Shown here one piece after another: positions 1 through 64,000 of a DNA stretch of 64,000 bases; the stretch's first letter is position 1, and each line of letters starts with the position of its first letter. The notes under the pieces are model-generated. The model was given only the letters and a program-made list of their open reading frames with translations. It did not search any database and had not been told where the DNA came from. This DNA is from Gillisella vitis. Lineage in GTDB: Bacteria; Pseudomonadota; Alphaproteobacteria; Rhizobiales; Rhizobiaceae. Where the stretch lies: NCBI GenBank assembly GCA_009744235.1, contig WPHV01000011.1, positions 1 to 64,000 of the forward strand. Direction: 5' to 3'. Made by a program: the position numbers and the translations under genes.

Positions 1-275
1 GCTGTCGAGAAGCCGCGATGTTCTTCCCGCTGTTTGGTCGCGTCGTGATGCTTCTTGCACAAGGTCTGGAAAGGTCCGTTCCAGAACTTCTCCGCATTGC
101 CGCTATGACGTTCAATGTGATCGCAGATGAAGCCCTTCTTGAGCCTCCCTTGCTGCCGGCACATGCGGCAATAGGGTTCCCGCTTCAGCTGGATTGCCCG
201 GATGGCTCGCCACCTCGTGGTGTAATACCAAGAGCGCCAGCCCTTGGCCTCATCTGATCGCTGATCTGTCGCCAT
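1..275 (-). CDS. Phage HNH endonuclease (C-terminus cut off by window edge)
   Basis: Read from the ATG at 275 leftward, the frame stays open for 91 codons to the window edge. It contains a CxxC pair (Cys36, Cys39), a central D-H-I motif at the HNH core, a conserved Asn-Gly-Pro stretch and a second C-x2-HH knuckle near residue 75. This is the pattern of small phage HNH nucleases. In HK97-like phages such a gene lies beside the terminase genes and helps DNA packaging, so the packaging and late genes may begin here; that is inference. It lies downstream of a hairpin terminator and of the NusG-like gene. Confidence 0.85.
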   Translation of the reverse strand, partial: MATDQRSDEAKGWRSWYYTTRWRAIRAIQLKREPYCRMCRQQGRLKKGFICDHIERHSGNAEKFWNGPFQTLCKKHHDATKQREEHRGFST

Positions 276-285
276 ATCCTAGAAC

Positions 286-312
286 GCAAAAAGGCGACCC
301 ATCGGCCGCCTT
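286..312 (-). terminator. Rho-independent terminator between NusG-like gene and HNH gene
   Basis: On the minus strand a 7-bp stem (GGCGGCC / GGTCGCC, one G-U pair) with a GATG loop is followed by five T residues (288-292). It sits between the NusG-like gene (stop at 484) and the HNH start (275), so it should stop the early leftward transcript before the HNH gene. Confidence 0.65.
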
Positions 313-483
313 GTCATCGTTCATCTGGTCATAGCTTACGCACTGGCCCTGAATCACATCGCCTATTGGCTTGGATCAGAGCGAGGCCGGGGGGTGAACA
401 TCAATCCCTTAGGAGCATCAGCGCGCCCCGGTCATCTCGGCGGGAAAGGCGCTATTCGCCTCTCCACGTTTCAAGCGATAATC

Positions 484-1140
484 TCAGTCAGAAATGAAGT
501 CAATCCCCATTGTGATTTCGCTCATACCGCCGAACAACGGCACGTCAACGACCATCTGGCCACGCTTCGACAGCACCTTGCGCACCGTCACCACGAAGTC
601 GGCAAACGGGCCAGAGCGGATCGTCACCTGCTTGCCCAGCACATCCGGCATCGGTGGAACATCCCGCCCATCCATATGTTTTCTTTCCGCTTTCTTGGCA
701 GACAGCATCAGTTGGCGCATCAATGATTCGGGCATCAGGTGCGGCTTGCCATCCTTGCCCATCAGCCCGCGAAGCTTTGAGGCAAGCATCAATCCGACGA
801 AGGCTTCATTGTCGGGAATGACCTGCACAAACAGATAACCCCGAAACACCGCCCGCTGGATTTCCACAGCCTTTTGACCGCGCTTTGGTGGCCGACGATG
901 CCGCTCCAAGGGGCACCAGCACTCGATTTCCTGCTGTTCGAGCGAACCGCGGATCGCCTCTTCCATACCGGCTTTGCAGCTCGCCACCACCCACCGGGCC
1001 AAGCGGTCGAACTCAGGCCGGTCGCGCCGGGCCATGGCAACCTGTCGCTGGCGCTTGGCCTCGATAGCGTTGACGTAAGCCAGCCTCGACAAGCCATCAT
1101 CCGAGACGCCATCCAGAAGTTTCCCGTTATGCTGCATCAT
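484..1140 (-). CDS. Phage NusG/RfaH-family transcription factor
   Basis: This 218-residue protein has a NusG N-terminal (NGN) domain at about residues 47-150, including an F-R-G-Y-L-F-V strand equivalent to the F-P-G-Y-V-F-V core of NusG, and a KOW-like C-terminal part (about 165-215) with G-x-x-V-T-I-R-S-G-P-F-A. NusG-family proteins bind the RNA polymerase clamp and change pausing or termination. A phage paralogue as the last gene of an early operon, just ahead of a terminator, suggests a processive antiterminator for the genes that follow; that role is inferred. The start overlaps the preceding gene by 14 bases. A second ATG follows immediately, so the start is uncertain by one codon. Confidence 0.85.
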   Translation of the reverse strand: MMQHNGKLLDGVSDDGLSRLAYVNAIEAKRQRQVAMARRDRPEFDRLARWVVASCKAGMEEAIRGSLEQQEIECWCPLERHRRPPKRGQKAVEIQRAVFRGYLFVQVIPDNEAFVGLMLASKLRGLMGKDGKPHLMPESLMRQLMLSAKKAERKHMDGRDVPPMPDVLGKQVTIRSGPFADFVVTVRKVLSKRGQMVVDVPLFGGMSEITMGIDFISD

Positions 1141-2410
1141 GGGTGCGTCCCTCGCTCAAGCTGGTTTGGAAATGGTCGAGTGCCGCCTCGACCGCCGCGT
1201 CGAGATCGGGCTGATCGGGGTCAATGGGCGGGAAATAGTTCCAGTCACGTAGGCCCTCGACGAACATCCAGCCACGGCGTTCATGCAGGCGCTTCCAGGC
1301 CGCAAACAGCGTACTGCTGCTTTCGACTTTTTCGAAGTCAGAGACCAGCGGCAGCAGGTCCACCGAGGTGACGAACGGCTCATTGCGCCGAGCAAGGTCG
1401 CGCATCCGGCTCACCAGCGGCCAGCCGTGTTCACGACGCTTTTCCCAAACCAGGGCTTCCCGGCTGATCGCGCCAGAAGCCAGCCGCCGATTGTCGAACG
1501 CCGTGAACACGAACTGGCCTGTTGGCTCGCAAAGCAGCGTTTCCAAGCGCCGCCCCATCCAGAGCTTGCCGCACACCTTGGCGGTGGCATGGGTTTGGAC
1601 CGCCTGGGCAACCTCAGGCATTTTTTCCCAAGCCCTGTCTCGCAGGAACACAGCGGCGAAGGTGAACGTGCCTTTGCCGATCCACTGGATGTAGGCCGGT
1701 GTTTTCTCGATGCAGGCCGCTCGCTGATCTGCCGTCAGGGCAAACCAAGCCTTCCTCGCTGCCGTGTCGCTGCTCTTGTCGTAATTCGGCCAAGTCGGAT
1801 ACCAGCGCTTGAAGGCGAGATCGATCTTTCGCAATTCCTCTCTCGAAAATTCCCCCCGCCCCGCGCCTGCGGTGGGAGAGTTGTTTGGAGAGTTAGCTGG
1901 AAGAATCTTATCTTGGTGGAGCTGCTCCACCACCTTTGTGGAACCATTTCCACCACCTTCGGGCGCCATTTCCACCACCTTTTCCGCACAAGGCGGTGGA
2001 GCGGCTCCACCACCTTCCGGCAAAATCTCACCCTCAAAAGGTGGTGTATCTCCTCCACCAGCTTGCGCATTTGCGACAGAAGCGGCGGCAGCACTGCCCG
2101 TCAGATCGCGGCCAGGCCAGCGGGCGATATACTCGTTTCGCTTCCACTTCTGCCCACGAAAGCCGTGCTGGGTGACCTCGATCCAGCCCGCCTGTTCGGC
2201 AACGTCCAGATGCTTCAGGATTGTTTTCTTATCGAGACCGGATAGCTCGACCAGTTCTGAGACGGGTGGATAGCAGGAACCACCCGTGGCATCCATCTTC
2301 AGGCCGAGCGTATGCAGCACCAGCCGCGTGATCGGCGGAAGGCCAGATTTGGCAACGGCATGACGCCAGGACCATGCCCGCGACGTTGCACCGTGATCAG
2401 GCTCCATCAT
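1127..2410 (-). CDS. Phage replication-type helix-turn-helix protein
   Basis: This is a 427-residue protein. Residues about 20-85 form a winged-helix domain of the kind found at the N-terminus of phage O/DnaD-like replication proteins (helices around L-V-E-L-S-G-L-D-K-K-T-I-L-K-H-L, then a wing). Residues about 105-185 are low-complexity and rich in Gly, Pro and Glu, and are encoded by the iteron-like repeats at 1915-2048. The C-terminal half has a conserved-looking W-Y-P-T-W-P start and may bind other replication proteins. It starts at ATGATG, overlapping the stop of the upstream gene by four bases (ATGA), which suggests translational coupling. Function as a replication initiator is inferred from the domain, the operon position and the internal repeats. 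Confidence 0.7.
   Translation of the reverse strand: MMEPDHGATSRAWSWRHAVAKSGLPPITRLVLHTLGLKMDATGGSCYPPVSELVELSGLDKKTILKHLDVAEQAGWIEVTQHGFRGQKWKRNEYIARWPGRDLTGSAAAASVANAQAGGGDTPPFEGEILPEGGGAAPPPCAEKVVEMAPEGGGNGSTKVVEQLHQDKILPANSPNNSPTAGAGRGEFSREELRKIDLAFKRWYPTWPNYDKSSDTAARKAWFALTADQRAACIEKTPAYIQWIGKGTFTFAAVFLRDRAWEKMPEVAQAVQTHATAKVCGKLWMGRRLETLLCEPTGQFVFTAFDNRRLASGAISREALVWEKRREHGWPLVSRMRDLARRNEPFVTSVDLLPLVSDFEKVESSSTLFAAWKRLHERRGWMFVEGLRDWNYFPPIDPDQPDLDAAVEAALDHFQTSLSEGRTHDAA
1915..2048. repeat. Iteron-like repeats inside the replication gene (candidate phage origin)
   Basis: Four perfect copies of TCCACCACCTT start at 1926, 1949, 1971 and 2006, with spacings of 23, 22 and 35 bases. Opposite-strand near-copies lie at 1990-2000 (AAGGCGGTGGA) and about 2038-2048 (AAGGTGGTGTA), and two copies sit in GGAGC/GCTCC dyads. 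The spacings are not multiples of three, so the same DNA word encodes E-G-G-G in some copies and K-V-V-E in others. This points to selection on DNA and not on peptide. Lambda-like phages carry their origin iterons inside the O gene in the same way. Confidence 0.6.
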
Positions 2411-2700
2411 GCCGCACCGCCTTTGCGCGCCACGTCCAGCATCGCCGCTCTGGCCGCACCAATGGTCAACAACACGCTATCGCGCCAGCAGCCCTGCCCG
2501 CTCCGCGTGGAATTGATCGCCGCAAACTCGGCATCAAGATAATCGACGCCAGCCAAAAACCCGGCCGTCCGCAACACCATGCAGATCGAGGCATGGTCGC
2601 GGTAAATGACACCCTGCGGCACCCGCAGTAGCCAATTGGCCCGCTCCGCGTCCGTCTGGCAATCGCAAAGCTGCTCTACGATTGGAAGTAGCCCGGTCAT
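2407..2700 (-). CDS. Hypothetical phage early protein (97 aa)
   Basis: I do not recognise this protein. It is 97 residues, begins at ATG 2700 and overlaps its neighbours on both sides by four bases, so it is clearly part of the translationally coupled early operon. It is mostly helical in appearance, with two Cys near the N-terminus (C-D-C-Q) and no membrane segment. Its position directly upstream of the replication-type gene suggests an accessory role in replication or early regulation, but nothing in the sequence proves this. Confidence 0.7.
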   Translation of the reverse strand: MTGLLPIVEQLCDCQTDAERANWLLRVPQGVIYRDHASICMVLRTAGFLAGVDYLDAEFAAINSTRSGQGCWRDSVLLTIGAARAAMLDVARKGGAA

Positions 2701-3254
2701 GCTTCACCCCCGCCGCGCAGCCACGCCTCGTACTCGCCAAACAGCGAGAGCCAGGCCGCTCTGACGCGGTCATCTTCATTGATCTGTTTTTTGCTGGTGA
2801 TGCCGAGGCGGTCCTTCAAAGCCGCGTCGGCAGTGTCTTTGTCGTCAACCACGCGCCCACCGCCGGTCTCGCTGAGAAATCGGTGAAAGGCAGCGTGGGA
2901 CAGCAGAATGGAGGCTTGTGCCGAGTGGTTCGGTTTGTTGTGGTGGGCCGCTGGCTGGCTATTGTGCGTCGCCAGCTCACCCCGCAGATCGCGCACGGCA
3001 ATCGCTGCCCGATCAACAAGGCGAAGAAACAGGCGCAAATGATCGAGCGCCCCGCAGATCAGGTCACGTTCGTCATGCAGGGCGGCCGGGTGAATGGTGG
3101 CAATATGCACCTGCTCACCCATCAGCCGATGCACCACCAGGCGCAACCCGCCCCGATCCGCTTCCAGCGTCCAGACATCATCATTCAGACGCTCTGCCGA
3201 CCCCTTGAGCCGGTTCACCGTCGAGGCTTCACGTTGGCGGTTCACATCGTGCAT
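2697..3254 (-). CDS. Hypothetical phage early protein (185 aa)
   Basis: I do not recognise this 185-residue protein. It has a basic N-terminus (M-H-D-V-N-R-Q-R), no signal peptide or membrane segment, a His-rich middle (about residues 95-115) and a charged C-terminus ending G-G-G-E-A. The ATG at 3254 overlaps the end of a 32-codon frame upstream, and its TGA overlaps the next ATG (ATGA). It belongs to the same leftward operon as the replication and NusG-like genes. Confidence 0.7.
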   Translation of the reverse strand: MHDVNRQREASTVNRLKGSAERLNDDVWTLEADRGGLRLVVHRLMGEQVHIATIHPAALHDERDLICGALDHLRLFLRLVDRAAIAVRDLRGELATHNSQPAAHHNKPNHSAQASILLSHAAFHRFLSETGGGRVVDDKDTADAALKDRLGITSKKQINEDDRVRAAWLSLFGEYEAWLRGGGEA

Positions 3255-3340
3255 GATCCGGCCACCTTGTTCGCTGCAACAATAATGGAAAGCCCGGCAG
3301 AACCGGGCTTGGGAAACTTCATGGAGGCATAACCGGCCAT
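3242..3340 (-). CDS. Possible small overlapping ORF (32 aa)
   Basis: An ATG at 3340 shares one base with the stop of the upstream 78-residue gene, and the frame ends with a TGA inside the first codons of the 185-residue gene. It therefore fills the only gap in an otherwise gapless operon. It encodes M-A-G-Y-A-S-M-K-F-P, then a short hydrophobic stretch. The frame also contains a perfect 8-bp hairpin (AAGCCCGG / CCGGGCTT, 3290-3310) without a T-run, so the segment could instead be a structured spacer. Coding is supported only by the overlaps. Confidence 0.35.
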   Translation of the reverse strand: MAGYASMKFPKPGSAGLSIIVAANKVAGSCTM

Positions 3341-3576
3341 CAGTTCGCCCTCATCAGACGATCAAGATAGGCCTGACCGAGACCGGTCAGCAGCACCGTC
3401 CTCTGATCCTCACGGATCAGCACATAGCCGCAGGCACGGCAGTCATCCGCCAACAACCGGTCAGGGCCATCACGCACGATCAGCTGGCCACCATGGATTT
3501 TGAGCTTGCGCAGGAAGCCCCGTGCCCGCGCACTCAAGGGCCGCTCGAACAGCGAGGTCAAGGTTGCGTCGATCAT
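3340..3576 (-). CDS. Hypothetical phage protein, winged-helix-like (78 aa)
   Basis: This is a 78-residue protein. The pattern R-G-F-L-R-K-L-K-I-H-G-G ... L-x-x-D-C-R-A-C-G-Y-V ... V-L-L-T-G-L-G-Q-A-Y-L resembles a small winged-helix fold with a C-terminal T-x-x-G-x-x-Y-L helix common in small phage DNA-binding proteins. A C-x2-C pair near residue 46 might bind metal. The ATG overlaps the stop of the upstream regulator by four bases. The assignment to DNA binding is tentative. Confidence 0.6.
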   Translation of the reverse strand: MIDATLTSLFERPLSARARGFLRKLKIHGGQLIVRDGPDRLLADDCRACGYVLIREDQRTVLLTGLGQAYLDRLMRAN

Positions 3577-4070
3577 GGCTGATCTCCCACAACCCGAAGG
3601 CCGAATTTTTCCCCGCCCCGCGCTTTCACACCGGCAAGCGCCTTGCGGAACACGCCAATCTTCGCTTCAAGCGCAGCCGCATCCCGGTCCATCTTGGTGG
3701 CTTCCGCCGGGGTCGCAACGAGATCAGAAAAGGCAATGGCTGCACCGGAAAAAAGATCACCGGCCTGCTGCATCATATCGGCATAGGCAAGGATGGCACT
3801 TTGCTCGACAGCACGGTCGCCTTCCGGGTCCGTCAACCGCCGACCGCTCAATTCCGCCATAGCCGAGGTGACAAGAGGCAGGCCGCATTCGCTCTCCAGG
3901 GCATAGACAACCGAAATCGGCATCAGGTCCGTATCACGCGGATTGTTCATCCGGCCGATATGACTGGGAGAAACAGACGAGATCTCAGACGCCCGCTCGA
4001 TGCCGCCAGCAAGCCTAATCAGGTCACGTTGCGCCGCTTTGATGCGATGAAACCAAGCGCTTGTTTGCAT
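3573..4070 (-). CDS. Phage regulatory protein, first gene after the TTTCCC operators
   Basis: From ATG 4070 the protein has 165 residues. The N-terminal half (M-Q-T-S-A-W-F-H-R-I-K-A-A-Q-R-D-L-I-R-L-A-G-G-I-E-R-A-S-E-I-S-S-V-S then P-S-H-I-G-R-M-N-N) has the shape of a helix-turn-helix of the CII/phage-regulator type, and the rest is helical. I prefer ATG 4070 over an in-frame start at 4133 because the longer form would read through the two palindromic operators at 4082-4126, and an AAAGG-like ribosome site lies just upstream of 4070. It may control replication or lysogeny; which is unknown. Confidence 0.6.
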   Translation of the reverse strand: MQTSAWFHRIKAAQRDLIRLAGGIERASEISSVSPSHIGRMNNPRDTDLMPISVVYALESECGLPLVTSAMAELSGRRLTDPEGDRAVEQSAILAYADMMQQAGDLFSGAAIAFSDLVATPAEATKMDRDAAALEAKIGVFRKALAGVKARGGEKFGLRVVGDQP

Positions 4071-4081
4071 AAGACAAAACC

Positions 4082-4126
4082 TTTCCCGCGCCGGGAAATC
4101 TCCGGCGTTTTTCCCGTGGTGGGAAT
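4082..4126. promoter_or_regulatory. Two TTTCCC-N5-GGGAA operators before the leftward operon
   Basis: Perfect or near-perfect dyads TTTCCC-GCGCC-GGGAAA (4082-4098) and TTTCCC-GTGGT-GGGAA (4110-4125) are centred 28 bp apart, immediately upstream of the regulator starting at 4070. Same arm and same 5-bp spacer show one binding protein. The motif differs from the CI operators (TTGCC-N5-GGCAA) but has the same geometry, so a second repressor, perhaps the regulator itself or the Cro-like protein, is the likely ligand. Confidence 0.6.
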
Positions 4127-4264
4127 TGATCAAAAATGTGAGGAATGGGCCGTCAGATAATCACGGAGGCCCGCATGCAAAACGATAACGATCCGCGCGG
4201 AGGCAGCCGCCAAATGGCCAGGAGAAGCCTGTTGGATAGACAAGCAAAAAGATTATCCAAGTCA

Positions 4265-4480
4265 TCAACTGGATTTCCGTTTGCTGAGGCAAATTTCAAG
4301 AAATTGAATGGCAGTTACACGCTGGTCTGTGCCGCGTTCAATGTCCCGGGCCAAATCGATACTGGGATCACGTTGACCGGACAGTACACGTGACAATGTA
4401 CTCGGCGCGCGCCCAATACGGAGCGCAAAGCTCGACAACCTCTCACCGGATTCGTCCAAATACGTCCTAAAAGCATCCAT
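4265..4480 (-). CDS. Cro-like helix-turn-helix protein (71 aa)
   Basis: This 71-residue protein is nearly all one HTH_XRE-type domain: L-S-S-F-A-L-R-I-G-R-A-P-S-T-L-S-R-V-L-S-G-Q-R-D-P-S at residues 15-40 is a classic helix-turn-helix with the S-T-L-S-R recognition helix. It is divergent from the CI repressor and the first gene of the leftward transcript, the position of Cro in lambdoid phages. No Shine-Dalgarno sequence is seen before the ATG at 4480, and the predicted transcription start falls on or next to it. It probably opposes CI at the TTGCC operators or binds the TTTCCC ones. Confidence 0.75.
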   Translation of the reverse strand: MDAFRTYLDESGERLSSFALRIGRAPSTLSRVLSGQRDPSIDLARDIERGTDQRVTAIQFLEICLSKRKSS

Positions 4481-4484
4481 GTAA

Positions 4485-4539
4485 CATTACTTGCCAAATA
4501 GGCAATTTTTAGTCAAGGGTTATTTTGCCTATTTGGCTA
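4485..4539 (-). promoter_or_regulatory. Left CI operator pair and leftward early promoter
   Basis: Operator O1 is TTGCCAAATAGGCAA (4491-4505), a TTGCC-N5-GGCAA dyad. O2 is TTGCCTATTTGGCTA (4525-4539), one arm base off, centred 34 bp away. A minus-strand -35 box TTGACT (4516-4511) lies between them, and the weak -10 region (about 4492-4487) overlaps O1, so a repressor on O1 would block the leftward promoter. Confidence 0.65.
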
Positions 4540-4574
4540 TGGCGCTGGAGCTTCAAACTGAGCATTTTTGCCAT

Positions 4575-5240
4575 ATGGACAAACAATACCCTAACAGACT
4601 GAATACGCTCCGAGAAGAACGGGGTATGACAATCGAGCAAGTAGCGGAAGCGACTGGCTTATCGACGTCATATGTGTCGAGGCTAGAGAATGGAGACCGC
4701 AACCTGTCGGTCAAAAATCTCAACCTCTTTGCGCACGCTTTGGGTGTCGAGCCTCAAGAGATTCTAATTAAGAGCAATGAACCGAAAGCGAATGTTGTAG
4801 CTGTGATGGGGCGCATTGGTGCTGGCGCCGAAATTTTGCCAGATGAAGAGCAGGTACCACCTGACGGCCTACATGAAGTCGAGACACCTTTTCCCATTCC
4901 CGACGATGCCCTGGCCTTCGAGGTCAGCGGCGATTCAATGTGGCCGCGATATGATGATGGCGACATTATAATTTGCTGGTCTCAGAGCATCATCCCAGAA
5001 GACGTACTTGGCTGGGAAGCCGCTGTCAGAACGCGGGATGGCCGTCGATATCTCAAGCGCGTCCACAAAGGTGCAGAAGCCGGAACTTATGACCTCGAAA
5101 GCCACAACGCACCACCCATAAGAGGGGTCGAGTTGGTGTGGGTCGCCTCCATTCAATCGGTCATCAGAAGCGGTCAATGGAAAAGGGCAGCACCATCTGA
5201 GCGCCATAGGCGCATACGCAAGATGATCTCAGGGCGGTAG
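4575..5240 (+). CDS. CI-like repressor with S24 (LexA-like) autocleavage domain
   Basis: From ATG 4575 the protein has 221 residues. Residues about 8-60 are a HTH_XRE domain (M-T-I-E-Q-V-A-E-A-T-G-L-S-T-S-Y-V-S-R-L-E-N-G). Residues about 110-205 are an S24 peptidase: S-G-D-S-M-W-P-R-Y-D-D-G-D carries the catalytic Ser, and the Lys of R-R-Y-L-K-R-V is the general base. A likely linker cleavage bond is A-G or G-A around V-M-G-R-I-G-A-G-A. Such repressors hold lysogeny and self-cleave with RecA after DNA damage. Longer in-frame starts would extend through operators O1 and O2, so they are unlikely. Confidence 0.9.
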   Translation: MDKQYPNRLNTLREERGMTIEQVAEATGLSTSYVSRLENGDRNLSVKNLNLFAHALGVEPQEILIKSNEPKANVVAVMGRIGAGAEILPDEEQVPPDGLHEVETPFPIPDDALAFEVSGDSMWPRYDDGDIIICWSQSIIPEDVLGWEAAVRTRDGRRYLKRVHKGAEAGTYDLESHNAPPIRGVELVWVASIQSVIRSGQWKRAAPSERHRRIRKMISGR

Positions 5241-5256
5241 CAAGACATCGCACGCA

Positions 5257-5288
5257 ATAAAAAGGCCCAGATGTTTCTGGGCTTTTTT
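5257..5288 (+). terminator. Rho-independent terminator after the repressor
   Basis: A 7-bp stem GCCCAGA / TCTGGGC with a TGTT loop (5265-5282), extended by A-T pairs, is followed by six T residues. It ends the repressor transcript before the right operator region. Confidence 0.85.
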
Positions 5289-5303
5289 GTATTTTTTATA
5301 AAT

Positions 5304-5355
5304 TTGCCAAATAGACAAATTTGAGCTTGACGATTATTGCCTATTTGGCAATATT
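5304..5355 (+). promoter_or_regulatory. Right CI operator pair and rightward (integrase operon) promoter
   Basis: O3 is TTGCCAAATAGACAA (5304-5318) and O4 is TTGCCTATTTGGCAA (5337-5351), centred 33 bp apart. O4 is the exact reverse complement of O1. A -35 box TTGACG (5327-5332) lies between them, with an A/T-rich -10 (AATATT, 5350-5355) 17 bp downstream that overlaps the edge of O4. The layout is the mirror image of the left region and should place the genes from 5514 to the integrase under the same repressor. Confidence 0.65.
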
Positions 5356-5513
5356 GCGTTCACCATCAATTCGATGGCGGCATATTTAAGCCGTGCGGCT
5401 TGAGTGCATCAAACAGCAGGCAAAGATGAGTTGGATGTAACGCGGGACGATACCCAACCCGCGAACGCCGATCTGCGCCCGCTTTGCAGTTCCAGCGACA
5501 AGGAGCACTAAAA

Positions 5514-5954
5514 TTGGCATTTATTAAAGACATCAACCGGCCAGTTGACCGTGAGTTACTAAACATGATCGGAGATGGCGCAACGCCAGCCGAGATCGCA
5601 AAGTCTGTCCCCTGCTCTACCGATTCAGTTCGCGGCTGGCTTCGCCGGCTTGGATGCACCCACAATCGCAAGGGATTGTGGTTTCTGCCAAAAGAAGCAT
5701 CCAAGAAGCCACAACGGGACAGCCGCCTCGCCCAGAAGCGACAGGTTGAGGTCCGCAAAGGCGTTCTGCCAGAACAGTTTCCATTTATTCGCACCCACAT
5801 CACGATTAGGGACGATGGCAGCCGCATCACCCTTCCTGACCTCTCCATCCTGGCCGTTGCACGCGCCGAGCGCGACAGAAGGGAACGCTGCAGCGCGATG
5901 GCTTTCAATATCTCACACCCACAGCCGCAGGAGAAACAGAATGCGAAAGGCTGA
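5514..5954 (+). CDS. Phage helix-turn-helix protein upstream of integrase
   Basis: I choose the TTG at 5514 because AAGGAG lies eight bases upstream; an in-frame start further upstream (5484) has no such site. This gives 146 residues. Residues about 12-45 (L-L-N-M-I-G-D-G-A-T-P-A-E-I-A-K-S-V-P-C-S-T-D-S-V-R-G-W-L-R-R-L-G) form a helix-turn-helix like those of terminase small subunits and recombination directionality factors. The C-terminus is polar. As first gene of the operon that ends in the integrase, an excisionase-like or regulatory role is possible but not shown. Confidence 0.65.
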   Translation: MAFIKDINRPVDRELLNMIGDGATPAEIAKSVPCSTDSVRGWLRRLGCTHNRKGLWFLPKEASKKPQRDSRLAQKRQVEVRKGVLPEQFPFIRTHITIRDDGSRITLPDLSILAVARAERDRRERCSAMAFNISHPQPQEKQNAKG

Positions 5955-6147
5955 TCAGACTTTGGTGACACCACCCGCCAGAAAGCGTGCCAGCGAGCAT
6001 GCCATGGCCGCTGCCTTGAAGGCCGCCCGACGCGCAGGCCTTATGGTAGATCGCCTGCTTATCCATGACGGCACGGTCGAGATACGATTTACTGGCAGCG
6101 CTGAAAGCGATGTCGAACCAGCCTCTCTTGACCTTAAAGAATGGTAG
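5941..6147 (+). CDS. Small conserved-looking phage protein (68 aa)
   Basis: The ATG at 5941 lies 14 bases inside the end of the upstream gene, and the stop is six bases before the integrase ATG. The 68-residue product has a basic Ala/Lys/Arg-rich helix (A-M-A-A-A-L-K-A-A-R-R-A-G-L) and a short beta-like stretch (I-H-D-G-T-V-E-I-R-F). I do not recognise a function. Its place between an HTH gene and the integrase makes a role in excision or integrase control a reasonable guess. Confidence 0.65.
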   Translation: MRKADQTLVTPPARKRASEHAMAAALKAARRAGLMVDRLLIHDGTVEIRFTGSAESDVEPASLDLKEW

Positions 6148-6153
6148 GACGTC

Positions 6154-7221
6154 ATGAAAGTCAGCTATCCCGGCCTTATCAAGGAAGAATTGCCTTCGGG
6201 CAATGTTCGTTACCGCGTCCGCGTGATTGGTAACCCGAAACAGCGCATTCGCATTTTCTGCCTGCCAGGCGATGAAGATTTCAGCCGCCAATATACGCTT
6301 GCCCGCTATGGAGAACAGCCTGTGCCTTTGAAGAAGGCATCCGAGGCGGTCAAGCCCAGATCCATTGGCTGGCTGGTGCACAGTTATTTTGAATACATGG
6401 AGCAAAGGGTAAAGGCCCGCCTGTCCAGCGCAAAAACGCTGAAGAAGAAACGAAACCTGCTGGCCCGGCTGATTGAGGATCCAGACAGGATTATGCTCAT
6501 CCCGCAACCAAAGCTGATCGAAATGCAGGATAAAATGGCCAGCACGCCCGCCCAAGCGGATGCCTTCATCGAAGCGATCAGCGTCATGTATGAATGGGCA
6601 ATCAAGCGTGGCCACCTTAAGACCAATCCAGCCAAGGGAATTGACCGGATCTATAAAAAAGGCGACGGGGCAACGCCTTGGAAATCAGCGGATGTGAAAC
6701 GCTTTTTTACCCACCACAAGCCAGGTTCCAAGCCTTTCATTGCAATGTCCATTCTCCTTTGGACGGGTTGCCGCATCGAAGACCTTACATTCCTTGGCCC
6801 AAGGCATGAGTGCATTCTGGACGGACTGGAGGCGCTGCGATGGGTGCCTGCAAAGAGGGGCTCATCCGAAGTGACCATCCCCCTGCTCAAGCCCTTGAAG
6901 GCCGCGATCCACAGCCAAGGCACAATAGCTGAAACCTACATCGTGGCGCGAGGCAACAAACCCTTTGCCAGCGGCGACTCCATGTCGGCCATGTTCAAGC
7001 GTTGGTGCATTGATGCAGGCTTGAACCATCTCTCTGCTCATGGCGTGCGCAAAGGTCTGGCCGAGTTGCTGGCCGAACAAGGCTGCAGCCAATATGAAAT
7101 CATGGCCATTCTCGGCCACTCAGAAGCCAAAACAAGCGAGATTTATACCCGCCGCGTGGAGCGCTGGAAGCTCGCGCAGCAAGCAATGGACCGGCTTGCT
7201 GTGTCCGAGGCATGGCTGTAG
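6154..7221 (+). CDS. int: Tyrosine-family site-specific integrase
   Basis: This 355-residue protein has the tyrosine recombinase architecture: an N-terminal arm/core-binding part (about 1-165) and a catalytic domain with Arg in T-G-C-R-I-E-D-L (about 208), the H-x2-R box in H-G-V-R-K-G (about 297), the late His in G-H-S-E-A-K-T-S and the nucleophilic Tyr in E-I-Y-T-R (about 331). It should integrate and excise the element. It is the last gene of the rightward operon, and only 27 bases separate its stop from that of the converging permease gene. Confidence 0.95.
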   Translation: MKVSYPGLIKEELPSGNVRYRVRVIGNPKQRIRIFCLPGDEDFSRQYTLARYGEQPVPLKKASEAVKPRSIGWLVHSYFEYMEQRVKARLSSAKTLKKKRNLLARLIEDPDRIMLIPQPKLIEMQDKMASTPAQADAFIEAISVMYEWAIKRGHLKTNPAKGIDRIYKKGDGATPWKSADVKRFFTHHKPGSKPFIAMSILLWTGCRIEDLTFLGPRHECILDGLEALRWVPAKRGSSEVTIPLLKPLKAAIHSQGTIAETYIVARGNKPFASGDSMSAMFKRWCIDAGLNHLSAHGVRKGLAELLAEQGCSQYEIMAILGHSEAKTSEIYTRRVERWKLAQQAMDRLAVSEAWL

Positions 7222-7224
7222 CCA

Positions 7225-7244
7225 GCGGTAGCCGTATCTACCGC
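7225..7244. terminator. Hairpin between convergent integrase and permease genes
   Basis: GCGGTAG (7225-7231) and CTACCGC (7238-7244) form a perfect 7-bp stem with a 6-base loop in the 27-bp gap between two converging stop codons. It has no T-run. It may be a weak bidirectional terminator or part of an attachment site. Confidence 0.4.
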
Positions 7245-7248
7245 ACAC

Positions 7249-8079
7249 TCAGCCTTCAAGTGCAAATCTACGCAGTAACCGCTCAAGGAGCAGGCCTATG
7301 CATACACTGCCAATTGCAACACCTATAAAATATTGTTTATCAAGATCTTCGGTTGGGTAACCGAGATAATATGCAGAACGCACCCATTCAACGGCCTGAA
7401 AAGCCGGGTTCCATGAACAGCTGTAGACAACTACTTCTGGAAATGAATGAAGGTAAATTGGAGCACCAGACGTGATGTAAAAAATCACCATTAGCAGAGA
7501 GTAAATCATCGGAAAGATGGGCATAATAACCGAAATAACACTCGCTATTATACCAAATCCAATTGATAAAATTACCGTAAATAGAAAAGCGAGCAAAGCT
7601 TCCGAAGGATAAACTGGGACTGGGTTAGATCCGATAGAAACTAAATATATATAAATAAAAATAAATGAAATGATAATGCCGATAAATTCCAAAAAAGCCC
7701 TAGCTAATATTATATCAAGCAACCGTACCACGGGAAAAGCCATCATAGATTTGTTGGCAAGCAGTGATATTGACATAAAACGCGAAACATATGTGAACGT
7801 CATTACTGGAAGCAGTCCAGTGGCAAAAAATATCTGAAGATCATCGCCAAACTCGGAATGTTTACCAACGACATAGTAAATTAAAAGAAGCAAAAAGATA
7901 TGCCCAACAGGAAAAAGCGGGACGATCAAAAAGCCCAAGCCGTGATTGAAGAATCGGCTGCGTATATCGCGCAGGATCACGGCATGCATCACATTAAGTT
8001 TTTGCTTCAGCGCATCTTTTGTCGAAATCTGTGACGGAACCTCAGCCCTCTTTATCGTTTGCGCAGTAATGTCTGTCAC
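7249..8079 (-). CDS. ABC-2 polysaccharide-export permease (KpsM/Wzm-like), orphan here
   Basis: This 276-residue protein has six hydrophobic segments and the family N-terminus (a cytosolic lead then V-I-L-R-D-I-R-S-R-F before the first membrane span), typical of capsule/LPS-type ABC exporters. The base composition is clearly more AT-rich than the neighbours on both sides, as is common for surface-polysaccharide genes gained by transfer. The partner ATPase (KpsT/Wzt) that normally overlaps or adjoins it is absent; the next gene downstream is the integrase on the other strand. Either the prophage split a host locus or the gene is cargo of the element. Confidence 0.85.
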   Translation of the reverse strand: MTDITAQTIKRAEVPSQISTKDALKQKLNVMHAVILRDIRSRFFNHGLGFLIVPLFPVGHIFLLLLIYYVVGKHSEFGDDLQIFFATGLLPVMTFTYVSRFMSISLLANKSMMAFPVVRLLDIILARAFLEFIGIIISFIFIYIYLVSIGSNPVPVYPSEALLAFLFTVILSIGFGIIASVISVIMPIFPMIYSLLMVIFYITSGAPIYLHSFPEVVVYSCSWNPAFQAVEWVRSAYYLGYPTEDLDKQYFIGVAIGSVCIGLLLERLLRRFALEG

Positions 8080-8307
8080 GATATTTTTCCCGATTTTTGA
8101 CCAGCTTCAGGGTAAAGCAAAAATCCGGCTTTTCCGGGTCCGGAGTACCGACCATTCAACATTTAACACGGCCAATCAGAAGCGAAAACAAGCGACGTGT
8201 ATGGCGCTCAGTAAAGCACTGAAAACTACCCAGTAAGCGCTGTACCGGCCCGATATGTCCCACGCATGGTTTTGACGTGGGACACATCAAAACTTAACCT
8301 GTTGAAC

Positions 8308-8338
8308 GAAAAAGAAAAACCCGGCCTAAAGCCGGGTT
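8308..8338 (-). terminator. Terminator of tRNA-Leu
   Basis: Directly after the tRNA 3' end on the minus strand, an 8-bp stem AACCCGGC / GCCGGGTT with a five-base loop is followed by TTTCTTTTT. Confidence 0.9.
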
Positions 8339-8340
8339 CT

Positions 8341-8425
8341 TGGTGCGGTCGAGAAGACTCGAACTTCCACGGGTTGCCCCACAGCGACCTCAACGCTGCG
8401 CGTCTACCAATTCCGCCACGACCGC
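8341..8425 (-). tRNA. tRNA-Leu (anticodon GAG)
   Basis: The 85-base gene including encoded CCA has a 7-bp acceptor stem (GCGGTCG / CGACCGC), a D-loop with G-G-T-A-G-A, an anticodon stem CAGCG / CGCTG around the loop TTGAGGT (anticodon GAG, reads CUU/CUC), a long class-II variable arm, and a TTCGAGT T-loop. tRNA-Leu genes are common integration sites for rhizobial islands and prophages; its 3' end faces the phage element. Confidence 0.95.
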
Positions 8426-8460
8426 ATCGTGGTAGAGTGCCGACTTGCGTCGACGGGCTG

Positions 8461-8489
8461 CATCTAGCAAATGCGTCGGGGGTACACAA
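8461..8489 (-). promoter_or_regulatory. Probable promoter of tRNA-Leu
   Basis: On the minus strand TTGTGT (8489-8484) and TAGATG (8466-8461) are separated by 17 bp, and the tRNA 5' end is about 36 bases downstream of the -10. Confidence 0.5.
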
Positions 8490-8926
8490 GGGCGGCTTGC
8501 AACATTTTTATGAAATCGCTTCACGGCCTTGATATGTCTGTTGAAAACTCTCTCCAACCGGGCCAAATACAGGATGAAATGCGGCGCGCTGCCAGAATGA
8601 ACCTTATAAGCAGAATGCACTCATAAGATTGAGCCACTGGAGAGCACCGCTCACGTTCTCCTTGCCGATATCTTCAAGGCGAAGATACGCAGATATCTTC
8701 TCCTTGGCCTTATTGGGTTCATGCAAAAATCGAACGTCAGCGTGGGCGCCCGTTCAAGCCCGTTGTCGTTTCACCATTGCATAATTCTTCTAGCTCAAAT
8801 CGGCCTAGAGGAAATTATGCGACGAATTTCAAGCGTTATACCGCCGGGCACCACATATGGTGGGCGGTGGTATAAACCAACCCACGCGATGGCGAAGGCC
8901 TGCTGCGCGCTTAAGGATAGCTTCTC
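8490..8926. other. Intergenic region between tRNA-Leu promoter and lipB
   Basis: I see no convincing gene here. It should hold the lipB promoter near its right end; an AAGGA ribosome site lies a few bases before the lipB ATG. Confidence 0.5.
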
Positions 8927-9658
8927 ATGCTTCGTTCCGATCTCGACAAGTCCATGCTTGCTAGCCCTGGTAATCCGCCGATCCGGTGGCGGGTCAGCGA
9001 CGGACTTGTTGGCTATGAGGATGCGTTGCGCGTGATGGAGGAGGAAGTGGCAGCTATTGCCGACGGCACCGCCGACGAGCTGATCTGGCTGCTGGAACAT
9101 CCGCCGATCTACACGGCAGGCACTAGTGCCGATCCGAAGGATTTGATCGACACGCATCGCTTTCCGGTTTTCGCCACCGGACGTGGTGGTGAATATACTT
9201 ATCACGGGCCAGGCCAGCGGGTCGTTTATGTCATGCTGGATTTGAAGCGTCGCCGCCAGGACGTACGAGCCTATGTCGTCGCCCTGGAAGACGTTATTAT
9301 CAAAACACTGGATATGATGAACATTCGCGGCGAGCGGCGGGAAGATCGGGTCGGGGTCTGGGTTCGTCGCCCGGATAAATCACCCCTGCCGGACGGTAGC
9401 GTGACAGAAGACAAGATCGCCGCTCTCGGCATTCGTCTGCGACGCTGGGTCAGTTTTCACGGCCTGTCTTTAAATGTGGAGCCAGACTTGTCTCATTTCA
9501 GCGGTATCGTACCCTGCGGCATCTCTGCCTACGGCATCACTAGCCTTGTCGATCTCGGTCTGCCTGTGACGATGGCCGATGTAGATATTCATCTCAAAGA
9601 AGCATTTGAAAAGGTGTTCGGCCTGACAGTGGCCGACCAGCATATAAAGCCGCGGTAA
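8927..9658 (+). CDS. lipB: Lipoyl(octanoyl) transferase LipB
   Basis: LipB moves an octanoyl group from acyl carrier protein to the lipoyl domains of 2-oxoacid dehydrogenases and glycine cleavage H protein, the first step of lipoate synthesis. The 243-residue protein shows the family landmarks: H-P-P-I-Y-T-A-G-T near residue 58, [13 protein letters not shown] at 85-97, catalytic Lys163 in [17 protein letters not shown] at 176-183 and the catalytic Cys197 in I-V-P-C-G-I. An AAGGA site precedes the ATG. It appears to be a single-gene unit on the right side of the tRNA. Confidence 0.96.
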
Positions 9659-9679
9659 TTGGCGCCTGAAAGGCACCCA

Positions 9680-10084
9680 TTACCGGCTGGATCGCTGCTC
9701 CAAATCGCCAATCCTGCGATGCAGGATTTCGATCATGCTGCCGGTTTCTTGATACATATGGGTCAAACGGTCAAGTTCGCGGCGCATGACCAAAAGCATG
9801 TCGTCCTCGGCATCGCCGCCATTGTCCTCTTCGTCTGGACCGCGCCCGTTGCCTGTCATCAGCCATTGGCGGCAAACGCCAAGACTATCGGCAACCAATC
9901 CAAGACTTCTGGCATCGGCTTCACTGCGATCCGCCTCCCATGAGCGCAATTTCGCAACCGGCACGCCCGCGATCGAGGCCAAATCGGCGAGATCCATGCC
10001 TGCGCAATCCCTCGCAGTTGCAAGTCGCCCGCCCAAGGTATCGTCATTCACATTCAGTAGCCGGTTAATATCGTAAAGCCCCAT
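9680..10084 (-). CDS. XRE-family HTH regulator (134 aa)
   Basis: The ATG at 10084 is preceded by GGAG at proper spacing; a longer open frame upstream has no coding character. Residues about 18-70 form an XRE helix-turn-helix (L-A-D-L-A-S-I-A-G-V-P-V-A-K-L-R-S-W-E). A conserved W-L-x-T-G follows, then an acidic linker (E-E-D-N-G-G-D-A-E-D-D) and a C-terminal helix likely to form a coiled coil (about 95-132). It converges on lipB. The ligand and targets are unknown. Confidence 0.8.
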   Translation of the reverse strand: MGLYDINRLLNVNDDTLGGRLATARDCAGMDLADLASIAGVPVAKLRSWEADRSEADARSLGLVADSLGVCRQWLMTGNGRGPDEEDNGGDAEDDMLLVMRRELDRLTHMYQETGSMIEILHRRIGDLEQRSSR

Positions 10085-10833
10085 AATACGATCTCCGTGA
10101 AAAAAACGCCGATGATTCCCAGCCACCCGACATTCCCTTGACCGCCTCTCGCCAAAGGCCCACGCCTTTGACAAATTTTTTACCCGCATGATTGCCAGCT
10201 TAAAATAGATCCAGATCGAAATCCGTCTGCCGCGCATCCGGGTTAAAAATACGCGCCCATCGGATTGCCACGCCGTTGAACCGTTTAAAACCGCAACAGA
10301 AATGTTCGCCATCTCAATTGGTTCCACGCCGCAGAAAAAATTATTCATGACGTCGCAAATTACGAAAATTGAAACTGTGCCGCAATGGTGCCTCGCGACA
10401 AATCTCGTTTTCACGACCGTCATATTTAAACGCCGACCAGCAAACTCTCGACCAAACGCTCGGTAACTTTTAAAAACAGCAATGTTTTTCAATGAGAAGG
10501 CGGAAAATTGAATTCCATTGAGGAAACCGAACGCAACCGACCTATCATTATCGGCTTCTCTCGACAGGACTTAAGGGCGAGTTAACGACCTAAATCCGCG
10601 ACGCTCCAAAATGACCCAGCTTTATTCCAGGGAGCCATTCGATGTGCGTTTTTGAGACAGCCAAGCCACGACGAATCAACTTGGCAAAAAACAATGCGTT
10701 TTTGCTTGGATTATTTTTTTGAATGATGGCGCGCCAAAAACCGCTCCACACTTTTCGGGCCGATCGCTTCCCCAAGCATCGGCTTATCCGAAAACCGCGC
10801 CACACTTTGCGGGCCGATGCTATTCGGCCGATG
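10085..10833. other. Long non-coding gap with a duplicated palindromic unit
   Basis: No gene is supported here. The right end contains two copies of a GC-rich unit (annotated separately); the rest is A/T-rich, with runs around 10700-10720. A promoter for the XRE regulator should lie next to 10085. Confidence 0.5.
10738..10821. repeat. Direct repeat of a rhizobial palindromic unit
   Basis: A roughly 30-bp unit AAACCGCnCCACACTTTnCGGG followed by CCGAT occurs at 10738-10768 and 10792-10821, followed by a CGGCCGA / TCGGCCG hairpin at the end of the J-domain gene. It resembles the short interspersed (RIME/REP-like) elements of Rhizobiaceae. Confidence 0.6.
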
Positions 10834-11445
10834 CTATTCGGCCGCCTTCGGCAGATCCGGAACAGGATCGGACAGCGTCTCCACCAGTGGTTCCAGCTCG
10901 TAGGAATAGCCCTCTAGCATGGAATAGGCGCGCTCGATGGCGTCGATCTGGGTTTCGGCATTCTTGATCGCTTCGGCAATCGACTGGGTGCGGGCGCGCA
11001 ACATAGAGCCGAGCACATCGGTTTCAGGTCGCCGGCCAATACGATCCACATGCTTGCGGATACGGGTGCGGTGACGCTCCAGTTCCAGAATATGAAACCG
11101 GGCTTTGAGGATATCGTCCGTCAACTTGCGGCGCAGGCCCGCGACCGGATCGAAACTGCCGGGCTCGCGCTCGTCAAGAATCATGTCGTTAATCAGCGAT
11201 TCCAGCACCATCAAGCCCTTCAGGTCGGCAACATCGGCCAATTGCGGATCATAGCCGGTATCATCATAGACCTTACGGCGAACCGGATCCTTCAAGAGAT
11301 CATAGGACGTAGTGATCCTGCCAAATTCATCCGGGTCGCCGCCGGCATCTGGATGGGCGCTCTTGGCCTTCTTGCGATACGCCGCCTTGACCGCCGCCTC
11401 ATCGGCATCGCGCTCCAAACCCAGCATGACATAAGGATCGATCAC
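10834..11445 (-). CDS. J-domain (DnaJ-like) protein
   Basis: This 203-residue protein begins with a J domain (residues about 3-65) including the H-P-D tripeptide at 31-33, so it should stimulate ATP hydrolysis by a DnaK-type chaperone. It lacks the G/F region and zinc fingers of DnaJ. The remaining residues (about 75-190) are helical and charged, with no membrane segment, and probably bind a specific client. The gene stands alone, facing left. Confidence 0.88.
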   Translation of the reverse strand: MIDPYVMLGLERDADEAAVKAAYRKKAKSAHPDAGGDPDEFGRITTSYDLLKDPVRRKVYDDTGYDPQLADVADLKGLMVLESLINDMILDEREPGSFDPVAGLRRKLTDDILKARFHILELERHRTRIRKHVDRIGRRPETDVLGSMLRARTQSIAEAIKNAETQIDAIERAYSMLEGYSYELEPLVETLSDPVPDLPKAAE

Positions 11446-11792
11446 AAAGGCACCTGTCTAGAATTCCAACCGGCCCGGCAAAGCGGGCAGATGTTTCGCA
11501 TGGCTGTAACACAGGCTCATCTGCCTCGCTTACATCGCGCATAAGTTTACCGCAGGCCGGGGCGAAAATGTGAAAAGAAATGGTCTATCCCCAAACAGAT
11601 TGTCTGAGATGCCATAAACAGCGCTTTCACCAGCCCTGGAATTTGCGCAGATCCGGCCACAGATAAGCCATCGACACGCAAACCTTGGAAAGGCCGCATT
11701 TTACCCGCCGCAGCCACATTTTCCAGTCGCGCGAATGAATTGCCTGTTATAAAAGGGCGGCAAAATTCTCACTCCCAGTGCAAGAGAGAGCC
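11446..11792. other. Divergent intergenic region before purL
   Basis: I see no gene. This gap lies between the divergent J-domain gene and purL and should carry both promoters; no riboswitch-like fold was recognised. Confidence 0.5.
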
Positions 11793-14030
11793 ATGACGAT
11801 CCCGAATTCCATCCCGATCACCCCGGAACTGGTAGCCTCCCATGGCCTGAAGCCGGAGGAATATGACCGGATTCTGCAATTGATCGGACGGGAGCCGACA
11901 TTTACCGAGCTTGGTATTTTCTCGGCCATGTGGAACGAACATTGTTCCTACAAGTCCTCCAAGCGCTGGCTGCGTACCCTGCCCACCACGGGCGCTCGCG
12001 TTATTCAAGGCCCCGGCGAAAATGCAGGCGTGGTCGATATCGATGACGGCGATTGCGTGGTCTTCAAGATGGAAAGCCACAACCACCCTTCTTATATCGA
12101 ACCTTATCAAGGTGCTGCGACCGGCGTCGGCGGCATTCTGCGCGACGTTTTCACCATGGGCGCGCGTCCGATTGCCGCCATGAACGCGCTGCGCTTCGGC
12201 GCACCGGATCATCCGAAGACACGGCATCTCGTCTCCGGCGTTGTGGCTGGCGTCGGCGGCTATGGCAATGCCTTTGGCGTTCCCACCGTGGGCGGCGAAG
12301 TGGAATTCGACGAGCGCTATAACGGCAATATCCTGGTCAACGCCTTTGCCGCTGGCCTTGCAAAGTCGGACGCGATCTTCCTGTCGGAAGCCAAGGGCGT
12401 TGGCCTGCCGGTCGTCTATCTCGGTGCCAAGACTGGCCGCGATGGCGTCGGTGGCGCGACCATGGCATCGGCGGAATTCGATGAATCCATCGACGAAAAG
12501 CGCCCGACCGTACAGGTCGGCGACCCCTTCACCGAAAAATGCCTGCTGGAAGCCTGCCTTGAACTGATGAAGACCGGTGCGGTCATCGCCATTCAGGACA
12601 TGGGTGCCGCAGGTCTCACCTGTTCGGCGGTGGAAATGGGTGCCAAGGGCGATCTCGGCATCGAGCTTGACCTCGACACCGTGCCGGTGCGCGAAGAAAA
12701 CATGACCGCCTATGAAATGATGCTCTCGGAAAGCCAGGAGCGCATGCTGATGGTGCTGGAGCCATCCAAGGAAGAGGTCGCCAAGGCGATCTTCGTCAAA
12801 TGGGGCCTAGACTTTGCCATTGTCGGCAAAACCACCGATGACCTGCGCTTCCGCATTCTGCATCAGGGCGAGGAAGTCGCCAATCTGCCAATCAAGGATC
12901 TCGGCGATCAGGCACCCGAATATGACCGCCCATGGCGCGAATCAGACAAGCGCGGCCCCCTGCCCGCCAATCTGGTGGACGAGCCAGCCGATTACCGCGC
13001 CGCTATTCTGTCGCTGGTCGGTTCGGCCAACCAGTCCAGCCGCCGCTGGGTCTATGAACAATATGATACGCTGATCCAGGGGAATTCGCTTCAGCTTCCC
13101 GGCGGTGACGCGGGCGTAGTGCGGGTGGAAAATCATCCGACCAAGGCACTGGCCTTCTCCTCGGATGTCACGCCGCGTTATGTCGAAGCCGATCCGTTTG
13201 AAGGCGGTAAGCAGGCCGTGGCTGAATGCTGGCGCAACATTACCGCGACCGGCGCCGAGCCGCTGGCCGCCACCGACAACCTCAACTTCGGCAATCCCGA
13301 AAAGCCCGAAATCATGGGCCAGCTGGTGGAAGCCATCAAGGGCATCGGCGAAGCCTGCCGGGCGCTGGATTTCCCGATCGTCTCGGGCAATGTGTCGCTG
13401 TATAACGAAACCAATGGCGTCGCGATCCTACCGACCCCGACCATTGCCGGCGTTGGCCTGTTGCCCGACTGGAGCCGGATGGCGAAAATCGGCGGCGCCC
13501 AGGATGGCGATCATGTTCTACTGATCGGCACCGATGGCTCCCATCTCGGCAGCTCGATCTATCTGCGTGACCTTCTTGGCCGCACCGATGGCCCGGCGCC
13601 TGAGGTGGACCTGCATGCCGAGCGCCGCAATGGCGATTTCATCCGCTCGGCGATCCGCAATGGTCAGGTAACTGCCTGCCATGACATTTCCTCTGGTGGT
13701 CTCGGGATTGCTCTGGCCGAAATGGCGATGGCCTCGTCCAAGGGCCTTTCCATCGACCTGTCAGAAAGCCGCGGCCCAGCCCATGCGCTGCTGTTTGGTG
13801 AAGACCAGGCCCGCTATGTTGTCACGGTTCCGGCTGATCTTGCCAATTTCATCTGTGCGAATGCTGAAGGTGCGGGTGTACCGTTCCGCCGTCTTGGCAA
13901 GGTTGGCGGCGATGCGCTTGTCATCGACGGTATGTGTACAATCACCGTTGAGGAATTGCGCAACACGCATGAATCGTGGTTCCCTGACTTCATGGATGGC
14001 AAGGCTGAAACCCTGGCCGCCGCGCAGTAA
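11793..14030 (+). CDS. purL: Phosphoribosylformylglycinamidine synthase subunit PurL
   Basis: PurL is the large subunit of FGAM synthase (step 4 of purine synthesis); it uses ATP and ammonia passed from PurQ, held together by PurS. The 745-residue protein is the small multi-subunit type. Near the N-terminus are W-N-E-H-C-S-Y-K-S with the conserved His, then G-P-G-E-N-A-G and M-E-S-H-N-H-P-S of the ATP site; D-M-G-A-A-G-L and the second AIRS-like half follow. I choose ATG 11793 with a GAGAGAG ribosome site; a GTG 15 bases upstream is less likely. Its partners purC, purS and purQ lie 27 kb away. Confidence 0.97.
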
Positions 14031-14069
14031 ATATCAGGCGCGCAAAGAGATCAGAATGGGAGCAGAACC

Positions 14070-14306
14070 ATGGCTATGAAGCCCGGCGATATCGAAGACA
14101 TGATCAAAGCGGGTATTCCCGGCGCCAAGGTCGTCATCCGCGATCTGGCTGGCGATGGCGACCACTATGCCGCTGAAGTCGTGGCCGAAGCCTTTCGCGG
14201 CAAGTCGCGCGTGCAGCAGCACCAGATGGTCTACGATGCCCTGAAAGGCAATATGGGCGGGGTGCTGCATGCCCTCGCCCTGCAAACCTCCATCCCCGAA
14301 GCCTGA
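14070..14306 (+). CDS. bolA: BolA-family protein
   Basis: This 78-residue protein has the BolA fold signature: a V-x-I-x-D-L-A-G-D-G-D-H-Y strand pair, F-R-G-K-S-R-V-Q-Q-H-Q-M-V-Y-D-A-L as the helix-turn-helix-like segment with the conserved His, and A-L-A-L-Q-T at the C-terminus. BolA proteins form [2Fe-2S] complexes with CGFS monothiol glutaredoxins; one is encoded 318 bases downstream (grxD), which supports the pairing. It follows purL by 39 bases and is probably cotranscribed. Confidence 0.93.
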   Translation: MAMKPGDIEDMIKAGIPGAKVVIRDLAGDGDHYAAEVVAEAFRGKSRVQQHQMVYDALKGNMGGVLHALALQTSIPEA

Positions 14307-14321
14307 CGGTATCACATCATC

Positions 14322-14522
14322 ATGAGCAACCCGATTACCTCGTTTTTCTCCTCACTGATCAAATCGGTGAAAGCTGAAATGTCCGACCGAAAGAAATACA
14401 AGCAGGCCCGCCTGCAACGGTTGAATGCGCCTGCTGCCGACAAGAAGGTCGAGCCGACGCGAGCGAATACCCGCAACAAGGCTGCCCGTCAGGCCCGGCG
14501 CGTCACCCGCAATCGGGGCTGA
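14322..14522 (+). CDS. Hypothetical basic protein (66 aa)
   Basis: I do not recognise this protein. It is a 66-residue, strongly basic protein with an amphipathic N-terminal part and a C-terminal half rich in Arg, Lys, Ala and Asn, ending T-R-N-R-G. It lies 15 bases after bolA and before grxD in the same direction, and its codon use is like that of the neighbours, so it is likely real. Confidence 0.65.
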   Translation: MSNPITSFFSSLIKSVKAEMSDRKKYKQARLQRLNAPAADKKVEPTRANTRNKAARQARRVTRNRG

Positions 14523-14623
14523 TCGCGGTTAACCGCCGTTTTGACTTTTGAAATTTCGGTAAAATGCGCCTATATAGGCAATGGAATACTGCGGCCTTGA
14601 CCCGCATGTGAAAGGATAAATCC

Positions 14624-14959
14624 ATGAGCGGTGTAAACGAATTCATTGATAATGCTGTAAAAAGCAATGATGTCGTGCTTTTCATGAAGGGCACGCCCCA
14701 GTTTCCGCAATGCGGATTTTCGGGCCAGGTCGTACAGATGCTCGATTATCTCGGCATCGACTACAAGGGCATCAATGTGCTCGCCGACCAGGAAATTCGC
14801 GAAGGCATCAAGACCTATTCCAACTGGCCGACCATTCCGCAGCTTTATGTGAAGGGCGAATTCATCGGCGGATGCGATATCGTCCGGGAAATGTTCCAGG
14901 CCGGTGAATTGCAGTCTCACCTCGAGGAAAAGGGCATTGCCGTTCGCGGCGCCGCCTGA
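14624..14959 (+). CDS. grxD: Monothiol glutaredoxin (CGFS type)
   Basis: The 111-residue protein has the C-G-F-S active site (Cys30), K-G-T-P-Q-F-P before it, the W-P-T-I-P-Q-L-Y motif and G-G-C-D-I of the glutathione site. CGFS glutaredoxins carry and deliver [2Fe-2S] clusters, often together with BolA. The short gap with an A/T-rich region before the start may hold its own promoter. Confidence 0.95.
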
Positions 14960-14972
14960 CGCGAACTGGATA

Positions 14973-14995
14973 AAGCCCGGTAGTATTCCGGGCTT
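14973..14995 (+). terminator. Hairpin after grxD
   Basis: An 8-bp stem AAGCCCGG / CCGGGCTT with a TAGTATT loop lies 13 bases after the grxD stop. No T-run follows, so termination may be weak or Rho-assisted. Confidence 0.5.
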
Positions 14996-15082
14996 GTCCC
15001 CTTCGGCCCCTTTGCGCATATTGCGGTGCGGCAAATTTGACGCACACAGCGGTCAGCTACAAGCCTATCGACAGCACGGCTC

Positions 15083-15118
15083 TCATAATCGATTCCGATT
15101 GAGGGATTAATGCAGTAT
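15083..15118. repeat. Copy of dispersed element also seen at 36134-36170
   Basis: ATCGATTCCGATT followed by GGATTAATGCAG matches the reverse complement of 36131-36170 (TCGATTCCGATT, then GGAATTATGCAG) along about 30 bases, with the same spacing. A hairpin follows, as a palindrome accompanies the other copy. Confidence 0.55.
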
Positions 15119-15123
15119 CTGAT

Positions 15124-15157
15124 AAGGGCGTCGCGCCTTGCGACGCCTTTTGATTTT
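15124..15157 (+). terminator. Terminator-like hairpin just before the MFS gene
   Basis: GGCGTCGC / GCGACGCC (8-bp stem, GCCTT loop) flanked by A/T is followed by TTTTGATTTT. It ends only 18 bases before the MFS ATG, leaving no room for a promoter between, so it may act as an attenuator for that gene or as the end of the grxD transcript. Confidence 0.55.
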
Positions 15158-15174
15158 CCAGGACATGTTTTCCC

Positions 15175-16422
15175 ATGACAGCTCCCATTCGTTCCGCTCC
15201 AGCTGCCTTGCAAGGCATGAGCAAGCTGGAATTCGTCTTTCTCTGCGCCGCATTGATGGCAATGAACGCGTTGGCGATCGACATCATGCTTCCTGCCTTG
15301 CAGCAGATCGGCGAAGCCCTCAATGTCGTCAATGAAAATCACCGGCAATATGTCGTGACGTCATACCTGATCGGGTTTGGGTGCGCGCAATTGATCTATG
15401 GCCCGCTGTCGGATCGGTTCGGGCGGCGCACGCCGATGTTGATCGGTCTCATCGTCTATGTTCTGGCAGCACTGGCGATCACCATTGTGCCAAGCTTCGC
15501 CGGATTGCTGATCCTGCGCTTCATCCAGGGTGCCGGCTCGGCTGGAACCCGGGTCATCACCATTTCCATCGTGCGCGATGTCTACGGTGGCCGCCAGATG
15601 GCGGAGGTGATGTCGCTGATCATGATGGTTTTCATGATCATCCCGGTCGTCGCTCCCGGAACCGGTCAAATCATCATGTTCTTTGGCAACTGGCACCTGA
15701 TCTTCCTGTTCATTGCCGTCGGCGGCATTCTCACCAGCATCTGGATGCACATGCGACTTCCGGAAACATTGACCCCGGAAAACCGCCGGGAATTCACCCC
15801 CAAGGTGATCTTCGAGGGCTTCAAGATCGTCCTGACCAATCGCATCGCCTTGTTCTACACCTTGGCAAGCACCTTCATCTTCGGGGCGCTGTTCGGCTTC
15901 ATCAACTCTGCCCAACAGATCTACATGGGCATTTACGGTCTCGGTGTCTGGTTCCCCTTCGCTTTTGCTGGCGTGGCGATTTTCATGGCGCTGTCATCCT
16001 ACGTAAACTCGAAGCTGGTGGGTCGGATTGGGATGCGGCGCCTGTCGCATGCATCGCTTCTTGGTTTCATCACCATCAATGCCCTGTGGTTGCTGGCTGA
16101 AACCTTCGGGCCGACACCACTGCCCTTCGTTATTTTCATGGCTTTTTTCGCGGTCTCCATGTTCCAGTTCGGCTGGATCGGCGGCAATTTCCAGACGCTC
16201 GCCATCGAACCGCTCGGCCATGTCGCCGGAACCGCCTCATCGGTGCTCGGCTTCATCTCCACCGTCGGCGGCTCGGTCATCGGCGCCGTGGTCGGTCAAG
16301 CCTTCGATGGTACGGCTCGGCCCCTAGTCGCTGGCTATTTCATTCTCGGCGTGATCGGCCTGATCTTCGTGCTGATTGCCGAAAAGGGCAAGCTGTTCCA
16401 GCCGCATAACCCCAAAGTCTGA
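15175..16422 (+). CDS. MFS drug exporter, Bcr/CflA type
   Basis: The 415-residue protein has 12 hydrophobic segments and the loop 2-3 MFS motif G-P-L-S-D-R-F-G-R-R at residues 76-85. An early acidic residue inside the first membrane span (A-I-D-I-M-L-P-A-L) and Q-G-x-G-S-A-G-T-R in the fifth region fit the Bcr/CflA branch, which exports bicyclomycin, sulfonamides and other compounds by proton antiport. The substrate cannot be told. An in-frame ATG at 15217 is an alternative start. Confidence 0.88.
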   Translation: MTAPIRSAPAALQGMSKLEFVFLCAALMAMNALAIDIMLPALQQIGEALNVVNENHRQYVVTSYLIGFGCAQLIYGPLSDRFGRRTPMLIGLIVYVLAALAITIVPSFAGLLILRFIQGAGSAGTRVITISIVRDVYGGRQMAEVMSLIMMVFMIIPVVAPGTGQIIMFFGNWHLIFLFIAVGGILTSIWMHMRLPETLTPENRREFTPKVIFEGFKIVLTNRIALFYTLASTFIFGALFGFINSAQQIYMGIYGLGVWFPFAFAGVAIFMALSSYVNSKLVGRIGMRRLSHASLLGFITINALWLLAETFGPTPLPFVIFMAFFAVSMFQFGWIGGNFQTLAIEPLGHVAGTASSVLGFISTVGGSVIGAVVGQAFDGTARPLVAGYFILGVIGLIFVLIAEKGKLFQPHNPKV

Positions 16423-16439
16423 CAATCGGATATCCGAAC

Positions 16440-16476
16440 AAAAAAGCCACGGCAGATCACCTGCCGTGGCTTTTTT
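16440..16476. terminator. Strong bidirectional terminator
   Basis: AAAAAAGCCACGGCAG and its exact complement flank an ATCAC loop, giving a perfect 16-bp stem with T-runs on both strands. It lies between the converging MFS gene and the phosphatase gene. Confidence 0.93.
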
Positions 16477-16494
16477 ATTGGGTAATCGAAGTTT

Positions 16495-17316
16495 TCAAAC
16501 GTTGAAAATCTTTTCGCGCAATTCTGTCCAGCTCTCCTTGTCGGGGGCGATCAGCAGACCGCCGCTGGTGTGGTGCGGCAGGTATGCGGAGCCGTCGAAC
16601 CTAGCTGCATAGGCTCCCGATTCCTGAGCCATCAGCGTTCCGGCCAGATGATCCCAGGGCATCAGCTTGTTATACATGGCAAAATGCATATGGCCCTGGC
16701 AGAGAATACGGTATTCGTGGGCAGCACAGCGATAGCTGGTGAACAGCCGCACCTCGGCCAGATTAACCAGCAGCTTGCGGCGCGCCTCCAGCTCGAAAAA
16801 GCCGACATTGGCAATGCCAATCATCTGAGCAAGATCGGGTGCCGGGCGCACCTCCATCTTTTCCTGATTGCCATCGGGTTTGCAGAGCCAGGCACCGCTG
16901 CCCTTTTCAACGATTGCCCAATCATTGCCCATCGGGTCGTAAATCAGGCCCGCAACCGTTTCGCCATGGCGCACGACGCTGAGCATGACCCCGAACAGCG
17001 GCATGCCGGCAGCGAAATTGAACGTGCCGTCAATCGGATCGACAATCACGGCAAGCTCGGCATCCGCCAGCTTGTCGAGCAGAGCAGGATCTGCGGCAAC
17101 CGCTTCCTCGCCGATGAACACCGCATCCGGCATGAGTTCCTTGATACGGCTGTGGATCAGCCGCTCGGCAGCTTCATCAGCCTCAGTGACCAGATCGATG
17201 GCCTCGGTTTTCATCCGCACATCGCCCTCGCCCAGATTGCGAAAACGCGGCAGGATTTCCGTGACTGCCGCTTCCTGCAGAAGATTGGCAAGGGCTGCAA
17301 TGTCGATATCGGCCAT
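16495..17316 (-). CDS. Inositol-phosphatase-family enzyme, copy 1
   Basis: This 273-residue protein has the metal-binding motifs of the Mg2+-dependent, lithium-sensitive phosphatase family: G-E-E at 69-71, D-P-I-D-G-T at 93-98 and W-D-H-L-A-G near residue 222. Members remove phosphate from inositol phosphate, histidinol phosphate, PAP or sugars, and the exact substrate cannot be told from sequence. A paralogue lies directly upstream on the same strand (stop-to-start gap 28 bases), so the two are probably cotranscribed. Confidence 0.88.
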   Translation of the reverse strand: MADIDIAALANLLQEAAVTEILPRFRNLGEGDVRMKTEAIDLVTEADEAAERLIHSRIKELMPDAVFIGEEAVAADPALLDKLADAELAVIVDPIDGTFNFAAGMPLFGVMLSVVRHGETVAGLIYDPMGNDWAIVEKGSGAWLCKPDGNQEKMEVRPAPDLAQMIGIANVGFFELEARRKLLVNLAEVRLFTSYRCAAHEYRILCQGHMHFAMYNKLMPWDHLAGTLMAQESGAYAARFDGSAYLPHHTSGGLLIAPDKESWTELREKIFNV

Positions 17317-17344
17317 GTCTGTTCCTTTTAAAATGTCGTTCGTC

Positions 17345-18181
17345 TTATCGCGCCTGGATCACTTCGCGGAGGACCATCTCCCAACTGTCGCGATCCGGTG
17401 CCGTCAGGATGCCGCCGGTGATGTCGCCGGGACGATAGGGGCTGCCGTCGAACCGGGCTGTCACGCCGCCCGCCTCTTGGTGGATCAACACGCCAGCCAA
17501 ATGGTCCCAGGGCATCAATTTGTAATGGCCGATAAAATGGACCTTGCCGGTGGCAACCAGCCAATATTCATAGGCGGAGCAATTGAAAGCAAAAGCCATC
17601 TTGGTTTTGGTGAGATTACCGGCAATGCGGCGCTTTTCCTCACCCTTCAGTTCATTGATGGAAATCGTTCCCACCATGGACGAGAGATCGCAAGGGGCGG
17701 CCACTTTGACCGGCACGCGCTCGCCATTGGCGCGCAAAAACTGCGCACCGGCACCGCGAGAGGCCACCAGCGTATCGCCAAGCACCGATTCGTGAATAAT
17801 CCCCGCGACGGTCTCACCCCGCACCACGACGGCGAGATTGGTGGCATGCAACGGAAGGCCTGCCTGAAAATTGAATGTTCCATCGACCGGATCGATGACG
17901 AATGCCAGTTCGGCGTCCCTCAAGGCGTCGATCACGTCAGGATTGGTTTCGCAAGCCTCCTCTCCGACGATCAGTGCGCCGGGCCAGCGGGCGAGAAAGG
18001 CTTCCGTCATCTGTTTTTCCGACAGAAGATCGGCCTCGGTGACGAGATCGATAGAGGATTTCTTCTCGGATATATCGGAAACACCCAGACGCCGAAAACG
18101 AGGCACGATCTGGCTAGCGGCGGCGTCCTTGACGATTTGCAGGACGGCGTCGATATCACGGTCTTGAAACACGGGAGGCAC
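17345..18181 (-). CDS. Inositol-phosphatase-family enzyme, copy 2
   Basis: This 278-residue paralogue of the next gene has the same motif order: D-L-V-T-E-A-D at 45-51, G-E-E at 73-75, D-P-V-D-G-T at 97-102, W-D-H-L-A-G in the C-terminal third. The two copies share their general plan but differ in most surface residues, so they are likely specialised for different phosphate esters and not a fresh duplication. It follows ttcA in the same direction. Confidence 0.88.
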   Translation of the reverse strand: MPPVFQDRDIDAVLQIVKDAAASQIVPRFRRLGVSDISEKKSSIDLVTEADLLSEKQMTEAFLARWPGALIVGEEACETNPDVIDALRDAELAFVIDPVDGTFNFQAGLPLHATNLAVVVRGETVAGIIHESVLGDTLVASRGAGAQFLRANGERVPVKVAAPCDLSSMVGTISINELKGEEKRRIAGNLTKTKMAFAFNCSAYEYWLVATGKVHFIGHYKLMPWDHLAGVLIHQEAGGVTARFDGSPYRPGDITGGILTAPDRDSWEMVLREVIQAR

Positions 18182-18224
18182 TTTCTTAAGGCTGGTGAAA
18201 TGTCAAAAACTCGATGCGCCCGCC

Positions 18225-19112
18225 TTATGACGGCTTCGTGACAACCAGCCCGGAAAAATCAAAAAGTGCGGGATCAAGCAGATGCGAGGGGTTCACATGC
18301 GACAACGCCCGCAGCATCGCATCCTTGCGGCCCGGCATCTTGGCTTCGATCCCGGCCAGCATGTCCTTCATGGCGTTGCGCTGCAAGCCGTCCTGCGACC
18401 CGCAGAGATCGCAGGGAATGATTGGAAACTGCATGGCAGCAGCGAATTTGGCGAGATCGTCTTCCGCCGCATAGGCCAGCGGCCGCATCACGAACAGATC
18501 TCCCTCATCGTTCAGCAGCTTGGCCGGCATGGCCGCCAACCGTCCGCCATGGAAGAAATTCATGAAGAAGGTTTCGAGAATGTCTTCGCGGTGATGGCCA
18601 AGCACCAGCGCATCGCAGCCTTCTTCGCGGGCGATGCGATAGAGATTACCACGCCGCAGCCGCGAACAGAGCGAACAATAAGTGCCGCCCGCCGGGACCT
18701 TTTCCTTCACAATGGAATAAGTGTCCCGATATTCGATGCGGTGGGCAATGCCGATGGATTTCAGATACTCCGGCAGGACATGCTTGGGAAAATTCGGCTG
18801 GCCCTGGTCGAGATTGCAGGCGATCAATTCGACGGGCAGCAGGCCGCGCCATTTCAGGTCCATCAACAACGCCAAAAGGCCATAGCTATCCTTGCCGCCG
18901 GAAAGCCCGATAAGCCAGCGCTTCTGGCCGTTCAACATGCCAAAATCGTCGATCGCCTGACGCACGTGGCGCAGCAAACGCTTGCGCAGCTTGTTAAAGG
19001 AGACTGACTGCGGTGCGTCATTAAACAGCGGATGGCGGACGCTCTCCTGCCCATCCTCTACGTCATCTAATCCGGCGCGTTCCGCCCCGTTTCCCGCAAA
19101 AGCAAGATTCAT
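18225..19112 (-). CDS. ttcA: tRNA 2-thiocytidine synthetase TtcA
   Basis: TtcA thiolates cytidine 32 of certain tRNAs with ATP and a [4Fe-4S] cluster. The 295-residue protein has the PP-loop S-G-G-K-D-S at 71-76, the C-x2-C pair C146/C149 in Y-C-S-L-C-S-R and a later P-C-D-L-C with the third cluster Cys (about 240). [12 protein letters not shown] is the family core. The first 25 or so residues are variable. It leads a leftward group with the two phosphatase genes. Confidence 0.95.
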
Positions 19113-19223
19113 GTGAGGATGCGGCCCTGTCCGCTGATTTGCTTAAACCAAGAATCGATGCTGAAGCAGCTCGTCCTTGAACAAATGTTGACTGCCGCCA
19201 CTGCCAATCGGGCGGATTTTCTC

Positions 19224-20006
19224 TTATTGGCGCATCAGCTCGGCAAATTCAACCTCGCGGGCCATCATCAGCCGGTCACGCGCCCGCAGGATCGCATCCG
19301 AATGGCCGGGATGGCACATGACAACCGCGTCACGTGGCGCATGGCTGCGAAAATAGCGAAGCGCATCGGCAAAGCCGTTCGGCTTGCCGCGCTCGTAAAA
19401 ACCGGTCAACGGTCCCTTGATCGTATAGCCCGCCGCCTGCATTTCCGCATTGAAGCCGCGTGCCATGCGCTGCACCAGGCTGATCTTGGCGCGCTGGGCA
19501 AGGCTGGTCGCCAGCCGTGCATCCGGCTCACCACGCAGCCAAGGACTGTTGCCGCGCGGGCTGATCAGCAGATCACGTCGCGCCACCAACCATTCCCGCA
19601 CGACGGGCAGGAAATGAATGTGTTGATGACCGTCGATATAATCAGGCACGCGGCCAATCACATCAATAAAAGCGTTGAGCTGCGCATCCAGCTCGCGTTG
19701 CAGCTTGCCTTTGTCGACACCGCCCATGAAGGATTGTGTCAGACGACGGCGGAAGGAGCACATGGGCTGCACACCGCTCAAAGGCAGGAAATTGGTCAGC
19801 GTCAGGTGCAGGCCGATGGCGCCGCCACATCTGTCGATCACTGGCAGCAACAGAGAAGCCTCGTCGCGCCAATCGGCAAACACGGTCATGCAGCCGGTGC
19901 CACGCACCTTGCCCTCGCTAAGCAGCGTCCTGATTGCCTGATTGACGCCCGGCGACAGGCCATAGCCATCGGCAACGATGCATAGCGGCGCCGCATTGAT
20001 TTTCAT
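19224..20006 (-). CDS. ChbG/HpnK (YdjC-like) carbohydrate deacetylase family protein
   Basis: From ATG 20006 the protein has 260 residues with the YdjC fold landmarks: an N-terminal A-D-G-Y-G-L-S-P-G motif (residues 12-20), G-L-H-L-T-L-T with one metal-binding His and Y-I-D-G-H-Q-H-I-H-F-L-P with more. Most members read A-D-D-F-G-x-S; here the second Asp is Gly, so metal binding or activity may be altered. Relatives remove acetyl groups from chitobiose or from hopanoid intermediates; the substrate here is unknown. A longer start at 20036 is possible. Confidence 0.8.
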   Translation of the reverse strand: MKINAAPLCIVADGYGLSPGVNQAIRTLLSEGKVRGTGCMTVFADWRDEASLLLPVIDRCGGAIGLHLTLTNFLPLSGVQPMCSFRRRLTQSFMGGVDKGKLQRELDAQLNAFIDVIGRVPDYIDGHQHIHFLPVVREWLVARRDLLISPRGNSPWLRGEPDARLATSLAQRAKISLVQRMARGFNAEMQAAGYTIKGPLTGFYERGKPNGFADALRYFRSHAPRDAVVMCHPGHSDAILRARDRLMMAREVEFAELMRQ

Positions 20007-20158
20007 ATCCGAGATCACGTTCAAGACTTGTCCCACTCCTGCAGGCCTTTTGCCCGCTATATCATAGTCACGGCATGAATGCGCGCCGAACTTTATGCCT
20101 ATCGACCCTGCATTCTCCAGGCATCACTTTTCACCGAAAAGCAAAAACCGCTCTCACA

Positions 20159-21085
20159 TCAATTTCCAAAAACCGACCAGCCGGTCCGGGTTGCCAGCAG
20201 TTCGAGCGCTTCCGATCCAAGCGCCGAATTGCCGACTTTGTTCAATCCCGGAGACCACACTGCAATAGAGGCCTTGCCCGGCGCTATCGCCAGGATGCCG
20301 CCGCCCACGCCGCTCTTGCCGGGCAAGCCGACATGATAGGCAAAATCCCCCGAGCCATCATAATGGCCGCAGGTCAGCATCAAGGCGTTGATGCGCCGCG
20401 CCCGCTTCGGCGAGACCACGGAAAAGCCACTAAGCGGATTTGTACCCCGGTTGGCAAGATACAGACCCGCATGGGAGAGTTGCACACAGCTCATCGCCAG
20501 CGCGCATTGATGGAAATAAACACCCAGCACCATCTCCACCGCGTGGTGCAGATTACCAAAACCGCTCATGAAATTGGCCAGTGCGAAATTACGGTAGCCA
20601 GTCGTCTGCTCAGACTGCGCCACCTTCCGGTCGATGGTAATGGTGTCGTCATCGGCCAGGAACTGCATGAAGCGCAGGAATTCACCGATGGCTTCGCGCG
20701 GCTTGTGTCCGGCCAGCACCATATCCGTCACAACGATGGCGCCCGCATTGATGAAGGGGTTGCGCGGAATACCATGCTCATGCTCCAGCTGAACGATGGA
20801 GTTGAAGGATGAGCCGGAGGGCTCTCGCCCGACCCGCTTCCACACGCCCTCACCCGTTTTTCCAAGCGCCAGCGTCAGCATGAACACCTTGGAAATGCTC
20901 TGGATGGAAAATGGCACTGCCGCATCGCCTGCGGTAAAGGTCTGGCCGTCGACCGTGGTGATGGCGATGCCGAATTGCTTCGGATCAATCGTCGCAAGCT
21001 CGGGAATATAGTCCGCGACCTTGCCTTCCCCAAGTCGGGGCTGCATCTCACCGACAATGTCGTCAACAATTGCCTGCAAATCCAT
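20159..21085 (-). CDS. glsA: Glutaminase A
   Basis: Glutaminase hydrolyses glutamine to glutamate and ammonia. From ATG 21085 the protein has 308 residues, the usual length, and the serine-dependent beta-lactamase-like fold: S-I-S-K (Ser63/Lys66) as nucleophile and base, [19 protein letters not shown] and G-x-S-G-V-G-G-G-I near the C-terminus. A start 30 bases upstream would add ten residues with no known role. Confidence 0.93.
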
Positions 21086-21194
21086 CTGGGTTCCCCATGC
21101 CGGGCTGTTGCTCATCCCGGCAGATGCATGACAGTCCGGTTTTTCGTGCAGAAGCCGACAGGCATCATTATCGAATTTTGCTGCGCTGCAAACA

Positions 21195-21222
21195 GAAAAA
21201 GCCGCCCGTAAAGGCGGCTTTC
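21195..21222 (-). terminator. Terminator after rpsD
   Basis: On the minus strand AAGCCGCC / GGCGGCTT with a six-base loop is followed by TTTTTC, about 20 bases after the rpsD stop. Confidence 0.88.
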
Positions 21223-21240
21223 TCGAATTTCAGATCGAAA

Positions 21241-21858
21241 TCAACGCGAGTAGAATTCGACGACCAGCTGCGGTTCCATGATGACGGCGTAAGGAACGTC
21301 CGTCAGGGTTGGTACGCGAACGAAGGTAGCAACCATCTTGTTGTGATCAACTTCGATATAATCGGGAACGTCACGTTCGGCGAGCTGCGTGGCTTCCAGA
21401 ACGATGGCCAGTTGCTTGGACTTCTGACGCACTTCAATAACGTCACCAGCCTTGCAGCGGTAGGAACCGATATTGACCTTGACGCCATTGACCGAAACGT
21501 GGCCGTGGTTGACGAACTGGCGAGCAGCAAACACCGTCGGCACGAACTTGGCGCGGTAGACGATGGCGTCCAGACGCGATTCCAGGAGGCCGATCAGGTT
21601 CTCGGAAGTATCGCCCTTACGACGGTTGGCTTCGTCGTAGGTGGCGCGGAACTGCTTTTCACGCAGGTCGCCGTAGTAGCCCTTCAGCTTCTGCTTGGCG
21701 CGCAGCTGCACACCGAAGTCGGAAAGCTTGCCCTTGCGGCGCTGACCGTGCTGGCCGGGGCCATATTCGCGACGGTTGACCGGGGACTTCGGACGGCCCC
21801 AGATGTTTTCGCCCATACGGCGGTCGATTTTATACTTGGAAGATGCGCGCTTGCTCAT
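21241..21858 (-). CDS. rpsD: 30S ribosomal protein S4
   Basis: S4 starts assembly of the 30S body by binding 16S rRNA. The 205-residue protein has the S4 N-terminal domain ([20 protein letters not shown]), the K-Q-K-L-K-G-Y-Y-G motif and the S4 RNA-binding fold (about 95-155: [22 protein letters not shown]). It is a single-gene unit with an AGAGGA ribosome site, a structured leader upstream and a terminator downstream. Confidence 0.98.
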
Positions 21859-21954
21859 CGTATTTCCTCTTGTTGTTATTGGGCCTTTTAGAACCCATTT
21901 TGGGAAACACGCCCTCCTCTGGATCGCCTTTCGGCTTTCCTGACAGGCGGCTCA

Positions 21955-22020
21955 CACCTAAAAAAGCGGAGCCTCCACGGGACATGTCGTAAAAACACCG
22001 GGCGTTTCCACCCGGCGTTG
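21955..22020 (-). promoter_or_regulatory. Two terminator-like hairpins in the rpsD upstream region
   Basis: On the minus strand, CGCCGGG / CCCGGTG (8-base loop) is followed by TTTTT (21991-22018), and about 25 bases later GTGGA / TCCGC (GGC loop) is followed by TTTTTT (21961-21978). No minus-strand gene lies upstream, so these may be attenuator elements in the rpsD leader. If the promoter lies below 21960 they would be unrelated. Confidence 0.4.
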
Positions 22021-22189
22021 GACGGGTCTCTACGCAGAGCCGTCACAAATGTCAAGCACCGGCCTTGAACTCGTGGCAGGCCCGCCTCATTTACCGCTGT
22101 ATCAGCAGTTCCGGGCCCCTCTGACGCGAGTGCCGGATACCCGTGATGTCGGAACTGCAACAAAAACCCTCCGGCAAAGGAAACCCTCG

Positions 22190-23179
22190 ATGGATTTTCT
22201 TTGGGTCGATTTTATGGGCAAGCCAACATGGATGTGGCTTTTCTTCCTTGCAATCGTTCTATTTCTTCTGGTTCTCGATCTTGGTGTTCTGCATAAGAAC
22301 AGCAAGGAGATCGGCATGGCCGAAAGCTTTGCTTTCTCGGCCTTCTACATCACTCTGGGCGTGTTGTTCGGCGGCTGGATATGGTGGCAATCGGGTCCGC
22401 AAGCCGGACTTGAATATCTGACGGGCTTTGTCATCGAAAAAAGCCTGGCGATGGACAATATCTTCGTCATCGCCATGATCTTCGGCTATTTCGCCATCCC
22501 TCGCGCCTATCAGCACCGGGTGCTGCTCTACGGTATTCTCGGCGTGATCGTGCTGCGCGGCATCATGATTGCGGCAGGTGCGGCTATCGTCGAAAGCTAT
22601 CACTGGGTTCTGTATTTCTTTGCGGCCTTCCTGGTGTTTACCGGTGTCAAAATGCTGCTATCGGCCGACAGCCAATATGATGTCGCCAACAACCAGGCCT
22701 TGAAGCTGGCGCGGCGCTACCTGCCTGTCACCGACAAGTTGGAAGGCGACAGTTTCGTGGTGCGAAAGCAGGACGAAACGACTGGTAAGCTGAAAACCTA
22801 CATCACGCCGCTGCTTCTGGCGCTGATCATGGTGGAATTCGTCGACCTGGTGTTTGCGGTCGATTCGATCCCGGCGATTTTTGCGATCACCACTGATCCC
22901 TATATCGTCTACACCTCGAATATTTTCGCCATCCTCGGCCTGCGCGCCCTCTACTTCGCGCTATCCGCCCTTATCCACCGCTTCGCTTACCTGAAATATG
23001 CGTTGTCGGTCGTTCTGATCTTCATCGGCTCGAAGATCTTTCTTGCCGACATGCTGGGTATCGCCAAGATCCCGCCGCTGCTGTCGCTAACCATCACGCT
23101 GGCCATCCTGGCAGCTGGTATTGTTGGATCTCTGTGGGCGACCCGCAAGGACGAGAAAAAGGATGTTATCGAAGAGTAA
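22190..23179 (+). CDS. TerC/Alx-family integral membrane protein
   Basis: From ATG 22190, with AAAGGA upstream, the protein has 329 residues and 8-9 hydrophobic segments. Family marks are the L-D-L-G-V-L-H-K near residue 25, S-L-A-M-D-N-I-F-V-I-A-M-I-F around 85-98 and E-F-V-D-L-V-F-A-V-D-S-I-P-A-I-F-A around 215-231, with acidic residues inside the membrane. TerC/Alx proteins are linked to metal-ion (Mn2+) export and to protein metalation during secretion, and some to tellurite resistance. No other ter genes are nearby, so an Alx-like manganese role is more likely than tellurite resistance. Confidence 0.9.
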   Translation: MDFLWVDFMGKPTWMWLFFLAIVLFLLVLDLGVLHKNSKEIGMAESFAFSAFYITLGVLFGGWIWWQSGPQAGLEYLTGFVIEKSLAMDNIFVIAMIFGYFAIPRAYQHRVLLYGILGVIVLRGIMIAAGAAIVESYHWVLYFFAAFLVFTGVKMLLSADSQYDVANNQALKLARRYLPVTDKLEGDSFVVRKQDETTGKLKTYITPLLLALIMVEFVDLVFAVDSIPAIFAITTDPYIVYTSNIFAILGLRALYFALSALIHRFAYLKYALSVVLIFIGSKIFLADMLGIAKIPPLLSLTITLAILAAGIVGSLWATRKDEKKDVIEE

Positions 23180-23206
23180 TTTTCTCTCCAGCCAACAGCC
23201 AATATA

Positions 23207-23241
23207 AAAGAAGGGGCGACTTCATGAGCCGCCCCTTTTCT
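23207..23241. terminator. Bidirectional terminator between terC-like and sulP-like genes
   Basis: AGAAGGGGCG and CGCCCCTTTTCT form a 10-bp stem with T-rich flanks on both strands between two converging genes. Confidence 0.85.
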
Positions 23242-23260
23242 GTGTCCGACGTGACTTTAC

Positions 23261-24787
23261 CTATGCAGGCTTGACGCAGAGCCGATCCACCATGGAGGCA
23301 ACTTTCGGGGCAAGCTGACTGGAAGCGCTCACCTCGAGCGGTCGCCCTGCCCGTCTTTCGCGCGTCACCCATTCCGTCAGGGTTTCGGCATAGGTGTGAT
23401 CGACATAATGCAGACCCGCAGGCGTGATCAGCACTTTCTTTCCGTCAGGAAGCGATTCCAGTGTGGCCAGCAATGCTGGAACGTCCCGGCAGGTCCCGAC
23501 GCCATTCAGCTTCAACTGGATCGAATCATCATTCTCATGATGGTCGATATGCAGTTTACGGCGCAGGAACGGAATGATTTCCATGATAGAGAGAAACAGG
23601 CCGACCGCAACCCCCACCAGAAGATCCTGAACGACGACAAGACTGACCGTCGTGGCCCAGACCGCGACCGGCACCCAGCCGTGATGATCGAACAGGTGGC
23701 GCACATGCTGCAAGCTCACCAGTCGCCAGCCGGTTACCAAAAGCACGGCCGCGAGAGCGGTCAAAGGCACGACGCCCAGCAATTGCGGCAAAAGCGCCAC
23801 CAGAGCCAGAATCCAGACACCATGGAAAATAGTAGAGCGGCGCGTTGCAGCGCCTGCCTGGATATTGGCAGAAGAGCGAACGATAACGCCGGTTACCGGC
23901 AGGGCACCCAGCAGGCCGCACAGGCTATTGCCGACGCCCTGCGCCACCAGTTCCTTGTTGAAACGGGTGCGTTCGCCATCATGCATTCTGTCAACGGCGG
24001 CAGCCGATAGCAGGGTTTCGGCGCTGGCAATCACTGCGATGATCAGCACGGTGGCGATCACCCCCGGCTGTGCAAGCCCGGCAAAGCTTTCCATCGTTGG
24101 CAGGCGAATGCCTTCCAGCAGGGTGGCCGGAACCTGAACCCGGGCAATCGGCAGGTCGAGGCCGACCGCCAGCAAGGTTCCGGCGGCTACGCCGATCAAT
24201 GCCCCCGGCACCAGCCGCAGCCGGGCTGGCCGCAATTTTTCCCAACCAACCATGGCCAGCAAAGAGATCAGGCCGATAATGAGCGCTATGCTGTGATTGC
24301 TCATGCCGCCGCTGATCACCTTGCCGATGGTCTCATCCATGGCGGCGACATTTTCAACGCCACCGGCGGCGGGCTTGGCGTCCATCAGCACATGGACCTG
24401 GCCAAGGACGATCAGGATACCGATTCCCGCCAGCATGCCATGCACGACGGCAGGCGAAATGGCGCGAAACCACGAGCCGAGCTTGAGATAGCCGGCCAGG
24501 ACCTGCAAAAACCCGGCAACGATCAATACCGGCCCCAGAAGAACAAGCCCATATTCCTCAACGAAGCCGAAGACGATCACCGCAAGGCCTGCCGCCGGGC
24601 CGGAGACCTGCAAGGGGGAACCGGCGATCACGCCGATAACAATGCCGCCGACAATGCCGGAGACGAGGCCCATCGCCACCGGTACGCCGGATGCGATGGC
24701 AATGCCGAGGCAAAGCGGAATGGCGACGAGAAAGACGACGATGGACGAGGCAATGTCCCGTGTCAGAGCTGAACTGGTTTTTTCCAT
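23261..24787 (-). CDS. SulP-family anion transporter (probable bicarbonate carrier)
   Basis: From ATG 24787 (GGAG upstream) the protein has 508 residues with 11-12 membrane segments, the SulP signature around P-L-C-L-G-I-A-I-A-S-G-V-P and the G-S-P-L-Q-V-S-G-P-A-A-G-L loop. The C-terminal 95 residues form a soluble, STAS-like but diverged domain. SulP proteins carry sulfate, bicarbonate or other anions. The gene starts four bases after the stop of a beta-carbonic anhydrase gene, so bicarbonate is the likely substrate; this is inferred from context. Confidence 0.88.
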   Translation of the reverse strand: MEKTSSALTRDIASSIVVFLVAIPLCLGIAIASGVPVAMGLVSGIVGGIVIGVIAGSPLQVSGPAAGLAVIVFGFVEEYGLVLLGPVLIVAGFLQVLAGYLKLGSWFRAISPAVVHGMLAGIGILIVLGQVHVLMDAKPAAGGVENVAAMDETIGKVISGGMSNHSIALIIGLISLLAMVGWEKLRPARLRLVPGALIGVAAGTLLAVGLDLPIARVQVPATLLEGIRLPTMESFAGLAQPGVIATVLIIAVIASAETLLSAAAVDRMHDGERTRFNKELVAQGVGNSLCGLLGALPVTGVIVRSSANIQAGAATRRSTIFHGVWILALVALLPQLLGVVPLTALAAVLLVTGWRLVSLQHVRHLFDHHGWVPVAVWATTVSLVVVQDLLVGVAVGLFLSIMEIIPFLRRKLHIDHHENDDSIQLKLNGVGTCRDVPALLATLESLPDGKKVLITPAGLHYVDHTYAETLTEWVTRERRAGRPLEVSASSQLAPKVASMVDRLCVKPA

Positions 24788-24791
24788 CGCC

Positions 24792-25496
24792 TCACTCCGC
24801 CGCAACCGCTACGAAAGGATCGGCCATGATATGCGGCGTGGCACGCCCGGAAACCGCAACCGGCAGCGGCTTTTCACCTTCGATCACCAGGAAGCGTTTC
24901 TCCGCGCCATCGTAGACCTGCACCTCGCCGGTCTCGATGTCGAAGAACCAGCCATGCAGGTTAATGTCATTGGTGGCGAGTTTGGCGGCGACCGAAGGGT
25001 GGGTCTTCAGGTGATCGATTTGAATGACCACATTTTCCATCGCTACAGCCCGCACCTTGTCCTTGTGCGGCAGATCATCAGGATAGGCCTCGCAGACGAT
25101 GGAATAAGCAGCGTGGCTATGGCGCAACCAGGCGGCTACATTGGGCATTGGCGCCAGCAGTTCGTGATTGCACAGACCCTTCATGGCACCGCAATCGGAA
25201 TGGCCGCAAACAACGATGTCGCGCACGCCAAGCGCCACGACAGCATATTCGATGGCCGAGGAAACACCGCCATTCATGGTCGAGAACGGTGGAACGATAT
25301 TGCCCGCGTTGCGGCATACGAACAATTCGCCAGGGCCGGACTGGGTAATCACTTCCGGCATGACCCGGCTATCGGCGCAGGAAATCATCAAGGCCTGGGG
25401 CTGCTGTCCTTCACGGGCCAATTTGCGATAGAGACCCGAATGGGTTGGAAATACTTCTTCCCGAAAACTCGAAAGGCGCTTCAAAAAATCACTCAT
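24792..25496 (-). CDS. Beta-class carbonic anhydrase
   Basis: This 234-residue zinc enzyme interconverts CO2 and bicarbonate. Zinc ligands are visible: C40-x-D42-x-R44 (I-S-C-A-D-S-R-V) and H99-x2-C102 (C-G-H-S-D-C-G-A-M); the C-R-N-A-G-N-I-V motif follows at 61-68. I choose ATG 25496 (M-S-D-F-L-K-R) over a longer frame. It is the first gene of a two-gene unit with the SulP transporter, a pairing that suggests CO2/bicarbonate handling. Confidence 0.95.
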   Translation of the reverse strand: MSDFLKRLSSFREEVFPTHSGLYRKLAREGQQPQALMISCADSRVMPEVITQSGPGELFVCRNAGNIVPPFSTMNGGVSSAIEYAVVALGVRDIVVCGHSDCGAMKGLCNHELLAPMPNVAAWLRHSHAAYSIVCEAYPDDLPHKDKVRAVAMENVVIQIDHLKTHPSVAAKLATNDINLHGWFFDIETGEVQVYDGAEKRFLVIEGEKPLPVAVSGRATPHIMADPFVAVAAE

Positions 25497-26295
25497 TGCA
25501 AAAGTCCTCCTGATAAATAGCTGGCTAGATATTGAAGCCGGGATGCATTGCATCCGTGTCGTGAGCCACGCGGATTTGAAACAGCAATCCGGCTGGTTAT
25601 CGTGCAGGGCTGGACCAAACCGATCCCTTTAACCATTCCCCGCTTACACAACCGAGAGTAATTTATTTCGAGGACGAAAATGTGATTTCTGTTGCTGCGC
25701 AGCAAAAACATCAATCACTTTTCCGTTATTATTTCAAAATCCCTTTTTATCGATGGGCAAAAAATCAGGATATTTTACGTATAAATTACAATTATTTGAA
25801 TTCTAAATTTGATAGATGTCATGACAATTTAAAATATTGAAATTTTCAAATTCCGTTCAATTCCACGAGTCCTTATCAAAGCACAGCTATTTTTCTGCGC
25901 CGCAACATTAAATCAAAATACTCTCTTAGGATGCATATGAAAAAGCAAATATCATGACGCTCTCTTAGTCTTGCGCGACAATAAAGAGACGGATGTCATG
26001 TCACGGAACCGTCCGTCGACAGGGTCATTTCTGACAGTGTTTGCTTGAGTATTGGCCGTTGCCAATGGTGAAAGATAAAAATGCGGAGACGTTACAAATG
26101 GGTTGAGCAAACCTTCGTCTTGTGAAACGCTTACATTTACAAGATCTCTTTTGCGCCAATAATGTCGCAAATTGAATACTGTAAAATTGCAGGTGCCGCA
26201 GGTCGGCATCGCATATCCTGCGGATGGGCAAAGCCCGACCCCGCCCCAAACCCGTGGCCACCAACCATAGCCACAAACCGTGATGGACCGCCCGC
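25497..26295. other. AT-rich divergent gap between carbonic anhydrase and pepT
   Basis: No gene is supported in these 800 bases. The middle (about 25730-25930) is very AT-rich compared with the neighbours. The two flanking genes are divergent, so their promoters lie here. A 118-codon minus-strand frame at 25952-26308 has poor coding character and reads into pepT. Confidence 0.5.
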
Positions 26296-27531
26296 ATGCC
26301 CGATACAATTCTCGACCGTTTCCTGCGCTATGTCGTCATCGACACCCAGTCAGACCCCGAATCAACCAGCCAGCCTTCCACGGAAAAACAGAAAAACCTC
26401 GGCCATGTGCTGGTGAGTGAATTGCTGGCCATGGGCCTTTCCGACGCCCATCTGGATGAGCACGGCAATGTCTATGCGACCATTCCCGCCAATGTCGACA
26501 AGCCGGTTCCGGTGATCTGCTTCTGCTCGCATATGGATACGGCACCGGATTTCACCGGCACGAATGTGAAGCCGCAGCTGCTGAAAAACTATCAGGGCGG
26601 AGATATCGTTCTGTCCGGCGACGCCAATCAGATCATCCGGGTCAGCGACAATCCGCAGCTCGCCACGCAAATCGGCCATGACATTGTCACCACCGACGGC
26701 ACCACGCTGCTGGGTGCCGACGACAAGGCGGGTATTGCCGAAATCATGACGGCGGCGCAGTTCCTGATCGACAATCCGCACATCCGGCATGGCGCCATCA
26801 AGATCCTCTTCACCACTGATGAAGAGATTGGCCGAGGTGCCGACAAGGTGGATCTTAAAAAGCTGGGCGCAGCCTTTGGCTACACCATGGATGGCAGCAC
26901 GATCGGCGAGATCGAGAACGAGACATTTTCGGCGGACGGCGTGGATATCACCATAACCGGCGTTGCGATCCATCCCGGCACGGCCAAAGGCCGGATGGAA
27001 AACGCCATCAAGATCGCCAGCGCCATCATTGGCCGGCTGCCGAAGGACCAGACCCCCGAAACCACCGAGGGCCGCCAGGGCTTCATTCACCCCACCGACA
27101 TCAGCGGCTCCATGGATGAAGCGCACCTGAAATTCATCATCCGCGATTTTGTGGATGAAGGCTTGGAGCAGAAAGAAGCGCTCCTGGAAGAGATCACCCA
27201 CGATGTGATGCGCGACTATCCCGGATCGACCTACAGATTCGAGGTCAAGCAGCAATATCGCAATATGAAAGTGGTGCTCGACCAAGTTCCGATGGTGATG
27301 GACAATCTCGAAGAAGCGGTGCGCCGCGTTGGCCTCACCCCCGTGCTGCACAGCATTCGCGGCGGAACCGATGGCTCGCGCCTGTCCTTCATGGGCCTGC
27401 CCTGCCCCAATATCTATACCGGTGGCCATGCTTACCACTCGCCACTCGAGTGGATAAGCGTTCAGGACATGGAAGTCGCCGTGAAAACAATTGTGGAACT
27501 GGCAAAGGTCTGGGAAGAACGGGCCGACTGA
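26296..27531 (+). CDS. pepT: Peptidase T
   Basis: PepT is a cytosolic M20 aminopeptidase that removes the N-terminal residue of tripeptides. The 411-residue protein has all metal ligands in place: H79 and D81 in S-H-M-D-T-A, the bridging D142 in L-G-A-D-D-K-A-G, the catalytic E176 and E177 in T-D-E-E-I-G-R-G, D196-like M-D-G-S and the C-terminal H in G-G-H-A-Y-H-S. It stands alone before a repeat cluster. Confidence 0.97.
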   Translation: MPDTILDRFLRYVVIDTQSDPESTSQPSTEKQKNLGHVLVSELLAMGLSDAHLDEHGNVYATIPANVDKPVPVICFCSHMDTAPDFTGTNVKPQLLKNYQGGDIVLSGDANQIIRVSDNPQLATQIGHDIVTTDGTTLLGADDKAGIAEIMTAAQFLIDNPHIRHGAIKILFTTDEEIGRGADKVDLKKLGAAFGYTMDGSTIGEIENETFSADGVDITITGVAIHPGTAKGRMENAIKIASAIIGRLPKDQTPETTEGRQGFIHPTDISGSMDEAHLKFIIRDFVDEGLEQKEALLEEITHDVMRDYPGSTYRFEVKQQYRNMKVVLDQVPMVMDNLEEAVRRVGLTPVLHSIRGGTDGSRLSFMGLPCPNIYTGGHAYHSPLEWISVQDMEVAVKTIVELAKVWEERAD

Positions 27532-27548
27532 CGCGCTATCGCGTCGTG

Positions 27549-27635
27549 CCGAAAACCGGGTTCCACTTTTCGGTACGATGATCTTCTTTTCGCATCGTAT
27601 TACCCGAAAACCGGGTTCCACTTTTCGGTACGATG
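27549..27635. repeat. Perfect 32-bp direct repeat of a palindromic (RIME-like) unit
   Basis: The same 32 bases occur at 27549-27580 and 27604-27635 (start-to-start 55 bp). Each copy carries the inverted arms CCGAAAA and TTTTCGG, so each can form a hairpin. They lie between the converging pepT and hydrolase genes and resemble Rhizobiaceae interspersed elements. The last copy ends five bases before the hydrolase stop codon. Confidence 0.8.
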
Positions 27636-27639
27636 CTGA

Positions 27640-28602
27640 TCAAACCAGATTGCGGCCCCGCATCCATGCCTCAAGCGCCGGTGTCCAGAGCACCGGCGGC
27701 CTGGGCGTTTTCCTCATGCTCCCTTCGCCCATGGCAAAGCCGTGACCGCCCTGCTCAAGTTCGACCAGATCGGCGGAAACACCAGCCTTGCGGCAAGCCG
27801 CCTGCATCAGCCTGGAGTGTTCAATATTGGCAACCGGATCGTCCTTGGCATGGGCCAGAAAGACCGGCGGGCAAGTGGAGTTGACATGGGTTTCCACCGA
27901 CCAGGCCGCAACATCGGCATCGCTTGGATGTTTGCCGACCATCTCAACCCGGGTCCATGTATGATTATAGGGAGCCTTCAGGGTGATGACCGGATAGGCC
28001 AGCAGGGTGAAATCCGGCCTTGCCGACAGCGTATCGGCATTATCCACCGAGGAATAGATCGGCTCGGCAAAGCGGGTCGATAGCATGCCCATCAAATGCC
28101 CACCGGCGGAAAATCCCATACTGCCAATTTTCTGAGGGTCGAGGCCAAGCACATCACCCTGCGCCCGGATCAGCCGCAAGGCCCGCTGGGCATCCTGCAA
28201 TGGCGCACGCGGGCCGACGAACCAGCCTTCGCCCGGAAGACGGTAGGTGAGAATGAAGGCGGTAACGCCACGGGCGGCCAGCCACTGCGCGGCGGCTTCG
28301 CCCTCCTTACGCTCCTCAACGAAATGATAGCCGCCGCCGGGTGCAATCAGCACGGCTGTACCATTTGGAGTTTGCGGACGGACCATCCGCAGGGTTGGCG
28401 TGGCGATCCGCAGCAATGCTGCCTTGTGAATGGTCCGCCTGCCAAGCCGAGGCCCCCCACCGCCCGGCGCTCGGCCCGGCCAGAGCGGCACTTCACCGGG
28501 CGCCAGGGATGCGGCTTGCCCTGATGTCGCGAGACCCAGGAAACTCAAAGAAGCAAGGCTCAGGACATGCCTCCGTCGGAGGGCTAGGGGAAACTTGGTC
28601 AT
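27640..28602 (-). CDS. Exported alpha/beta hydrolase (esterase-like)
   Basis: From ATG 28602 the protein has 320 residues. The N-terminus (L-R-R-R-H-V-L-S-L-A-S-L-S-F-L-G-L-A, then S-G-Q-A-A) is a Tat-like or Sec signal peptide. The fold shows an oxyanion region A-P-G-G-G-Y-H, the nucleophile elbow G-F-S-A-G-G-H, Asp in A-K-D-D-P-V and His in G-G-H-G-F. This is the BD-FAE/acetyl-xylan esterase-like group; such enzymes take acetyl or feruloyl groups from plant polysaccharides. The substrate is not known. Confidence 0.85.
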   Translation of the reverse strand: MTKFPLALRRRHVLSLASLSFLGLATSGQAASLAPGEVPLWPGRAPGGGGPRLGRRTIHKAALLRIATPTLRMVRPQTPNGTAVLIAPGGGYHFVEERKEGEAAAQWLAARGVTAFILTYRLPGEGWFVGPRAPLQDAQRALRLIRAQGDVLGLDPQKIGSMGFSAGGHLMGMLSTRFAEPIYSSVDNADTLSARPDFTLLAYPVITLKAPYNHTWTRVEMVGKHPSDADVAAWSVETHVNSTCPPVFLAHAKDDPVANIEHSRLMQAACRKAGVSADLVELEQGGHGFAMGEGSMRKTPRPPVLWTPALEAWMRGRNLV

Positions 28603-28678
28603 CAAACCATCATGGGCAGCCATTGCGGCACAACTTGGCCAGTCAGCAAGGCTCCAGGTTTAAAACCGTGGCTAAACT

Positions 28679-30193
28679 CTATTCCGCAGCAGTGCGGCTA
28701 TCCGGCATATCGGCTGCATTCGGATCACCCGGCTTGGTTTCTGATTCCAGATCGGGGAAGGCAACGATGCGCTTTCCGGAAAAATCCGTATGCACCACGA
28801 CCATGCCCTGCTCCTCGAAATAGCCAAGCAACCGACGGGCACGGCGGGCGGAATGGGTGCCATAGGCTCGGGCGATCCGCAAATCGGAAGGGCAAGGCTC
28901 GGACCGGATGGCCGCCTTGGCAATCAGCAGGAAAACGCCCTGCAGGTCATCCGAAACCCGCGTTGATAAAGACAGCGCCTCCTGCCAGCGGTCAGAAGAC
29001 GCCGTTTCGTCATCGACATCGGCCCGCGCCACCGCGACGCGGCGGCGAAACTCACCCATCGCCATCGGTGGACCGCCGACCCGGCGCATACGGGCTCGAA
29101 CCAGAAATTCCTGATAGAGAACGGAATCGGTGCGATAGGCCGCCTGTGGATCATCGAGAATTTCTGCCAGCACCGCCGCCATCCGCTCCTCGCGTTCCTC
29201 GGCGGTGATTTCCGGCTGTGACGATCTCTGTGGAGCGACATCCTCGACATTCACCGGCGTTGCACGGGCCAGTTCGGCCAGAATATCGGTGGTCGGACGC
29301 GGGGCCGGCGGCGCACGGCGAACGAGCGGGCGGGTAAACTCTTCGGGATCCGGCGTGAAGATCAGATCTTCCACGTCCTGCGGCGCATCTGGCAAGGGCA
29401 TCAGCTTCGGACTGGAGGAACGCGCCGAGGTCTCCACATCGCCGATCACGATGGGCAAAGGACGGCGCGACAACGCCGGGCCAAGGGCGACGAAGTTGCC
29501 GCGCTTCAGGTCGCGGAACATTTCCGCCTGGCGGCGATCCATACCGAGAAGATCGGCGGCACGCGCCATATCGATATCGAGAAAGGTGCGGCCCATCAGG
29601 AAGTTGGAGGCTTCAGCTGCGACATTCTTGGCAAGCTTTGCCAAACGCTGCGTAGCGATCACACCTGCCAAGCCACGCTTTCGGCCACGGCACATCAGAT
29701 TGGTCATGGCGCCCAGCGACAGTTTGCGGGCGTCTTCCGAGACATCGCCGCCGACCGAGGGGGCAAACATCTGCGCCTCATCGACTACGACCAGCACCGG
29801 ATACCAATACTCGCGCTCGGCATCAAACAGGCCGTTCAGAAATACACCGGCTGCACGCATCTGCTGCTCGATATCCAACCCTTCCAGCGTCAGCACGCAG
29901 GAAACGCGATGCTGGCGGATGCGGTTGGCAATGCCGATCAATTCGGCATCGCTGCGCTCCCCGTCTACGACCAGATGGCCGTATTTTTCCGAGAGCGTCA
30001 CGAAATCCCCTTCGGGATCGATGATCACCTGCTGCACCCATTGGGCGGATTGCTCCAGCAGACGCCGCAGAAGATGCGATTTGCCGGAACCGGAATTGCC
30101 CTGCACAAGAAGACGGGTTGCCAGCAGCTCCTCGATATCGAGCCTGGCAGGTTGGCCACCCGCCACTGTTCCCATATCGATCCCGACCTGCAC
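28679..30193 (-). CDS. HerA/DUF87-type ATPase
   Basis: This is a 504-residue cytosolic protein. It has a Walker A G-N-S-G-S-G-K-S at 32-39, a Walker B L-V-V-V-D-E-A-Q at about 134-141 and an arginine-rich G-R-K-R-G-L-A-G-V-I-A-T-Q-R sensor region near 170-182, as in HerA-like hexameric translocases. The C-terminal 220 residues are less conserved, with acidic Pro-rich linkers and a helical end. There is no nearby NurA or nuclease gene, so a DNA-processing role is unproven. The likely start is GTG 30193 with AAAGG before it; ATG 30175 is an option. Confidence 0.82.
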   Translation of the reverse strand: MQVGIDMGTVAGGQPARLDIEELLATRLLVQGNSGSGKSHLLRRLLEQSAQWVQQVIIDPEGDFVTLSEKYGHLVVDGERSDAELIGIANRIRQHRVSCVLTLEGLDIEQQMRAAGVFLNGLFDAEREYWYPVLVVVDEAQMFAPSVGGDVSEDARKLSLGAMTNLMCRGRKRGLAGVIATQRLAKLAKNVAAEASNFLMGRTFLDIDMARAADLLGMDRRQAEMFRDLKRGNFVALGPALSRRPLPIVIGDVETSARSSSPKLMPLPDAPQDVEDLIFTPDPEEFTRPLVRRAPPAPRPTTDILAELARATPVNVEDVAPQRSSQPEITAEEREERMAAVLAEILDDPQAAYRTDSVLYQEFLVRARMRRVGGPPMAMGEFRRRVAVARADVDDETASSDRWQEALSLSTRVSDDLQGVFLLIAKAAIRSEPCPSDLRIARAYGTHSARRARRLLGYFEEQGMVVVHTDFSGKRIVAFPDLESETKPGDPNAADMPDSRTAAE

Positions 30194-30334
30194 CTTTATA
30201 AACCCTCATGATGGAATGGTGGCGCATTCCTGGAGCAGGATGCAGCCACGTTGTTCAATCCGTGTTTCCTAACAGAAAGTAAAAGAAGATGCCTGTGTCT
30301 TCTCGTTGAAACCCACAGGCAATCGCGGATGAAA

Positions 30335-31627
30335 TCAATCCGGATCGTCTGCCAGGACCGGCGAGACCAGCAGCTTGTCAATGCGCCGCCCATCCAGATC
30401 GACGACTTCGAATTTCCAGCCATTCTTGACGAAGCTTTCGCCTAGCGCCGGAATACGTTTCAACTCATCCAGCACATAGCCTGCGACGGTGGTAAAATCC
30501 GGATCGTCATCCACGGGCACACGGATATGCTCGATGAACTCGTCGATCGGTGTCCAACCGGCCACCAGATAGGAACCGTCTTCACGCATCAGCAGAGCCG
30601 GCTCTTCCTCGCCCTCCTCCTGATAGGCACCGGTAATCGCCTCCAGAATATCGCCTGAGGTGATAATACCTTCGAAATGGCCGTATTCGTCATAGACCAG
30701 CACCATATGCAGAACCGTCTTGCGGATCGACTGGATGATATCGATGGCACCGGCCAGATCGGATACGATTGGCACATCGCTGATAATCGAGCGAATGTCG
30801 ACCGTGCCGCCATTGGCCAAGGCATCGTAAAAGTTTTTCACCAGCATGACCCCGACGATTTCGTCGGAATTGCCGTTGCGCACCGGCAGCCGGGAATGCT
30901 GGCTTTTACGCAATGTCTCGCGAATTTCCTCAATCGTGTCATCGACGCTGATCAGTTCGACATCGCGGCGCGGTGTCATCAGGCCACGCGCCGTGCGATC
31001 CGCCAGGCGCATGACGCCTGAAATCATCTGTGATTCTTCCGATTCGATGACGCCAGCACTTTGTGCTTCGGCCAGAACCGTCTTGATTTCCTCATCGGTC
31101 ACGGTGCCAGAGGAGGCACCCTTCTGGCCGAGCAGCGACAGGACAGCCCGCCCCGAGCCATCCAGCAGCCAGACCAGCGGCAGCGAAACCTTGGACAGGA
31201 TCAACATGGCGCCTGCCATACGCGAGGCGACCATTTCAGGGTTTCTCAGCGCGATCTGCTTGGGGACCAGCTCACCGACAATCAGCGACAGGTAGGTGAT
31301 ACCAACCACGACGCAGCCGACGCCGAGCGTGCTGGCCAGGGCCTCTGACATCCCTTGCAACAAAAGCCACTGGGTCAATCGAGCCCCCAGGGTCGCTCCT
31401 GAAAACGCGCCGGACAGAACGCCGACAAGGGTAATACCGATCTGCACGGTCGACAAAAACCGACCGGGATTTTCGGCCAACCGGATGGCAACGGCAGAAC
31501 CGCGATGACCGGCTTCGGCCAGAACTCTCAGACGCGCCGGACGGGCGGAGACGACCGCCAGTTCGGACATTGCCAATACGCCGTTCAAGATGGTGAGCAG
31601 GACAACAATGACGATTTCGGCAAACAA
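30335..31627 (-). CDS. CNNM/CorC-type membrane protein with CBS domains (hemolysin family)
   Basis: The 430-residue protein has the order DUF21 membrane domain (three or four spans, residues about 1-190), two CBS domains (about 210-335; R-G-L-M-T-P-R at the first and D-E-Y-G-H-F-E-G-I-I-T at the second) and a C-terminal CorC/HlyC domain (about 350-425). Relatives act in Mg2+/Co2+ efflux or homeostasis with adenosine-nucleotide sensing by CBS. 'Hemolysin' is an old name without proof of such activity. Confidence 0.92.
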   Translation of the reverse strand: MFAEIVIVVLLTILNGVLAMSELAVVSARPARLRVLAEAGHRGSAVAIRLAENPGRFLSTVQIGITLVGVLSGAFSGATLGARLTQWLLLQGMSEALASTLGVGCVVVGITYLSLIVGELVPKQIALRNPEMVASRMAGAMLILSKVSLPLVWLLDGSGRAVLSLLGQKGASSGTVTDEEIKTVLAEAQSAGVIESEESQMISGVMRLADRTARGLMTPRRDVELISVDDTIEEIRETLRKSQHSRLPVRNGNSDEIVGVMLVKNFYDALANGGTVDIRSIISDVPIVSDLAGAIDIIQSIRKTVLHMVLVYDEYGHFEGIITSGDILEAITGAYQEEGEEEPALLMREDGSYLVAGWTPIDEFIEHIRVPVDDDPDFTTVAGYVLDELKRIPALGESFVKNGWKFEVVDLDGRRIDKLLVSPVLADDPD

Positions 31628-32458
31628 GCTGTTTCAAATCTCTTAGGAGCCGCATGGATGGCGGCGGGATAAAATCTGTAGCACAAGTCGTTGCCGCATT
31701 CCAAATGGCTCGCAACAATTTCGATGGATGGAAGGTGGTCGGGAATACGCGACCGTAAGTTTTGCTGAAAAAGGCAGATCATGCGAGAAGACAGAGGATA
31801 TCGAGGCCTGAAAATCTCGACGCCTCAGGGGGTTGAGGGATTTTGTACCATCTGCAAGGCAAGAGTGCGCGAGCATGAGCAACCTTGATATAAGGTGCTG
31901 ATTGAACCGGACAAAAATCGAAGTCGCCATCAAAAGCCAATCTCCGAAGAGATACACACAGGGTTTGCCGTGAACAACTGACATTTATCAAGAAAAACAA
32001 CCGCTGGACGAGCCCCGTAAAGACCATGTTGACTATGATTATTTGAAACCGATGACGCATTTTTGGTGTTTTCCCCACCATGCCACGGCGCTTCCCGTAT
32101 TATTGTAGGGTTGTGTATTCCCCAGATAATGGTGTTCTTCAAGCAGGTCCGATTTTATCAAATCCACAATAACACGTTGAATGCTCAATAGTTTTTATCT
32201 GGAGAATTAAAATCCACTTCCAACCAATTCTACTTTAGCGACTTAGTCCCGGCATCACATTTCGCGCGAACCGAAATAACAAAAAAATATAGTTTGAAAT
32301 CTTTAGATAGTTGACCCCCGCATGGCGTCCTATAAAGATCGCCTCAATACAGGACGGCTGCGGTTTAAAGTGCATCCACTTCTAAAATGATGAAACAACC
32401 TTGAATATCTACTGTTTTTACGAACACCTATAGCCCTTTGGGCGCGAAAGGTCTCGGA
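31628..32458. other. Long non-coding gap, partly AT-rich
   Basis: I found no supported gene in these 831 bases. The stretch 32100-32340 is AT-rich. Short frames on the minus strand lack coding character and ribosome sites. The region should carry the promoters of the divergent CNNM and SRPBCC genes. Confidence 0.5.
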
Positions 32459-32920
32459 ATGGCATTTTCCATTCGCGTTGATAAACTCATCCAGGCTCCG
32501 ATCAGTCGCGTCTATAAAGCGTTTCTTGACGAGCAGTCCGTCGTGCAATGGATGCAGAGGAAGGACTTTACCTGCCAACCGCTTCATTTCGATGGACGCG
32601 AGGGTGGCGGTTACAGGATACGCTTTATCAGCACCGCGTCAGATTTAAGTTATGTGATGATCGGAGAGTTCAACGAATTGGTTCTCAACGAGCGTATTCG
32701 CTACACGGAAAGAATGGATGACCCATTCTGGACTGCGCGAGTCGAGACCATTATCCAGCTGAAACCGACAGTAAAGGGAACGGCACTGACACTCGTTCAG
32801 TCCGGCATACCAGACACTGTATCGCAGGAAGGGGTCCAATTGGCCTGGGACGAATGTCTGCGACAGCTTGCCTGCCTGGTCGAACAACTCACCGAGAGCC
32901 TACACGCGCGAACGCGATAA
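32459..32920 (+). CDS. SRPBCC (AHSA1/START-like) domain protein
   Basis: From ATG 32459 the protein has 153 residues. It begins F-S-I-R-V-D-K-L-I-Q-A-P-I-S-R-V-Y-K-A-F, the typical first strand and helix of the Aha1-like SRPBCC fold, followed by W-M, G-G-G-Y-R-I-R-F and E-R-I-R-Y-T-E, and the C-terminal helix W-D-E-C-L-R-Q-L. The fold makes a hydrophobic ligand cavity; the ligand is not known. It converges on murI. Confidence 0.85.
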   Translation: MAFSIRVDKLIQAPISRVYKAFLDEQSVVQWMQRKDFTCQPLHFDGREGGGYRIRFISTASDLSYVMIGEFNELVLNERIRYTERMDDPFWTARVETIIQLKPTVKGTALTLVQSGIPDTVSQEGVQLAWDECLRQLACLVEQLTESLHARTR

Positions 32921-32950
32921 TTTATCTTCTGGCTATTTCCGTAATAAACG

Positions 32951-33760
32951 TCAGCCTGCTGCCACGCGCAAACCAAAACCCTGCATCAGCCGGTGGGTGG
33001 AAAAGACCGGCTGGCCTGACGTAAAGACCGCGAAATCGTAATCGTCCGAATGCGCGCCCTCGCCCACATCAGGCACCAGACGCCGCGCCTGGCGAGCAAT
33101 GGCTTCCGCGGGGTCAAGCCAATCCACCGGCCAGGGAGCCAGCTTGCGGAAGACATTGGCAAGAAACGGATAATGGGTACAGGCGAGCACGACAATATCA
33201 GTCTTCGCACCTTGTTTTTCGATGAAACACGGCGCGATCTCCGCCTTCAGCACCGCGTCTTCTATCGGTTCACCGCGAATATAGGCTTCGGCCAGCCGGG
33301 CCAGATGTTGAGACCCGACGAGGTTAACCTCGCACTGGCTGGCAAAGGACTGAATCAGATCGCGGGTATAGGCGCGCTTGACGGTGCCAGGGGTTGCCAG
33401 CACGGAAATCAGGCCGGACCGGCTGCGCTCGGCAGCAGGCTTGATGGCCGGTACGGTGCCGATGAAGCGCATGCCGGGAAAGGCTTCGCGCAGCGCGGCA
33501 CCAGCCAGCGTGAAGGCCGTGCTACAGGCAACGATCACCGCTTCAGGATCATACTGTGCCAGAAGATTGGCAAACAACGAGACGATCCGCGCTTTGAGCG
33601 GCTCCTCCTCCCAGTTGCCATAGGGGAAACCGGCGTCGTCGGCGATATAGATAAAGCCGCGCTCCGGCATCAGCACCCGGGCTTCACGCAAAACGGTCAA
33701 GCCGCCAATACCGGAATCAAAGACCAGAATCGGTTTTAATTTAGTCCTGGTCTCGTTCAT
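32951..33760 (-). CDS. murI: Glutamate racemase
   Basis: MurI makes D-glutamate for peptidoglycan. From ATG 33760 the protein has 269 residues; F-D-S-G-I-G-G-L-T at 14-22 holds the conserved Asp, and the two catalytic Cys are in V-I-V-A-C-S-T-A (Cys79) and V-L-A-C-T-H-Y-P-F. Most family members have C-N-T at the first site; here it is C-S-T. The start lies 20 bases inside the end of trmJ, so the two genes are translationally linked. Confidence 0.93.
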
Positions 33761-34601
33761 GCCCGCTACCATCAGCTTCGTCCCTCTCAATACCGTCCAC
33801 TGCATCGCCCTCCAGAGGCGCTCCAGCGCCGCGCGGATTGCGGCGGGAGAAGCGGTCGAGTGACGAGACCACGCCACGCATGACATTGATTTCCGGTGAA
33901 GTGAAACCACGTCGCGTCAGCACGGCGCGCAGATTGTCGATCATTCGTGCTTTTTTATGGATCGGGCGGAAATATCCCCTGGCATCGAGCGCATCCTCCA
34001 TATGCTCGAACAGGCCGATAACTTCCTCCTTGCTGGCAGGCATCTGATCGACACCCTGAAACGGCGTCTGGGTAACGTCCTCCATGGTGGATTTCATCCA
34101 CTCATAAGACATCAGCAGCACAGCCTGAGCGATGTTCAGCGACGCGAAAGCGGGATTGACCGGAAAGGTGACGATTTCATCGGCCAGAGCCACATCCTCA
34201 TTCTTCAGACCGGATTTTTCACGCCCAAAAAGAATTCCGGTTTTTTCACCAGCCAGAAACCGAGTTCGCAAAGTTGAGGCCGCCGTCACCGGCGAGGCCA
34301 CGGGCTTGAAATTGTCCCGTTGGCGCGCCGTGGTCGCATAGACGAAATTCAGATCGGCCAGTGCTTCCTCGAGCGTATCGTAAAGCTTGGCGCCATCAAT
34401 GACACGATCGGCCTTGGATGCGGCGGACCGGGCTTTTTCCGAGGGCCAGCCATCACGCGGATTGACCAGACGCAGCTCCGCCAGCCCGAAATTCGCCATG
34501 GCACGGGCCACCATGCCGATATTCTCGCCCAATTGCGGTTCCACCAGAATAATCGCTGGTCCCTCGGCGATAAGCTCGCGCTCGCTGTTCGTGCCTGCCA
34601 T
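33741..34601 (-). CDS. trmJ: tRNA/rRNA methyltransferase TrmJ (SPOUT)
   Basis: TrmJ methylates the 2'-O of residue 32 in tRNA. From ATG 34601 (AGGAAAGG upstream) the 286-residue protein has the SpoU/TrmH motifs: [14 protein letters not shown] at the N-terminus, [13 protein letters not shown] in the middle and [14 protein letters not shown] at the third motif, whose knot binds SAM. The C-terminal third is helical and carries the tRNA-binding extension. Its stop overlaps murI. Confidence 0.92.
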
Positions 34602-34823
34602 GGCGCCTTTCCTGCAATAATTCATTCAACCCTGCAAATTTACGTCTGCATGGGCATAAACAGCCCAAAATGCAAGAGGCGGAAGGCAAAGCGCGCTCAA
34701 GCTAAAATGAAGTCCACACGCGGCTTCCTGTTTGCCTTGGCTTGCGAGAATGCTATAGGCAACTCCGGTCATATGGACAGAGACGCGGTCGAATTAAAGC
34801 CGCCCTATCGATGAGGAAGACTT

Positions 34824-36038
34824 ATGCAAAAGATCAAGGTTGCCAACCCGGTCGTCGATCTCGACGGCGATGAAATGACCCGTATCATCTGGCAGTTCAT
34901 CAAGGAAAAGCTGATCCTTCCCTATCTCGATCTCGAGATTGAATACTACGACCTCTCGGTAGAAAACCGCGATGCAACCAATGACCAGGTGACGATCGAT
35001 TCCGCCCACGCGATCAAAAAGCACGGCGTCGGCATCAAATGCGCCACCATCACACCAGACGAAGCCCGCGTGAAGGAATTCAACCTGAAGGAAATGTGGA
35101 AAAGCCCGAACGGCACGATCCGCAACATCCTCGGCGGCGTTATTTTCCGCGAGCCGATCATCTGCAAGAACGTACCCCGTCTCGTCCCCGGCTGGACCCA
35201 GCCGATCGTCGTCGGTCGCCATGCCTTCGGCGACCAGTATAAGGCAACCGATTTCAAATTCCCCGGCAAGGGCAAGCTGACCATCAAGTTCGTCGGCGAA
35301 GACGGCCAGGTCATCGAGAAGGACGTGTTCGATGCACCGTCCGCCGGTGTGGCCATGGCCATGTACAACCTGGATGATTCGATTCGCGATTTCGCCCGCG
35401 CTTCGATGAACTACGGCCTGATGCGCAAATGGCCAGTCTACCTGTCCACCAAGAACACCATTTTGAAGGCCTATGACGGCCGCTTCAAGGATATTTTCGA
35501 GGAAGTCTATCAGGCCGAATTCAAGGCCCAGTTCGACGCCGCTGGCATTACCTACGAGCATCGCCTGATCGACGACATGGTTGCCTCTGCGCTGAAATGG
35601 TCCGGCGGCTATATCTGGGCCTGCAAGAACTATGACGGCGACGTCCAGTCGGACACGGTTGCCCAGGGCTTCGGCTCGCTCGGCCTGATGACCTCGGTTC
35701 TGCTGTCTCCGGATGGGCGCACGGTAGAAGCCGAAGCCGCCCACGGCACCGTGACCCGTCACTATCGCCAGCATCAGAAGGGCCAGGAAACCTCGACCAA
35801 TTCCATCGCCTCGATCTTTGCCTGGACCCGTGGCCTCGCGCACCGCGCCAAGCTGGACGACAATGCCGATCTGGCCAAGTTCGCCCTCACCCTTGAAAAG
35901 GTCTGCGTGGACACGGTTGAAGCCGGCTACATGACCAAGGATCTGGCGCTGCTGATCGGTCCCGACCAGCCGTGGCTGTCAACCACCGCCTTCCTCGACA
36001 AGGTTGATGAAAATCTTCGGGCTGCAATGGCTGCCTGA
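34824..36038 (+). CDS. icd: NADP-dependent isocitrate dehydrogenase
   Basis: This 404-residue enzyme of the TCA cycle turns isocitrate into 2-oxoglutarate with NADPH. It is the type II (eukaryote-like, short) form common in alphaproteobacteria: [13 protein letters not shown] at 8-20, [17 protein letters not shown] for substrate phosphate-like binding, D-D-M-V-A at metal Asp and A-A-H-G-T-V-T-R-H near residue 308 with NADP contacts. It is a single-gene unit with its own terminator. Confidence 0.98.
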
Positions 36039-36056
36039 GACATCTCACGTTTTGCA

Positions 36057-36088
36057 AAACCCGGCCATCGCGCCGGGTTTTCGCTTTA
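36057..36088 (+). terminator. Terminator after icd
   Basis: AAAACCCGGC / GCCGGGTTTT (10-bp stem, loop CATCGC) is followed by TTCGCTTTATT. Confidence 0.85.
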
Positions 36089-36120
36089 TTGGGAGAGCCA
36101 ATGAAAATGGCCATCCGACT

Positions 36121-36223
36121 GCTGCATAATTCCTTAAATCGGAATCGATTTAACGAGAAAATTATGCAGCGGAATTAAAGTATTACAGCGCCGTGCGTTT
36201 TATAAAACGCACGGCGCTGTAAT
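36121..36223. repeat. Nested palindromes: dispersed element plus perfect 42-bp palindrome
   Basis: Outer arms GCTGCATAATT (36121-36131) and AATTATGCAGC (36160-36170) are perfectly inverted and enclose TTAAATCG-GAAT-CGATTTAA (36134-36153). A perfect 42-bp palindrome with no loop follows at 36182-36223 (half-site ATTACAGCGCCGTGCGTTTTA... without the last base mirrored). A related copy of the first part lies at 15083-15118. Similar combinations are spread in Rhizobiaceae genomes as intergenic repeats. Confidence 0.75.
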
Positions 36224-36290
36224 GTCAGGCGATGATGCGTGCGCATCGTCAAACCATCGTATTCTATGCATTTTTGGGGAAGAGAGCACC

Positions 36291-36914
36291 ATGACCGAGC
36301 AAGTCGTTTTATACACCAATCCTATGTCCAGAGGGCGCATCGTTCGCTGGATGCTGGAGGAGATCGGCCAACCCTATCAGACCGAATTGGTCGCCTATGG
36401 TCCCGCGATGAAGGCGGCTGACTACACCACCATCAACCCGCTGGGCAAGGTTCCGGCTATCCGCCACGGCAAAACGGTGGTGACGGAAACGCCAGCCATT
36501 CTGGCCTATCTGGCCGATGCCTTTCCTGAAGCGGGCCTTGCCCCAGATCTTGGCAACCGCGGCAGCTATTATCGCTGGCTGTTCTTCACTGCCGGTCCGG
36601 TGGAAGCCGCCGTCATCGGTCAGGCTTGTGGCTTCGCCGTCCCCGATGAGCGCCGTGGCATGGTTGGCTACGGCAGTATCGATACCATGATGGATGTGGT
36701 TGCTTCTGCAATTTCCGCAAGCCCGTATATCGCTGGCGAAAGCTTTAGCGCTGCCGATCTCTATCTCGCATCGCATCTGTCGTTCTCACTGAGAGTCAAC
36801 AGCGTGCCATCACGTCCGGTCTTTACCGATTACATCGCCCGGATGACCGATCGTGACGCCTATCGCCGTGCGAGCGAAATCGATACCGAAGCCCAGGCTG
36901 CGTCCAACGCATAA
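36291..36914 (+). CDS. Glutathione S-transferase family protein
   Basis: From ATG 36291 (GGGGAAGAGAG upstream) the protein has 207 residues: an N-terminal thioredoxin fold (Y-T-N-P-M-S-R-G-R-I-V-R-W-M-L, G-K-V-P-A-I with cis-Pro, T-E-T-P-A-I-L-A-Y with the glutathione-binding E-T/S) and an all-helical C-terminal domain (F-S-A-A-D-L-Y-L-A-S). A Ser at position 13 could be the catalytic residue. The electrophile is unknown. Confidence 0.9.
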   Translation: MTEQVVLYTNPMSRGRIVRWMLEEIGQPYQTELVAYGPAMKAADYTTINPLGKVPAIRHGKTVVTETPAILAYLADAFPEAGLAPDLGNRGSYYRWLFFTAGPVEAAVIGQACGFAVPDERRGMVGYGSIDTMMDVVASAISASPYIAGESFSAADLYLASHLSFSLRVNSVPSRPVFTDYIARMTDRDAYRRASEIDTEAQAASNA

Positions 36915-37022
36915 CTCAGATTTTCAGATCCGGTTGACACATCGGACCTCTGATTAACAAGAATTTGCCAAGCGCCCTCCAAGATGGCGCTTGGCATTCC
37001 CATTACCAGCACTTTTCAAACA

Positions 37023-38264
37023 TTACGATAGTTCAGGTACCGCCGCTGGTTTAGCACCGATTAGCGCGATGACGGCCGCCATCCCCTCCTCCGGTTTCTG
37101 CACCACGACGTCCTCCGCAGGGCTCAAAATACAACGATTCCGTCCCTGGTCCTTAGCCCGGTAAAGTGCTGCATCCGCCCGAAGAGACACCGCGTCAAGA
37201 TCCGCGCCGGCTTTGGCCACCTCATGCATGCCGATACTGATGGTCATGGTGATCGTCGCGTCACGCCACGGTGTGGTGAGCCGGGCAACGGATTGCCGCA
37301 GCCCATCGCAAAAGGCCAGCGCTTCATCACCCGTCATTTGCGGCATGAACAAAGCAAATTCTTCTCCGCCGAGCCGGCCAAACACCATGTTCGCATCGAG
37401 TTGCTCGATCATCGTTTTCCCGAAGGCGCACAAGGCTGCGTCCCCTCCTGCATGTCCATGCGCATCATTGATACATTTGAAATGATCAAGATCGATCAGC
37501 GCCAGCACACCAGCACTCTTGAGCATTCGTGACTGGGCGCGCTCATAGAAAGCGCGGCGATTGAGAACGCCGGTCAGCATGTCGATCTCGGAGGCATGCT
37601 TATACTGCATGAGGCTTCGATGGCTGCTGAGCGCAAAAATGCCGATCCCCAGCCCAAGGCTGTTGACGTATAAAATAAAGGTAACGACCGGCACCCATGG
37701 TGTTTGGGCAACACCGCCAATCTCTGTGACCGGCCAGATCATCACCAGAGGAATGCGCAGCAACATGACAAAGCCATAGGACAGTAGCATGAAGATAATG
37801 ACCAGGCGGACTGGAAAACGGTCGCTCTTCCAACCGGACCAAATCGAGGCGGCTAAAGCGCCGATCTGCATAACGGTCAAAATCGTGTAGAGGACAATTC
37901 TGTAGTCCGGATTGGCGGAAAAAACATTCACTCCAAAATAGCAGAGGAGCCAAATCGCAGTTATTGCGACCACAAACCAACGGGAACGGGAAAATCCATC
38001 GAAGATCCGAAACCCAACCCACACCAATCCGGATCCAAGAAGCACCAGTGCTCCACCAGCGCCGATACCAAGAGATTCAGGAACGATACCGCGCAAAGCC
38101 TGCAAGCATGTACCGATTGAAACACACCAAAAACCGATACTCCATAGACCCAACTGGTTGGATTTACGGTCGAAAAACCAGCTGATGCTCATCAGGACAG
38201 AATTCAAGGTCCATCCGACCAGTAGGCAGATCATCAGCGTTGGAATGTTGAAGAGTAAAACCAA
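37023..38264 (-). CDS. Membrane diguanylate cyclase (GGDEF)
   Basis: This 413-residue protein has about seven membrane spans in residues 5-215 and a GGDEF domain (about 225-390) with the catalytic G-G-E-E-F at 299-303, so it should make c-di-GMP. The sensor is a non-MHYT 7-helix region with unknown input. There is no R-x-x-D inhibitory site five residues ahead of the active site. The first codon is a TTG; ATG 38234 (M-I-C-L-L-V) is an alternative that would shorten the first span. Confidence 0.88.
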   Translation of the reverse strand: MVLLFNIPTLMICLLVGWTLNSVLMSISWFFDRKSNQLGLWSIGFWCVSIGTCLQALRGIVPESLGIGAGGALVLLGSGLVWVGFRIFDGFSRSRWFVVAITAIWLLCYFGVNVFSANPDYRIVLYTILTVMQIGALAASIWSGWKSDRFPVRLVIIFMLLSYGFVMLLRIPLVMIWPVTEIGGVAQTPWVPVVTFILYVNSLGLGIGIFALSSHRSLMQYKHASEIDMLTGVLNRRAFYERAQSRMLKSAGVLALIDLDHFKCINDAHGHAGGDAALCAFGKTMIEQLDANMVFGRLGGEEFALFMPQMTGDEALAFCDGLRQSVARLTTPWRDATITMTISIGMHEVAKAGADLDAVSLRADAALYRAKDQGRNRCILSPAEDVVVQKPEEGMAAVIALIGAKPAAVPELS

Positions 38265-38739
38265 GAGATGTTAACCCAAAAAACGGTTGCCTTGTCACGC
38301 CCCACCCCTGCGGAGAAGAAGTATTTCTGCACCCGTCGGCCTTAAATAATATTTACAATTATCGCCTGTCGCTCACTAAAAATCCATTGGCAAATGATAT
38401 TCGAGCCAATTTCTCCGGCACAGACAAAAATCAACCTAAAAATCGGAAATACAACTACAAAAACAAACTGGTTTACGGATCGAAGATTCTATCTATTAGT
38501 TTATTTTAAAATATATCATCTACTGATTGTTTTTTGCAACAAACAACATAAGACAGACCATGAAAATCTACTCATATGTGCAATGCAAGTCACGTAAAAT
38601 CTCGACAAGAATGGGCGACGGCATGATTTAAAAGCATGAAGGCATCGCGCATGTGAAAATGCGCGATGCCTTCATAACAAAACCGCCACCGGCCCGAAAA
38701 GGGGAAACTGGCTCCCCGATCAGATGCTGCTCATTTGTC
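38265..38739. other. Intergenic region between cyclase and tannase genes
   Basis: No gene is seen. The left part (38340-38560) is AT-rich and should hold the cyclase promoter; the right part contains a long hairpin (annotated separately). Confidence 0.5.
38637..38674 (-). terminator. Perfect 16-bp hairpin downstream of the tannase gene
   Basis: TGAAGGCATCGCGCAT and its exact complement flank a six-base loop. On the minus strand it is followed by TGCTTTTAAAT and lies about 65 bases after the tannase-family stop, so it probably ends that transcript. Confidence 0.7.
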
Positions 38740-40410
38740 TTAGCGGCATTTGAAGTGGATGGAATCCGAGCCAGCAGCGGCTTTATCGTAATGCGCAACC
38801 AGGGGATAGGGGCAGTAAAGATAGCGCCCCGGCGTCAGTGCTGCGCCATCCTTGTTGTCCTTGGTGATCCCTGCGGATACCGGACCGGGTGCCGCGCCCT
38901 TTTCTACCCAGGCGACAAGCGGTGTGAAGAAATCAAAATCGTCATATGAGGGGCCACCCGCCCCATGTGGCATGCCAGGAATACGGTAGAATTTGACGAA
39001 ATCCCCCGCCTTGCGACCATTATTGCTGTCGAGTTTGCGATACCATTTGACCGTATCGAGCACTGAAAATACCGGATCGGCATTGCCATGAAAAACAATC
39101 ATCTTATGGCCCGCATCTTTAAATGCCTTCAAACGCGGATTGGCGCTATCAGGCGGAATCATGAAATCTGCGGCAGATTCCGTGAACGGTCCTGATTTTG
39201 CAAAAATCTTCGGCGCATCCCGGTCGAAATCGAAGCCGAGCAAAAACTTTTGCAGGTCCTCCGGCGTTCCGTTGACCGGCACGGGCGGCGTGGTGAAGAT
39301 CTGAGCCAGCGAACCCGCGCCCATCACAGCAATGATTGGTTTGCCGCCCCAGGCTGCAACAGGGCTTTGCAATTTCCAAAGACGCCAATTGGCCGACCCC
39401 ATGCCCGGGTCCCAATCCCAATTGCTGTACAGCGCATGGCCCTTGCTGTTTCTCGGGCCTGCGTGACTGGTGCGAAGGGCGGTGATCTGGTCCTGGCTAA
39501 GGCAATCAGGCTGCTTCTCAGTCTTGCAGGCCAGGGTCTTGATATTGAAACGGCTCTGGCAGGCATCCGCATTGCCGACAACGCCATCGACCCGACCGTC
39601 CAAGGCATCACAGGCGGAAAGGATGCCCTTGGCCAGAACCGCCATATCGGCGGGAGAAAAGGCTTTGGCGATATCCTGATCGACCTTGGCCCAGGCCTGC
39701 ACGTCCCAGGCATGCTGAAGGGCAGCCTTCGGCAGATTGAAGCCGGGATAACCAACCAGCAGACCATCGAATTGCTCCGGCAGTCGCGTGGCGGCCATCA
39801 GCGCGTGGCGGCCACCATTCGAGCCACCGATGCCGTAGCGAAAGGCGATCTTTTGTCCATAATACTGTTCCACCAGCCGCATGGCCAATGGGTTGAGCTT
39901 GGCGACGGCACCATAACCATAATCCTGGCGGGCGACCGGGTCGAAGCCAAAGGCAGCTGAACCGGCAAGCCCCTTATCGGAAAACGCCGCCTCGTCATGA
40001 CCAGCATCGCTGGAGACCACCGCATAGCCACGGCTGAGCGCATTGTCCGCCTTGTTGCCGCCAAGCAACGGGCCGGTGGCGGCCAGGACCTTGCCGTCAT
40101 TGCCTCCGTTGAACTGATGGACGAAACGGCCATTCCAATCGTCCGGGAGCCGCATTTCGAAGTGGATGGCATAGGCTCTACCGTCAATGCCCTGGTGAGC
40201 CGACAACTCCCCCTGGACCAGGCAATGGCTGCGCGGCATCTCGGCATTGCCGGGAACGGATTTTGCCTCAGCTATGGTCAATTCGGGCGGGTGCCCGCCG
40301 GTGTTGCGGATATCGCCGCATGTGCCGGCGGCATAGGCGCCAGATGCATACATCAATGACGGAAACAGCAGAGCCGTAACCACGGCACTCCGCAAAGCAA
40401 ATATTGACAT
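38740..40410 (-). CDS. Exported tannase/feruloyl-esterase family protein
   Basis: From ATG 40410, with GGGAGGAA upstream, the protein has 556 residues. It starts with a signal peptide (F-A-L-R-S-A-V-V-T-A-L-L-F-P-S-L then A-Y-A-A). The family core is visible: nucleophile elbow G-G-S-N-G-G-R-H, V-S-S-D-A-G-H, a Cys pair bracketing the lid domain (C-D-A-L-D-G-R-V-D-G-V), F-H-G-N-A-D-P-V-F for the Asp and M-P-H-G-A-G-G-P for the His. Such enzymes split gallic or ferulic acid esters in plant material, in line with a plant-associated host. Confidence 0.9.
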   Translation of the reverse strand: MSIFALRSAVVTALLFPSLMYASGAYAAGTCGDIRNTGGHPPELTIAEAKSVPGNAEMPRSHCLVQGELSAHQGIDGRAYAIHFEMRLPDDWNGRFVHQFNGGNDGKVLAATGPLLGGNKADNALSRGYAVVSSDAGHDEAAFSDKGLAGSAAFGFDPVARQDYGYGAVAKLNPLAMRLVEQYYGQKIAFRYGIGGSNGGRHALMAATRLPEQFDGLLVGYPGFNLPKAALQHAWDVQAWAKVDQDIAKAFSPADMAVLAKGILSACDALDGRVDGVVGNADACQSRFNIKTLACKTEKQPDCLSQDQITALRTSHAGPRNSKGHALYSNWDWDPGMGSANWRLWKLQSPVAAWGGKPIIAVMGAGSLAQIFTTPPVPVNGTPEDLQKFLLGFDFDRDAPKIFAKSGPFTESAADFMIPPDSANPRLKAFKDAGHKMIVFHGNADPVFSVLDTVKWYRKLDSNNGRKAGDFVKFYRIPGMPHGAGGPSYDDFDFFTPLVAWVEKGAAPGPVSAGITKDNKDGAALTPGRYLYCPYPLVAHYDKAAAGSDSIHFKCR

Positions 40411-40552
40411 GAATTCCTCCCAGAATATGCTGGGCAAGGTAATCCCCTCAGCGGGTTGGCGTCAATATTGGTAGGCAAGACAAACCATTTTCTTTTGTCG
40501 TTGCCGCGCTCACACTCTTGACGCAAGGCGCTACGGATCGCAGATAAGCGGC

Positions 40553-41113
40553 ATGAAGGCATCGCAAGCAGAAATTTTGATCGTCCCCGGCTATACCAAT
40601 TCCGGGCCGGACCATTGGCAAAGCCGTTGGGAGGGCAAATTGTCCACCGCCCGTCGCGTTGAGCAGGCCGAATGGGCAAAGCCTGTCCGGGAGGATTGGG
40701 TGAAGCGGCTGGTTGAAGAGGTCAACCGCGCCGAAAAACCAGTCGTGCTGGTGGGCCACTCGCTGGGTGTGCCGACGATCGTGCATGCCGTGCCGCATTT
40801 TCAGCGCAAGGTGGCTGGCGCCTTTCTGGTGGCGCCGCCGGACGTGGCCAATTCAGCAATTCGGCCCCGACACCTGATGACGTTCGGTCCCTATCCCCGT
40901 ACGCCCCTGCCTTTTCCCACATTGATCGTCGCCAGCCGCAACGATCCGTTTGGCACCTATGACCATGCCGAGGATATTGCAAAGGCTTGGGGAGGCCTTG
41001 TCGTCGATGCAGGCGAGGCAGGTCATCTCAATGCCGAGTCCGGTCATGGTCCCTGGCCCGAAGGCACCATGGTTTTTGCCCAGTTTCTCAGCAAGCTTTC
41101 CGCCGAGGACTGA
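40553..41113 (+). CDS. RBBP9/YdeN-type alpha/beta hydrolase
   Basis: This is a 186-residue serine hydrolase of the small DUF1234-like group. It begins I-L-I-V-P-G-Y-T-N-S-G-P-D-H-W-Q-S-R-W, and the triad is S70 in G-H-S-L-G, an Asp in S-R-N-D-P-F and a His in A-G-H-L-N-A-E-S-G-H-G. No signal peptide is present. Substrate unknown. Confidence 0.88.
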   Translation: MKASQAEILIVPGYTNSGPDHWQSRWEGKLSTARRVEQAEWAKPVREDWVKRLVEEVNRAEKPVVLVGHSLGVPTIVHAVPHFQRKVAGAFLVAPPDVANSAIRPRHLMTFGPYPRTPLPFPTLIVASRNDPFGTYDHAEDIAKAWGGLVVDAGEAGHLNAESGHGPWPEGTMVFAQFLSKLSAED

Positions 41114-41406
41114 CTTATCCATGGCTTTCTCTGGCCATGGATTTCGTGGTTCGGCACCGCTGTGCTAAAGATAATATCCTGGGCTGCTGTGACAGATCGC
41201 GATTCTCCATGGTCGGTAGTGTCTGCATTGGGGATTGAACGGTAGGGAGCAGAAGCCTGTATGGATGCGCCCGAACCGGGCGCCACCAGAAAAACAAGGA
41301 AGGGGCAAGAGCCGGATTGTGAAAAGCCGCGTTTTCCTTTATGGACCGCCTCAACCAGTGACACAGAGCGTCCCTTGTGCGACGCCAACAATAGAGACAA
41401 ACCGTC

Positions 41407-42171
41407 ATGAACCGTCGCCGCCGTATTTACGAAGGCAAGGCCAAGATCCTGTATGAGGGTCCTGAGCCGGGCACGCTGATCCAGTTTTTCAAGGATGATG
41501 CAACAGCCTTCAACAAGAAAAAGCATGATGTTATCGACGGCAAAGGCGTGTTGAACAATCGCATCTGCGAATATGTCTACACGCATCTGAACAAGATCGG
41601 CATTCCCACCCACTTCATCCGCCGCCTCAACATGCGTGAGCAGCTGATCAAGGAAGTGGAAATCATCCCGCTGGAAATCGTCGTGCGCAATGTCGCCGCC
41701 GGTTCCCTGTCCAAGCGTCTCGGCATCGAGGAAGGCGTGGTTCTCCCACGCTCCATCATCGAATTCTATTATAAGTCCGACGCGCTGGAAGATCCGATCG
41801 TCTCGGAAGAGCATATCACCGCGTTTGGCTGGGCCAATCCGGCTGAGCTGGACGATATCATGGCGCTGGCCATTCGCGTCAATGACTTCCTTTCCGGGCT
41901 TTTCCTCGGCATCGGCATTCAGCTGGTCGATTTCAAGATCGAATGCGGCCGTCTCTACGAAGGTGACATGATGCGCATCGTGTTGGCCGATGAGATTTCG
42001 CCCGACAGCTGCCGTCTTTGGGACGTCGAAACCCACGAGAAACTGGACAAGGACCGGTTCCGCCACGATATGGGCGGGCTGCTGGAAGCCTATCAGGAAG
42101 TGGCGCGCCGTCTCGGCATCATCAATGAAAACGAACCCGTTCGCGGCACCGGCCCGGTTCTGGTCAAGTAG
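41407..42171 (+). CDS. purC: SAICAR synthase PurC
   Basis: PurC joins aspartate to CAIR in purine synthesis. The 254-residue protein has Y-E-G-K-A-K-I-L-Y near the N-terminus, [22 protein letters not shown] and [11 protein letters not shown] of the ATP/substrate site. It is first in a purC-purS-purQ unit: the next start follows 16 bases after its stop. Confidence 0.97.
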
Positions 42172-42187
42172 TTCTGGAGACACACTC

Positions 42188-42430
42188 GTGATTAAGGCTC
42201 GCGTCACCGTTACATTGAAAAACGGCGTTCTGGACCCCCAAGGCAAGGCTATCGAAGGAGCGCTCGGGGCGCTGGGCTTCGGTGGCGTCAACCATGTCCG
42301 CCAGGGCAAGGTTTTCGACCTGTCGCTCGATACAGCCGACAAGTCTGCGGCAGAAGCAGAATTGAAAGCCATGTGCGAAAAGCTGCTGGCCAATACCGTG
42401 ATCGAAAATTACGCGATCTCGATCGATTGA
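42188..42430 (+). CDS. purS: FGAM synthase subunit PurS
   Basis: PurS is the small linker that joins PurQ and PurL so ammonia can pass between them. The start is GTG 42188 (G-T-G then I-K-A-R-V-T-V-T), giving 80 residues, the normal size. G-K-A-I-E-G-A-L-G-A-L-G-F and V-R-Q-G-K-V-F-D-L are family motifs. Confidence 0.95.
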   Translation: MIKARVTVTLKNGVLDPQGKAIEGALGALGFGGVNHVRQGKVFDLSLDTADKSAAEAELKAMCEKLLANTVIENYAISID

Positions 42431-42499
42431 GCGAACTGCTCCCGGTGACGGGGACGACAAAGCCGGAATGCGGTTAATAAGACGCATGATGCTTTAGAA

Positions 42500-42540
42500 T
42501 TTGCCTTGGGAAGAACGGAAGCCGATCTTTCCAAGGCAAA
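42500..42540 (+). other. Hairpin in the purS-purQ gap
   Basis: TTTGCCTTGGGAAGA (42500-42514) and TCTTTCCAAGGCAAA (42526-42540) pair over 15 bp with one G-U. No T-run follows. It lies in the 196-base gap within the pur unit and may be an mRNA processing or attenuation element, or an interspersed repeat. Confidence 0.5.
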
Positions 42541-42626
42541 TGACATCACAGAAGATCCAGAGGCCGCCTGATTGAAACATCAACCCGGCAGCGTCTGGAA
42601 CAGACAGTCAAGTGGGAGCCGACGCC

Positions 42627-43301
42627 ATGAAATCCGCCGTTGTTCAACTGCCCGGCCTGAACCGTGACCGCGATATGATCGCGGCTCTGACCAAGATTTC
42701 CGGCACCCCACCCGTCACCATCTGGCAGACGGAAACCGAAATTCCTGATGTCGACCTCATCGTCATTCCCGGCGGCTTTTCCTATGGCGACTATCTGCGT
42801 TGCGGTGCCATTGCGGCGCGCATGCCCGTCATGCAGGCCATCAAGGCCAAGGCGGATCAGGGTGTCAAGGTTCTCGGCGTCTGCAACGGTTTCCAGATTC
42901 TGCTGGAAGCAGGCATGCTGCCAGGCGCATTGATGCGCAATGCATCGTTGAAATTTGTCTGCCGCGAAGTGAAGCTGGAAGTCGTCAATGACGATACGGA
43001 TTTTTCCCGCGCTTATGCCGCAGGGCAGATCATCCGTTGCCCGGTCGCCCATCACGACGGCAATTATTTTGCCGATGCCGAGACGCTGCAATCCATCGAA
43101 GGCAATGGCCAGGTGGTGTTTCGCTATGCTGAAGGCACCAACCCGAACGGCTCGCTCAACAATATTGCCGGTGTTATCAACGCCAAGGGCAATGTGCTGG
43201 GCATGATGCCGCATCCGGAAAACCTGATCGAAGCCGCCCATGGCGGCAATGATGGGCGTGGTCTGTTTGCGTCCGCTCTCGACGTCGTCGCCGCAGCCTG
43301 A
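42627..43301 (+). CDS. purQ: FGAM synthase glutaminase subunit PurQ
   Basis: PurQ releases ammonia from glutamine for PurL. From ATG 42627 (GGGAG upstream) the 224-residue class I glutamine amidotransferase has the nucleophile Cys86 in [19 protein letters not shown] and the C-terminal M-P-H-P-E-N with the His/Glu of the triad. A GTG 15 bases upstream overlaps the ribosome site and is not the start. Confidence 0.97.
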
Positions 43302-43345
43302 GACCGGTTGTTGACCTGAATTACAAATCGGACTCGGATTCACTC

Positions 43346-43732
43346 ATGCGCAAGCCACTTTTTATGATCGCCCTTGCGGGTCTCGCCATGCTGGGTGCTT
43401 GCAAGCCGACACCGCCTGCTGCCGTGAAGCCACAAAGCGCCCTTGACGTGATGGAGCGGGTGATGGTCAGCGCCTCATCCTGTTGGTTCAAGTCCGGAGA
43501 TCCGGCTTTCAAAGCCTATCGCATGGATGCCGAGTTGACCTCCTATTCAGGCCAGCCGCGCATTCTCTTGGTGCGCAAGGGCAGCGGCGACATCCGTCCC
43601 CTGCTGGTGGTCATGGCGCAAGGCACGCCCGCCAGGCTTCAGGCCTTCGGCCCTGTCATGAACGAGCCCCTGTCCGGCCGTATTTCTGCCGACGTCAAGC
43701 GCTGGGCAAACGGATCGTCAGCCTGCCGTTAA
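43346..43732 (+). CDS. Putative lipoprotein (128 aa)
   Basis: The N-terminus M-R-K-P-L-F-M-I-A-L-A-G-L-A-M then L-G-A-C is a lipoprotein signal with Cys19 as lipidation site. The mature part is about 110 residues with one more Cys pair-like arrangement (S-C-W-F-K near 49 and C at 127) and no recognised domain. It is probably anchored in the envelope. It lies 45 bases after purQ. Confidence 0.75.
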   Translation: MRKPLFMIALAGLAMLGACKPTPPAAVKPQSALDVMERVMVSASSCWFKSGDPAFKAYRMDAELTSYSGQPRILLVRKGSGDIRPLLVVMAQGTPARLQAFGPVMNEPLSGRISADVKRWANGSSACR

Positions 43733-43884
43733 TGTTTCGATGAAACGCTGAACCGCGCGACAGCGCCTCGGCCACGCGGCGATAAATGCCCAGCGTGGCG
43801 ATTTTGACACTGCGTTTGCTTGAAAAAATTGGCAAATTAAACCTCGGCGAATCATCGGGATTCGAGCGAGGAATTTGAATAACA

Positions 43885-44442
43885 ATGATTGCGCTGTCTT
43901 CGATAAGAGCATTAGCCTTGGCTGGCCTTTTACTGTTTACCATTACCAACCAATCCGCATTTGCTGACGACACTATTTTCGACGAATTGCGTTTCGGGGC
44001 CGTCACCTCAATCCAGGGCCATGAACATGGTGGCGCCGGTGAAGTCACGATGTTGTTCGACCCATTCTCCCGCGATTCCGCCTCCGGTTTCCTCGACAGC
44101 CTTGCTCGACCAAGGGTGCATGTCGGCGGAGAAATCGGTGGCGACAGCCTCAACAATCAGATCTATGCGGGATTCAGTTGGACGACCGACATCTTCTCCT
44201 CCAAGGCCTTTATCGAAGCAGGCTTTGGCGGTGTCATCCATGATGGCGCCATTGACGAGCAGCACCGCAACGGCCCGGATCTCGGCTGCCGCGTGCTATT
44301 TCGTGAATATGCAGCGCTCGGCTATCGCATCAACAAGACCTGGAGCGTGATGGGGCAGATCGAGCACGCTTCCAATGCCGATCTCTGCGATCCGAATGAT
44401 GGCATGACGCGGGCGGGCGTGATGGTCGGTTATAAATTCTGA
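43885..44442 (+). CDS. PagL-like lipid A 3-O-deacylase
   Basis: This 185-residue protein begins with a signal peptide (I-R-A-L-A-L-A-G-L-L-L-F-T, cleavage near A-F-A-D) and then repeats amphipathic strands for an outer-membrane beta-barrel, ending with aromatic Phe (G-Y-K-F). The catalytic motif of PagL, H-x-S-N, is present as H161-A-S163-N. PagL removes the 3-linked acyl chain of lipid A and can reduce recognition by hosts. E160 precedes the His, which fits the catalytic triad. Confidence 0.82.
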   Translation: MIALSSIRALALAGLLLFTITNQSAFADDTIFDELRFGAVTSIQGHEHGGAGEVTMLFDPFSRDSASGFLDSLARPRVHVGGEIGGDSLNNQIYAGFSWTTDIFSSKAFIEAGFGGVIHDGAIDEQHRNGPDLGCRVLFREYAALGYRINKTWSVMGQIEHASNADLCDPNDGMTRAGVMVGYKF

Positions 44443-44467
44443 TGGCCGCGCTCAAAGATCGGTTTGA

Positions 44468-44797
44468 TTACAGCATCGGGAACTTGATCGGCGCATGATG
44501 ATGCGGCGGTAAAAGCTCAGCCGTCCAGTGCAGGTAAATAGACTTGCGCATTTCCAGTCGGGCTTCGTCACGCGATATGCCGATATCGCGCAACAAACAC
44601 GCATCCAGATCCGCAAGGTCCTTTCGTGTCCGGCGCGTCACCCGCCACCGCTTCAGCCGCGCCCTCACCGTCCCGATATGTTTCAAAAACCGCCATACGG
44701 GACCGCGTAAAACACTGTCGTGATGATTGCTTGACTGGGCATTGCCAGCAACATCCGTGTCCCGCAACACAATTGTATCTATTGTCACCATCACCAT
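44468..44797 (-). CDS. DUF1127-domain protein
   Basis: The 109-residue protein has the DUF1127 motif R-K-D-L-A-D-L-D-A-C-L-L-R-D-I-G-I-S-R-D-E-A at about 57-78, preceded by basic helices. Short DUF1127 proteins of rhizobia can bind RNA and influence phosphate and carbon metabolism. The gene is divergent from a MocR regulator, and its first codons contain one of the shared operator copies. The C-terminus H-H-H-A-P is unusual. Confidence 0.85.
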   Translation of the reverse strand: MVMVTIDTIVLRDTDVAGNAQSSNHHDSVLRGPVWRFLKHIGTVRARLKRWRVTRRTRKDLADLDACLLRDIGISRDEARLEMRKSIYLHWTAELLPPHHHAPIKFPML

Positions 44798-44892
44798 GAT
44801 CCTAAAATCTCGTAATTTTCAATTGTGTCGCTTGTTATCTGTGTATTTATAGATACAATCACCTTATTGAAGGTGACAATAAGGATAATTGT
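44769..44892. promoter_or_regulatory. Inverted operator copies between DUF1127 and MocR genes
   Basis: Minus-strand GGTGACAATAGATACAAT (44789-44772, extending to 44769) and plus-strand GGTGACAATAAGGATAAT (44872-44889, extending to 44892) are 17 of 21 identical and face each other. A third part-copy, ATAGATACAAT, lies at 44849-44859. One copy is inside the DUF1127 coding start, and another directly precedes the MocR ATG, as expected for a self-regulated GntR/MocR protein. Confidence 0.6.
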
Positions 44893-44893
44893 C

Positions 44894-46318
44894 ATGGTAA
44901 CACATTGGCTCCCCGATCTTTCTACAGCAGAGGGACCGCTTTATATCAGGATTGCGGACCGGGCAGAGGCGGATATCAAAACTGGAAGGCTGTCGTCCGG
45001 CGCGAAACTGCCGCCGCAGCGGGATCTTGCCTTCGATCTGAAGGTGACAATCGGGACAATTACCCGAGCCTATGCATTGTTGCGGGAACGTGGGCTGGTG
45101 ACCGGTGAAGTCGGGCGCGGCACTTACGTCCAGTCAAGCCTGGCCGAGAACGAAACCGATATTCACCGCGACCCGGTTACTCTCACCTATGGCGGCACGC
45201 GAACCCTGTCGCCACCGCCGGGCAAGCTGCGCTTTGACACCACCGCTGCCATCGATGTCGGCCAGGCTGACATTATCGGCCGTTTGATGACCGACATTGC
45301 CCGCGATCAACCGGACGAGATCGCCAGCTACACCCGAACCCTGCTGCCGGATTGGCTGGAGGCAGGTCGCCGTTGGCTGTCGAATGGCGACTGGAGCCCG
45401 GAGGCCGCCAATATCGTGCCGCAGATGGGTGTACATGCCGGAGTGAATGCGGTGATCGCCGCCATTAGCGGCACCGGTGACCGGATCGTTTGCGAACACC
45501 TCACCTATTCACAGATTGCCCGCAGTGCCTCGCTGATGGGTCGCCAGATTGCGTTGGTGGACTCCGACCATGACGGGATCATGCCGGAGGACTTTGAACG
45601 GGTCTGCGCACGCGAGCACCCAAAGGCAGCCTTCATCATGTCGTCCGGCCAGAACCCGACGCTATCCTGTCTGCCCCTGTCACGGCGGCTGGAGATCGTA
45701 GACATCGCCCGCCGTTATAATGTCTGGCTGATCGAGGATTACATTTATGGGGCGCTGGTCGGCGATGGCATTCCGCTGCTGGCCCAACTGGCGCCAGACC
45801 GGACATTTCTGCTCAACAGCCTGTCGAAATCCGTCGCAGCCGGAGTGCGCGGCGGCTGGGTCGCCTGCCCCGACCATATGAGCCAGCGGGTCCGCGTCAC
45901 CCAGAAAATGGTCTGCGGCGGCCTGCCCTTCCTGCTGGCGGAACTGTCGGCACGTCTGGTTCTGTCGGGGGCTGCGGATGATATTCGCGGGCGCGTGCTG
46001 GAAGAGCTTTCGGCTCGAGAACAGATCGTCCGTCAGTTGTTCGAAGGCTACGAATTCCGCTCGCATCCACACCTGCCGTATTTCTGGCTGAAACTGCCGG
46101 AACCATGGCTGTCTGGCACATTCAAGCAGGCCGCGCTGGACCAGGGCGTATTGATCGATGATGAAGACGAGTTCAAACCGGCCCGTTCATCCCGGGTGTT
46201 TCACCATATCCGCGCTGGTTTCAGCGAAGGGCGGGATCGAAGCATCGCCGAAGGTGGCCTGATCACGCTCAGGCGGATTCTCGACCAGATTCCGGTCGGC
46301 AGCAACGCCGTCATGTGA
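44894..46318 (+). CDS. MocR-type regulator (GntR HTH fused to aminotransferase fold)
   Basis: From ATG 44894 (AAGGA upstream) the protein has 474 residues. Residues about 12-80 are a GntR winged helix (A-D-I-K-T-G-R-L-S-S-G-A-K-L-P-P-Q-R-D-L-A, G-T-I-T-R-A-Y-A-L-L-R-E-R-G-L). The rest is a fold-type I aminotransferase with the PLP-binding Lys in N-S-L-S-K-S. MocR proteins sense PLP or amino compounds. Its likely target is the divergent DUF1127 gene and itself. An upstream start at 44825 would pass through the operator. Confidence 0.9.
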   Translation: MVTHWLPDLSTAEGPLYIRIADRAEADIKTGRLSSGAKLPPQRDLAFDLKVTIGTITRAYALLRERGLVTGEVGRGTYVQSSLAENETDIHRDPVTLTYGGTRTLSPPPGKLRFDTTAAIDVGQADIIGRLMTDIARDQPDEIASYTRTLLPDWLEAGRRWLSNGDWSPEAANIVPQMGVHAGVNAVIAAISGTGDRIVCEHLTYSQIARSASLMGRQIALVDSDHDGIMPEDFERVCAREHPKAAFIMSSGQNPTLSCLPLSRRLEIVDIARRYNVWLIEDYIYGALVGDGIPLLAQLAPDRTFLLNSLSKSVAAGVRGGWVACPDHMSQRVRVTQKMVCGGLPFLLAELSARLVLSGAADDIRGRVLEELSAREQIVRQLFEGYEFRSHPHLPYFWLKLPEPWLSGTFKQAALDQGVLIDDEDEFKPARSSRVFHHIRAGFSEGRDRSIAEGGLITLRRILDQIPVGSNAVM

Positions 46319-46336
46319 CGGCGTTGCCTCCAGGGA

Positions 46337-46954
46337 TCAGATCGTCGTCAGCGTCCAGTTGACGATATCGCCGCTGACCTTCGCGAAAGCCTGCGACAGC
46401 GCGTTGACGAGCGCCTGATTGTCGCCGCCACGGGCGGGAACGCTGGCAGAAAACACCTTCTGGGAAATCACACTGCCATTGCGGTCATTGAGCAGCTTGA
46501 CGGAAATCTCGACATTGGCCCGGCGAATACCGCCAGCCTCGACTTCGAACGTCCTGATATCGGATAGCAATTGATAATCGATTGCCAGACCCTGCCCCGG
46601 CTTGCCGACGCCACCGAGCTTACCGGTATTTTCGAAAGCCTCGACCAGTTTTGACTGCACCATGCGCGGCAGCTTGTCGCTCCATTGCGACTTGGCCAGA
46701 TATTGCATTTCCGTGCCGGAAACGCGCACCACGATCATGTCGCTGTCGAGCACTTTCAACGCGGTCGGATCGGCAACCAGAACCTGCCGCTTCTGGGCCG
46801 ATTGGGTCGTGGTGGCGGCACGGATACTGGCCAGATCGTATGTGTCGTTCGGGCTTGTGCCGCAGCCCGCCAGCATGACGCCGAGAATGGACAGGGCGCA
46901 AGCGGCGCGCAAAGCTGCCATTGGACGCAGAACCGCTAAAGAATACCCCATCAT
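46337..46954 (-). CDS. Mla-type transport auxiliary lipoprotein
   Basis: From ATG 46954 (AAAGGGA upstream) the 205-residue protein has a lipoprotein signal ending L-A-G-C with Cys about residue 31, followed by a 170-residue domain like the PqiC/ABC-auxiliary lipoproteins (PF03886-type: conserved N-D-T-Y-D-L, V-L-V-A-D-P). It is the last gene of the mla operon and probably sits at the outer membrane end of the lipid path. A GTG 30 bases upstream, overlapping the MCE stop, is also possible. Confidence 0.85.
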   Translation of the reverse strand: MMGYSLAVLRPMAALRAACALSILGVMLAGCGTSPNDTYDLASIRAATTTQSAQKRQVLVADPTALKVLDSDMIVVRVSGTEMQYLAKSQWSDKLPRMVQSKLVEAFENTGKLGGVGKPGQGLAIDYQLLSDIRTFEVEAGGIRRANVEISVKLLNDRNGSVISQKVFSASVPARGGDNQALVNALSQAFAKVSGDIVNWTLTTI

Positions 46955-46980
46955 CTGTCCCTTTTTCACGGAAAAACCTG

Positions 46981-48348
46981 TCACCGTCTTGTCCGCCCAT
47001 CATATTGCTTGACGTTGTCGCCACCGAAGATCAGCCGTTGCGGATCACGATCAAAATTGCTGATCGTGTCATCCAGGTTCTTCACGGTGCTGCGCGTATC
47101 GTTGACCAGCGTCTGAATGTCCTTCAGGCCCGAAGACGAGAATTTCGACAGATTGTCGGCAATCGGGCCGATCTTCTGGTTGAGATTATCCGCCACGGCG
47201 CGAATGGACTGGAGGGTGCGTTTGGCCTCCGCCGAAAGCGAATTGGTATCGTCGGAGCCCAGCAGCGCATCGACCTTGGCCAGAATGCCATCGACCCTGG
47301 TCGAGGCATTGTTCAACCTGTTGGAAAGCTGGGTAAAGTCACTGATTGCCTGATCGATATCCGGTTTACGATCCTTGAAGGTCTCGGTCACCGATTGGAC
47401 ATTGGCAGCCGCACTGCGGGCATCGGTGACAGCCACGGAGACATCATCCACGACACGAGAGACCTTCTGCGTATCGATCGCGGCAATCAGCGCGTTGACC
47501 TGTCCAAGCGTTCCCTCCGCCTTCACACCGAAATCGTTGAAGGTCTTTGCCGTTGCCGAAAAATTGTCGACGGCGACGCCGACCTTGTCCGAGGCATCGG
47601 CAATCTTGCCGGTAAAGGTTTCGGCATTGGTGAGGATCTGGTTGACCTTGTTGCGATCCACCGCTTTAAGCAGATCTTCGGCCGCGGCAAGCGTTGAATC
47701 AAGCCGACCGGAGAGACCGGTGATCGTATCGGAGAGCGCGCTGACACTCTTCAGGAAAGTGTCGATGCCATCGGCATTGTCGGCCAGAGCCTTGGAAAAG
47801 GTTTCAGCGTTGCGCATCGTATTGGTCAACGGCCCGCGTGCATCGGCGACGAAACCCTGAACATTGGCGATGGCGTCATCGGCGCGCTTCATGATCTTGT
47901 CAGCCGTCGCCAGAAGATTGGTCAGGCTTGACTGATCGGCGACCAGCACCGCCGTCTTGCCCGTTTCCTGGGCTTTCTTCAGCAAATCGTCGCCACCAAC
48001 GCCACCCGACATTTCGACATAGGCCGCACCGGTCAGGCCCTGAACCTCAAGCGCCGCCTTGGTATTGGAGCGAATGGGCGCATCCTGCTGCACCTGCGTC
48101 TCAGCGATGGAAAATGCCGGATCGTCACGGTCGATGCTCAAGGAAACGACCGAGCCGATCTGGATGCCATTGAAACGCACCGGCGAGCCGACACTCAAAC
48201 CATTGGCAGAGCCAGGAATGCGGATGGTCAGCGGTGACATGGGACCACCACGGCCATATTCGGCCATCCAGTAGACAAAACCAAATGCCGCAAGGATCAC
48301 AAGAAGCGTGAACAAGCCGACGATGGTGTAATTTGCTTTGGTTTCCAT
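46981..48348 (-). CDS. mlaD: MCE-domain lipid-binding protein (MlaD-like)
   Basis: The 455-residue protein has one N-terminal membrane span (Y-T-I-V-G-L-F-T-L-L-V-I-L-A-A-F), a single MCE domain (about 40-120, including G-L-S-V-G-S-P-V-R-F-N-G-I-Q-I-G and V-Q-G-L-T-G-A-A-Y-V-E) and a long helical tail (150-445). The tail is built of repeated V-D-x-x-L-x-N-A-style heptads and is predicted as a long coiled coil, which would make a tube or needle across the periplasm, longer than E. coli MlaD. It carries phospholipids for the ABC complex. Confidence 0.92.
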   Translation of the reverse strand: METKANYTIVGLFTLLVILAAFGFVYWMAEYGRGGPMSPLTIRIPGSANGLSVGSPVRFNGIQIGSVVSLSIDRDDPAFSIAETQVQQDAPIRSNTKAALEVQGLTGAAYVEMSGGVGGDDLLKKAQETGKTAVLVADQSSLTNLLATADKIMKRADDAIANVQGFVADARGPLTNTMRNAETFSKALADNADGIDTFLKSVSALSDTITGLSGRLDSTLAAAEDLLKAVDRNKVNQILTNAETFTGKIADASDKVGVAVDNFSATAKTFNDFGVKAEGTLGQVNALIAAIDTQKVSRVVDDVSVAVTDARSAAANVQSVTETFKDRKPDIDQAISDFTQLSNRLNNASTRVDGILAKVDALLGSDDTNSLSAEAKRTLQSIRAVADNLNQKIGPIADNLSKFSSSGLKDIQTLVNDTRSTVKNLDDTISNFDRDPQRLIFGGDNVKQYDGRTRR

Positions 48349-48354
48349 AGGATC

Positions 48355-49230
48355 TCAATCAATCGTGCCGGCAATCGCGCGGGTGCCGCGCATTTCCTGA
48401 TGTTTGGGAATGGAGCGCGCCCGTTTGCCCCGGAAATAGGATTTGACCCAGTCATCGTCGCAGGCGAGCATATCCGTTAACGGTCCTTCAACCAAGACTC
48501 GTTTCTGTCCGAGCACAGCGATGCGATCGCAGACGGAAAACAGGCTGTCGAGGTCGTGGGTCACCATGTAGACGGTCAGCCCCAGCGTATCGCGCAGACG
48601 GGCAATCAAATCATCGAACTCAGCAGCGCCAATCGGGTCGAGGCCGGAGGTCGGTTCATCGAGAAACACCAGGTCCGGGTCCAGCGCCAGCGCACGCGCC
48701 AAAGCCGCCCGCTTGATCATGCCGCCGGACAGCTCGGAAGGGTATTTGTCACCGGCATCCGCAGAAAGGCCAACCATCTGGATTTTCAGATAAGCCAGTT
48801 CATCCATCAGCACTTGTGGAAGCTTCAGATATTCCCGCATCGGCAATTGGATGTTTTCCTTGACCGTCAGCGCGGAAAACAAGGCACCATGCTGGAACAG
48901 CACACCGAGGCGTGTATCGAGATTGGAACGTTCGGCAGCGCTGACCGAATCGTAGTCTGCGCCCAGAATGTGGATCTGGCCGGCCTGACGCGGCAAAAGC
49001 CGGAGAACCGTGCGCATCAGCACTGATTTGCCTGCACCCGAAGCACCGACAAAACCGAGAATTTCGCCGCGATAGACATCGAGATCGAGATTGTCCAGCA
49101 CCAGCTTGTCACCGAAACCGACCGTCAGACCACGCACGGACAGCACCGCTTCCCGCCCTTCCTTGAGCGGCGGCACCTCTTGTGTCGGGTGATTGTCTCT
49201 GTCTTGATTAGTCAGGTCTTGCTGTTCCAC
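48355..49230 (-). CDS. mlaF: ABC transporter ATPase (MlaF-like)
   Basis: This 291-residue nucleotide-binding subunit has Walker A G-A-S-G-A-G-K-S at 62-69, signature L-S-G-G-M-I-K-R-A-A-L-A-R and Walker B D-L-V-F-L-D-E-P-T-S-G-L-D-P, then an M-V-T-H-D-L switch His. The N-terminal 25 residues are polar and variable. It lies nine bases after the permease gene and six bases before the MCE gene. Confidence 0.94.
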   Translation of the reverse strand: MEQQDLTNQDRDNHPTQEVPPLKEGREAVLSVRGLTVGFGDKLVLDNLDLDVYRGEILGFVGASGAGKSVLMRTVLRLLPRQAGQIHILGADYDSVSAAERSNLDTRLGVLFQHGALFSALTVKENIQLPMREYLKLPQVLMDELAYLKIQMVGLSADAGDKYPSELSGGMIKRAALARALALDPDLVFLDEPTSGLDPIGAAEFDDLIARLRDTLGLTVYMVTHDLDSLFSVCDRIAVLGQKRVLVEGPLTDMLACDDDWVKSYFRGKRARSIPKHQEMRGTRAIAGTID

Positions 49231-49239
49231 GGCGGCCCC

Positions 49240-50385
49240 TTAAAAATTGATCGCTGCGTAGAAGACGGCAAACAGCCCATCCATGAGGATGACGACGAAG
49301 ATCGACTTCACCACCGAGGCTGTGACGTGCTGGCCGAGCGACTCGGCACTGCCACCAACCTTCATACCTTCCACCGCCGCGACGATGCCGATCACCACGG
49401 CCATGAACGGCGCCTTGATCAGGCCCGCAGCGAAGGTGGCGTAATCCACGGCGTCATGCAGACGGGTAACAAAGACCTGAAAGGTAATGCCGGAATAGGC
49501 AAAGGAAACGACCGCGGCACCGTAAAGCGCCGCAAAATTGGCGATAACCGTCAGAAGCGGCAGCGCAATGACCAGCGCGACGATACGCGGGAGCACGAGA
49601 ACGCCGATCGGATTGAGGCCGATAACCTTCAACGCATCCACTTCCTCGCGCATCTTCATCGAGCCGATTTCAGCGGTGATGGCGCTGCCCGAACGGCCAG
49701 CGATCATGATGGCGGTCAAGAGCACACCGATCTCGCGCAATTGTAGAATGCCGACCAGGTCGACCACAAAGACTTCGGCGCCGAAATAGCGAAGCTGGAA
49801 GGCACCCTGCTGGGCAATGATTGCCCCGATCAGGAAGGACATCAGCAGGATGATCGGCACCGCCCGCAGACCCATGTGGTCCAACTGATTGACGATGGAA
49901 GCAATGGATGCGCGCCCGCCGCGCCGTTCCTTGGACTGCGTGCCACGCACCGCCGAGCCGAGCACATAGCTCATGGCCAAGACGTCTTCAAACAGGCTGA
50001 CGCTCATCTTGCCAACCGGCTCCAGCACCCGCTGGAAGAAGGGACGGTGATCCACGACCTTTTCTGGCAAAGGCGGCTGTTCCGGCAGCGCGGAAATCAG
50101 CTCCCGCATCGCGTCGCTGCCACCGACAATCTGCACATCGCCCTGCTTGGAGGCGGCCAGCTCGATGCGGCGGATGATCCATGCGCCAGATGTATCAAGA
50201 CTTGAAATGCCGGTGATGTCGATCTCGACATTGCCGTTCAGCGTTTCGCGCATTTCCAGCAGTTTTGGAATCACGGTATCGACCGTGGTATTGCGCCACG
50301 GACCGCTCAGGCGAAGCCTCTGCCCGGCCTCCCCTTCCAGCTGTTCGGCATCGACCGTGGCATTGTCCATCTGACCGGAACTCAA
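49240..50385 (-). CDS. mlaE: ABC transporter permease with N-terminal STAS-like domain (MlaE-like)
   Basis: This 381-residue protein joins an N-terminal STAS/MlaB-like domain (about 20-105: D-I-T-G-I-S-S-L-D-T-S-G-A) to a MlaE permease with five spans (about 155-375), including F-L-I-G-A-I-I-A-Q-Q-G and G-R-S-G-S-A-I-T-A-E-I-G-S-M-K. In E. coli the MlaB and MlaE parts are separate proteins; a fusion of both is common in alphaproteobacteria. It is first in the operon. The likely start is TTG 50385 or ATG 50370. Confidence 0.92.
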   Translation of the reverse strand: MSSGQMDNATVDAEQLEGEAGQRLRLSGPWRNTTVDTVIPKLLEMRETLNGNVEIDITGISSLDTSGAWIIRRIELAASKQGDVQIVGGSDAMRELISALPEQPPLPEKVVDHRPFFQRVLEPVGKMSVSLFEDVLAMSYVLGSAVRGTQSKERRGGRASIASIVNQLDHMGLRAVPIILLMSFLIGAIIAQQGAFQLRYFGAEVFVVDLVGILQLREIGVLLTAIMIAGRSGSAITAEIGSMKMREEVDALKVIGLNPIGVLVLPRIVALVIALPLLTVIANFAALYGAAVVSFAYSGITFQVFVTRLHDAVDYATFAAGLIKAPFMAVVIGIVAAVEGMKVGGSAESLGQHVTASVVKSIFVVILMDGLFAVFYAAINF

Positions 50386-50557
50386 AACGAATACACTTTC
50401 AAAGCCGTCACTCAGAGAGTGGGCAAGCCGCCATCGGCTTGATGCTGGCGACTATATATCGTTCCCGCGCGACAATTCCACTGATCTTTGCGGGAAAAGT
50501 GTCGATCAACCCATGGGCAACACTTCGGTCCACAGGCTTTTGTCACCTATAACCATT

Positions 50558-51418
50558 TTATGCGTTGCAGCGCGCCGCCTGCGTTTCTGTTCCAGCGGGG
50601 TTTTCCACCGGAAAGATGCGAATCGGCTCCGGCGGACCCAGCAGGCGCGGTTGCGCAACGGCGTTATAGCGCGTGCCCCATTCGATCAGCTCGAAATGTC
50701 CATCGTAATGTTCGGCCACCGCGGTACAGCTTTCCACCCAATCGCCGGTATTGATGTAATGGATACCGCCAACATCCTCCATGACAGCATGGTGGATATG
50801 GCCACAGATCACACCATGCACGTCGTTGCGGCGCGCTTCGTCGGCAACGACTTTCTGGAATTCGCCAATAAAATTGACGGCATGCTTGACCTGTAGCTTG
50901 GCCCAGGCAGAAAATGACCAATAGGGCATGCCCATCCGGCGGCGGACGGCCGCCAGAACCACGTTGATGGCAATCGCCATATCGTAAGCCCAGTCACCCA
51001 TATAGGCGAGCAGGCGCGCATTGCGCACCACCACATCGAACTGATCGCCGTGCAGAACCAGATAGCGCTTGTTATCCGCCGTCTCGTGAATCATCTGATC
51101 CAGCACTTCGATTCCGCCGAAATGGGTTCCGGGAAAACCCCGGAGGAATTCGTCGTGATTTCCGGGGATATAGACAATTCTTGTCCCCTTGCGCGCCTTG
51201 CGCAGCAATTTCTGCACCACATCATTACAGCCCTGAGGCCAATACCAGCTGCGTTTCAACCGCCAGCCATCGACGATATCGCCAACCAGAACGATGGTGT
51301 CGGCATCGTAAACACGCAGGAAATCCAGCAAAAAATCAGTTTTTGCGGCCTTAGAGCCGAGATGCACATCCGAAATGAAGAGGGTTCTCACATGTCGCGT
51401 TTCGGTTTCGTCGCTCAC
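50558..51418 (-). CDS. LpxH-like metallophosphoesterase
   Basis: This 286-residue calcineurin-like phosphoesterase has metal motifs D17-x-H19 (F-I-S-D-V-H-L-G-S), D47 (V-G-D-I-V-D-G-W), G-N-H-D-E-F-L at about 85, H-G-D-Q-F-D and C-G-H-I-H-H-A. It resembles UDP-2,3-diacylglucosamine pyrophosphatase (LpxH), which makes lipid X for lipid A; many alphaproteobacteria use the unrelated LpxI, so the real function could differ. It lies beside the mla operon and a divergent malic enzyme. Confidence 0.88.
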   Translation of the reverse strand: MSDETETRHVRTLFISDVHLGSKAAKTDFLLDFLRVYDADTIVLVGDIVDGWRLKRSWYWPQGCNDVVQKLLRKARKGTRIVYIPGNHDEFLRGFPGTHFGGIEVLDQMIHETADNKRYLVLHGDQFDVVVRNARLLAYMGDWAYDMAIAINVVLAAVRRRMGMPYWSFSAWAKLQVKHAVNFIGEFQKVVADEARRNDVHGVICGHIHHAVMEDVGGIHYINTGDWVESCTAVAEHYDGHFELIEWGTRYNAVAQPRLLGPPEPIRIFPVENPAGTETQAARCNA

Positions 51419-51599
51419 GGGAATGGTCCTTTACGATCAGCTTTGGCATGCTCTCAAAATCAGACTCGTGTTTCAGGATGATGACACGGGCGGTACACCG
51501 ATGGGCTGCAATTGCCATGCCCCCCAGAAATATGTTCTGGTCCGTGGAACGATTTGTTGTAAGAGATGGGAAGAGATGAACGATGAAGCGGCAAGAAGC

Positions 51600-53906
51600 A
51601 TGACCGACGACAAAACCAAGACGAATTCGCCCGCCTCTGGCGATCTGGACGAACAGGCTCTGTTCTACCATTTGCATCCCCGTCCCGGCAAACTGGAGAT
51701 CCAGGCAACCAAGCCGCTGGGCAACCAGCGCGATCTGGCACTGGCCTACTCCCCCGGCGTTGCCGCTCCCTGCCTTGCCATTCGTGACAATCCACAGGCC
51801 GCCGATGATTATACGGCCCGCGCCAATCTGGTCGCGGTGATTTCCAACGGCACCGCCGTCCTCGGCCTCGGCAATATCGGCCCGCTGGCCTCCAAGCCGG
51901 TCATGGAAGGCAAAGCCGTCCTGTTCAAGAAATTCGCCGGCATCGACGTTTTCGACATCGAGGTCGACGCCATGACCGTCGATGCCATGGTCTCGACCGT
52001 CGCATCGCTGGAGCCGACCTTCGGCGGTATTAACCTTGAAGATATCAAGGCGCCGGAATGCTTCGAGATTGAGCAGCAATTGCGTGACCGGATGAATATT
52101 CCGGTGTTTCACGATGACCAGCACGGTACCGCGATTATCGTCGCCGCCGCCATTCTGAACGGCCTGGAACTTGCCGGTAAAACCATTGGCGACGTCAAGA
52201 TCGTCGCGTCAGGCGCAGGTGCTGCGGCTCTTGCCTGCCTCAACCTTCTGGTTGCACTTGGCGCGAAACGCGAAAATATTTGGGTTCATGACATTGAGGG
52301 CCTGGTCTACAAGGGCCGCAACGAGCTGATGGACCCCTGGAAAGAGGTCTATGCCCAGGAAAGCGACAAGCGGGTGCTGGCCGAAAGCATCGGCGGCGCC
52401 GATGTGTTCCTCGGCCTGTCCGCTGCGGGCGTCCTGAAGCCGGAACTGCTCGAACAGATGGCACCAAGCCCGCTGATCATGGCTCTGGCCAATCCAAAGC
52501 CGGAAATCATGCCGGAACTGGCGCGCACCGCCCGTCCCGACGCGATGATCTGCACCGGCCGGTCGGACTATCCAAATCAGGTCAATAACGTTCTCTGCTT
52601 CCCTTATATCTTCCGGGGTGCGCTGGATTGTGGCGCGACGACGATCAACGAAGAGATGAAGATGGCCGCCGTCAAGGCCATCGCCGCACTGGCGCGCGAA
52701 GAAGTCTCAGAGGTGGCAGCCAGGGCCTATACCGGCGACTCGCCGACGTTCGGACCTGAATATCTGATCCCCTCGCCCTTCGACCCACGCCTCATCCTCC
52801 GCATTGCCCCCGCCGTGGCAAAAGCCGCCGAAGAGAGTGGCGTCGCCCGCAGGCCGATTGCCGATTATGACAGCTATCTCGATACACTGAGCCGTTTCGT
52901 GTTCCGCTCCGGCTTCATCATGAAGCCGATCTTTGCCAATGCAAAAGCGGCTGTGAAAAAGCGGGTGATCTTTGCCGAAGGCGAGGATGAACGGGTGTTG
53001 CGCGCCGCCCAGGTGCTGCTAGAAGACGGGATCGGCGAACCGATCCTGATCGGTCGTCCACAGATCATCGAAACGCGCCTGAAACGCTTTGGCCTGCGCA
53101 TCCGGCCCGGCACCGATTTTGCCATCGTCAATCCGGAAGACGATCCGCGCTACCGTGATTATGTCGACGACTACGTGGCGCTGGTTGGACGGTCGGGTAT
53201 CAACCCTGAAGCTGCAAGAACCATCGTGCGCACCAATACGACCGTGATCGGCGCACTATCCTTGAAGCGCGGCGAAGCTGATGCGCTGATCTGCGGCGTC
53301 GAAGGCCGGTTTGACAGGCATGTTCACGATGTCGGTCAAATTCTCGGCAAAAAGCCGAATGTCCGGGATTTTTCCGGTCTCAGCCTGCTGATTTCCCAGC
53401 GCGGTGCGGTTTTCATGACCGATACATTCGTGACGGAAAATCCAACGGCGGAAGAAGTCGCGGAAATGACCATTCTGGCCGCCCAGGCCATTCGCCAGTT
53501 CGGCATCACCCCGAAGGCCGCACTTCTGTCTCACTCCAATTTCGGCTCACGCAATTGTGAAAGCGCCCGCAAGATGCGTGCAGCACTTGAGATCCTGCGT
53601 AAGGAAGCCCCCGAGTTGGAAGTCGATGGTGAAATGCAGGGTGGTTCAGCCCTGTCGGAAACCCTGCGTCGGCGCGCCATTCCCAATAGCACGCTGTCGG
53701 GCGATGCAAATCTGCTGGTCTTCCCCAACCTGGATTCCGCCAATATTTCGCTGGGTCTCGTTCGCACCTTTACCGATGCTTTGCATGTCGGCCCGATCCT
53801 TCTGGGAGCCGCCCAGCCAGCGCATGTTCTGTCAACGTCCGTCACCTCTCGTGGCGTTGTCAATATGGCCGCTCTTGCCGTGGTGGAAGCCAACCAGCAG
53901 GTCTGA
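51600..53906 (+). CDS. maeB: NADP-dependent malic enzyme with phosphotransacetylase domain
   Basis: Malic enzyme turns malate into pyruvate, CO2 and NADPH. The 768-residue protein has the malic domain (Y-S-P-G-V-A-A-P-C near 45; [17 protein letters not shown] for metal and substrate; G-A-G-A-A-A-L for NADP) and, from about 435 on, a phosphotransacetylase-like domain ([15 protein letters not shown]). The C-terminal domain is usually inactive for acetyl transfer and regulatory. ATG 51600 and 51576 (eight residues longer) are both possible starts. In rhizobia such enzymes support C4-dicarboxylate growth. Confidence 0.94.
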
Positions 53907-53935
53907 CCCCCACTTTGGGTCTTTCGTATTCTGTA

Positions 53936-53972
53936 ATCACCCAGGTTCATTCCGAACCTGGGTGATTTTTTT
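53936..53972 (+). terminator. Terminator after malic enzyme gene
   Basis: ATCACCCAGGTTC and its exact complement (13-bp stem, loop ATTCC) are followed by eight T residues. Confidence 0.95.
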
Positions 53973-54268
53973 GTCCGCTTGCATTTCCTTTCAGGAAGAC
54001 CGGGTCCCATTTTTCCTGGCAAACGTCATGCCGAGCCGGGCGAAGATGACGGTCTCGGACACCATCTGTTTATTATCCTCTCGCTTGCTCTGGCTCTCCT
54101 ACGCTTTGTTTCCCTTGCTCTGTTTCCTTGGAAAACGGAGTTTTTGGCGTTCTTGCCGGGCATGGTCGTCTTCGAAAGACACAAAATCGCAGACCTGAAA
54201 CCTTATTCAACACATGGACATTTGCCCTCAAAGGTAGAAAATAAACCCTTAAAATTTGCGGGGCTTTC

Positions 54269-55009
54269 ATGTTTGACGATAACATTTATTTCAATTTGCT
54301 CGATTGGCTGGAGACCGCCACCAGCGCGAAATGGACCGATTTCCTGAACCGCCTGCAAGCCAGCTACAACCTGTCGGGCTGTCTTTACATGGACGCTTCC
54401 ATCACCTCGGCTGGCGCCCTGGTATATCGATACGGGCATACATTCGATCAGCAGGCAAAAGACCCTATCCTCATGCTTGATGCGCCTGTTTTGCGTAACG
54501 TCTTGTCACAGCTCAGCCGGGCCATGGAACCGGTGGATATGCATGACCTCGCACAATTGAGCGAAGAGGGCCTGCTATTGCGCAGCAAGCTGCGCGATCT
54601 GCCCTTGCCGAGGCAGGCTGTCAGCTATCCGCTGCTTTCGGTGGATGGACGCGGCGCAATTCTTGCTATTGCAAGCAATGCGTGTGAGGAAGAGTGGAGA
54701 CACTTTCGCCGCTGCCATGACCGCGACGTTCATCTTCTGGCGGGAAAATTCCACGCAGGCCTGATCAAACGCTGTGATGGTGCCCGTATAGGAGGGGCAC
54801 CCACCCTCACCCGACGGGAACAGGAAACCCTGCGGTGGACGGCTGCCGGCAAAAGCTATTGGGAAACGGCTGTTATCCTTGGAATCTCGGAACGGACCGT
54901 GCGCTTTTTCATGGCCAATGCCCGCACCAAACTCGATGCCGTCTCCAATACTCAAGCGGTGGCAAAAGCACTGCAACGCGGTCTGATTCCACCTGAAGCG
55001 CCATTATAA
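54269..55009 (+). CDS. LuxR-type quorum-sensing regulator
   Basis: The 246-residue protein has an N-terminal autoinducer-binding domain (about 15-165) and a C-terminal LuxR helix-turn-helix (about 178-240: T-L-T-R-R-E-Q-E-T-L-R-W-T-A-A-G-K-S-Y-W-E-T-A-V-I-L-G-I-S-E-R-T-V-R). It is followed 299 bases downstream by a LuxI-family synthase in the same direction, which fits a cognate pair. Conserved ligand-pocket residues are only partly visible, so response to a long-chain signal is possible. Confidence 0.9.
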   Translation: MFDDNIYFNLLDWLETATSAKWTDFLNRLQASYNLSGCLYMDASITSAGALVYRYGHTFDQQAKDPILMLDAPVLRNVLSQLSRAMEPVDMHDLAQLSEEGLLLRSKLRDLPLPRQAVSYPLLSVDGRGAILAIASNACEEEWRHFRRCHDRDVHLLAGKFHAGLIKRCDGARIGGAPTLTRREQETLRWTAAGKSYWETAVILGISERTVRFFMANARTKLDAVSNTQAVAKALQRGLIPPEAPL

Positions 55010-55232
55010 CCGGCCGCTGCCCTGCACATCTTATATTAACCAAACATCTCCGCGGTTGAGTGATGCGAACCATTATTGAAGATGGTAGCTCGTATTGCTT
55101 TGGAAAAAATTCAGGCCGCTGATGTGTTTTAGATATTTTCCATGCCTTCAAGACCGGATGGAGACCACATCTTCGATGCCTTGGTATGAAATGGTGAATC
55201 GGACCAGTTTAACGGTCAACTCGTGTCAGTTA

Positions 55233-55278
55233 AACTGTCGCTACCGTCAGTTTTATTGGGATTTTTTTACACTAATAT
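55233..55278 (+). promoter_or_regulatory. lux-box-like dyad and promoter before the AHL synthase gene
   Basis: A 20-bp dyad AACTGTCGCTACCGTCAGTT (55233-55252; 16 of 20 positions symmetric) lies upstream of a -10 TAATAT (55273-55278). The centre is about 42 bases upstream of the predicted start of transcription, the place where LuxR-type activators contact RNA polymerase. A separate inverted pair CAGTTTAAC / GTTAAACTG (55205-55237) overlaps its left edge. Confidence 0.6.
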
Positions 55279-55307
55279 TGTGTCACCTTCCAAATAAGGA
55301 GACACGT

Positions 55308-55952
55308 ATGCTCAAAATTCTGAACAGCCGACATAAGCAGACCCAACAAGCGGCATTGGCAGACATGTTTCGCCTGCGAAAAAAAGTATTTCATGATCTT
55401 TTGAAATGGGATGTCATTGTACAAGGCGATTTCGAGATGGATCATTATGACGATGCCAATCCGATTTACGTTTTATCTTATGACGACCGGACAGGCCGGT
55501 TGCGCGGCTCGCTCCGCCTGCTGCCGACGCTTGGCCCGAATATGCTGGATGATACCTTTCCGATTCTATTGGACGGAAAACCGGCCATTCGTGACATTTA
55601 CATGTGGGAATCGAGCCGGTTCTGCATCGACCCGGAAATTTCCCTGGACCGATCTTCCAACCAGGTCAGCATTGCCGCAGCCGAGCTGATGTGTGGTGTT
55701 GGTGAACTGGGCCTTGCATCGGGGCTTACGCATATCGTCACCGTTACGGATGTGTTTTTGGAGCGGATGTTTCGCCGGATGGGCTGCCCCGGCGAACGAA
55801 TTGGCGCCCCGCATAAGATCGGCGCGGTTCATGCCGTGGCAATTGCCTGGGAGATCGATACCGGCATGCTCGATGCCATGAAAAACATTGCTGCCATTAC
55901 CGGACGCCTGCTCGACACACCCATGTCGCTTGAACAGGCGCGCGCCGCCTGA
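55308..55952 (+). CDS. Acyl-homoserine-lactone synthase (LuxI family)
   Basis: From ATG 55308 (AAGGAG upstream) the protein has 214 residues. The invariant residues of the family are present: R25, F28, W34, D45, D48, R70, E101 and R104 (W-E-S-S-R-F). The enzyme joins SAM and an acyl-ACP to make the signal; the acyl length cannot be told. The R-L-R-G-S-L-R-L-L-P-T motif is the core. It pairs with the LuxR-type gene upstream. Chromosomal pairs of this kind are known in Agrobacterium vitis (avsR/avsI); identity to that pair is not shown here. Confidence 0.95.
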   Translation: MLKILNSRHKQTQQAALADMFRLRKKVFHDLLKWDVIVQGDFEMDHYDDANPIYVLSYDDRTGRLRGSLRLLPTLGPNMLDDTFPILLDGKPAIRDIYMWESSRFCIDPEISLDRSSNQVSIAAAELMCGVGELGLASGLTHIVTVTDVFLERMFRRMGCPGERIGAPHKIGAVHAVAIAWEIDTGMLDAMKNIAAITGRLLDTPMSLEQARAA

Positions 55953-56153
55953 CGTGGCATTTCTTATACGAAGGGCCGCCAATAATGGCTGTTCGTATGG
56001 TCGGCCTCTTGGCCCTGGCAGACGGGATTGCTAAAACAGGATTACGGGTTGGCGTTTCCGACGCCCTGCCCTATGTTCCCTTTCACTTGGCTTGTTTAGT
56101 TTCCCGTCAACCGGCCCGTTAGCATGGCCCAATAGCATGGCTTATGGATCTGC

Positions 56154-57326
56154 ATGCGCGCTATCGCTATCATCGCTGTCGCGCCCTGTTGCTTCATCGC
56201 CCTCGGGTTGGCCGGTTCGGCACGGGCCGCCCCAAACTGCGAAGCTATTCGGGCCGAGCTTGCCCAGACACCTGTCGTGATTGGCAATTCTCAGGACGTG
56301 CGCGCCTATTCGGGAGCTGTGACCCGGCAGGATTTCGAGATCCGTAAATTGCAACGCACCGTGCAACAAGCCGGATGTTCCTCCAGTATCGCCGTTCTCG
56401 ACGGCCAGGGACAGGATCTCTGCGCACCGATGCAGGACAGCCTTGCCGTGATGCAGGAAAACAAACGTCAGCTTCTGATCGAACGCAACGCGGCGGGCAT
56501 GAAAGGCGGCGTCAATCCCCGTCACGAGGAACTGACGGCTGCCTTGCAATCGAATGGCTGTGATGTCACCGAACCGGCCTCGGCGCTCCAGGACACGGAT
56601 GACAGCCCGGAGACGGCCAGGCCCTTTGAAGCTCCGGTCTATCCCGATTATCCATTGCGCAATGAGGCTCCGATCTCGACATCCAGCGACGGGCTTATGC
56701 TGCCGTCGGGACAGGGCGGATATAGAACTCTTTGCGTTCGCACCTGCGATGGCGGTTTTTTCCCGATCTCGCCCAGCACCCCCGCCCGTGACTTCGGTCG
56801 CGATGCCGAAACATGCAATCGGCTTTGTCCAGGGACGCAAGCCGAACTCTATTATTCCCGCCTCACCGACGAGGCAAAGGATATGGTTTCAACCGTAACC
56901 GGCCAGCCTTATCGCGATATGCCCCATGCCTTCGCCTATCTCAGCCGGGTACCCGGGCAGCCGGGACAATGCAGTTGCAACAGGAGCCGCTCTGACGGCT
57001 TGCAGACCAATGCTCCAAAGCCTGGTTCCGGGGGGGATGCTGGCGGGTCCTCAGTCGTATCCATCACATCCAATGGATCCGCCGCCGGTTCCACACAGAT
57101 GGAGGCCCCTCCTGGTGCGAAGGCCAAAACATCGCCCGACGAAAAGACAACGAATGGAATGGAAGCTACGAATAAGCCGGTCCCTGAACCGGAGGTCGTG
57201 AGCCGACCCTACGATACAGGGCGCCAATCCGTGCGCCGCGTCGGTCCGACCTTCCTGCCGTCCAACACCAGCCAGATCGACCTCGTTCACCCAGCGCTTC
57301 CGGGCGCCCAACCAGTTCAGGAATAG
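56154..57326 (+). CDS. Exported DUF2865-domain protein
   Basis: This 390-residue protein has a signal peptide (A-I-I-A-V-A-P-C-C-F-I-A-L-G-L-A-G, cleavage near A-R-A-A). The middle (about 180-285) has the DUF2865 pattern: L-C-V-R-T-C-D-G-G-F-F-P-I-S ... C-N-R-L-C-P-G-T-x-A-E-L-Y, with several Cys that may pair, and Q-P-Y-R-D-M-P-H-A-F-A-Y. The C-terminal 100 residues are low-complexity, rich in Pro, Ser, Gly and Lys. It is probably periplasmic. Function unknown. Confidence 0.85.
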   Translation: MRAIAIIAVAPCCFIALGLAGSARAAPNCEAIRAELAQTPVVIGNSQDVRAYSGAVTRQDFEIRKLQRTVQQAGCSSSIAVLDGQGQDLCAPMQDSLAVMQENKRQLLIERNAAGMKGGVNPRHEELTAALQSNGCDVTEPASALQDTDDSPETARPFEAPVYPDYPLRNEAPISTSSDGLMLPSGQGGYRTLCVRTCDGGFFPISPSTPARDFGRDAETCNRLCPGTQAELYYSRLTDEAKDMVSTVTGQPYRDMPHAFAYLSRVPGQPGQCSCNRSRSDGLQTNAPKPGSGGDAGGSSVVSITSNGSAAGSTQMEAPPGAKAKTSPDEKTTNGMEATNKPVPEPEVVSRPYDTGRQSVRRVGPTFLPSNTSQIDLVHPALPGAQPVQE

Positions 57327-57332
57327 GCTCTC

Positions 57333-57494
57333 GTTACAGCATCGTGCTGATTCCGGTTTTCCTCACGATCCATCGAGCGGTTAAACCGGGCTAGAGTTTG
57401 TCAGAGAAAAGCGGAACCCGATTTTCCCTAAAAGACAAACGAAAACAAGAGAATATAGAGTCTGTCTGGTTCAATCTGAACCTGACAGACTCTA
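57333..57494. repeat. RIME-like sequence and hairpin between convergent genes
   Basis: GTTTGTC and GACAAAC bracket an A/T- and CCGATTTTCC-containing unit, after the usual GCATCGTGCTGATTCCGG sequence of rhizobial interspersed repeats. It ends in a hairpin TAGAGTCTGTC-T-GGTTCA with its complement (57456-57494; one T-T mismatch) that overlaps the stop codon of the large YhdP-like gene. Both converging transcripts may end here. Confidence 0.6.
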
Positions 57495-60400
57495 TTGAAA
57501 TTCGAAGATCTGGCGGAACATCCCGGGCGCGATGATCGATAGCGGATTGACCACCAGATGCGGGGCATCAACCGGGCCTTTCAGCTTGAAAGTAATGCCC
57601 AAAAGGCCGCGGTCGCGGCCATTGCCAAGGATGGCGCCGATAATCGGAACTTCCGCGAACAGCCTATTGAGACCATAGGCGGGCATGAATGTCCCGGTCA
57701 TTTCCATCTGGCCCCTGGTATCCTTGATGGTGCCCTGGAACGATGCGCCGACCTGTTCGCCACGGACAATGCCGTTATCGGTCCTGAGCACGCCGTCCTG
57801 GTAGATCAGCCGCGCGAAGGCCCGCTGGAATTTTTCCGAACTGACATCCAGGTCACGCTTGACCGCGCTGTTCAGGCTACGGCCATCGTCGGTTGCCGGC
57901 GTCGTGACAATTTTCTGCAACCGATCCTCATTCTCGACCCGGAAATTGCGCAGATCAACATTGCCCATCCAGTTCTTGTTCAGATCACCACGGATTTTCA
58001 CGTCCAACATGCCACCGCGCATATGGCTGTAGAGATCGACAAACCGCACCAACGTGCCTGCATCGCTGGAAATCAGCGATATGTCATTGCCATTTCCAGC
58101 CTTGGCCGACTGAACGACAACCGCCTGGCCGGTATCGGTCACGGCACTCATTTTCAGCGCTGTTATTGCACCCGACCGGGAGCCATAAACCAGCCTGACG
58201 CCGGAAAGGGATTCGTCATTGAAACCAATCAGTTTGTCGATGTCGACATTTATATCGACATCGGTCGAATTGCTTGACGACTGACCGTCGCCAGTCGCTC
58301 CATGAGACGAGCTACCGGATTTCAGCTTTTTCAGGAAAGCACGGCCATCAACGCTGCTGCCGCTGACCTTTGCGTTGATGACACCCTTGTTGACCTGAAC
58401 CGAAAGGCCGAAATCATCGGCGGAGGCCAGTTTGACATGGTCGAGATCCGCCCCAACCAGTCCATTGGTTTTGGATACCACAAGCTTGCCTGTCGCCCCG
58501 AACCCGTCGCCACCGAGATTGAACTTGTCGAGCATCAGCATGCCGGACTTGTCCTGCAACTCCATCGACACCTTGGCGGGAATACCGGAGCCCTTGGTCC
58601 AGCCGATAACAGGGATGTTCAAAGTCGCACGCGACAGGTCGCTTTTCACCAGCTGGCGATTATCATCAAGGCGCGACACTTCCAGATCGATCGTGCCTCC
58701 GACAATATCGCCAAGGCCCGGTACGAGCTTGGCGCGCTGGCTGTCATTCAGCTGTCCTTTCACCGTCCAGCTGGGCGCTCTATTGGAACCGCGGTCGACC
58801 GGCTGAGAGAAGTCGATCTCCACCGACACGCCATCGATCTGGGCATCCCCCTGCAAGACGGCATTTTGCGGATCGACCACCAGCGTGCCATCGAAGCCGG
58901 TAATCTTCTTGTCCATATAGGGCCGCTTGAGATCGACCCCCTTCATATCCAGCGAGGCCTTCCACACTTCCGGTGGAGGTTTCTGATCGGCGATGATGCC
59001 GCCATAGAGCTGGACATCGGCCTTGATCTCGCCTGCAAAATCCTCTGGCACGAATTCCGTGCGTTGCAGGGCTTGCATGGGCTTGAAGGTTGCAAGTTCC
59101 GCCATGGCATCAGCAGGGCCGCTGAGGGAAACGGCGATATTGGCCATCAAAGGCTTCTTGTAGGTATTGGCGATCGCAAATGTGCCTTTGTCCAGTTTGA
59201 CCTTCCGCCCCGAGGGGAAATAGGACGTGCCGCCATCGATACGCACGTCCAGATCCGGCCCTGTCAGGTCGAAATGCCCCGCAAGATCACGAATCGGCGG
59301 CAGGTCGCCTGTGACGTTCATCCGCGCACCGCTGATATCGAAAGCAATTTTCAACTCGTCCGGGCCCAGATCCAGGGGCTGGGGTATAGGCTTCATTCGT
59401 CCGGCAGGAATGAGCACATCGATAGAGGCATTGCTGATCGTGCCGCCGAACAGATTGGCCTGCACCCAGGCTCTTGGCTTCATGGCCATCCAATAGGGCC
59501 AGAGCTGCTTGACCATGGCGGTGCGCATCTCGAACAGTTTGCCGTTGAAACGGATTTCCGGCGAGGCGTTGCCAAACTGAACATTGAGCGTGGCTTGCAT
59601 GCTGCCATGCGGTGTCGACACCGCCAACTCGCTGAATGTCAAATGACGCTGGCTGGGAATGAACTGTCCAAAGGCCTTCAAAGAAAACGGAAACGGTTGC
59701 TCTCCCGATGATTCCACCGAGGCCGTGCCCTGATCGACCAGCAGATCGATGCCGATACCCTGGGCATCACCCTGCACGGACTGCAACCGGTCAAGATCGA
59801 TGAACCCGCCGGAGAACGGCACATGGGTTGGGCCGAAATCCACCTCAGAGGGTCGGATTTCCGCCGTCAGCTTGTCGAAATCATAGGCGAGATTGATGTC
59901 GGCCCGCGTCAGGTCCTGCTTGTCGCCATCGACGTAGAGTATGCCGTTTTCCGTTCGCAACCTCGCCGAGAGCGCGGGCCTCTGGCTTGGTGACTGCCGC
60001 AAGGCGTAAAAATCGATATTGATGCTGGTATCGGCGCCGTCCCGCCAGACACCGGTGGGCGTGCGCTTGATCAGGAAGGGCGTGGCGATCAGATCTGTCA
60101 CCGTTGCTGTCAGCGAGGTGGTGCGGGTTCCGTCAGTCACCGCCTCGGCGGAGATCATGCTGACCTTGCCGTTGATAGACGTCTCACCCTCGATGGCAAG
60201 CGAATCATCCTTCCTGCGTGTCAATGTCAGATCGTTGACCTGCACATCAACCGGCTGACCGATTCCGTTTTTGGCAGGCAAGGTAATGCCACCCAGCCGC
60301 AGCCGATCCAGACCTCCCCGGACAATGAAGCCATGCACATCGTCGAGATTGCCGAACATCGTCTCCATGAATGCCGGAAACTTGTCGATCCGCAGCGTGG

Positions 60401-61010
60401 CAAGATCCAGATCGCCGCCCTGCAACAGGCGTGAACTGTCGAAATCGATGCCGGTCACGTCGATTTCGGTCACGGAAACCCGCCCCATCAACAGCGAGAT
60501 CGGATCGATGACGAGTTTGACGTCACCGGCTTTGGAGACCACCTGCTGGGTCTTCGGATCGGTCAGGGTGACATTCTGCGCGGCGACCGCCAGATGCAAA
60601 TTCTTGGAAAGACGGATGGAGGTCTGGTCGATATCGGCTTTCAGGTCGTCGCCAATCGCGGATTGAAAAGCGGCGCGCGCACCGGTCGACAGGGCCTGGT
60701 CCAGCGTACCGGTTTCAATCGCAATGGCCGCCGCCCCCAGCATGGCCATCAGCGACAGCACGATATAGGCCCCAAACCGCATCAATCTGGTCAGAAGGCC
60801 ACGGCGGCGCGGGCAATGCACGATCAAGGGATCATCGACCTGCGAGGACGGCAAGGTCTCGAGGGCAACAATATCGCCTTTGCGAAAACGGATTTTCTCG
60901 CCCCGGATCTCTCCCATGCCTTGGCCTGTATCTCCGATATTTCCTGAAGCTCGACGGGCTGTTAGCGCACCGGCAACCTTATGATTCCAATGAATGACCG
61001 AATTCGACAT
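57492..61010 (-). CDS. Large YhdP/AsmA-like envelope protein (DUF3971)
   Basis: This 1172-residue protein has one N-terminal membrane span (about residues 80-105: Y-I-V-L-S-L-M-A-M-L-G-A-A-A-I-A-I) and a very long beta-rich periplasmic part with the DUF3971 region and the AsmA-like C-terminus (G-A-I-L-G-N-G-R-D-R-G-L-L-G-I-T-F-K-L-K-G). E. coli YhdP and TamB relatives form hydrophobic grooves that carry phospholipids to the outer membrane. Its size and single anchor fit such a bridge. The first 70 residues are cytosolic and polar. Confidence 0.9.
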   Translation of the reverse strand: MSNSVIHWNHKVAGALTARRASGNIGDTGQGMGEIRGEKIRFRKGDIVALETLPSSQVDDPLIVHCPRRRGLLTRLMRFGAYIVLSLMAMLGAAAIAIETGTLDQALSTGARAAFQSAIGDDLKADIDQTSIRLSKNLHLAVAAQNVTLTDPKTQQVVSKAGDVKLVIDPISLLMGRVSVTEIDVTGIDFDSSRLLQGGDLDLATLRIDKFPAFMETMFGNLDDVHGFIVRGGLDRLRLGGITLPAKNGIGQPVDVQVNDLTLTRRKDDSLAIEGETSINGKVSMISAEAVTDGTRTTSLTATVTDLIATPFLIKRTPTGVWRDGADTSINIDFYALRQSPSQRPALSARLRTENGILYVDGDKQDLTRADINLAYDFDKLTAEIRPSEVDFGPTHVPFSGGFIDLDRLQSVQGDAQGIGIDLLVDQGTASVESSGEQPFPFSLKAFGQFIPSQRHLTFSELAVSTPHGSMQATLNVQFGNASPEIRFNGKLFEMRTAMVKQLWPYWMAMKPRAWVQANLFGGTISNASIDVLIPAGRMKPIPQPLDLGPDELKIAFDISGARMNVTGDLPPIRDLAGHFDLTGPDLDVRIDGGTSYFPSGRKVKLDKGTFAIANTYKKPLMANIAVSLSGPADAMAELATFKPMQALQRTEFVPEDFAGEIKADVQLYGGIIADQKPPPEVWKASLDMKGVDLKRPYMDKKITGFDGTLVVDPQNAVLQGDAQIDGVSVEIDFSQPVDRGSNRAPSWTVKGQLNDSQRAKLVPGLGDIVGGTIDLEVSRLDDNRQLVKSDLSRATLNIPVIGWTKGSGIPAKVSMELQDKSGMLMLDKFNLGGDGFGATGKLVVSKTNGLVGADLDHVKLASADDFGLSVQVNKGVINAKVSGSSVDGRAFLKKLKSGSSSHGATGDGQSSSNSTDVDINVDIDKLIGFNDESLSGVRLVYGSRSGAITALKMSAVTDTGQAVVVQSAKAGNGNDISLISSDAGTLVRFVDLYSHMRGGMLDVKIRGDLNKNWMGNVDLRNFRVENEDRLQKIVTTPATDDGRSLNSAVKRDLDVSSEKFQRAFARLIYQDGVLRTDNGIVRGEQVGASFQGTIKDTRGQMEMTGTFMPAYGLNRLFAEVPIIGAILGNGRDRGLLGITFKLKGPVDAPHLVVNPLSIIAPGMFRQIFEFQ

Positions 61011-61137
61011 GTGCCTTGACTGCGCGCAGCAAACAGAATTCTGATGGCAAATTCATTACACTGGACGCGCTTCATCTGCGCTATATATCCGTCCCGGCCT
61101 TATATTTCCACAAACCGGGCAAAAGAAAGGTATCAGC

Positions 61138-61611
61138 ATGGCGGAATTGTCGATTGGGGACATGGCTCCGGATTTTACGCTTCCACGCGATGGCGGCGGC
61201 ACGGTGAGCCTCTCCTCCTTCAAGGGCAAGCAGGTCGTCGTCTATTTCTATCCCAAGGACGATACCAGCGGCTGCACCGTAGAAGCCACGTCCTTCACAT
61301 CCCTGACACCGGAATTCGAGAGTTCCGGCGCAGTCATTATCGGCATTTCCCCCGACACGGTGAAAAGTCACGATAAATTCGTCGCCAAACACGGACTTGC
61401 GGTCATGCTCGGCTCTGACGAAGAGAAGACCACGCTGGAAGCCTACGGCGTGTGGAAGGAAAAAAGCATGTATGGCAAGACTTATATGGGGGTCGAACGT
61501 AGCACCTTTCTTGTTGATGCCGATGGCCGGATCGCAGGCGTCTGGCGCAAGGTGAAAGTGCCTGGTCACGCTGAGGCTGTGCTGCAAGCCGTGAAAGGCA
61601 AAGCAGCGTAG
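61138..61611 (+). CDS. bcp: Peroxiredoxin, Bcp/PrxQ type with a single cysteine
   Basis: This 157-residue thiol peroxidase has the peroxidatic C46 in D-D-T-S-G-C-T-V-E-A and the P-x-x-x-T-x-x-C frame (here F-Y-P-K-D-D-T-S-G-C). The resolving Cys five residues later, found in E. coli BCP, is Thr51, and no other Cys exists, so it must use a 1-Cys cycle with an outside thiol. It is divergent from the YhdP-like gene. Confidence 0.94.
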   Translation: MAELSIGDMAPDFTLPRDGGGTVSLSSFKGKQVVVYFYPKDDTSGCTVEATSFTSLTPEFESSGAVIIGISPDTVKSHDKFVAKHGLAVMLGSDEEKTTLEAYGVWKEKSMYGKTYMGVERSTFLVDADGRIAGVWRKVKVPGHAEAVLQAVKGKAA

Positions 61612-61670
61612 CTGGAATATTTCGCCCGAAATCGATAGAGATTTCGGCAATTATGCCGTAAATGCCAAGC

Positions 61671-62495
61671 ATGTCTCATAGCATAATAAAATCCCTGAGA
61701 GCGGGTGCGACGATGGCAATCGCCGCAACCGACCTCGATGAAAAAACCGGCCTTGCGCAGGAAACCGCCCGCCGCTGGCATGGCCGGACCCTGTCACTGC
61801 GCTCGCCGCTCGATCCACCGTTGCCGGACCGTCCGGGGCGTCCGGCCCATCCGGTTCTGGTGCCGCCAAAGGCGACGGAAAAACGGTCTCTGCACACGCT
61901 GAAGGGCCGGATCGCCATGCTGCATTCGCTGGCCCATATCGAATTGAATGCCGTGGATCTGGCGCTGGATATTGTTGCCCGCTTTGCCAGTGAACCGGTG
62001 CCACATTCATTTTTCGACGGCTGGATGCAGGTGGCCTTTGAAGAAGCCAAGCATTTCGGCCTGGTGCGCGACCGGCTCCGGGCGCTCGGGGCCGATTACG
62101 GCGACATGCCAGCCCATGATGGACTTTGGCAGGCGGCCCATAGCACCCGCACCGACCTGACAGCCCGACTTGCTGTCGTGCCGCTGATCCTTGAGGCGCG
62201 CGGCCTGGACGTAACCCCGTCCCTTCAGGAAAAGATGCGCGAGACCGGCGATATCGAAAGTGCCGAGGTATTGAAGATCATCTATGACGACGAAAAAGGC
62301 CATGTCGCCGTCGGCGCCAAATGGTTTCGCTTTCTCTGTTCCCGTGAAAAGCGTGACCCGGCCAAAACCTTCCAGCAATTGGTTCGCGCCAACTTCCGTG
62401 GAACGTTGAAAGCACCGTTCAACGACATTGCTAGGGCCGAAGCCGGGCTGACACCTTCCTTTTACCGGGTGCTCTCCTCTATCAGCCACGCTTGA
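61671..62495 (+). CDS. DUF455 ferritin-like protein
   Basis: The likely start is ATG 61671 (274 residues); an ATG nine bases upstream is possible. The helical core has metal-type motifs H-S-L-A-H-I-E-L-N-A, F-E-E-A-K-H-F and D-D-E-K-G-H-V-A-V-G, which would hold a di-iron site as in MiaE-like ferritin proteins. DUF455 members are widely distributed with unknown reaction. It lies 60 bases after bcp in the same direction. Confidence 0.88.
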   Translation: MSHSIIKSLRAGATMAIAATDLDEKTGLAQETARRWHGRTLSLRSPLDPPLPDRPGRPAHPVLVPPKATEKRSLHTLKGRIAMLHSLAHIELNAVDLALDIVARFASEPVPHSFFDGWMQVAFEEAKHFGLVRDRLRALGADYGDMPAHDGLWQAAHSTRTDLTARLAVVPLILEARGLDVTPSLQEKMRETGDIESAEVLKIIYDDEKGHVAVGAKWFRFLCSREKRDPAKTFQQLVRANFRGTLKAPFNDIARAEAGLTPSFYRVLSSISHA

Positions 62496-62628
62496 AACAT
62501 ATCGGCGGCAGGCAACATTTTGTTAACCTTAACAGGATGTAATCACCTCGACAGAATCGGGTCTGCAATCCGGGTCAAACGTTAGAGTTTGGCCACGCGC
62601 AACGGCTGTAACGATGCACGAGGTCGGC

Positions 62629-63921
62629 ATGATGAAGACACGCAGCCGCAACGGCTTCAGCAAGCGTCAGCGCCAACAGCATGTCCTTATCCTCGCGTCC
62701 GGCGAAACCATTCGCCATATGACACTGCGCCCGTGGATGGCAGGAGCCGGTCTTTGCCTGGTGGTGGCCGGTGTGGTCGGCTATCTCGGCGCGACCTCCT
62801 ATCTCATCATGCGCGATAATCTGATCGGTGCCTCCATGGCCCGCCAGGCGCATTTGCAGCACGATTACGAAGACCGGATTTCCGCCTTGCGCGCCCAGGT
62901 CGACCGGGTCACGTCCCGGCAATTGCTGGACCAGCAGGTGGTGGAGGAAAAGCTTCAAACCCTGCTCGAAAAGCAGATGGCGCTTTCCGCCCGTTCCGGC
63001 AAGCTTGGATCGCTTCTGGACCGCGCCGAGGAATCCGGCCTAACGCCGAATGAGCCTTCAGCGCCTATGGCACCGGATAAATCCGCGTCTGTCGCACCTG
63101 TGGGCAAAGGCAATGCACTGGCCGCCCTCAATCGGATGCTCCATACCGGACCCGCAGACACACAGGAAAGCGATGGCCCGGCACTGGGCTTTATGCCCGC
63201 CCGTGAAAGCGGCGCCGACCGGGCCGACCGGGTTTTCCGCAATGTGACCCTGTCGCTGAAATCCATCGAGCAGCAGCAGAAATCAAGCATCCATGCACTG
63301 ACCGCCGAGGCAAGCGACAAGGCCGGTGCCATAGAGCAGGTCTTGATCGACAACGGCATCCACATCGACAAGCCTGATGCCGGCAAAGATGGAATGGGTG
63401 GCCCCCTGGTTGATGCCGACCCGAAACTCGGAATCGATACCAGTCTCGACGGGCTGGATAGCGCCCTCAATCGCCTGGATGCCGCACGCGAAACGGCAAA
63501 GGACATGCCTTTTTCAAATCCTGCCGCTACCCGCGAAATCACCAGCCCCTTCGGTAACCGCCCAGACCCGCTGCTTGGACGACTGGCCATGCATACCGGC
63601 ATAGATTTCCGCGCAACGAATGGTTCAGCTGTCAAAAGTGCCGGTGCCGGAACCGTGGTCACGGCGGGACCGACAGGCGGCTATGGGAATATGGTGGAAA
63701 TCGACCATGGTCAGGGACTTTCCACCCGTTACGGCCATATGTCGAAAATCCTGGTTCGTCCCGGCGAAAAGATCGAGGTCGGTCAGTTGATCGGCCTGTC
63801 TGGGTCTACCGGGCGTTCCACCGGGCCGCATCTGCATTATGAAATTCGCAAGAACGGCAACCCGATCAATCCGATGAGCTTTCTGGCATCCGGAATGACA
63901 TTGAAGCCTTTTATTCAGTAG
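62629..63921 (+). CDS. M23 peptidoglycan endopeptidase with coiled-coil region
   Basis: The likely start is ATG 62629 (430 residues). One membrane span lies at about 35-60, then a long coiled coil (about 75-125), an acidic linker and the M23 (LytM) domain at about 300-420. Zinc ligands are intact: H-T-G-I-D-F (H-x3-D) and G-P-H-L-H-Y. As a membrane-bound murein hydrolase, it likely cuts peptide cross-links in cell growth or division, or activates amidases. The next gene is beyond the window. Confidence 0.9.
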   Translation: MMKTRSRNGFSKRQRQQHVLILASGETIRHMTLRPWMAGAGLCLVVAGVVGYLGATSYLIMRDNLIGASMARQAHLQHDYEDRISALRAQVDRVTSRQLLDQQVVEEKLQTLLEKQMALSARSGKLGSLLDRAEESGLTPNEPSAPMAPDKSASVAPVGKGNALAALNRMLHTGPADTQESDGPALGFMPARESGADRADRVFRNVTLSLKSIEQQQKSSIHALTAEASDKAGAIEQVLIDNGIHIDKPDAGKDGMGGPLVDADPKLGIDTSLDGLDSALNRLDAARETAKDMPFSNPAATREITSPFGNRPDPLLGRLAMHTGIDFRATNGSAVKSAGAGTVVTAGPTGGYGNMVEIDHGQGLSTRYGHMSKILVRPGEKIEVGQLIGLSGSTGRSTGPHLHYEIRKNGNPINPMSFLASGMTLKPFIQ

Positions 63922-64000
63922 TAGGCGCCTCAAATCGGGAGGAATCGCGCGATTGGAGATGAGATTGGCGGCACTTACCAAGGCAACCCGTTATTCATAA

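Follow-up and report, generated by a model that had tools for sequence, protein, structure and literature searches.

Specialised NusG paralogues named in the literature include RfaH, LoaP, UpxY, TaA and ActX (PMC7819879, PMC6391919, PMC7593976, and PMC12691694), and rfaH-like genes have been noted on prophages (PMC7593976). LoaP needs a hairpin in the leader of its operon and reads through an intrinsic terminator (PMC12691694). Among phage systems, Q of lambda uses a sigma-dependent pause together with a DNA element for its loading (PMC7171158), N of lambda recruits host NusG and is itself unstructured (PMC7819879), and the put RNAs of HK022, approximately 70 nt long with two stem-loops, serve early genes and require no phage protein (PMC9378689). 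A phage late-gene NusG is not described in the passages covered from the four NusG-paralogue sources. Late-gene activation in phages outside the lambda group is little known, and a phage NusG paired with a conserved RNA would be one testable answer.

An earlier, sequence-only reading of this locus proposed such a late-gene NusG and called it little described. For the gene and its place, that judgement needs correction. The window protein belongs to the same family (PHROG 6386) as NusG-like genes annotated in the same place, before the packaging genes, in the records of phages phi2LM21, phi3LM21, PPF1, vB_MseS-P1, and Rivra, and, with a gene of phrog_25909 that matches PHROG 6386 weakly, phiLM21; for phiLM21-like prophages, PMC12429752 already uses the label "transcription antiterminator" and places the gene last in the early region. 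The phage records name the NusG protein by homology, and the annotations examined mark no RNA element. The terms "RNA motif" and "NusG" are absent from the text of PMC12429752, and no description of the RNA was found in Rfam or in the literature covered, with preprints and most subscription papers outside that coverage. What appears to be new here is the RNA element, the antiterminator label and the gene position being already known.

The window is the whole stretch of DNA that was analysed, 64,000 nt in length. It begins at base 1 of its contig (C3), and for this reason late genes are not visible inside it. The features of the locus are collected in Table 1.

Table 1. Coordinates of the NusG gene, the conserved element, and flanking features in the window
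Feature	Position	Strand	Basis
HNH endonuclease gene, first past the terminator, runs off the window	3..275	(-)	phrog_2323, 6.9e-26
Intrinsic-type terminator between element and HNH gene	286..312	(-)	stem 312-291, then T-run
Element core: outer helix, inner helix, third hairpin	324..397	(-)	covariance model R1, 56.6 bits, E 2.4e-14; covariation
Near-invariant motif TCARGGYCAGTGCNNNAGCTATG	330..352	(-)	third hairpin CAGTGC-tetraloop-GCTATG at 330-345
Leader 5' part, NusG stop codon to element core	398..483	(-)	alignment of 76 type I leaders, stop to motif
Phage NusG paralogue ORF	484..1140	(-)	218 aa, NGN + KOW
Replication-initiator gene, neighbour outside the NusG-element unit	1127..2410	(-)	phrog_270, 5.2e-31

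The predicted NGN and KOW domains of the window protein were confirmed. Profile searches match Pfam NusG (2.3e-12) and Pfam KOW (6.5e-4, slightly below the Pfam cut-off), with model matches across both NGN and KOW, and residues 47-217 match phrog_6386, "transcription antiterminator" (9e-27). The protein comprises a helical N-terminal extension (approximately residues 1-46), an NGN domain (approximately 49-150), and a KOW β-barrel (approximately 163-218); AlphaFold predicts the C-terminal domain as a β-barrel and leaves room for another state. A GPFADF stretch is kept in the KOW domain (residues 177-182). In E. coli NusG, this region contacts Rho and S10, so a loss of Rho binding is not suggested, a point that counts against the explanation preferred below. 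The NusG ORF overlaps the replication-initiator ORF by 14 nt. The same genome has an additional standard-length NusG (G000:C3:104718-105215), which makes the window protein a paralogue; with NGN and KOW homology, a housekeeping NusG alongside, and a long target operon in relatives, it shares these features with the specialised NusG paralogues (NusG-SP), whose antitermination activity it would also have. Three phage-type NusG genes are present in this genome (G000:C1:1893-2543, G000:C3:490-1140, and G000:C6:14023-14670), two of them with the RNA element.

The element was found by aligning the DNA past the NusG stop codon, where a block is conserved among otherwise dissimilar phages. Its core of approximately 75 nt has two or three helices, in the order outer helix (GCCYUGA/UCARGGC), variable inner helix, and CAGUGC-tetraloop-GCUAUG. 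Model R1 was built from 64 sequences and contains 16 pairs. In alignment A2, 92.5% of cells pair and 59 cells carry two-sided changes against 21.5 in shuffles, while the number of pairs with such changes differs weakly (7 vs 5.5 shuffled, 70 of 500 shuffles being as high). In alignment A4, which was assembled from protein-found and model-found loci and, having been fitted to the model, is biased toward R1, two-sided changes occur in 10 of 16 pairs against 5.1 in shuffles (none of 500 as high), and shifting the partner by 1-3 columns lowers pairing from 92% to 18-44%. In helix 1, read on the (-) strand, columns 32-34 contain U-G in 12 cells and nothing non-standard. Across the helices as a whole, G-U cells are not above A-C cells (29 vs 32 in A2, 15 vs 13 in A4), so the RNA strand is not proved by wobble counts. 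Folded alone, the window element is no more stable than shuffles (z -1.0). The element is a conserved, covarying, RNA-like structure, and its action would be as RNA. An ops-like pause or an RNA hairpin at 280-480 had been suggested as something to look for in related phages; the core of the E. coli ops sequence occurs in none of 130 leaders, which contain this multi-helix element.

The third hairpin shows almost no variation and was in large part fixed in the search pattern, so that its helix is plausible and its pairing putative. Its loops in 91 loci read GUA, GCA, UAC, GAA, GAU, GAC, GUG, or GAG, each then followed by A; most are of GNRA type (GUA, GCA, GAA), with UAC and others also present. 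Tetraloop type was rejected as a co-evolution marker, as the GNRA and UACA rows need five changes on the tree and hence have no tight link to NusG clades. Searches of Rfam 15 gave three weak matches in window positions 1-3000 at E up to 5, none over the element, one tRNA only at gathering thresholds in L008, L009, L049, L053, and L056, and no match at gathering thresholds in L314, L316, and L317. The element thus adds a candidate structured-RNA class without an Rfam match in the loci searched. In PPF1, a short "hypothetical protein" ORF, PPF1_92 (L314:3673-3825), is drawn over most of the element (3712-3787) and is probably not a gene.

The tie between element and NusG was seen with a search pattern, TCARGGYCAGTGCNNNAGCTATG, that is DNA only and contains no protein information. 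It matched at least 120 stretches among viral contigs, 80 of which were fetched; this NusG lies upstream in 76, and the remaining four have 37-113 nt of upstream DNA. A near-identical pattern, run over one genome per bacterial or archaeal species, gave 59 matches: NusG is present in 54, two are truncated on the upstream side, at 56 and 302 nt, and three are without it (an Acidobacteria MAG, a filamentous cyanobacterium, and a Doudnabacteria MAG). Approximately four chance matches are expected in the species collection, so three NusG-less matches are as expected; the other 56 genome records are titled Rhizobiales, nearly all of them from Rhizobiaceae or Brucellaceae genera. Altogether, the 139 fetched loci comprise 130 with NusG 86-182 nt upstream (stop codon to motif, median 132), six truncated upstream (37-302 nt), and the three without NusG. 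Viral and genome loci overlap, with 105 distinct core strings among the 130.

Searching with R1 gave the same picture from the side of the structure. Across 247 genomes of the host family there are 27 matches of at least 38 bits, in 23 genomes, and all 27 lie directly behind a same-orientation NusG in their own genome, among the NusG matches listed; the remaining six matches are below 25 bits, none beside a NusG among the matches listed. From the side of the protein, 27 of the 40 NusG matches of at least 140 bits among those listed have this (type I) element, and 10 have other conserved leaders together with a downstream TerL (seven type II, three of a further kind). Two more, G000:C6 and G664:C4, are without TerL over 14 and 8 kb, respectively, and the last, G007:C6, is a shortened gene beyond which 321 nt of contig remain. 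In that last locus (L048), near the contig end, the shortened NusG 3' end is followed by unrelated sequence. Occurrence beyond the bacterial family was considered and rejected: among 385 class-level genomes, R1 matched 10 beyond the window's own (E 1.8e-4 to 9.3e-3); this NusG was found solely at the window's own locus among 12 class-level loci examined (L242-L253), and none of the 385 but the window's own has NusG at E <= 1e-37. The NusG-element unit is strongly supported. At L010:5973-6629, a NusG with an early in-frame stop has an R1 match of 48.1 bits behind it.

The stem and T-run noted past the NusG gene are present, and the 48-nt fold has a z of -3.5. A terminator scan of window positions 1-1300 found one site against a shuffle mean of 1.3, so the weight of the terminator rests on relatives. 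There, the 110 nt past the motif contain a terminator-like site in 110 of 133 loci, compared with 46 of 1330 shuffles; this count excludes, from the 139 loci, L198, L218, and L229 (no NusG) and three with less than 110 nt remaining. The feature is not universal, being missing from 23 of the 133 type I loci by the criterion used. No sigma-70-like promoter was found in window positions 1-1300, a result that says little for alphaproteobacteria.

The window's nearest relatives, L042 and L044 (NusG 94% and 91% identical), carry an HNH gene plus TerL, portal, and protease genes on the downstream side. The HNH gene is not a constant neighbour: a match beginning within 800 nt was found in at least 61 of the 130 loci with NusG, a lower bound as some loci end early. 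TerL was sought in 22 NusG loci with proteins of two named phages and lies downstream in 14, L009, a source of query proteins, included. Four of the eight loci without TerL end too soon past NusG (the window, L007, L008, and L048); in one of these, Rivra (L008), TerS and TerL are on the other stretch of the record. The remaining four (L006, L045, L046, and L050) have 14-18 kb of downstream DNA in which TerL was not found. NusG is the last gene before the packaging and virion genes in relatives, and structural genes do lie downstream, contrary to the refuting condition named with the earlier reading. Among the 130 loci that have both NusG and motif, the two replication types are found with each of the two TerL types (23, 8, 23, and 17 loci); for the other 59, one or both of these types could not be assigned. 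The pairing of NusG with the element persists through exchange of the surrounding replication and terminase modules.

NusG similarity leads to Rivra, phi3LM21, phi2LM21, PPF1, vB_MseS-P1, and the "Nostoc" phage Nsp-JY10. In all six, an initiator-like gene comes first, NusG next, and the packaging genes last, and R1 matches at 64-81 bits. In the linear PPF1 record, NusG is at the right end and TerL at the left end. The complete Rivra genome, searched as two stretches, gives one strong R1 match. Of the seven named phages examined, the exception is phiLM21, in which R1 finds no match and a more distant NusG-like gene (L319:2710-3390; phrog_25909, weak phrog_6386 match) precedes HNH and terminase genes; this phage may have its own cis signal. 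R1 also finds no match in a human-gut record (L061). The phages examined are the six rhizobial-type phages and phiLM21, by accession, and L061 with R1 only, among 33, 27, and 11 listed records with NusG matches; records outside the examined set include phages of Microcystis, Acinetobacter, Listeria, Salmonella, Staphylococcus, and Enterococcus, Bacillus phage G, and others. Nsp-JY10 (L318, PP395642), recorded from Nostoc, carries the full rhizobial-type cassette (R1 78.7 bits); a rhizobium present in the culture may be the actual host.

A second NusG clade comprises 15 of 98 rows in a quick tree (SH-aLRT 99), the rows having been reduced from 172 by removal of near-copies and of L059, which is cut by a contig end. 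This clade mostly has the type II leader, which reads AGGACGASCYGAMAGAGTCGCAC from the stop codon, then GCGCCATCRGCCCCAG-helix-CGCAATGG. The type II pattern was found in 10 viral stretches, and in all 10 a NusG ends 12-18 nt upstream. TerL lies downstream in six; L306 and L310 (881 and 482 nt left) show an HNH or p28-like gene, L311 has a portal gene at 1.9 kb and a TerL-like match upstream instead, and L308 (714 nt left) shows no TerL, HNH, p28-like gene, or portal. By eye, no U-run terminator is seen in type II leaders, and phage records searched at the DNA level for distant matches to the type II leader plus the start of the next gene gave none. Mosaics occur: L069 and L124 have a second-clade NusG with a type I core, preceded in L069 by a type II-like GCGCCATCGGCCCCAG. 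L286, L289, and L290 share a near-identical further leader, with an CAGGACGACCTG-type start and a T-rich tract approximately 130 nt past the NusG stop, that falls outside both R1 and the strict type II pattern.

A natural control is provided by L006, L045, L046, and L050, whose NusG proteins are among the closest to that of the window; they are without the element, and no late genes were found in the fetched stretches. These loci belong to integrase-bearing elements (L006/L296 in G000:C6, L045/L300 and L046/L298 in G015:C1, and L050/L299 in G012:C13), three of the four with tRNA-Arg or tRNA-Gly at one end. L296 also has an S24 repressor and an MT-A70/ParB-like gene. Such elements may represent satellites or remnants of phages; the stretches compared show no attachment repeats around them, and "satellite" therefore stays a guess.

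Because NusG is the last gene before packaging and is tied to a conserved element before a terminator, "candidate late-gene antiterminator" is the best reading of the gene, as had been suggested without knowledge of the element. Late-gene antitermination is moderately to strongly supported by homology, gene order, strict linkage, covariation, a terminator in most loci, and the single copy in the one complete phage genome searched. Probably, the phage NusG and the cis RNA form one late-gene control unit in which NusG, recruited via the RNA, would carry polymerase past terminators. NusG would be made last from the early transcript; transcription would then cross the element just past the NusG stop and, in most relatives, meet a terminator before the packaging genes. 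Accumulated NusG, or a complex containing it, would recognise the folded element in the nascent RNA and engage RNA polymerase through the NGN domain, and polymerase would thereby be taken past this terminator and those further along the late operon. We infer that the element acts as RNA, that binding is direct, that antitermination is processive, and that the timing is early to late. The arrangement suggests an undescribed RNA-guided late-gene switch.

Other explanations of the conserved stretch need to be weighed against this one. The stretch could be a DNA site for packaging (cos or pac) or replication, with NusG an early factor merely beside it. Phages of this kind often have cos nearby, the element adjoins HNH and terminase genes, and the wobble counts leave the RNA strand unproved. 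A packaging or replication site would sit poorly with an element that is tied to NusG, accompanies either TerL type and either replication type, and has covarying helices, including helix 1 with its U-G cells and no non-standard cell; in Rivra the element is 634 nt from the record end, while TerS starts at base 3 of the record. A DNA site is accordingly very improbable. The element might instead work as a structure at the mRNA 3' end, stabilising nusG mRNA or controlling it or its translation, and have no part in the late operon, since it begins at the nusG stop and is followed by a terminator in most loci. Against this, the four NusG copies without late genes in the fetched stretch also lack the element, and type II loci, in which no terminator is seen by eye, retain a conserved leader; this is the least probable of the explanations considered.

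The RNA could also act on polymerase alone, in the manner of HK022 put, or via host Nus factors, leaving the phage NusG as, for example, a general elongation or anti-Rho factor. The size is suggestive, a core of approximately 75 nt with two or three helices being close to the protein-free put RNAs (PMC9378689). However, a put-like RNA would have no need of an adjoining upstream NusG gene, whereas element and NusG are nearly always found together, and a different leader type accompanies one of the NusG clades. Action of the RNA without the phage NusG is therefore improbable, and recruitment of NusG via the RNA is retained as the preferred reading. In many temperate phages whose hosts are root-nodule or crown-gall bacteria, a phage-borne NusG is followed by a conserved, presumably folded RNA and then by virion genes. 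A second independent RNA-linked NusG would let the rules of recruitment be compared between NusG families, with type I, type II, and mosaic loci as natural variants ready for such work.

Among known systems, lambda Q occupies the same place in the phage programme as the candidate late-gene antiterminator described here, and is not known to be homologous to NusG. Phage antitermination via nascent RNA, as presumed for this element, is a feature of HK022 put RNA and of lambda N/nut. By curated cut-offs, the window NusG would not be classed as RfaH (34.7 against a cut-off of 144.5, and 36.2 against 124), UpxY (51.1 against 100), or LoaP (40.9 bits against 125). It does not look like the RfaH-type factor of the earlier reading: the C-terminal domain is predicted as a β-barrel, which leaves room for a fold-switched α-helical state, the cis signal looks multi-helix and LoaP-like, and the RfaH/ops reading was rejected on the absence of the ops core from the leaders. 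LoaP is similar in having an RNA structure in the leader of its target operon, here a conserved covarying element with a presumed RNA function, and the proposed working is LoaP-like with a different NusG subfamily and a different RNA. The LoaP RNA is a small UNCG-type hairpin serving antibiotic operons of Bacillota (dfn/mln, Bacillus velezensis), whereas the multi-helix element here has no UNCG-type loop in its third hairpin in 91 type I loci and would serve phage late genes; the window NusG, compared with LoaP, has approximately 46 residues before NGN. On balance, we favour phage-borne, RNA-guided late-gene antitermination by a second NusG family that reads a specific nascent RNA, LoaP having been called the sole known one in 2025. 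This family would have its own multi-helix RNA class of at least two structural types, perhaps read by an arginine-rich N-terminal helix before NGN, and would play the part of Q in a large group of Rhizobiales phages that shuffle their modules.
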